DNA from: a virus
Direction: 5' to 3' (one strand)
IMG/VR virus record: IMGVR_UViG_3300044960_000920
Coordinates: 1-20,246 of that record
DNA: 20,246 nucleotides
Under the pieces are notes generated by a model that saw only the letters and a program-made list of their open reading frames with translations, made no database searches and had not been told where the DNA came from. The position numbers and the translations under genes were made by a program. Below are positions 1-20,246 of this stretch, piece after piece; positions within the stretch are counted from its first letter, which is position 1, and each line of letters opens with the position of its first letter.

Positions 1-1185
1 TCAAGCGCTGGCCAGAGTCGCATGGCCCCCCCCCTTTCCCGAATGGCTGCCCGCGAGGATAAAGCCCCGCCGCCCGAGCCACTGCTCGACCAGCTCCGCG
101 TCGTCGTCGCGGGTGTAGTGCGCGATGTTCGACGGCCGGATCGTCACCGAGCGCGGCCGCTTCGAGTCGGTGAACTTCACCTGGAAGACGGCACGGACGA
201 TCCGCGCTCCGTCGGGTGGTTTGCCATTCCGGGAGCGGAACGCCTGGAAGACGTCCTCGGCCCGGTGGACCTCGACCTCGTTGGCCGGGCCACCCAGGAG
301 GAAATGGACTTCGCGGAGCCGGACCCATTCCATGCCGGACACGTCCACGCACGTCAGCGCCGCCTCGCCGCGAGTCAACAGTGGCTCCAGCGTGTACTTG
401 CTGTCGCCGGGGAAGAAGTCCTCGTCGCCGAACAGGTGCGTGCCGAACAGGCTGCGGTAGAGGCGCTTCTCGCCCTTGGAGCGAGCGTTGATCCGCAGCT
501 CGCCGACCTCTGGCTGGTAGACAAGCACGTCGTACTTCAGGGGCCGGTAGCAGACGCTGGCGGTCTCGGAGCCGTTGAGGCTCTCCTCGCGCTTGAACGG
601 CTCGCCGTGCCGGACCAGGAACCAGACGCCATCGTCACGCGGATAGACGAACACGCGCGTGCCGCGGCCACGCTTCTTTGCCTCGAACCAGTCATCCAGC
701 TCGCGTTCGAGGTTGCCGCAGACGGTAGGGTCCGGCAAGGTGAAGGGCGGGACGTTGATCCGGCCGGTCTGGTAGCACTCGAAGGAGCGCGGCCGGACGA
801 GGAACTGCTCGGCGTGCTTGGTTTCCAGAAGTTGTCGGTCCAGCAGCCAGGCCTGTACGGCGATGTCGGCAGGCGAGTCCTCGTCGCTCTCTTCCAGTGC
901 CAGGCCGGGGGTGTTGAGCAAGGCGTCCATGCCGTGGGGCGTGGCCATCTCGTCCACGAGGAAGAGGGCGTCGAGCAGGTCCTTGGGCAGGCCGGCCTCC
1001 GGGTCCATGAAGAGATCGACCAGCGCCTCGTAGTCGATTGGCCCCACGCCGGGGGCACGCGGGAAGACGAGGCCGCGCGCCTCGAAGAAGGAGCGGTGCG
1101 GCTGGAGGAAGGCGATGAGCCTCCTTGGAGCGATGGCCCGGAGGACCTCCGGGTTGGAGAAGCGTCGGAGTCGAAAGGTTGCCAT
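1..1185 (-). CDS. Hypothetical protein, 394 residues
   Basis: I do not recognise this protein. It is complete: ATG at 1185, preceded on the minus strand by AAGGTG, and TGA at 1-3. The sequence reads as a soluble globular protein with many charged and aromatic residues and no signal peptide or membrane segment. The N-terminus (MATFRLRRFSNPEVLRAI) contains a 'FSNPEVLRAI..RLIAFL' helix. The middle has a strand-rich part around residues 165-270 (RVFVYPRDDGVWFLVRHGE, then YDVLVYQPEVGELRI), and the C-terminal third repeats this style (VRAVFQVKFTD..RPRSVTIRPSNI). It lies downstream of the recombinase triad on the same strand, but a 185-base gap with a good promoter candidate separates it, so it is probably its own transcription unit. 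It may be host flank or an accessory gene of the element. Confidence 0.75.
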   Translation of the reverse strand: MATFRLRRFSNPEVLRAIAPRRLIAFLQPHRSFFEARGLVFPRAPGVGPIDYEALVDLFMDPEAGLPKDLLDALFLVDEMATPHGMDALLNTPGLALEESDEDSPADIAVQAWLLDRQLLETKHAEQFLVRPRSFECYQTGRINVPPFTLPDPTVCGNLERELDDWFEAKKRGRGTRVFVYPRDDGVWFLVRHGEPFKREESLNGSETASVCYRPLKYDVLVYQPEVGELRINARSKGEKRLYRSLFGTHLFGDEDFFPGDSKYTLEPLLTRGEAALTCVDVSGMEWVRLREVHFLLGGPANEVEVHRAEDVFQAFRSRNGKPPDGARIVRAVFQVKFTDSKRPRSVTIRPSNIAHYTRDDDAELVEQWLGRRGFILAGSHSGKGGGHATLASA

Positions 1186-1271
1186 GGGTCACCTTGATGC
1201 ATGGAACGATGGAAGAGGAAACCTCGGCGGGGGCAGGCTGGGAGGCCCACGCCCAAGGCTAAAGTGTACGC

Positions 1272-1286
1272 AAGTATAGTATACTT
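1272..1286. promoter_or_regulatory. Operator-like palindrome over the -10 region
   Basis: A perfect inverted repeat of 7-base arms, AAGTATA and TATACTT, around a single central G. It overlaps the predicted -10 box of the 394-residue gene, a position expected for a repressor site. A neighbouring candidate regulator is the small HTH protein encoded at 1371-1775, but that link is inference. Confidence 0.45.
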
Positions 1287-1302
1287 TCCATGCCAGCATC
1301 AA
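1273..1302 (-). promoter_or_regulatory. Promoter candidate for the 394-residue gene
   Basis: On the minus strand TTGATG (1297-1302) is followed after 18 bases by TATACT (1273-1278), close to sigma-70 consensus. It lies about 90 bases upstream of the ATG at 1185. The AT-rich -10 stands out in this GC-rich DNA. The -10 is part of the palindrome at 1272-1286. Confidence 0.5.
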
Positions 1303-1318
1303 GTGAGTTGCAACAGGA

Positions 1319-1340
1319 ACGACCCCCCTGGGCGGGTCGT
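1319..1340 (-). terminator. Hairpin downstream of the recombinase/HTH genes
   Basis: A perfect inverted repeat with 7-base arms (ACGACCC and GGGTCGT) and an 8-base loop, 30 bases beyond the stop of the HTH gene at 1371. On the minus strand it is followed by TCCTGTT, without a proper U-run, so it is only a weak intrinsic terminator candidate. It would separate the recombinase operon from the promoter at 1273-1302. Confidence 0.35.
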
Positions 1341-1370
1341 ATGGGATGTAACGCCTTGAACAGACTTGGC

Positions 1371-1775
1371 TTACTGCACAAGCTCGCGCCAAAGCTGCCT
1401 TTGCTTTCGCCAGTCGAGAACGGCTGCGATCGGTTGCAGCTGGCGCAGCTGCAACGGGTCGCGCCCACGAACGGTTCGCGGCAGGAACAGGATTTCCTCC
1501 TGGATGTCGGGGGCCAGCTGAAGCAGGTTCATGATCTGGCTGACCCTGGGCCGGGTCACATGGCCCAGCGCGGCCAGCTCAGTGTAGCTGGCGACCACGC
1601 CGTCACGGAGCAATCGCTCGAAGCGGATGGCCAGCGCCATGAGTCGGGCAATCCTGGGCACCCGGCCCGGCTCCACGGGGGGACTTGGTTCCTCGCCTGA
1701 CCGCAGTTCCTTGCGGCTGCCGCGCCCGCGGCGGTGGAAGTGGACCTTGCACTCGAACGTTAGTGGGGTGGTCAT
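1371..1775 (-). CDS. Small HTH protein partnered with the recombinase
   Basis: A 134-residue protein with a helix-turn-helix of the ParB/KorB sort in its middle (about residues 52-90: FERLLRDGVVASYTELAALG then HVTRPRVSQIMNLLQLAP). The N-terminus is basic (RRGRGSRKELRSG) and the C-terminus is rich in Q, L and R. Its ATG overlaps the stop of the recombinase gene as ATGA (1772-1775), so it is translationally coupled as the last gene of the DUF2924-recombinase-HTH unit. From the context it is likely a DNA-binding partner or regulator for the recombinase; no partner has been shown for this family as far as I know. The fold call is fairly safe, the role is inference. Confidence 0.8.
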   Translation of the reverse strand: MTTPLTFECKVHFHRRGRGSRKELRSGEEPSPPVEPGRVPRIARLMALAIRFERLLRDGVVASYTELAALGHVTRPRVSQIMNLLQLAPDIQEEILFLPRTVRGRDPLQLRQLQPIAAVLDWRKQRQLWRELVQ

Positions 1776-3367
1776 GCGCTCCTCTCCTGGCGCTGGTCGG
1801 CAAGCTGCTGCGCCAGCGCCTTGATGCCCGTGGGGTGGAACGTGATGGTCACTTTGCCGTCGGCCCCGTCGTAATCCACGCGCTCGACCAGGAGACCAAT
1901 CACGCGGGCCTGCTCGCGCGGCGTCAGCGCCTCCCAGACCGGGTCGAAGACCGACAGGGCCAGGGCCGTCTCTTCTTCGTCAAGAAGTCTTTGCTGGGCC
2001 GTCTGGATTTGCTCGCGGACCTTCCGCATCCGCCCCTCGACCAGGCCGATCCGTTCTTGCAGGTCGGCCAGCCGGGAAATGACCGAGCCGTTGTCGTCGC
2101 CCGGCCGCAGCTGGCACGAGAGCTTGCGCAGCTCGGCGTGCCAGCGAGACAGGTCCTTTTCCAGGCTGCGCTGCTCGGCCTCCAGCTCGCTCGTGCGGGC
2201 CTCGTCCTGCTGGTGCGCCTGGGAGAGCACCTCGCGGAGCAGGGCCTGGTCCTGGCCGATGCACTTGATCTGGCTGACGACGAACTCCTCGATCTGGGCG
2301 GCGGGGATCGACTTCGACGGGCAGGTGTCCCAGCCTCGCTTCTGCGCCGAGGAGCAAACGTAGTAGCGGTAGCGCTTGGTGCCGTTGCGGGTGGTGTGCG
2401 ACGGCGTCATGGCGCAGCCGCAGGGGACGCAGCGCAACCGGCCCTTGAGCAGCGCCCCGAACTTGTTCCGCACCGGCGCGCCGTGCGTCTGCCCGTTGCG
2501 CTGCAGCAGCGATTGAACGCGCTGAAAGACCGCGGGATTAACGATGCCGGGGTGCTCGCCGTCGTGGACCTCGTCCTTGTAGCGGACCTTGCCGACGTAG
2601 GCGACGTTGGTCAGCAGCCGGTACAGGCTGGTCCGCTCGAACGGCTGGCCGCCGCGCTCGCGGCCCTTGCGGGTGGTCCAGCGCTTGTTGACCCAACCGC
2701 GCCGCTCCAGCTCCTGCACGACCGGCAGCAGTGACTCGTGTTCGAGGTAAAGGTCGAAGATGGCCCGCACACGGACGGCCTCGGCCTCGTTGACGACCAG
2801 CCGGAAGCCGCGCGGGTCCACGTCGTAGCCCAGGATGGGGTGCCCACCGGCCCACTTGCCCTTGCGCCGCGTGGCGGCGATCTTGTCCCGCGTCCGCTCC
2901 GAGATGATCTCCCGCTCGAACTGGGCAAAGGACAGGAGCACGTTCAGCACCAGCCGCCCCATCGAGGTCGCGGTGTTGAACTGTTGCGTGACGGACACGA
3001 AGGAAACGCGGTGCTTGTCGAAGGTCTGCATCATCTGGGCGAAGTCGAGCAGCGAGCGTGACAGCCGATCGACCTTGTACACGACCACGCAGTCGATCTT
3101 GCCCGCCTCGATGTCGGCGAGCAGCCGCTGCAGGGCCGGTCGTTCCATGTTGCCACCGGTGAAGCCGCCGTCGTCGTAGCGCTCCGGTAGGCAGGTCCAG
3201 CCTTCCTGCCGCTGGCTGGCCACGAACGCCTCGCCGGCCTCGCGCTGGGCGTCGAGCGAATTGAACTCCTGCTCGAGGCCCTCCTCGGTGGACTTGCGCG
3301 TGTAGACGGCGCAGCGGACGACCGGCAGCGTGGCCGGCTTCGGGTGCTTGCCGTTGTTGCGGTTCAT
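1772..3367 (-). CDS. Large serine recombinase (integrase/resolvase family)
   Basis: A 531-residue serine recombinase that would cut and rejoin DNA through a phosphoserine link, most likely for integration and excision of the element. The resolvase domain covers about residues 15-165: the catalytic serine is S26 in VYTRKSTEEG, followed by SLDAQREA, DDGGFTGGNMERPALQRLL and VYKVDRLSRSL with its active-site arginines, and the long helix ending FEREIISERTRDKIAATRRKG. The recombinase domain follows (GGHPILGYDVD onward). Next is a zinc ribbon near residues 310-355 (CVPCGC ... YYVCSSAQKRGWDTC), then a coiled coil at about 385-460 and a short C-terminal domain. Length fits the large serine group. It starts with ATG in an ATGA overlap with the DUF2924 gene and ends in an ATGA overlap with the HTH gene. 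All expected catalytic features are intact. Confidence 0.95.
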   Translation of the reverse strand: MNRNNGKHPKPATLPVVRCAVYTRKSTEEGLEQEFNSLDAQREAGEAFVASQRQEGWTCLPERYDDGGFTGGNMERPALQRLLADIEAGKIDCVVVYKVDRLSRSLLDFAQMMQTFDKHRVSFVSVTQQFNTATSMGRLVLNVLLSFAQFEREIISERTRDKIAATRRKGKWAGGHPILGYDVDPRGFRLVVNEAEAVRVRAIFDLYLEHESLLPVVQELERRGWVNKRWTTRKGRERGGQPFERTSLYRLLTNVAYVGKVRYKDEVHDGEHPGIVNPAVFQRVQSLLQRNGQTHGAPVRNKFGALLKGRLRCVPCGCAMTPSHTTRNGTKRYRYYVCSSAQKRGWDTCPSKSIPAAQIEEFVVSQIKCIGQDQALLREVLSQAHQQDEARTSELEAEQRSLEKDLSRWHAELRKLSCQLRPGDDNGSVISRLADLQERIGLVEGRMRKVREQIQTAQQRLLDEEETALALSVFDPVWEALTPREQARVIGLLVERVDYDGADGKVTITFHPTGIKALAQQLADQRQERSA

Positions 3368-3861
3368 GCGTCACCCCCTTTGTCGCCCAGGCGGAAAAAC
3401 AAGTAGCCGTTGCAGTGCGAGCCGGTGATGGCCCGGGCCACGGCGCTGAGAGAGCCGTAGACCTCCCCCTCGTACTCGAAGCCGTGCGGCAGGACTTTGA
3501 CCTGCAACACCTCGCCTTTGTACTTCCGGGTGAGAACGGTGCCCGGCGGTGGCAGGCGGTCGTCCGGCTTGAAGGCGAGGACATGGGCGGTGGTCCGCTC
3601 CGGGGTGGGCGCGGCGGGCAGCACCTTGGGTGGGTTCATCCGCAGGTCGGCGTCGCTGGCCAACTCGGCGGCCCGCCGGCGGGCGCGTTCAGACAGGTCG
3701 CCCTCGGCCAGGGCCTGCAGCCGCCAGGCGAGGCGCTTCACGAGCCAGGCCCGGTTGTTGGCGTTGGTCGGTTCGCCGAAGACTTCGGCGTACCGGTTTC
3801 GTAGCTCTTTGACGGTCATCCGCTGGAGTGCGGCTAGTTCTTTGCCAATGTTCAGGTCCAC
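3364..3861 (-). CDS. DUF2924 family protein
   Basis: A 165-residue protein matching the DUF2924 family, which is regularly found directly upstream of large serine recombinases in phage-like elements; its biochemical role is unknown. The N-terminal helical part (MTVKELRNRYAEVFGEPT, then NRAWLVKRLAWRLQALAEG) and the C-terminal part (LTRKYKGEVLQVKVLPHGFE then YEGEVYGSLSAVARAITGSH) are typical of the family. I chose the GTG at 3861 because AGGAG lies 9 bases upstream on the minus strand; the first ATG comes only 14 codons later. Its TGA overlaps the recombinase ATG (3364-3367). A role as accessory to recombination is inferred from this fixed gene order. Confidence 0.9.
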   Translation of the reverse strand: MDLNIGKELAALQRMTVKELRNRYAEVFGEPTNANNRAWLVKRLAWRLQALAEGDLSERARRRAAELASDADLRMNPPKVLPAAPTPERTTAHVLAFKPDDRLPPPGTVLTRKYKGEVLQVKVLPHGFEYEGEVYGSLSAVARAITGSHCNGYLFFRLGDKGGDA

Positions 3862-3896
3862 GTCGTTGTTCTCCTTTCTCGGTGTCTCGGAAATGG

Positions 3897-4106
3897 TTAA
3901 CCCGTGTGGACACTGAGCACGGTTTTCGCGGAAAGCTCAAGGCAACTGTCGCCGGTTTTCTCGGGATTTTCCGGGGCGGAATGCTCGTCCGGATCGGCAA
4001 AGGTCGCGGCCCGTGCGCGCAGGCGCAGCACGCCGACGGCGAGCACAGCGGCGATCTCACGGAAGCGGTCTTGCGGGGTAAGGTCCGAGTTATCGAACGG
4101 TCGCAT
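3897..4106 (-). CDS. Small hypothetical protein, 69 residues
   Basis: I do not recognise the protein by function. It begins with ATG at 4106 after AGGAG with 7 bases spacing, which makes it credible despite its size. The first half forms an amphipathic helix (LTPQDRFREIAAVLAVGVLR, then LRARA); the second half is polar and probably unstructured. It lies 73 bases downstream of the terminase large subunit and 35 bases upstream of DUF2924, all on the same strand. The helical N-terminal motif 'LTP..R.REIAA.LA.G.LRLR' looks familiar from short proteins beside phage recombinases, but I cannot name a family. Confidence 0.7.
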   Translation of the reverse strand: MRPFDNSDLTPQDRFREIAAVLAVGVLRLRARAATFADPDEHSAPENPEKTGDSCLELSAKTVLSVHTG

Positions 4107-4179
4107 GGGACATCTCCTGGGAGTTGCCCACAGCGACCTTCGCCCAGCGATCAGTGCGCTGTCCGGCGGTTGGGAATGG

Positions 4180-6450
4180 TCAACGGCGTTTGGTTTTCTG
4201 CATCCTGGCGAAGCTGACGCGCTCGCGCCTGGCGGGGGCGGTGCCGTCGGTGCCCGGCAGGACCACGCCTTGCATGGAGGCCGCCACGGCGCAGCCGACC
4301 AGACAATCGAGCCAGTGGTTGTCGCCGCGCTCGGGGCGCTGCTTCCATTCGTCCACCGTGCGGCCCCGGCCCTCCGTCCTGACGCGGTACTCGGCGGTCA
4401 GGTGCTCGGCGAAGAGACGGTGCATTTCCGGCTTGTCGCCAAAGAGCGACAGGCAGCCCCGGTCGCCCATCGGCACGGCAAGCCTGGCGTGGACGAAGGA
4501 TTTCCAGTAGTTGGTGTCGTAGAGCGCGTGGCGAACGGCGCGCTTGCCGTGGACGTTGGGCACGCGCCAGTTGTGCCCGACGCGGTCGCCCGGCCGGCGC
4601 TTGTACTCGCTGAACGGCTGACTCGAGGCGCCCACGAACCGGCCGTGGCTCGGCATGACCACCGAGGCGTGCGCCGACTGCCGGCAGAACTGGTAGACGA
4701 CGTCGGTCGCCGAACCCCAGTTGGCGTCGATCAGGCAGCGTTCGACCCGCAGCTCGGCTCCGTCGTCACGCCGCCAGCCTCGACCGAGGAGGCTGGCGGT
4801 CAACCGCTCCAGGCCCGCGTAAATCGCTCCTTCCAGCCCGGCCGCGCCAGTAACTCCGGCGAGCGTTAGCCTGGCGTCGCGGAGGGTGAAGTATGCCCGC
4901 TTCTGGTCGGGGAAGGTGCCGTAGTCGAGGACGTAGCCGGTGAAGTCATCCTCCCAAGCGGCCACGACAAAAAAGAGCAAGTTGGCCTGCACGTCGATGA
5001 ACGCCGTCAGGTGATTGCAGCCGACCGGCACCTCGCCGCGCTTCATGCGGTTCAGCTTGCCCGCGATCTGGTCGGTGGTCAGCTCGTCGTCGCCAGCGAC
5101 CTCCTCGGGTAACGGCTCGTTCTGGTACTCAGCATAGAACGCCGCCTCGTCCTGAAGCTTGAGGTTCATCGCATGCTGAATGGCCGACAGTTCGTCGTGG
5201 TTAAACCGCTCCGGCCAGGCGACGACCGCCCCTTCGTCCATCGCTGCCTGGTTCTGCCGGTAAAACTCGGTCGCCTCCTCGCCGGCATTGCCCTGCCGCA
5301 TGCTGTCGGCACGCACCTCGGCGTACTGCTGCCACAGCTTCTCGTTGGCCGGGAACGAGTAGACCATCTTGGTGCGCTCGCCGTTCCACTCCGGGTGCTT
5401 GTCGCGGTCGAGGATGTTGTCCGCCATGTCGCCCGGCCGGATCACCGTGCAAGGCATGATCCCAGAGATCTTTTTGCCGGGACCGGCCAGGCCGAGGACC
5501 GCGCCGGCCAGGATGCTCTCGCGCGTGGCACACTGCGACAGCGACCGCGCCGACGCGTCGGTCTGGGGGTCGTCGAGGACGACCAGGGTCGGCCGCACCG
5601 TCTTGCCATCGGCCCGCTTGTACTTCATGCCGCGGATGCGGCCGGTGATGCCAGCGACCTTGATGATCGCGCCGCTGGCGTTGCTGCCGGGGATCGTAGG
5701 CAGCACGATCTCGCGCGCGGTCCAGCCGATGTGAGTACGTTCGCCCTTGTAGAGCTGGCCGTTGCAGCGGTTGGCGATGCCGTCGAGGCACTGGACCGGG
5801 TAGACGACCTCGGGAAAGTCCTCCAGGAGCAGGTCGTTGCCATCGAGTTCCATCTTGATGGAGTCGAGCATGTCCATCGCATGCCCTTCGTCCGAGCCGA
5901 TCAAGCACACAAACTCCCGGTGCCCATAAAGCACGGCCCAGATGCAGGCGCACTCGCAGATGGTGCTCTTCCCTGAGCCCCGTGGCATCGCCAGCGCGAA
6001 CAGGCCGCCGCGCAGCACCGCCTGCTCGATGCGGGCGATCACCTTCAGGTGATCCTTGGACCACGGCAGGTGGAACGTCAGTGGGAAGTAGGTCTCGCAG
6101 AAGAAGCGGAAGTCGGACGCCGCCTTCTCCTTCCTCGCTGCGTTCACGACTGCCGGCAGTTCGCCGATGTCGCGGCCGGCCAGCGACAGCGCGATGTTGC
6201 GGGCGCGGGCGCGTTCCTTGAGGACCTCGTAGGGATCGCTTTCTGGCTCGGGCCTCGGTGTATGCCGCAGTTGCACGAGCCAGGCGACGTAGCGCAGCAG
6301 GTCCACGTGCCGGGCGTCGCCGATGCGCAAGCCGGCGCGCGAACGATGACGGTGAAGCTGGCGCTCGTTGATGACCTCGCCCAGCGGGGTCGAGTTCAAG
6401 AGCCGGCACAGCTCGCTCGGTCGCAGCTTGCGCGGGTCAATCGTGGGCAC
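4180..6450 (-). CDS. Phage terminase large subunit with an N-terminal small-subunit-like domain
   Basis: A 756-residue DNA-packaging ATPase/nuclease. The ATPase part has Walker A at residues 155-162 (MPRGSGKS) and Walker B with the acidic pair in TLVVLDDPQTD (288-298). The C-terminal part carries nuclease-like acidic clusters (FIDVQANLLFFVVAAWEDD, LIDANWGSATDVVYQF and RGDNHWLDCLVGCAVAA), in the style of large GpA-like terminases. The first 65 residues (RPSELCRLLN ... LLRYVAWLVQLR) are not part of the usual motor; they resemble the protein encoded just upstream at 6437-6655. Translation starts at GTG 6450, preceded by AAGGAG with 7 bases spacing and overlapping the upstream gene by 14 bases. 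It would cut concatemeric DNA and drive it into the prohead with a portal not seen here. Confidence 0.9.
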   Translation of the reverse strand: MPTIDPRKLRPSELCRLLNSTPLGEVINERQLHRHRSRAGLRIGDARHVDLLRYVAWLVQLRHTPRPEPESDPYEVLKERARARNIALSLAGRDIGELPAVVNAARKEKAASDFRFFCETYFPLTFHLPWSKDHLKVIARIEQAVLRGGLFALAMPRGSGKSTICECACIWAVLYGHREFVCLIGSDEGHAMDMLDSIKMELDGNDLLLEDFPEVVYPVQCLDGIANRCNGQLYKGERTHIGWTAREIVLPTIPGSNASGAIIKVAGITGRIRGMKYKRADGKTVRPTLVVLDDPQTDASARSLSQCATRESILAGAVLGLAGPGKKISGIMPCTVIRPGDMADNILDRDKHPEWNGERTKMVYSFPANEKLWQQYAEVRADSMRQGNAGEEATEFYRQNQAAMDEGAVVAWPERFNHDELSAIQHAMNLKLQDEAAFYAEYQNEPLPEEVAGDDELTTDQIAGKLNRMKRGEVPVGCNHLTAFIDVQANLLFFVVAAWEDDFTGYVLDYGTFPDQKRAYFTLRDARLTLAGVTGAAGLEGAIYAGLERLTASLLGRGWRRDDGAELRVERCLIDANWGSATDVVYQFCRQSAHASVVMPSHGRFVGASSQPFSEYKRRPGDRVGHNWRVPNVHGKRAVRHALYDTNYWKSFVHARLAVPMGDRGCLSLFGDKPEMHRLFAEHLTAEYRVRTEGRGRTVDEWKQRPERGDNHWLDCLVGCAVAASMQGVVLPGTDGTAPARRERVSFARMQKTKRR

Positions 6451-6655
6451 GCCCCATCTCCTTCAAGAGCCAGGCGCCGTAGTGGACCAGGTTGATCGTG
6501 CCGTCGGCGTTCGTGGGCGCGCCGGCCGCCACATCCGCCTGAAGCATCTCGACGGTGACCGCTTGGCCGCCCACGCGGGCCAGCAGCCGGGCGGCGTCTG
6601 CCAGCGTCAGCGCGTTCGGGTTGAGGCCGGTCGTCTCGCGGTACTCAGTTGTCAT
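6437..6655 (-). CDS. Small terminase-associated protein, possible terminase small subunit
   Basis: A 72-residue protein starting at ATG 6655 (GAGGTGGT just upstream). A longer reading with an upstream start at 6874 would cross the divergent promoter region and the amidoligase start, so I rejected it. The body (LTLADAARLLARVGGQAVTV, then INLVHYGAWLLKEMGRAHD) aligns by eye with residues 8-60 of the terminase large subunit encoded next: both have a 'L...RLL' helix, a 'V....L..... AG' centre and a 'LL/LV.Y.AWLL/LV' C-terminal helix. Its place immediately before, and overlapping, the large subunit is that of a terminase small subunit. DNA recognition at the packaging site is therefore likely but unproven. 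Confidence 0.75.
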   Translation of the reverse strand: MTTEYRETTGLNPNALTLADAARLLARVGGQAVTVEMLQADVAAGAPTNADGTINLVHYGAWLLKEMGRAHD

Positions 6656-6788
6656 ACCACCTCGCAAAAATCTCGGAATTCCTCGGGAATTCCGGGCAAA
6701 TCGCCTTGCCTTTCTCGGCACCCCCGCGCAACTGACTGATGTTCGCATGTACATCAGCGCGGCCATCCACGTTGCGAGGGACCAGACC
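6656..6788. promoter_or_regulatory. Divergent control region between terminase and amidoligase operons
   Basis: The only divergent gap in the window. It holds a perfect inverted repeat at 6674-6694 (9-base arms CGGAATTCC and GGAATTCCG around TCG), each arm being itself nearly palindromic. A second weaker one at 6738-6755 (GATGT and ACATC around 8 bases) includes the 8-base palindrome ATGTACAT at 6747-6754. These are plausible operators for one or both operons. I could not place a convincing -35/-10 pair. Confidence 0.5.
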
Positions 6789-7643
6789 ATGATCGAAGCC
6801 AACCAACTCACCTTCGGAGTCGAGATCGAGACCATTGCCCCCGCCAGCGCCGTCGCCGAGGGCGGCCTGCGCATCGGCAGCTACCGCCGCGGCATCCAGG
6901 TCCCCTACCTGCCGCCAGGCTGGACTGCCGAGTGCGACGGCTCGATCCGCGCCACCGACGGCGGCCACGCCTGCGAGATTGTCAGCCCGGTCCTCCAGGG
7001 GGCCGAGGGGCTGGCCCAGGTCGCCGAGGTCCTGCGAACGCTGCAGGCCAAAAACCATCGCGTGAACGGCTCGACCGGCGTGCATGTGCATGTCGGGTGG
7101 AAACGCAACTGGCCCAGCGAAGCCCTGGCCCGGCTGGTGACCATCGTCGCCTACGTCGAGAAGGGCCTGTACGCGATCACCGGCACCAAGCAGCGCGAAC
7201 GCGGCGCGTATTGCGGCGGGGTCCGCCGCTACGGCAACAAGGACCACGCCAAGGACCGCGTCGAACGCGGCCGTTACCACGCCCTCAACCTCACCAACCT
7301 CGCCCACGGCACCAAGGACACGGTCGAGTTCCGGGTCTTCTCCGGGTCGCTCCAGGTGGTGAAGGTCCTGGGCTGGATTCAGGTCTGCCTGGGCCTGGTC
7401 GAGCGCGCCCTGGCCGCCAAGCGGATGCCGAGCTTCAGCCCGCGGCCGCCGCGTGGCGGCTGGAAGAAGGCCGGCGAGGGCCAGAGCGAGGTCGAACGCC
7501 TGATCGGCTACCTCGCCTGGGCCCCCGGCTACGCCCGCATCCACGGCGGACGCTGCTTCGGCTGGATCGGTGGCGACATCGACCAAAACACGATCAAGGC
7601 CGAGTTCCGCCGCCTGGCCAGGAAGTACGACGCGCAACGCTAA
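6789..7643 (+). CDS. Amidoligase family protein
   Basis: A 284-residue member of the amidoligase (glutamine synthetase-like/COOH-NH2 ligase) family. These enzymes are predicted to join carboxyl and amino groups with ATP. Family motifs are seen in order: FGVEIET (residues 9-15), W-x2-E-x-DGSI (45-53), CEIVSPVLQG (62-71), STGVHVHVG (95-103), YHALNLTNL (163-171) and VEFRVFSGS (179-187); the acidic and histidine residues expected to bind metal and ATP are present. I chose ATG 6789 because GAGGG lies 8 bases upstream; an ATG at 6747 in the same frame sits inside the operator-like palindrome and lacks a ribosome site. It is first in a five-gene plus-strand operon, 18 bases before a glutamine amidotransferase. 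The partner substrate is unknown; modification of a peptide, protein or wall precursor is inference. Confidence 0.88.
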   Translation: MIEANQLTFGVEIETIAPASAVAEGGLRIGSYRRGIQVPYLPPGWTAECDGSIRATDGGHACEIVSPVLQGAEGLAQVAEVLRTLQAKNHRVNGSTGVHVHVGWKRNWPSEALARLVTIVAYVEKGLYAITGTKQRERGAYCGGVRRYGNKDHAKDRVERGRYHALNLTNLAHGTKDTVEFRVFSGSLQVVKVLGWIQVCLGLVERALAAKRMPSFSPRPPRGGWKKAGEGQSEVERLIGYLAWAPGYARIHGGRCFGWIGGDIDQNTIKAEFRRLARKYDAQR

Positions 7644-7661
7644 CCCCACGAGGTGACTCCC

Positions 7662-8576
7662 ATGTGCGGACTCTTCGGCTACCTGAGCAAGACTGGACGC
7701 GGTCCCGACCTGGACCGCCTCCGGCGCATCGCTCTCGAAACGCAAATCCGCGGCGCTCACGCCTTTGGCTTGGTGTGGGTCGCACCCGACGGCAAGCTGC
7801 ATGTCTTCAAGCGCCCCGGCTCGGCGGCGGCGAACCTGGACGCGCTCGACCGCTGCCGCGACGCACTCATCGTCGCGGGCCATTGCCGGTATGCGACGCA
7901 CGGCGACCCGGCCGACAACCGCAACAACCATCCGCATCGCGCCGGCCGCGGCTGGTTGGTTCACAACGGCATCGTTCGCAACCACGCCAGCATCGCCCGG
8001 CGCTACGGGCTGGTGCCAGAAACCGAGTGCGACAGCGAGGTGCTGGGGCTGCTCATGGCCAAGGTCCCCGGCTCGCTGCAACGCCGGGCGGCGATCGGCG
8101 TCGATGCCACCGATGGGCCGCTCGCGCTGCTGGGCGTTTGGACCCGGCCAGCCCGGTTGCTCCTGGTGCGGCGCGGCAACCCGCTCTGGATCGGCGAGAC
8201 GCGGACCGGGGCCTACTTCGGCAGCCTGCCGGGCGAGCTGCCAGAGGGCGCTCGGCCGGTCCCGGAGGGCTACGCGATGGTGCATACGCTCGACGACCGC
8301 CTGCTGGTCTCCCAAATCGGAAGCCGAAACGCGGGCTTGCCCCGCGTCGCGGTGGGTGGTTCCCGCCGCCTGAGGATGGCAGCCAGACCATCGGGAACGT
8401 CCTGGGACAACAACACGATGACCGAGAAGGATTGGGACCTGTTCTGCGAGCTGCTCGAAAAGCTGGTGTCGCAGCCGGGCTCCTGGAAGGAGAAGAAGGA
8501 GGCGGTCGAGGCCGAGGCTTCGCGCCGCGGCGCCGACACCGCGCTGGAAGAGTTCGCCGGCTGGTTTTCGGAGTGA
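7662..8576 (+). CDS. Class II glutamine amidotransferase, read through into a downstream small frame
   Basis: A 304-residue frame whose first 219 residues form a class II (Ntn) glutamine amidotransferase domain, which releases ammonia from glutamine. The nucleophile is Cys2, exposed after Met removal (MCGLFGYLS). Other hallmarks are RGAHAFGLVW, GHCRYATHGDPADN, the LVHNGIVRN strand and TECDSEVLGLL. I chose ATG 7662 because it puts Cys at position 2 and GAGGTG lies 6 bases upstream; the in-frame GTG at 7653 is part of that ribosome site. From codon 220 (GGA, 8319-8321) the frame enters a repeat element and then joins in frame a 52-codon stretch beginning at ATG 8418. The sister repeat has TGA at the codon equivalent to 220, so the original gene probably ended there. 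It probably supplies ammonia for the adjacent amidoligase or an associated ligase. Confidence 0.88.
   Translation: MCGLFGYLSKTGRGPDLDRLRRIALETQIRGAHAFGLVWVAPDGKLHVFKRPGSAAANLDALDRCRDALIVAGHCRYATHGDPADNRNNHPHRAGRGWLVHNGIVRNHASIARRYGLVPETECDSEVLGLLMAKVPGSLQRRAAIGVDATDGPLALLGVWTRPARLLLVRRGNPLWIGETRTGAYFGSLPGELPEGARPVPEGYAMVHTLDDRLLVSQIGSRNAGLPRVAVGGSRRLRMAARPSGTSWDNNTMTEKDWDLFCELLEKLVSQPGSWKEKKEAVEAEASRRGADTALEEFAGWFSE
8320..8393 (+). repeat. Two-hairpin leader-like element, copy 1
   Basis: Hairpin 1 pairs 8329-8335 (ACGCGGG) with 8341-8347 (CCCGCGT) around a 5-base loop. Hairpin 2 pairs 8349-8356 with 8362-8369 around the loop TGGTT, with a T-G wobble at 8353/8365. The unpaired tail CTGAGGATGGCAGCCA follows. 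The equivalent parts of copy 2 differ in hairpin 1 sequence and length but keep the pairing. This copy begins one base after the position where a stop codon would be, and the ATG at 8418 is 38 bases from C8380. It is currently translated as part of the amidotransferase frame. Confidence 0.7.
8418..8576 (+). CDS. Small hypothetical protein, 52 residues (internal start in the read-through frame)
   Basis: The 3' part of the amidotransferase frame, read from its own ATG, gives MTEKDWDLFCELLEKLV followed by a charged helical stretch and ending EEFAGWFSE. I do not recognise it. It is likely an independent gene or former gene, because it is preceded by a repeat element exactly as the next gene is, and because it is unlike any part of class II amidotransferases. 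A weak ribosome site (GGGA at 8404-8407) lies 10 bases upstream. Its TGA (8574-8576) is also the first bases of the second repeat copy. Whether it is made alone, as a fusion tail, or both cannot be decided from sequence. Confidence 0.55.
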   Translation: MTEKDWDLFCELLEKLVSQPGSWKEKKEAVEAEASRRGADTALEEFAGWFSE

Positions 8577-8654
8577 AGCCGAAACGCTGCGGGCAAAGTC
8601 CGCAGCGTCGCGGCGGGTGGTTCCTGCCGCCTGAGGATGGCAGCCAATCCATCG
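8575..8654 (+). repeat. Two-hairpin leader-like element, copy 2
   Basis: Hairpin 1 pairs 8584-8592 (ACGCTGCGG) with 8600-8608 (CCGCAGCGT), extendable by two pairs to an AAA loop. Hairpin 2 pairs 8610-8617 with 8623-8630 around TGGTT, with a G-T wobble at 8615/8625. The tail CTGAGGATGGCAGCCA is identical to copy 1. The first two bases belong to the TGA of the preceding frame. The next ATG (8679) is 38 bases from C8641, the same distance as in copy 1. Downstream, CTCTC (8661-8665) can pair with GAGAG (8669-8673) and cover part of the ribosome site. Confidence 0.7.
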
Positions 8655-8678
8655 CAACCTCTCTCGAGGAGAGTCACC

Positions 8679-9203
8679 ATGAAGAAGGACGAGATCAAGG
8701 TCGGCGGCACGTACCTGGCCAAGGTCAGCGACCGGGTGGTGCCGGTGCGCATCGACGCCGAGAACACGCACGGCGGTTGGGACGCGACCAACCTGCTGAC
8801 CGACAAGAAGGTCCGCATCAAGAGCGCCCAGCGCCTGCGCTGCCCGGCCAACCGCGACGGCTCGCCGCAGGCCCAGCCCGAAATCCAGGCTCCTGCCGAC
8901 GACGGTAAGAAGGCCGCAAGGGGCAAGGCCAAGAAGAGCGCCAAGGCCAAGACCGACGGCGAGGCCAAGGCGAAGAAGGTCGGCTGCCTGGACGCTGCCG
9001 CCAGGGTGCTGAGCGAGAGCGGCCAGCCGATGACCTGCCAGGAGATGATCGAGGCGATGGCCGCGAAGGGCTACTGGACCAGCCCCGGCGGTGCCACGCC
9101 TGACCGCACGCTGTATTCCGCCATCGCGCGCGAGATCACGACCAAGGCCAAGGAGTCCCGGTTCGTCAAGAGTGAGCGCGGCAAGTTCGCGCTGGCCAAG
9201 TGA
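8679..9203 (+). CDS. SH3-like plus HARE-HTH domain protein
   Basis: A 174-residue two-domain protein. Residues 1-55 (MKKDEIKVGGTYLAKVSDRV, then VPVRIDAEN..GGWDATNLLTDKKVRIKSAQRLR) look like a small beta-barrel of SH3 type. Residues 75-100 are a Lys/Ala-rich linker. Residues 100-174 (CLDAAARVLSESGQPMTCQE, then MIEAMAAKGYW ... TLYSAIAREI ... FVKSERGKFAL) match the HARE-HTH winged-helix family, which occurs in chromatin, RNA polymerase delta and restriction-linked proteins. Start ATG 8679 is supported by GAGGAG 7 bases upstream; an earlier ATG at 8637 lies inside the repeat element. A DNA- or chromatin-binding role is likely; its link to the amidoligase genes in the operon is unknown. The lysine-rich linker is a possible target for modification, which is only a guess. 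Confidence 0.85.
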   Translation: MKKDEIKVGGTYLAKVSDRVVPVRIDAENTHGGWDATNLLTDKKVRIKSAQRLRCPANRDGSPQAQPEIQAPADDGKKAARGKAKKSAKAKTDGEAKAKKVGCLDAAARVLSESGQPMTCQEMIEAMAAKGYWTSPGGATPDRTLYSAIAREITTKAKESRFVKSERGKFALAK

Positions 9204-9217
9204 AAGGAGCCGATGCC

Positions 9218-9406
9218 ATGACGACCAACAACGAGCCTCTCGACCCGAACGACTACGAGCGGGTCTCTGCCGGCTGCCGATGTCCGCATTGCGGCGAGGA
9301 TGACATCGACCAACTGGTCTGGATCGACGACGACCACGTCCGCTGCGACCATTGCGGAACGGTCTACAACCCGCGCTGGCGCGAGACGGATTCGCTCGAC
9401 AACTGA
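9218..9406 (+). CDS. Small zinc-ribbon protein
   Basis: A 62-residue acidic protein with two CxxC knuckles, CPHC (residues 22-25) and CDHC (43-46), joined by an acidic stretch (GEDDIDQLVWIDDDHVR); an extra Cys sits at residue 20. This is a zinc-ribbon fold. I chose ATG 9218 because AAAGGAG lies 8 bases upstream; the alternative GTG at 9200 overlaps the stop of the preceding gene and that ribosome site. It is the last gene of the plus-strand operon and is followed by a strong terminator. The role is unknown: small zinc ribbons can be adaptors or bind nucleic acid, but the acidity of this one favours a protein partner. Confidence 0.8.
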   Translation: MTTNNEPLDPNDYERVSAGCRCPHCGEDDIDQLVWIDDDHVRCDHCGTVYNPRWRETDSLDN

Positions 9407-9432
9407 CAGGTCCCAGCAACCCCATCGCCCAC

Positions 9433-9453
9433 GAGACCCCCTGGCGGGGTCTC
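9433..9453 (+). terminator. Rho-independent terminator of the amidoligase operon
   Basis: A perfect 8-base stem, GAGACCCC with GGGGTCTC, and a 5-base loop (CTGGC), followed by TTCTCGTT. It is 26 bases after the zinc-ribbon stop and lies between convergent genes. The T-rich side faces plus-strand transcription. Confidence 0.8.
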
Positions 9454-9472
9454 TTCTCGTTGGTCACGTGAT

Positions 9473-9916
9473 TCATCCGGGCACCTCCGACGCAACGTGG
9501 GCCAACACGGGCGAACGGTCGGCCCCGGTTGGCGTCCGGTCCGCCTCGCGGCAACTGGACGCGACGTGGGCCAACGTGGGCGAAACGGGGGCCAAGTCCG
9601 GGGCCACGTACCGCACCGGCTTGCCAAGCTCCCGCGCGATGAGGATTTCCGCTTGCACGCCGACGCTCTCCTCCCAGCCGTCGAGCGTCAGGACCACGAC
9701 CTCGTCGCACCGCTCCAGGAACGCGCGGTCGTACCGCTCCCAGAACTGCCAGTTCTCCGGCAGCCCGTGCTGCGCCAGCGGATGGCTGTGTGTGATGGGC
9801 GAGAAGACCACCTGGCCGGCATGCAGTAAGGCGACGGCCGCGCGGCAGGCGGCGCGGAACCGCTGCTCGCGCACCGCCGGGTCCGGGTGCGAGTACGGGC
9901 TGGCCAGGTAGATCAT
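9473..9916 (-). CDS. DUF1937 family protein with a repeated C-terminal tail
   Basis: A 147-residue protein. Residues 1-108 match DUF1937, a Rossmann-like family related to nucleoside 2-deoxyribosyltransferase-type proteins: MIYLASPYSHPD at the N-terminus, FSPITHSHPLAQHGLP, WERYDRAFLERCDEVVVLTL and the GVQAEILIARELGKPV helix. Members are common in phages and are thought to act on nucleotides or related metabolites; no activity is certain. The last 40 residues are extra and contain two copies of a nonapeptide, SPTLAHVAS and SPVLAHVAS, from a 69-base direct repeat. The ATG at 9916 overlaps the stop of the diphosphohydrolase gene as ATGA, so the two are coupled. Confidence 0.85.
   Translation of the reverse strand: MIYLASPYSHPDPAVREQRFRAACRAAVALLHAGQVVFSPITHSHPLAQHGLPENWQFWERYDRAFLERCDEVVVLTLDGWEESVGVQAEILIARELGKPVRYVAPDLAPVSPTLAHVASSCREADRTPTGADRSPVLAHVASEVPG
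9489..9584. repeat. Pair of direct repeats, 69-base period
   Basis: About 27 bases at 9489-9515 recur at 9558-9584 with three differences; both contain GTGGGCCAAC (9497-9506 and 9566-9575) followed by GGGCGAA. Within the second copy GACGTGGGCC and AACGTGGGCG form a shorter tandem of about 10 bases. The period is a multiple of three, so the repeat is in frame in the overlapping DUF1937 gene and encodes its SPxLAHVAS motifs. Confidence 0.7.
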
Positions 9917-10299
9917 GCTTCCTCCTTCGCCTCATTCGGCTGCCGAGGGCCGATGTCGATGAGCGAGTCCGGCAGCCGGCCGGCGTCCACTCGCGCGTTC
10001 GTCTCCAGCGCCGCGAGCATGTTCCAGGCGGCCGCCACGAGGTGGTCCTCGTCGTCCCGGCCTGCCAGGTAAGCGAACAGGTGTCGCAGGGCTGAGTCCA
10101 TGAAGCGGCTAAGCGGAATGCCCTGCTCCCAGTTGCGGTCGCCGTACTTGGCCGCGCCCTTCTCGAAGTGCCGGGCCAGGCGGGTCACGGCCAGCGGCGG
10201 CAGCAGGTCGAACCGACCCTTGCCGGCTTGCCGGTCTCGCACCGCCCCAGTCGCAAACTGCTGGCGCTCGCCGGAGTCGTGCAGTGTGTAGTCGCGCAT
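9913..10299 (-). CDS. dATP/dGTP diphosphohydrolase-like protein (DUF5664)
   Basis: A 128-residue helical protein matching the phage DUF5664 / dATP-dGTP diphosphohydrolase N-terminal family. The core is GRFDLLPPLAVTRLARHFEK, then GAAKYGDRNWEQGIPLSRFM, DSALRHLFAYLAGRDDEDHL and VAAAWNMLAALE. The acidic and histidine residues of an all-alpha NTP pyrophosphatase-like site (E/D pairs in GRDDEDHL, H in LRHLF) are present. Such enzymes lower purine deoxynucleotide levels and occur in phages with modified nucleotide metabolism. I took ATG 10299, where TGATG joins it to the stop of the methyltransferase gene, rather than the GTG one codon earlier; AGGAG is 9 bases upstream. It is coupled to DUF1937 downstream, suggesting a nucleotide-pool module. 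The exact substrate is not shown by the sequence. Confidence 0.82.
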   Translation of the reverse strand: MRDYTLHDSGERQQFATGAVRDRQAGKGRFDLLPPLAVTRLARHFEKGAAKYGDRNWEQGIPLSRFMDSALRHLFAYLAGRDDEDHLVAAAWNMLAALETNARVDAGRLPDSLIDIGPRQPNEAKEEA

Positions 10300-11609
10300 C
10301 ACGACGATCTCCTTTCTGCCTTCTTGCCCGTGAACTGCTCGAAGCGCTGGACGATAACGTCTGCGTACAGCGGGTCCAGCTCCATCAAGAACGCCTTGCG
10401 GCCCGTCTGCTCGGCGGCGATCAGCGTCGAACCCGACCCGCCGAACAGATCGATCACGTTCTCGCCGGCCCGCGACGAGTACTGGATCGCCCGCACGGCC
10501 AGCTCGACGGGCTTCTCAGTCAAGTGGATCATGTTTTGGGGGTTGACCTTCTTGACGTGCCAGAGGTCAGTCGCGTTGTTCGGCCCGAAGAACTGGTGGG
10601 CAGCGCCTTCTTTCCAGCCGTAGAACGCGAGCTCAAAGCAACCCATGAAGTCTTTTCTCGTCAGCACCGGATGCTGCTTGTCCCACACGATGCCTTGGGA
10701 AAAGTAAAGCCCGTGCGCCTTGAGTACAGGCGGGTAGTTGCCGAGGTTCGCGTAGCCGCCCCAGATGTAGAAACCGCGTCCCGGCAGCAGCACGCGGGCG
10801 AGGTTGCCGAACCAGGCGTGGAGCATCTGGTCGAACGCTTCCTCGGAGACGAAATCGTTGGCCAGGGGGCGGTCCTTGGGCCGCAGCTTCTTGTGCGTCG
10901 GCGCCTTGGGACCCTGGCGCGCGACATCGAAGGCCTGGTGATGGTTCTGCGGCTGGGTGTTTGAGTCGCCGAACGACGACAAGCCGGCAGCGATGGCATT
11001 GTTGCTCCTTGGTTCGACCTTCACGTTGTAAGGAGGATCGGTGTTGACCAAGTGGACCGACGCGCCGTCCAGCAGCCGGTCCACGTCCTCGGGCTTGCCC
11101 GCATCGCCACAGAGCAGGCGGTGGTCTCCGAGAATCCATAAGTCGCCCGGGCGGGTGATCGCCTCGTCGGGCGGTTCGGGCACGTCGTCGGGGTCGCACA
11201 GGCCGTCCTTGACGCCGGGGTCGAGCAGCCGGGCAAGCTCGTCCTGGTCGAAGCCGAGCAGGCCGAGGTCGTAGTTCATCTCCTGCAGGCCGGCCAGCTC
11301 GATGGGCAAGAGGTCGTAGTTCCAGTCGGACAGCTCGGCGCTCTTGTTGTCGGCAATGCGGTAGGCCTTGATCTGCTCGGGCGTCAGGTCCGTGGCGACG
11401 TGGACCGGCACCTTCTTGAGGCCGAGCTTCAGCGCGGCCTTGTAGCGCGTGTGGCCGACGACGATGACGCCCTCGGCATCGACCACGATCGGCTGGCGGA
11501 AGCCGAACTCGCGGATGGATTGGGCGACCGCGTCAACGGCGTCGTCATTGTGGCGCGGATTGTTGGCGTATGGCTTGACCCGCTCGATGTCCCAGAGCTC
11601 GATGTTCAT
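10299..11609 (-). CDS. ParB-like nuclease domain fused to a DNA methyltransferase (beta class)
   Basis: A 436-residue fusion. Residues 1-95 are a ParB/Srx-like domain (VKPYANNPRHND, FGFRQPIVVDAEGVIVVGHT and RYKAALKLGL). Residues 150-430 are an SAM-dependent methyltransferase with DPPY at 191-194 and the SAM-binding FGGSGST at 389-395. The catalytic motif thus precedes the SAM motif, the order of beta-class N6-adenine or N4-cytosine enzymes. I chose ATG 11609 because GGAGG lies 6 bases upstream; an in-frame start 15 codons earlier has no such support. The ParB-methyltransferase fusion is typical of phages and is often a solitary methylase protecting DNA or regulating it; no cognate restriction gene is seen. 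Specificity cannot be read from the sequence. Confidence 0.93.
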   Translation of the reverse strand: MNIELWDIERVKPYANNPRHNDDAVDAVAQSIREFGFRQPIVVDAEGVIVVGHTRYKAALKLGLKKVPVHVATDLTPEQIKAYRIADNKSAELSDWNYDLLPIELAGLQEMNYDLGLLGFDQDELARLLDPGVKDGLCDPDDVPEPPDEAITRPGDLWILGDHRLLCGDAGKPEDVDRLLDGASVHLVNTDPPYNVKVEPRSNNAIAAGLSSFGDSNTQPQNHHQAFDVARQGPKAPTHKKLRPKDRPLANDFVSEEAFDQMLHAWFGNLARVLLPGRGFYIWGGYANLGNYPPVLKAHGLYFSQGIVWDKQHPVLTRKDFMGCFELAFYGWKEGAAHQFFGPNNATDLWHVKKVNPQNMIHLTEKPVELAVRAIQYSSRAGENVIDLFGGSGSTLIAAEQTGRKAFLMELDPLYADVIVQRFEQFTGKKAERRSS

Positions 11610-11650
11610 GCGTTGCCTCCCTCTGTTCTGGAAAACCCGGCGCGGCAGAC

Positions 11651-12553
11651 TCAAATGCGTTCGCCGGCCGCGTCATAATTCATCCACAGCACCTCGATCT
11701 TCCGTTTTTTGCTCCTGGCCGAGCTGGCGCAGTCCCGGACGACGATCTCCTCACAGCGCCAGCCCCGCTGCACGAGTCGTGTCTCGTACTCGGGATGGCG
11801 GTAGGCCGAGAGCATCACACGGGCTTGCAGCGACGGCAGGAAGTCGAGCAGCTCGACGTGCTGCTCGTAGGTCATCTCGTGCCGGTACACCTTTCTGGCG
11901 GTGCGCGTCGGCGGCAGGTACGGCGGGTCGAGGTAGAAGAACGCGCTGGGGGCGTCGTACCTGGCCATGAACTCCAGGGCCGGCAGGCGCTCGACGACGA
12001 CCGGGGCAAGTCGCTGATGCACCTCCCACAGCCCGTCGATGGCTGACCACCAGGCGCTGGCCTGCTCGTTGACGCCACGCCGTACGCGGTTGATCGACAA
12101 GGGTGCGAAGCCCTTCCGGCCACCTCCCCGGCTCTGGCGCACCAGGACGAAGAACCGGGCCGCCCAAAAAGGGCTCGGCTGGCGGTCCAGCTCATCGGCC
12201 CATTGGACCTCGTGGCGTTCCCACCGTTGCATCGCGGAGGCGGACGCATCGAAGAAGGGGCGGCCGAACGGGGTCAGCTCCAGCTCTCGGCGGAGCTGCT
12301 CGAACAGGGCGGGGTCTTGCAGGCAGCGCCATAAGTTGGTGAGCTGCAGGTCGATGTCGTTGACCACTTCGCTCACCCCCTGGTAGCTCCAGCTGCACAA
12401 CTCGCCGAGGGCGCCGCCGTAGGGGATGCCGCGGAAGGTATGCGGCGGGGCGAGCCGGTGGATATGCGGGGCCAGATAGGTCTTGCCGCCGAACCACTTC
12501 AGCGGCGGGTTCGGGAAGACTTCCCGGTCCGGCGGCGTCAGGGTTGCGTTCAC
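11651..12553 (-). CDS. DNA adenine methylase, D12 class (Dam-like)
   Basis: A 300-residue N6-adenine methyltransferase of the D12/Dam family. Family features are LKWFGGKTYLAPHI (residues 18-31, adenine/SAM binding), the motif I-like PYGGALGEL (44-52), VVNDIDLQLTNLWRCL (63-78) and catalytic DPPY (209-212 in YLDPPYLPP). The order of motifs (SAM first, DPPY later) is alpha class. Start is GTG 12553, 5 bases after GAGGG. The stop is 41 bases before the start of the second methyltransferase, so the pair is probably co-transcribed. An unusual insert rich in R and G lies at 141-148 (SRGGGRKG). Two different methylases side by side suggest that the element protects its DNA at more than one site, which is inference. 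Confidence 0.92.
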   Translation of the reverse strand: MNATLTPPDREVFPNPPLKWFGGKTYLAPHIHRLAPPHTFRGIPYGGALGELCSWSYQGVSEVVNDIDLQLTNLWRCLQDPALFEQLRRELELTPFGRPFFDASASAMQRWERHEVQWADELDRQPSPFWAARFFVLVRQSRGGGRKGFAPLSINRVRRGVNEQASAWWSAIDGLWEVHQRLAPVVVERLPALEFMARYDAPSAFFYLDPPYLPPTRTARKVYRHEMTYEQHVELLDFLPSLQARVMLSAYRHPEYETRLVQRGWRCEEIVVRDCASSARSKKRKIEVLWMNYDAAGERI

Positions 12554-12842
12554 GATTCCCCTCTCGCTTTGGTTCCATGAAGTTCGGACATCGAAAACAA
12601 ACTCTGCTTACCTTGGCGGCTGTTCCCGCGGCGGTCATTTTTTTGTTCCGTTCCGGTAGTACCTACGCGACCCGTTCGCGGAACTATTCCGCCAGGGTCC
12701 GCTCCCTGCTCGCGTGCGGCGGCCTTCGGGCCGCCCGCACGCAGGGGGGTATGGGGGGGGGTTGTGTCGCACACACGCAAACCTGTTGACAAAGCCAGTT
12801 ATCCCGTTGCAGCATAAGCGCTTAGTGGCGTCAACAAGCCTG
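12554..12842. other. Non-coding gap of 289 bases before the methyltransferase genes
   Basis: No credible gene. From right to left it holds part of a GTTGAC cluster, the palindrome TAAGCGCTTA (12815-12824), a G6-TAT-G9 run (12744-12761), a long GC hairpin with a TTCG loop (12713-12741) and a 6-base-arm inverted repeat GCGGAA/TTCCGC (12678-12692). Short open frames here (for example 12550-12792 minus) cross these structures and have no ribosome site. It probably carries the methyltransferase promoter and possibly a replication control region. Confidence 0.6.
12713..12741. other. GC-rich hairpin with TTCG tetraloop beside a G-run
   Basis: CGTGCGG plus CGGCC pairs with GGCCG plus CCGCACG around a TTCG loop, with one bulged C. 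No T-run follows on either strand, so it is not a standard intrinsic terminator. It directly adjoins the G6-TAT-G9 run at 12744-12761. Confidence 0.6.
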
Positions 12843-12905
12843 TCAACTGGCGTCAACTTGTTGACGCTCATCAGGTGTTGTTGACGGCCCTGTTGACGAG
12901 TTGAC
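12785..12905. repeat. Cluster of eight GTTGAC sites (iteron-like)
   Basis: GTTGAC or its complement GTCAAC occurs at 12785, 12830 (complement), 12842 (complement), 12852 (complement), 12860, 12880, 12892 and 12900. Most carry TG or AG before and G or A after. The pair at 12852-12865 forms a near-perfect palindrome with flanks (GCGTCAAC and GTTGACGC around TT). TAAGCGCTTA (12815-12824) and a DnaA-box-like TTATCCCG (12799-12806) lie in the same stretch. Five or more sites fall inside the 3' end of the primase-helicase gene, giving its Ser/Thr-rich tail and its stop. Binding sites for a replication or regulatory protein are the likely meaning. Confidence 0.65.
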
Positions 12906-15899
12906 AGAGGCATTCTCAAGACCCTTGCGCAAGTTGTGCACGTACTGGCGCGACACGCCGCATTGCCGGGCGATCTCCGCCAGGCTCGCCGTGGGAGACT
13001 CGCGCAGCAGTGCTTCCACCTGGGCACGTTTGGAAGTCGGTTCCTCGTCTACCGGCGATGCCGCTTGAGGCGGCGCCGTCGTGGCATAGCCCAGACGCCC
13101 TCGTCCCATGTCCCAGCGATAGACAAGCTCCACGGCCTCCGCTTTCCGCAACAGCGTCCGACACTTGAAGTCGTTGACGCCTTGCTGGTTGGCCTCCACC
13201 AGGATCGCGTCAAACAGCTTCGGTTCGTCGACAACGAAGGCCGTCACGAACCGCTCCACCGTCCATTCCGGTTCTGCTTCTTGTTTGCGTACTCTCCTCG
13301 GCTGCTCGCTCCGCAACAGCGTCGGGTCGAGGTCGTCGGCCGGCAGCCACACGGGGAAGGCCCAGCGCAGGCACCTGGGCATCACCGGCGGCCAGGAGCG
13401 AACGGCCGCCTCCAGCACAACCACGTCGTCCTCCTCGTGCGGTCGCAGGACCAGGTGGGTGTCGGTCGCCCGACTCTGGCTGCCGGCGCCTGCGCCCACG
13501 TCGGTGATGGCCTTGCCCGACTGATTGCCCTTGCTGGTGTGGTGGATGAGCACGAAGCAGCAGCCCAGGAGATCGGCGTAGCGGTCAATCGCGTTGTAAA
13601 CATTGGCCATCGTGCCGTTGTCGTTCTCGTCCATCTCGCGGGGCATGAAGCGGTACATGGCGTCGAGGATGATCACGCGGAACCGCCCCGGCTCCAGCGA
13701 GCGGAAGTATGGTCCCAGCGAGAAGATGTCCTGCCAGTGCCCGCGCAGATTCTGCACGAAGACGCGCTGTCCAACTTCACTGAGGCCGATCTGCCGCGCG
13801 GCCGCGACCCTGGGGATTCTGTTGGCTGAAGTCTCGGCGTGCAGCTCGTTGTCGATGATGAGCACGTCGCCAGCTTCGCACGCGAACGTGTGGAGCCAGG
13901 GGCGACCCGTGGCGACGGCCAGGGCCAGGTCGGTGACCAGCCAGGAATTGTGCGTGACCATGAAGTCACGGCCCGCCAAGAACAATCCGCTGGGATGGGC
14001 CACTTGAATGCATTTCACCGGAACCGATGGGACGCGGACGACCGACCGGACCGCGTCACGACGCGCCCGCTGGCTTGGTTCCCGATCCGGCAGGGCGGCG
14101 GTTCGCCGCGACAGCCGGAAGGGAGTGCTCCGCCGGCCGGCGGCGAAGGTGATCCGCAACTTAGGACTGCAATCGACGCCAGAAAGCGTGGCCCGCCCCA
14201 CGCCCGCCGACGCCTTGTACCCGAGCGACCGGGCCAGCAGGAGGGTCGGGAAGAACAGCGCCTGGTCCGTGGTGGTGAACTCGACCATGCCCGAACCGTT
14301 GGCTTGCGTGGCCGCATGGCCGTCGGCATCGAGCAGTCCCGCCAACAGTGCAGCCCGCTGCGTCTGCGAAGCAAGCAAGTAATTCTCGGGGATGTGCTTG
14401 CAGTCCAGCACGCCCAGGTCGCGCAGAATCACCCTCAACCCACAGATGGTGAACGTCGCGCAGCCGCGTTTGCAGACAAGCTTGCCGATCGTAAAGCCAG
14501 CCCGGCTAACTTCGCGGACCACTTCCTCAAGGTCGTGTTGATTGACCGAAATCGCTCCCTCACGCGCCGTGCCGTTGCCAAGCCAGTAGCCGAACAGCCA
14601 GGGGTCCAACGGAAGCGGCGCTTCGTCCCGCACCAGCGCCCTGGCGACCGGCAACAGCCAGCGGCGGCCCTGATGTCCGGCAGCGAGTTTCTCAGTTGTG
14701 ACTACTGCCATTTGGTCTCCCTGCACGACTTGCCAGAGGTGGTCCCGGTCGGCGACGACCGAGGCGCCGGAGCGGGTCGTGACCCGATAACACGGGCGGC
14801 CATACATGATTTCTGAAACGGCAACGACGGGCGTCAGCGAGCCGTCTGCGGCGTGGACCTTCATTCCGGGCTGCAACTCTGCCATCGGTTTCCACCCATC
14901 CTCGGTCAGGATCGGCGTGTCGATGGCCAGTGCCTTGCCGATCTTCGGGGCCGAGATGACGTTCATCGTCTCGCCCCGGCGCAGCAGGCCGTGGATCACC
15001 GGCGGCCGCAGGTCGGGATAGCGCGCCACCAGGTCGGCTAGGCTGACCGGGGCCAGTTGCGATGCCTGGACCAGCTGTTCCCAGTGCCCCTCGGCCATCG
15101 CGGTCGCGATCTGGTCCGGCTCGTACCGGGCGATGCTTGTGGCGATGCGCTCCACCTCGGCCGGCTCAATCCGTGGCCGGCAGCGGTCGTCGTTGACCTG
15201 GCACAGCGCCGCCAGGATTTCCGACCGAGTCATCCCCACGCGGCGCATCGTGCCGGCGAGGCGCGCCAGAGTCACGTTACGGTGGTGTTCCGGGATCGGG
15301 TTCGCTTCGCCCCCGCTGGCCGCGACAGTACACGACGTGGATGTGCCGTTGACCCACGGGTTGGGCGTCGTCGTCAGTGCGTCGAGTTCCGCGATCAACC
15401 ACGCCGGCGGCTCGGGAAGACGGTCGGGCGGCTCGTCGAGTTCCAGGCCCGGCGCCCAGCGGTAGTCGCCGTGTGCGGTTCGGCTGGGCGGCACGACGAT
15501 GTAGCCGCCGTCGGTGCGAACATCGACGCTCGCTGCCAGTTTGCCGGTCGAACACTTCCACGCTTTGTCCGCCGGCCGGCGAAAGAGGTAGTGCCGCCCG
15601 CCGCGCGGCGTCAGGCTCACGGCACCGGTCTGGGCCAGGGAAGCGCCGCGTTCCGGGTCGCCGGGCCAAAGATTGCCGTCGCCGTCGATGTCGATGACGA
15701 CGAGGCCTTCCGTCGGGATGCCGATGTTGGCGCTCGGGTGCTGCGTCCACCAGCGCTCGATCTGCTCGGCATCACTCGTGGCATCGTGGAAGCCGTGCTC
15801 GGTCAGCGGAGCTTTGCCGGAGGGCGCGCAGGGGAAGACCCGGTAGCCCAGTTCGGCATAGCGGAGCGCAGCCGCCAGCAGCTCGCCAGGGGTCACCAC
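12843..15899 (-). CDS. Primase-polymerase/RepA-like helicase fusion, interrupted by an intein
   Basis: A 1018-residue precursor; without the intein (residues 323-651) it is 689 residues. Residues 1-170 are a bifunctional primase-polymerase domain (LRYAELGYRVFPCAPSGKAP, the catalytic acidic VIDIDGDGN at 68-76 and RGGRHYLFRRP). Residues 200-260 resemble a primase C-terminal domain (HRNVTLARLAGTMRRVGMTR, then the EVERIATSIARYE helix). A RepA/RecA-like ATPase follows, with Walker A SAPKIGK-S split by the intein, Walker B RVIILDAMYRF (741-751) and LIHHTSKGN (784-792). Residues 958-994 form a helix-turn-helix (LAEIARQCGVSRQYVHNLRK). The start GTG 15899 follows GGAGG by about 7 bases and overlaps the helicase gene by 7. 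The Ser/Thr-rich tail is encoded by GTTGAC repeats. Splicing is needed to rebuild Walker A, so ATPase function depends on it. Confidence 0.93.
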   Translation of the reverse strand: MVTPGELLAAALRYAELGYRVFPCAPSGKAPLTEHGFHDATSDAEQIERWWTQHPSANIGIPTEGLVVIDIDGDGNLWPGDPERGASLAQTGAVSLTPRGGRHYLFRRPADKAWKCSTGKLAASVDVRTDGGYIVVPPSRTAHGDYRWAPGLELDEPPDRLPEPPAWLIAELDALTTTPNPWVNGTSTSCTVAASGGEANPIPEHHRNVTLARLAGTMRRVGMTRSEILAALCQVNDDRCRPRIEPAEVERIATSIARYEPDQIATAMAEGHWEQLVQASQLAPVSLADLVARYPDLRPPVIHGLLRRGETMNVISAPKIGKALAIDTPILTEDGWKPMAELQPGMKVHAADGSLTPVVAVSEIMYGRPCYRVTTRSGASVVADRDHLWQVVQGDQMAVVTTEKLAAGHQGRRWLLPVARALVRDEAPLPLDPWLFGYWLGNGTAREGAISVNQHDLEEVVREVSRAGFTIGKLVCKRGCATFTICGLRVILRDLGVLDCKHIPENYLLASQTQRAALLAGLLDADGHAATQANGSGMVEFTTTDQALFFPTLLLARSLGYKASAGVGRATLSGVDCSPKLRITFAAGRRSTPFRLSRRTAALPDREPSQRARRDAVRSVVRVPSVPVKCIQVAHPSGLFLAGRDFMVTHNSWLVTDLALAVATGRPWLHTFACEAGDVLIIDNELHAETSANRIPRVAAARQIGLSEVGQRVFVQNLRGHWQDIFSLGPYFRSLEPGRFRVIILDAMYRFMPREMDENDNGTMANVYNAIDRYADLLGCCFVLIHHTSKGNQSGKAITDVGAGAGSQSRATDTHLVLRPHEEDDVVVLEAAVRSWPPVMPRCLRWAFPVWLPADDLDPTLLRSEQPRRVRKQEAEPEWTVERFVTAFVVDEPKLFDAILVEANQQGVNDFKCRTLLRKAEAVELVYRWDMGRGRLGYATTAPPQAASPVDEEPTSKRAQVEALLRESPTASLAEIARQCGVSRQYVHNLRKGLENASVNSSTGPSTTPDERQQVDAS
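13947..14933 (-). mobile_element. Class 3-type intein with LAGLIDADG endonuclease domain
   Basis: An in-frame insertion of 329 residues (323-651 of the primase-helicase precursor) between Lys322 and Ser652 of Walker A. It starts with Ala instead of Cys/Ser (ALAIDTPILTEDGW), has the block B histidine and tryptophan (ADRDHLW, H387 and W389), Cys630 in block F (VKCIQVAHPSGLFLAG) and Thr649 before the terminal His650-Asn651 (FMVTHN). Trp, Cys and Thr at these places with no N-terminal nucleophile are the signature of class 3 inteins, which form the branched intermediate through the block F Cys. Ser652 is the +1 residue. Two LAGLIDADG motifs lie inside: LFGYWLGNG (435-443) and LAGLLDADG (519-527). 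Splicing looks intact; the endonuclease may not be (Asn442 replaces the usual acid). Confidence 0.93.
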
Positions 15900-17638
15900 G
15901 GGATTTCCTCCTCCGCAGCGACCGCGTTAGCTCCGAACGGGAAGTCCACAGCATCATCGGGCAGGTTCTGGCTGTCGTGCGCCGGCGGAATGTCGCCAAG
16001 CTCGTAGCCGATGATCCGGTCGAAGTCCTCGCCGGCAACGCTGCGGACGGTGATCTCGCGCGTCGTGGCCAGGCGTCCTGCTTGTGCCAGGGCGACTGCG
16101 TCCTCGGCCGTCTCCGGCACCGGCTCGTGCGAGCGCTGCTTCCACCAAGCCACGGCCTTGGCGCGGGCGTAGCCGGTGTGCTCGAAGCAGACCCACTCCG
16201 ACTTGTACTCGTGCCAGCCGACCTTGTAATCGACTCGCATGGTCCGTGGGGCATCGTCCGGTGCGTCACGCTTCTTGTGGACGCCGTAGTACACGTCCCG
16301 CACGGCGTACTTCGTGATCGTCACTTGCCCGGAGAGGATGCCAGCGCTGCTTGCCTGCGCATCATGCTTGCCGCGCTGGGGCGGTGGGAACTCGTACCCG
16401 CAATCCGGGCAGCGCGCATAGCCGGTGGCGATGACCGAATGACATTCTGGACATTCCTTCGCCGGCGCCTGGCCGTTGCCTCCGGCGTCACGTTCCTTGA
16501 CCTTGATTCCGTCTACCGGGCCGTGCCGCAGCACGTTGCCGCCAAAGTCAAGCACAAGGCAGTTCAGCTTGCCGGGGTGCAGCCGGAAGCCGCGACCGAC
16601 CATCTGGTAGTACAGGCCCGGCGACAGCGTCGGCCGCAACAGGACCACGCAATCGACGTTCGGAGCGTCGAAGCCGGTCGTGAGCACGTTGACGTTGCAC
16701 AGGTACTTCAATGGCTCGGCCGCGTTTGCTCCAAAGTCGATCTGAAGCGGGCGTGCCCACTCCTGCTGGCGGAACCTCGCAATCAGCCGGTCCCGTTCGC
16801 CGTCGGACGTCTCGCCGCTGACGAAGCCGCATTCAATGCCATGTTGTTCCTTCAGCACCCGCACGACGTGCTCGCCGTGCTTGATCCCCGAAGCGAAGAT
16901 CAAGACCGCCTGGCGGTCGCGCGTGTGCTCGACGATCTCGGCGCAGGCGGCCCGCACCAGGGCATCCCGGTCCATCAAGTCCTCGACCTCGCCGGCGATG
17001 TACTCACCGCCGCGCACGTGCAGGCCGCTTGTGTCCGCCCGCGTCTTGCCGGCCTTGGTGACCAGCGGGCAGAGATAGCCCTGGACGATCAGCTCCCGCA
17101 CCCCGACCTCATAGCAGATCGCGTTGAGGAAGTGGTCCGGGCTGCAGATCATGCCTGACTTCAGCCGGTACGGCGTGGCCGTCAGGCCGACGACGCGGAC
17201 GTGCGGGTTGAGTGCCTTGGCGTCGGCCAGGAACTGCCGGTACATGCCGTCGCCTTCGACTGGGATCAGGTGCGCCTCGTCTACCAGGACCAGGTCGAAG
17301 GCGCCCAGCTCGCCGGCGCGCTGGTAGACCGATTGGATGCCGGCCAGGATGACCCCCCGGCCGGTGTCGCGGCGCTTCAGGCCCGCCGAGTAGACGCCGA
17401 AGCGGACCTCGGGGCAGACCTGGCGCAGTTTGTCCGCCGCCTGTTCCAGCAGCTCTTTGACGTGGGCCAGGATCACCACCCGGCCGTCCCAGCGTGTCAC
17501 CGCGTCCTTGCAGATCGTCGCCATGATCGGCGTCTTGCCGCCGGCGGTCGGGATGACGACGACCGGGTTATCGTCATGCGAGCGTAGGTAGGCGTAGACG
17601 GCTTCAACGGCTTCACGTTGGTAAGGCCTGAGCTGCAC
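15893..17638 (-). CDS. DEAD/DEAH-box (SF2) helicase with zinc ribbon
   Basis: A 581-residue helicase of the SSL2 / type III restriction R-subunit-like group often seen in phages. Motifs: Q-region LRPYQREAVEAV (residues 3-14), Walker A PTAGGKT (30-36), DEAH in LVLVDEAHLI (116-125), LTATPYR (152-158), TTGFDAPNVDCVVLLRPT (320-337) and QMVGRGFRLHPGK (345-357). A zinc ribbon follows (CPEC at 396-399 and CPDC at 410-413), then a C-terminal domain ending in an acidic tail (AAEEEIPW). It starts with GTG 17638 after GGGAG with 6 bases spacing, overlapping the resolvase gene by 26 bases; its stop overlaps the primase-helicase start. It would unwind DNA during replication or recombination. The acidic, tryptophan-ended tail recalls protein-docking tails of replication proteins, which is inference. 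Confidence 0.93.
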   Translation of the reverse strand: MQLRPYQREAVEAVYAYLRSHDDNPVVVIPTAGGKTPIMATICKDAVTRWDGRVVILAHVKELLEQAADKLRQVCPEVRFGVYSAGLKRRDTGRGVILAGIQSVYQRAGELGAFDLVLVDEAHLIPVEGDGMYRQFLADAKALNPHVRVVGLTATPYRLKSGMICSPDHFLNAICYEVGVRELIVQGYLCPLVTKAGKTRADTSGLHVRGGEYIAGEVEDLMDRDALVRAACAEIVEHTRDRQAVLIFASGIKHGEHVVRVLKEQHGIECGFVSGETSDGERDRLIARFRQQEWARPLQIDFGANAAEPLKYLCNVNVLTTGFDAPNVDCVVLLRPTLSPGLYYQMVGRGFRLHPGKLNCLVLDFGGNVLRHGPVDGIKVKERDAGGNGQAPAKECPECHSVIATGYARCPDCGYEFPPPQRGKHDAQASSAGILSGQVTITKYAVRDVYYGVHKKRDAPDDAPRTMRVDYKVGWHEYKSEWVCFEHTGYARAKAVAWWKQRSHEPVPETAEDAVALAQAGRLATTREITVRSVAGEDFDRIIGYELGDIPPAHDSQNLPDDAVDFPFGANAVAAEEEIPW

Positions 17639-18062
17639 CAGTGTCTCCCTCGATCTGCTCGATCACGCGACTGAGATACCGGCGTGCGCTCCTGAGGTCT
17701 TCCAGCCGGCCATCGCTGCTTCGCTCCTGAATGCGGACAACGACTTTGCCGCCCTTGACCGGGTCGTGCTTGGAGATCTCCAGGCGGACCACCTGGCTGT
17801 CGTCTTGGAACACTCCGGCGTGCTGCAGTGCGTCCGACAAGCACTTGTGAAAGTTGTCCGCGTCGCGCTTGCGGCGGTCCGGCGGGAACAACTCCACGAC
17901 CAGGTCCAGCGGTCCGCTCAATGGCTTGATCCCTTGGGCCGCCAGGAGTGCCACGACCGCGTCGCGGTAGGCCCGGCCCCGGCGGCTGATGAGCGTCACG
18001 TGGCCGAGGTGCCGGTAGTAGTGGTTCAGGCTCGGCGGAAACGGCAGTTCCAGGATCAGCAT
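17613..18062 (-). CDS. RusA-family Holliday junction resolvase
   Basis: A 149-residue endonuclease of the RusA family that resolves Holliday junctions. The N-terminus reads LELPFPPSLNHYYRHLGHVT, a family hallmark. The metal-binding acidic cluster is seen in KRDADNFHKCLSDALQ and GVFQDDSQV, and the SKHDPVKGGKVVVRI strand follows. The last 40 residues (SSDGRLEDLRSARRYLSRVI onward) go past the usual end and overlap the helicase start by 26 bases. I chose ATG 18062 because it begins the family domain and has GAGGG 5 bases upstream; a start 16 codons earlier would lie in a terminator-like hairpin. Confidence 0.92.
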   Translation of the reverse strand: MLILELPFPPSLNHYYRHLGHVTLISRRGRAYRDAVVALLAAQGIKPLSGPLDLVVELFPPDRRKRDADNFHKCLSDALQHAGVFQDDSQVVRLEISKHDPVKGGKVVVRIQERSSDGRLEDLRSARRYLSRVIEQIEGDTGAAQALPT

Positions 18063-18076
18063 TCCGGCCCTCGATG

Positions 18077-18102
18077 AAAAAAAGACGTGCGGCCGCGGCA
18101 CG
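18077..18102 (-). terminator. Terminator or attenuator before the resolvase gene
   Basis: On the minus strand a hairpin with 5-base arms (CGTGC and GCACG, 18086-18102) is followed by GTC and then a run of seven T (18083-18077), 14 bases before the RusA start at 18062. It lies in the 116-base gap after the DUF669 gene. It could separate the recombination set from the replication set or attenuate transcription between them; the stem is short. Confidence 0.5.
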
Positions 18103-18178
18103 ACCGACAAGCGGACCCTTTAAGGCAGAAAGTGTGTGTGTCCTGTCCCGACATCGTGCCGCGCCCGCGAAGTGCTGC

Positions 18179-18634
18179 TCAACCACGCCGCCAGGGAGGC
18201 GTGTTGGAGGGCGCCTGCTGCGGCTGTCCCGAAGCCGCCTCCTTCTTGGCGTAGCCGCGGACCTCGTTCTGCAGTTCGCCGGTGTCCTCGCGCTTCTTCA
18301 GCTTGACCGTGATGACCAGCGGCAGGTTGTGCAGCTCGCAGCTGTCCCTGGGCGTCATCACGCCCACCGCCCGACAGATCGCCGACAGCTCGGCACGGGC
18401 GATCTTCACCGCCGTCTCATTGGCGTTGTGCAGGTTGAGACGCGCCCAGACGAAGCGGTTCTTGTACGGCCCCTCCAGGATCTGGAAGGTGAGCTGCAGG
18501 TAGCGGCCGTCGCCGCTCTTGGTCGGCTTCATCTCGCTGTCGGTGATCATCGCCAGGTACTTGCCGGCGGGGATCGGCTCCAGGTCGGTCGTCGGATCGA
18601 CTTCGTTCGCGTTGAAACCATGCAGGTCAGCCAT
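18179..18634 (-). CDS. DUF669 family protein (probable ssDNA-binding accessory)
   Basis: A 151-residue protein matching DUF669, found beside phage recombinases. Seen: the N-terminal NANEVDPTTDLEPIPAGKYL, the IPAGKY/MITDSEMKPTKSGDG segment, YLQLTFQILEGPYKNRFVWA and the C-terminal proline-rich end NTPPWRRG. The beta-rich core is likely an OB-like fold; the sequence pattern and context suggest binding of single-stranded DNA with the adjacent Sak4-like ATPase, but I know no direct proof for this family. Start ATG 18634 has GGAGG 8 bases upstream and overlaps the ATPase gene by 8 bases. Confidence 0.88.
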   Translation of the reverse strand: MADLHGFNANEVDPTTDLEPIPAGKYLAMITDSEMKPTKSGDGRYLQLTFQILEGPYKNRFVWARLNLHNANETAVKIARAELSAICRAVGVMTPRDSCELHNLPLVITVKLKKREDTGELQNEVRGYAKKEAASGQPQQAPSNTPPWRRG

Positions 18635-19397
18635 TGTTTGGTCCTCCGTTCTGTGTGTGGGGTTGGTGGAAGAAGGAAGCGTAAGCGTGCCAGTCCAATG
18701 GCAGCTCGTCGGGCAGATTCAGGCGGTTCTTGGCGACGTGAGAAGGGCGCTCGCTCGTGTACAGGACGCGCTCGCCGGTGCCGATGCCCTTGGTCTTCTT
18801 GCGGCTGAAGCCCTCGTCGGTCTGCTTGGTGTAGACCTTGTAGGTGGCGAACAGCACCTCGTCGCACCACTCCTGGATGATCTGCGAGGCCAGCTTGTGC
18901 AGCCGCGGCACGTAGCGGTCGTAGCTGTCCGTCTCGGGGTTCTCGAAGCGCTCGATGCGGGAATGGGCGATGAGAACGACCGTCATGCCCCGGTCGTTGC
19001 GCAGGGCGTCAAGGCCGGTCAGGAACTCGCGCCAGGGCGTCAGGGCGAAGACGTAGCCCTTGCCGTAGCCGATGTCCTCGATGTTCTCGACGGAGCGCTG
19101 CCGGCAGACCTCAGCCCAGATCAGCCGCTCCAGCCAGTCGAGCGAATCGACGACGACCGTGCGGTAGGGGTGCGGCTCCGTGTAGAGGCCCTCCAGGGCC
19201 TTGAGGGCGTCCGGATAGGACAGCGCCAGCGGGAACTTGTCGCAGTCGATCTCGCCCAGGCCGTCCTCGGTCTGGACGAACACCGGCCGGTCGCTGCCGG
19301 CGCCGAAGGTCGATTTGCCGATGCCGTGGGTGCCGTAGAGCAGCAGGCGGCGTGGGGCGAAGCGCTTGCCGCTCTGGACTTGTGCCAGGAGACTCAT
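18627..19397 (-). CDS. Sak4-like AAA ATPase (phage recombination protein)
   Basis: A 256-residue RecA-core ATPase of the phage AAA_24 / Sak4 type. Walker A is GTHGIGKST (22-30), Walker B lies in TVVVDSLDWLE (80-90), and the third core strand ends VVLIAHSRIERFENP (140-154), as in members that anneal single strands and help strand exchange. LHKLASQIIQEWCDEVLFAT (167-186) is also typical of the family. It starts with ATG 19397 (GAGGT about 8 bases upstream), 15 bases after the exonuclease stop, and overlaps DUF669 by 8 bases. Together the three genes form an exonuclease/annealase/ssDNA-binding set. Confidence 0.88.
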   Translation of the reverse strand: MSLLAQVQSGKRFAPRRLLLYGTHGIGKSTFGAGSDRPVFVQTEDGLGEIDCDKFPLALSYPDALKALEGLYTEPHPYRTVVVDSLDWLERLIWAEVCRQRSVENIEDIGYGKGYVFALTPWREFLTGLDALRNDRGMTVVLIAHSRIERFENPETDSYDRYVPRLHKLASQIIQEWCDEVLFATYKVYTKQTDEGFSRKKTKGIGTGERVLYTSERPSHVAKNRLNLPDELPLDWHAYASFFHQPHTQNGGPNNG

Positions 19398-19412
19398 GGT
19401 CGGTACCTCGGG

Positions 19413-20246
19413 TCAAATGTGGTCGAAAACGCGCAGTTCCTCGTAGCCGGTGGGCCAGTGGTCTTGCTGCCGGCAGCGCACGAGGCGGTCCAGGGCGGCT
19501 TCGTTGTCCCGCTCCGCGACGGCCAGGACGCTGGGATCGATCCGCCAGACGCCGCAGCGGTACGGCTCACGCTTCTCAACGGCGATCAGGTAGACCGGGA
19601 GCACTTCGCCGGTCTGGAGCGCCAGCAGCGCGCGGTAGAAGGCGAGCTGGTGCAGGTAGCCGAACGATCTGGCGTCGGCCTCGAGGTACTTGAGGAGATC
19701 GCAGGTCTTGAGATCGACGAGGCCCTTGTTGGGATTGAGCCAGTCCAGCCGCGCCTGGCAAGGAACGCCGCGGTAGTCGCGGCGGACGACGCCCTCGGGC
19801 ACGCCCTCGGCAAGCAATTCGCCGGCGACGGGATGGCGCTGCACAGCAGCGGCCAGCTCTTCAATCAGGGCGGCCTGGCGATCGGTCAGCACCGGCTTGG
19901 CCTGGCGCTCGGCCCACTCCTGGTAGGCCTTGGAGCGGCTGTCGAAGAGCTTGCCGGTTGCCGGGTTGGTCGGCCCGCCGAAGGCGTACTGCCGCCGGTA
20001 GGCGTCCCGCCCTTCGAGGATGAGCGTGTGGGCGGCGCGGCCGACCTGGAAGGCGGGGCGGTCCTCCTCGACGACCAGGCCGAGCTGCCGCTTGCGGTAC
20101 AGAAGCGGGTTCTCGCGGAAGTCGGCCAGGGCGTGGCTGGTCAGGTGTTCCTTCGATTTCGCGTGGTACACTTCGGCCGGCTCGCGCAGCAGAAAGTCGA
20201 GACGGCCGAGGGCGGGCGCGCCGGAACAACCGTTCCGACGCGCCCA
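19413..20246 (-). CDS. PD-(D/E)XK exonuclease, exonuclease VIII-like (5' end cut by the window)
   Basis: A nuclease like the RecE / exonuclease VIII C-terminal domain (DUF3799 group). Seen: LTSHALADFRENPLLYRKRQ, FQVGRAAHTLILEG (the conserved GxAxHxxxLE-type motif), then CQARLDWLNPNKGLVDLKTC with the Asp...Asp-Leu-Lys catalytic set, and FGYLHQLAFYRALLAL. It would resect DNA ends for the annealase encoded next. The frame is open without stop to the right edge. The only start codon in view is GTG 20171, which has no ribosome site and would begin within the conserved region (EVYHAKSKEHLTSH), so the true start is probably outside the window; if GTG 20171 is used the product has 252 residues. Confidence 0.88.
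   Translation of the reverse strand, partial: WARRNGCSGAPALGRLDFLLREPAEVYHAKSKEHLTSHALADFRENPLLYRKRQLGLVVEEDRPAFQVGRAAHTLILEGRDAYRRQYAFGGPTNPATGKLFDSRSKAYQEWAERQAKPVLTDRQAALIEELAAAVQRHPVAGELLAEGVPEGVVRRDYRGVPCQARLDWLNPNKGLVDLKTCDLLKYLEADARSFGYLHQLAFYRALLALQTGEVLPVYLIAVEKREPYRCGVWRIDPSVLAVAERDNEAALDRLVRCRQQDHWPTGYEELRVFDHI

Follow-up and report, generated by a model that had tools for sequence, protein, structure and literature searches.

What are the two closely similar elements that lie among the small genes of this virus, and what might they do there? The window, which is the whole virus record of 20,246 bases, carries genes for a serine recombinase, terminase, primase-polymerase and recombination functions on its minus strand. 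The plus strand cluster begins with a putative amidoligase gene (6642..7643; Pfam PF12224, 2.7e-21), followed by a glutamine amidotransferase (GATase_6) open reading frame (7662..8576; Pfam PF13522), the first element, a small reading frame for a 52-aa protein (ORF2, 8418..8576), the second element, a gene for a HARE-HTH protein (8679..9203; Pfam PF05066, 1.2e-12) and a zinc-ribbon gene. The ORF2 protein had no Pfam or PHROG match, and within the loci recovered ORF2 was seen solely beside type II hammerheads. No tRNA was found in the window.

Identity and anatomy of the two elements

Judged by their sequence, the two elements belong to the type II hammerhead ribozymes (Rfam RF02276), with self-cleavage predicted. 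An Rfam search placed two separate matches over the gathering threshold of 37 bits, at 8322-8388 for copy 1 (42.4 bits) and at 8577-8649 for copy 2 (41.5 bits), with E-values of 8e-6 and 1.5e-5. These separate matches, together with the strong covariation among 34 relatives, place the two copies far beyond chance. The original prediction had assigned the elements to no known family, and this does not hold; the features it described are explained by hammerhead anatomy, its first hairpin being stem III and its second stem I. The common start, loop and tail that it noted correspond to a direct repeat (8344-8393 and 8605-8654, 92% identical), and the first hairpin does differ between copies in sequence and by 6 bases, while the sequence differences between copies preserve pairing. 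Of the pair counts it gave for that hairpin, 7 is correct for copy 1, and the geometry gives 11 rather than 9 for copy 2.

Copy 1 (8323..8385, plus strand) is delimited by the Rfam match, geometry and covariation. Its stem II (8323-8325/8378-8380) encloses the core segments GAAA (8326-8329) and CUGAGGA (8370-8376), the latter followed by a U at 8377; stem III has 7 pairs (8329-8335/8341-8347), C17 lies at 8348, stem I (8349-8356/8362-8369) is closed by a UGGUU loop (8357-8361), and the pseudoknot tail AGCCA occupies 8381-8385. Copy 2 (8578..8646, plus strand), delimited by the Rfam match and geometry, has the same plan: stem II at 8578-8580/8639-8641, GAAA at 8581-8584, CUGAGGA at 8631-8637 with U 8638, an 11-pair stem III at 8584-8594/8598-8608, C17 at 8609, stem I at 8610-8617/8623-8630 with loop UGGUU at 8618-8622, and AGCCA at 8642-8646. 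The catalytic core is complete in both, including an A-U pair at A15.1-U16.1 and the cleavage triplet GUC (NUH). Geometry and covariation agree that stems I and III are closed by loops and stem II is open. Loop I and the 3' tail can form five pairs, the pseudoknot seen in the majority of type II hammerheads. Placed from the hammerhead core (NUH^), the predicted cleavage sites, both GUC^GCG, fall at 8348..8349 and 8609..8610 on the plus strand, and a 261-nt RNA carrying ORF2 (8349..8609) is the calculated product of the two cuts. In both copies one further U separates CUGANGA from stem II (CUGANGA-U-GGC). It recurs in 110 of 117 relatives among the matches listed, where the search pattern itself demanded one base at this point, and is missing from other phage copies (L194 at position 681, and L134).

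Other kinds of element were considered and set aside. The sole trace of a riboswitch was a sub-threshold c-di-GMP match on the other strand, which was dismissed. No inverted repeats or transposase indicative of a transposon or an attachment-site repeat occur at the copies; the repeats are direct, not inverted, with no transposase between or beside them, and the transposon end that would have contradicted the original prediction finds no support. A purely coding function was also rejected, as the stretch of protein encoded across copy 1 varies freely while the RNA pairs are kept.

Relatives, covariation and placement

A pattern scan of viral contigs recovered at least 120 stretches, and among these at least 117 non-redundant matches form good stems III and I; since the pattern called for a GCC/GGC stem II and a single intervening base, these numbers are lower bounds with a slight bias. 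Among the matches rejected for lack of stems, L003, L043, L086 and L103 were chance coding matches, and L035 and L047 fell to the strict stem rule though they look like true hammerheads. Standard pairs fill 96.1% of the pair cells in an alignment of 34 relatives, against 79.3% after shuffling, and 100 cells show double changes against 24.8 in shuffles; sliding the pairing partners lowers pairing to 36-59%. The pseudoknot is paired in 93% of cells over the 34 sequences, with double changes (G-C to U-A) at one pair. Runs of at least 5 pairs between loop I and the ribozyme's own tail occur in 56% of cases, compared with 25% for swapped tails and 32% in the highest of 200 swaps. The original prediction would have been refuted by a search returning just two copies with no pairing elsewhere; the search returned well over a hundred paired relatives. 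Its proposal of selection on RNA structure is borne out by a self-cleaving ribozyme motif, and its suggestion of a processing site agrees with the same motif, for which cleavage here is predicted from the family.

The position of the ribozymes relative to genes follows a strict rule: stop, ribozyme, start. Among the matches listed, 93 of the 169 ribozymes with flanking sequence have a stop codon closing an open reading frame within 10 nt upstream (4.4% at random positions), 133 of 169 have the ATG of an open reading frame within 60 nt downstream (30% at random), and 73 of 169 have both (1.5% at random). In a larger set, again among the matches listed, 167 of 191 distinct ribozymes begin within 35 nt after such a stop. 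The start at an upstream stop codon described for both elements is thus correct for copy 2 (TGA, 8574-8576) and incorrect for copy 1, where the upstream reading frame stays open to 8576 and the preceding 90 nt hold no stop in any frame. The distance of 38 bases to the next ATG, counted from the GGC, is right for both copies (8380 to 8418 and 8641 to 8679) and is not a constant of the family, the relatives mostly having 15-45. Single viral records may hold arrays of 6-20 copies, for example 9 ribozymes in a 6.1-kb contig. The 112-kb viral contig L009 (IMGVR_UViG_3300033112_000310) has 20 hammerhead matches within its initial ~14 kb, nearly one per gene.

A proposed role in dividing transcripts and the loss of a stop codon

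Family membership, structure and placement are established at the level of sequence. For function, we propose that both ribozymes cut the polycistronic phage mRNA cotranscriptionally into separate messages, a reading to which we assign a probability of about 0.8. The RNA of each element would fold during transcription, the UGGUU/AGCCA pseudoknot would dock loop I onto the 3' tail, and cleavage after GUC at 8348 and 8609, as expected from the family, would split the polycistronic RNA. In the type II layout each cut would fall between two closed hairpins, such that stem III would form the end of the upstream RNA and stem I the beginning of the downstream one, whose 5'-OH end would be paired and lie 70 nt ahead of the ATG. 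Hairpins on both new ends might shield the messages from nucleases, and neighbouring genes might then be expressed and decay independently. The stop-ribozyme-start placement agrees with such splitting of transcripts. In an earlier study, clustered phage hammerheads were proposed to divide long transcripts, and tandem phage hammerheads were found to cleave in vitro, an Agrobacterium set also doing so in vivo in Escherichia coli (PMC3088659).

Two points count against the cutting model. For copy 1, taken as the motif alone, the hammerhead is the minimum-energy fold (-30.4 kcal/mol). With the pseudoknot left out, copy 2 has an alternative fold that is 3.1 kcal/mol better; this alternative, which pairs the stem II strand with the start of stem I, is also favoured for copy 1 with its flanks, in an energy model that cannot score the pseudoknot. 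In addition, ribosomes translating the open reading frame that contains copy 1 could block its folding.

The calculated 261-nt product raises the question of whether the pair serves to release and circularise this RNA, as do retrozymes and viroid-like RNAs. The two ribozymes share an orientation and bracket one open reading frame at a spacing near the known size of ribozyme circles. The relatives do not conform to such a unit, with one copy in L172, three in L214 and 20 in G008, widely varying spacing and varying content between copies (two genes in L052). Neither an RNA replicon nor a ligase was evident here, RtcB not being found in six related virus records, and Perreault et al. sought circular products and detected none (PMC3088659). 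A circular RNA role is accordingly less likely, and we regard it as highly improbable.

Copy 1 departs from the placement rule because the upstream amidotransferase gene has, from sequence comparison, lost its stop. In the related locus L170 the GATase gene ends in TGA immediately ahead of AGCCGAAA, and in L171 and L172 it ends in TAA at, or two bases before, the L170 stop point. The window (8319-8321) and L169 have GGA where L170 has TGA, a change of UGA to GGA in the RNA, and the GATase frame (7662..8576) runs through ribozyme 1 into ORF2 without an indel, with predicted cut 1 falling exactly between two of its codons. The window and L169 are ~95.7% identical over GATase (28 of 657 nt differ), and the window's state was found again in three metagenome records. 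Both flanking genes are under purifying selection (dN 0.024 and dS 0.099 for GATase; dN 0.012 and dS 0.223 for ORF2). Across the linker over ribozyme 1, 8 base changes alter 7 of 33 residues with a dS of 0, and the window/L169 differences within copy 1 preserve its pairs. Because linker residues change while pairs stay, it is the RNA that has been kept and not the linker peptide. With the ancestral order of stop, then ribozyme, broken, predicted cleavage at copy 1 would leave a GATase message stripped of its stop.

It is conceivable that copy 1 has thereby become a switch within the gene: uncleaved RNA would give a GATase-ORF2 fusion, cleaved RNA a stopless GATase message whose product would be tagged by trans-translation and destroyed, and the speed of the ribozyme relative to ribosome coupling would set the dose. 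The recurrence of the stop-loss state in two lineages and three metagenome records, the open frame with its cut between codons and the selection on both proteins fit this idea, as does the fact that, among the 191 distinct ribozymes listed, no long open reading frame through a ribozyme was found outside the window's own lineage. The linker, however, is not conserved as protein (7 of the 8 base changes alter residues), ORF2 retains its own ATG, and relatives differ widely in the GATase C-terminus, so that a read-through tail may be merely tolerated. We consider the switch unlikely; in the unlikely event that it exists, ribozyme 1 would be the first natural ribozyme to control a bacterial or phage protein by a non-stop switch.

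Decay offers another view of the same state. A third, degenerate hammerhead precedes ORF2 in L052 (~5147-5215), its stem I and pseudoknot weakened, and the gene upstream (4787-5173) has entered it and has its stop inside it. L052 shows that ribozyme decay does happen, and it is possibly a later fate of the stop-loss state. That one or both copies in the window are likewise inactive remnants is very unlikely, since both retain every core base, complete stems and the pseudoknot, and copy 1 has kept its pairs in the face of the changes between the window and L169.

The order GATase, ribozyme, ORF2, ribozyme, HARE-HTH is shared by L165 and L168-L171, L172 has GATase, a single ribozyme and HARE-HTH, and in L052 the order is ribozyme, another gene, ORF2, ribozyme, HARE-HTH. 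Over its 5' part, the stem III half, the L172 ribozyme agrees with copy 1 at 25 of 26 positions, whereas its 3' leader matches copy 2 at 33 of 37 without gaps and copy 1 at 26 of 33 with gaps; this points to a chimeric ribozyme that would have arisen by recombination between the copies in their common middle, through either loss or gain of ORF2. The mobile cassette boundary raised by the original prediction finds some support here, in a locus without the middle gene and with one chimeric ribozyme. The copies could even matter mainly as DNA, as short near-identical repeats at gene borders for gene swapping by homologous recombination, and the L172 ribozyme and the differing genes between ribozymes among relatives are in keeping with this. 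Compensatory stem changes and free variation in the sequence of stem III nevertheless need selection on RNA rather than on DNA identity, which makes the proposal unlikely as the main explanation; recombination via the copies is compatible with transcript splitting as a side effect.

Known systems and wider occurrence

Perreault et al. described type II hammerheads, their pseudoknot and clusters around single prophage genes in 2011 (PMC3088659), so that the family, its circular permutation, the pseudoknot and the phage clusters are already known. The elements studied here share with those bacterial and prophage ribozymes (RF02276, PMC3088659) the permutation, the open stem II, the core, the pairing of loop I with the 3' tail and the clustering around single phage genes, and differ in the planctomycete phage host range, the constant HARE-HTH neighbour and a copy within an open reading frame that has lost its stop. 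The Agrobacterium tumefaciens triple hammerhead around ardA, which was active in vitro and in vivo, is similar in the excision of one or two small phage genes by ribozymes, which is predicted here; other genes are involved in our case, and the text available to us reports no stop loss there (PMC3088659). Retrozymes and viroid-like circular RNAs (PMC4918200, PMC7761336) also use tandem hammerheads to release a unit RNA, a release that is predicted here, whereas theirs are mostly of type I or III in eukaryotes. What is new is this member with its stop-loss copy, together with the chimeric ribozyme, a quantified placement rule and an unannotated array in Streptomyces phage R4.

The R4 region searched (L204, NC_019414.1 41000-51071) holds nine type II hammerheads over threshold within 41.8-49.5 kb. 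Three small coding sequences in the annotation (gp60.1, gp67.1 and gp75.1) overlie ribozymes, and for gp72, gp76, gp77, gp79 and gp81 the annotated start falls within a ribozyme or shortly before one; some of the small phage "genes" in annotations are thus ribozymes. In the phage collection, an 801-base R4 stretch holding two ribozymes matches 132 phage records, nearly all from Streptomyces. A literature search on hammerheads in Streptomyces phages returned one paper, on aminoglycosides, whose accessible part mentions no such ribozymes; a hammerhead ribozyme is bound by aminoglycosides, which, as described there, block phage infection early (PMC9239200). One idea is that ribozyme-rich Streptomyces phages may be hit by aminoglycosides via their hammerheads. 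Why phages carry hammerhead ribozymes has been a standing question since 2011, to which the present case adds a strict stop-ribozyme-start rule, one natural exception and signs of recombination between copies. With nine copies in an isolated Streptomyces coelicolor A3(2) phage, R4, the question is open to direct test.

In the contexts of relatives, the HARE-HTH gene is the most constant downstream neighbour of the type II hammerhead, and metagenome-assembled genomes of Gemmatales and other Planctomycetes have the same ribozyme ahead of HARE-HTH genes, which supports a planctomycete host for this virus. Two further genes on the minus strand of the window are of separate interest. The primase-polymerase/helicase gene (12846-15899) is split between P-loop residues (GK...SW) by an apparent intein with a LAGLIDADG endonuclease and alanine as its first residue. 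At 9913-10302 lies a dATP/dGTP diphosphohydrolase N-terminal domain (PF18909), of a family associated with phages having altered adenine.
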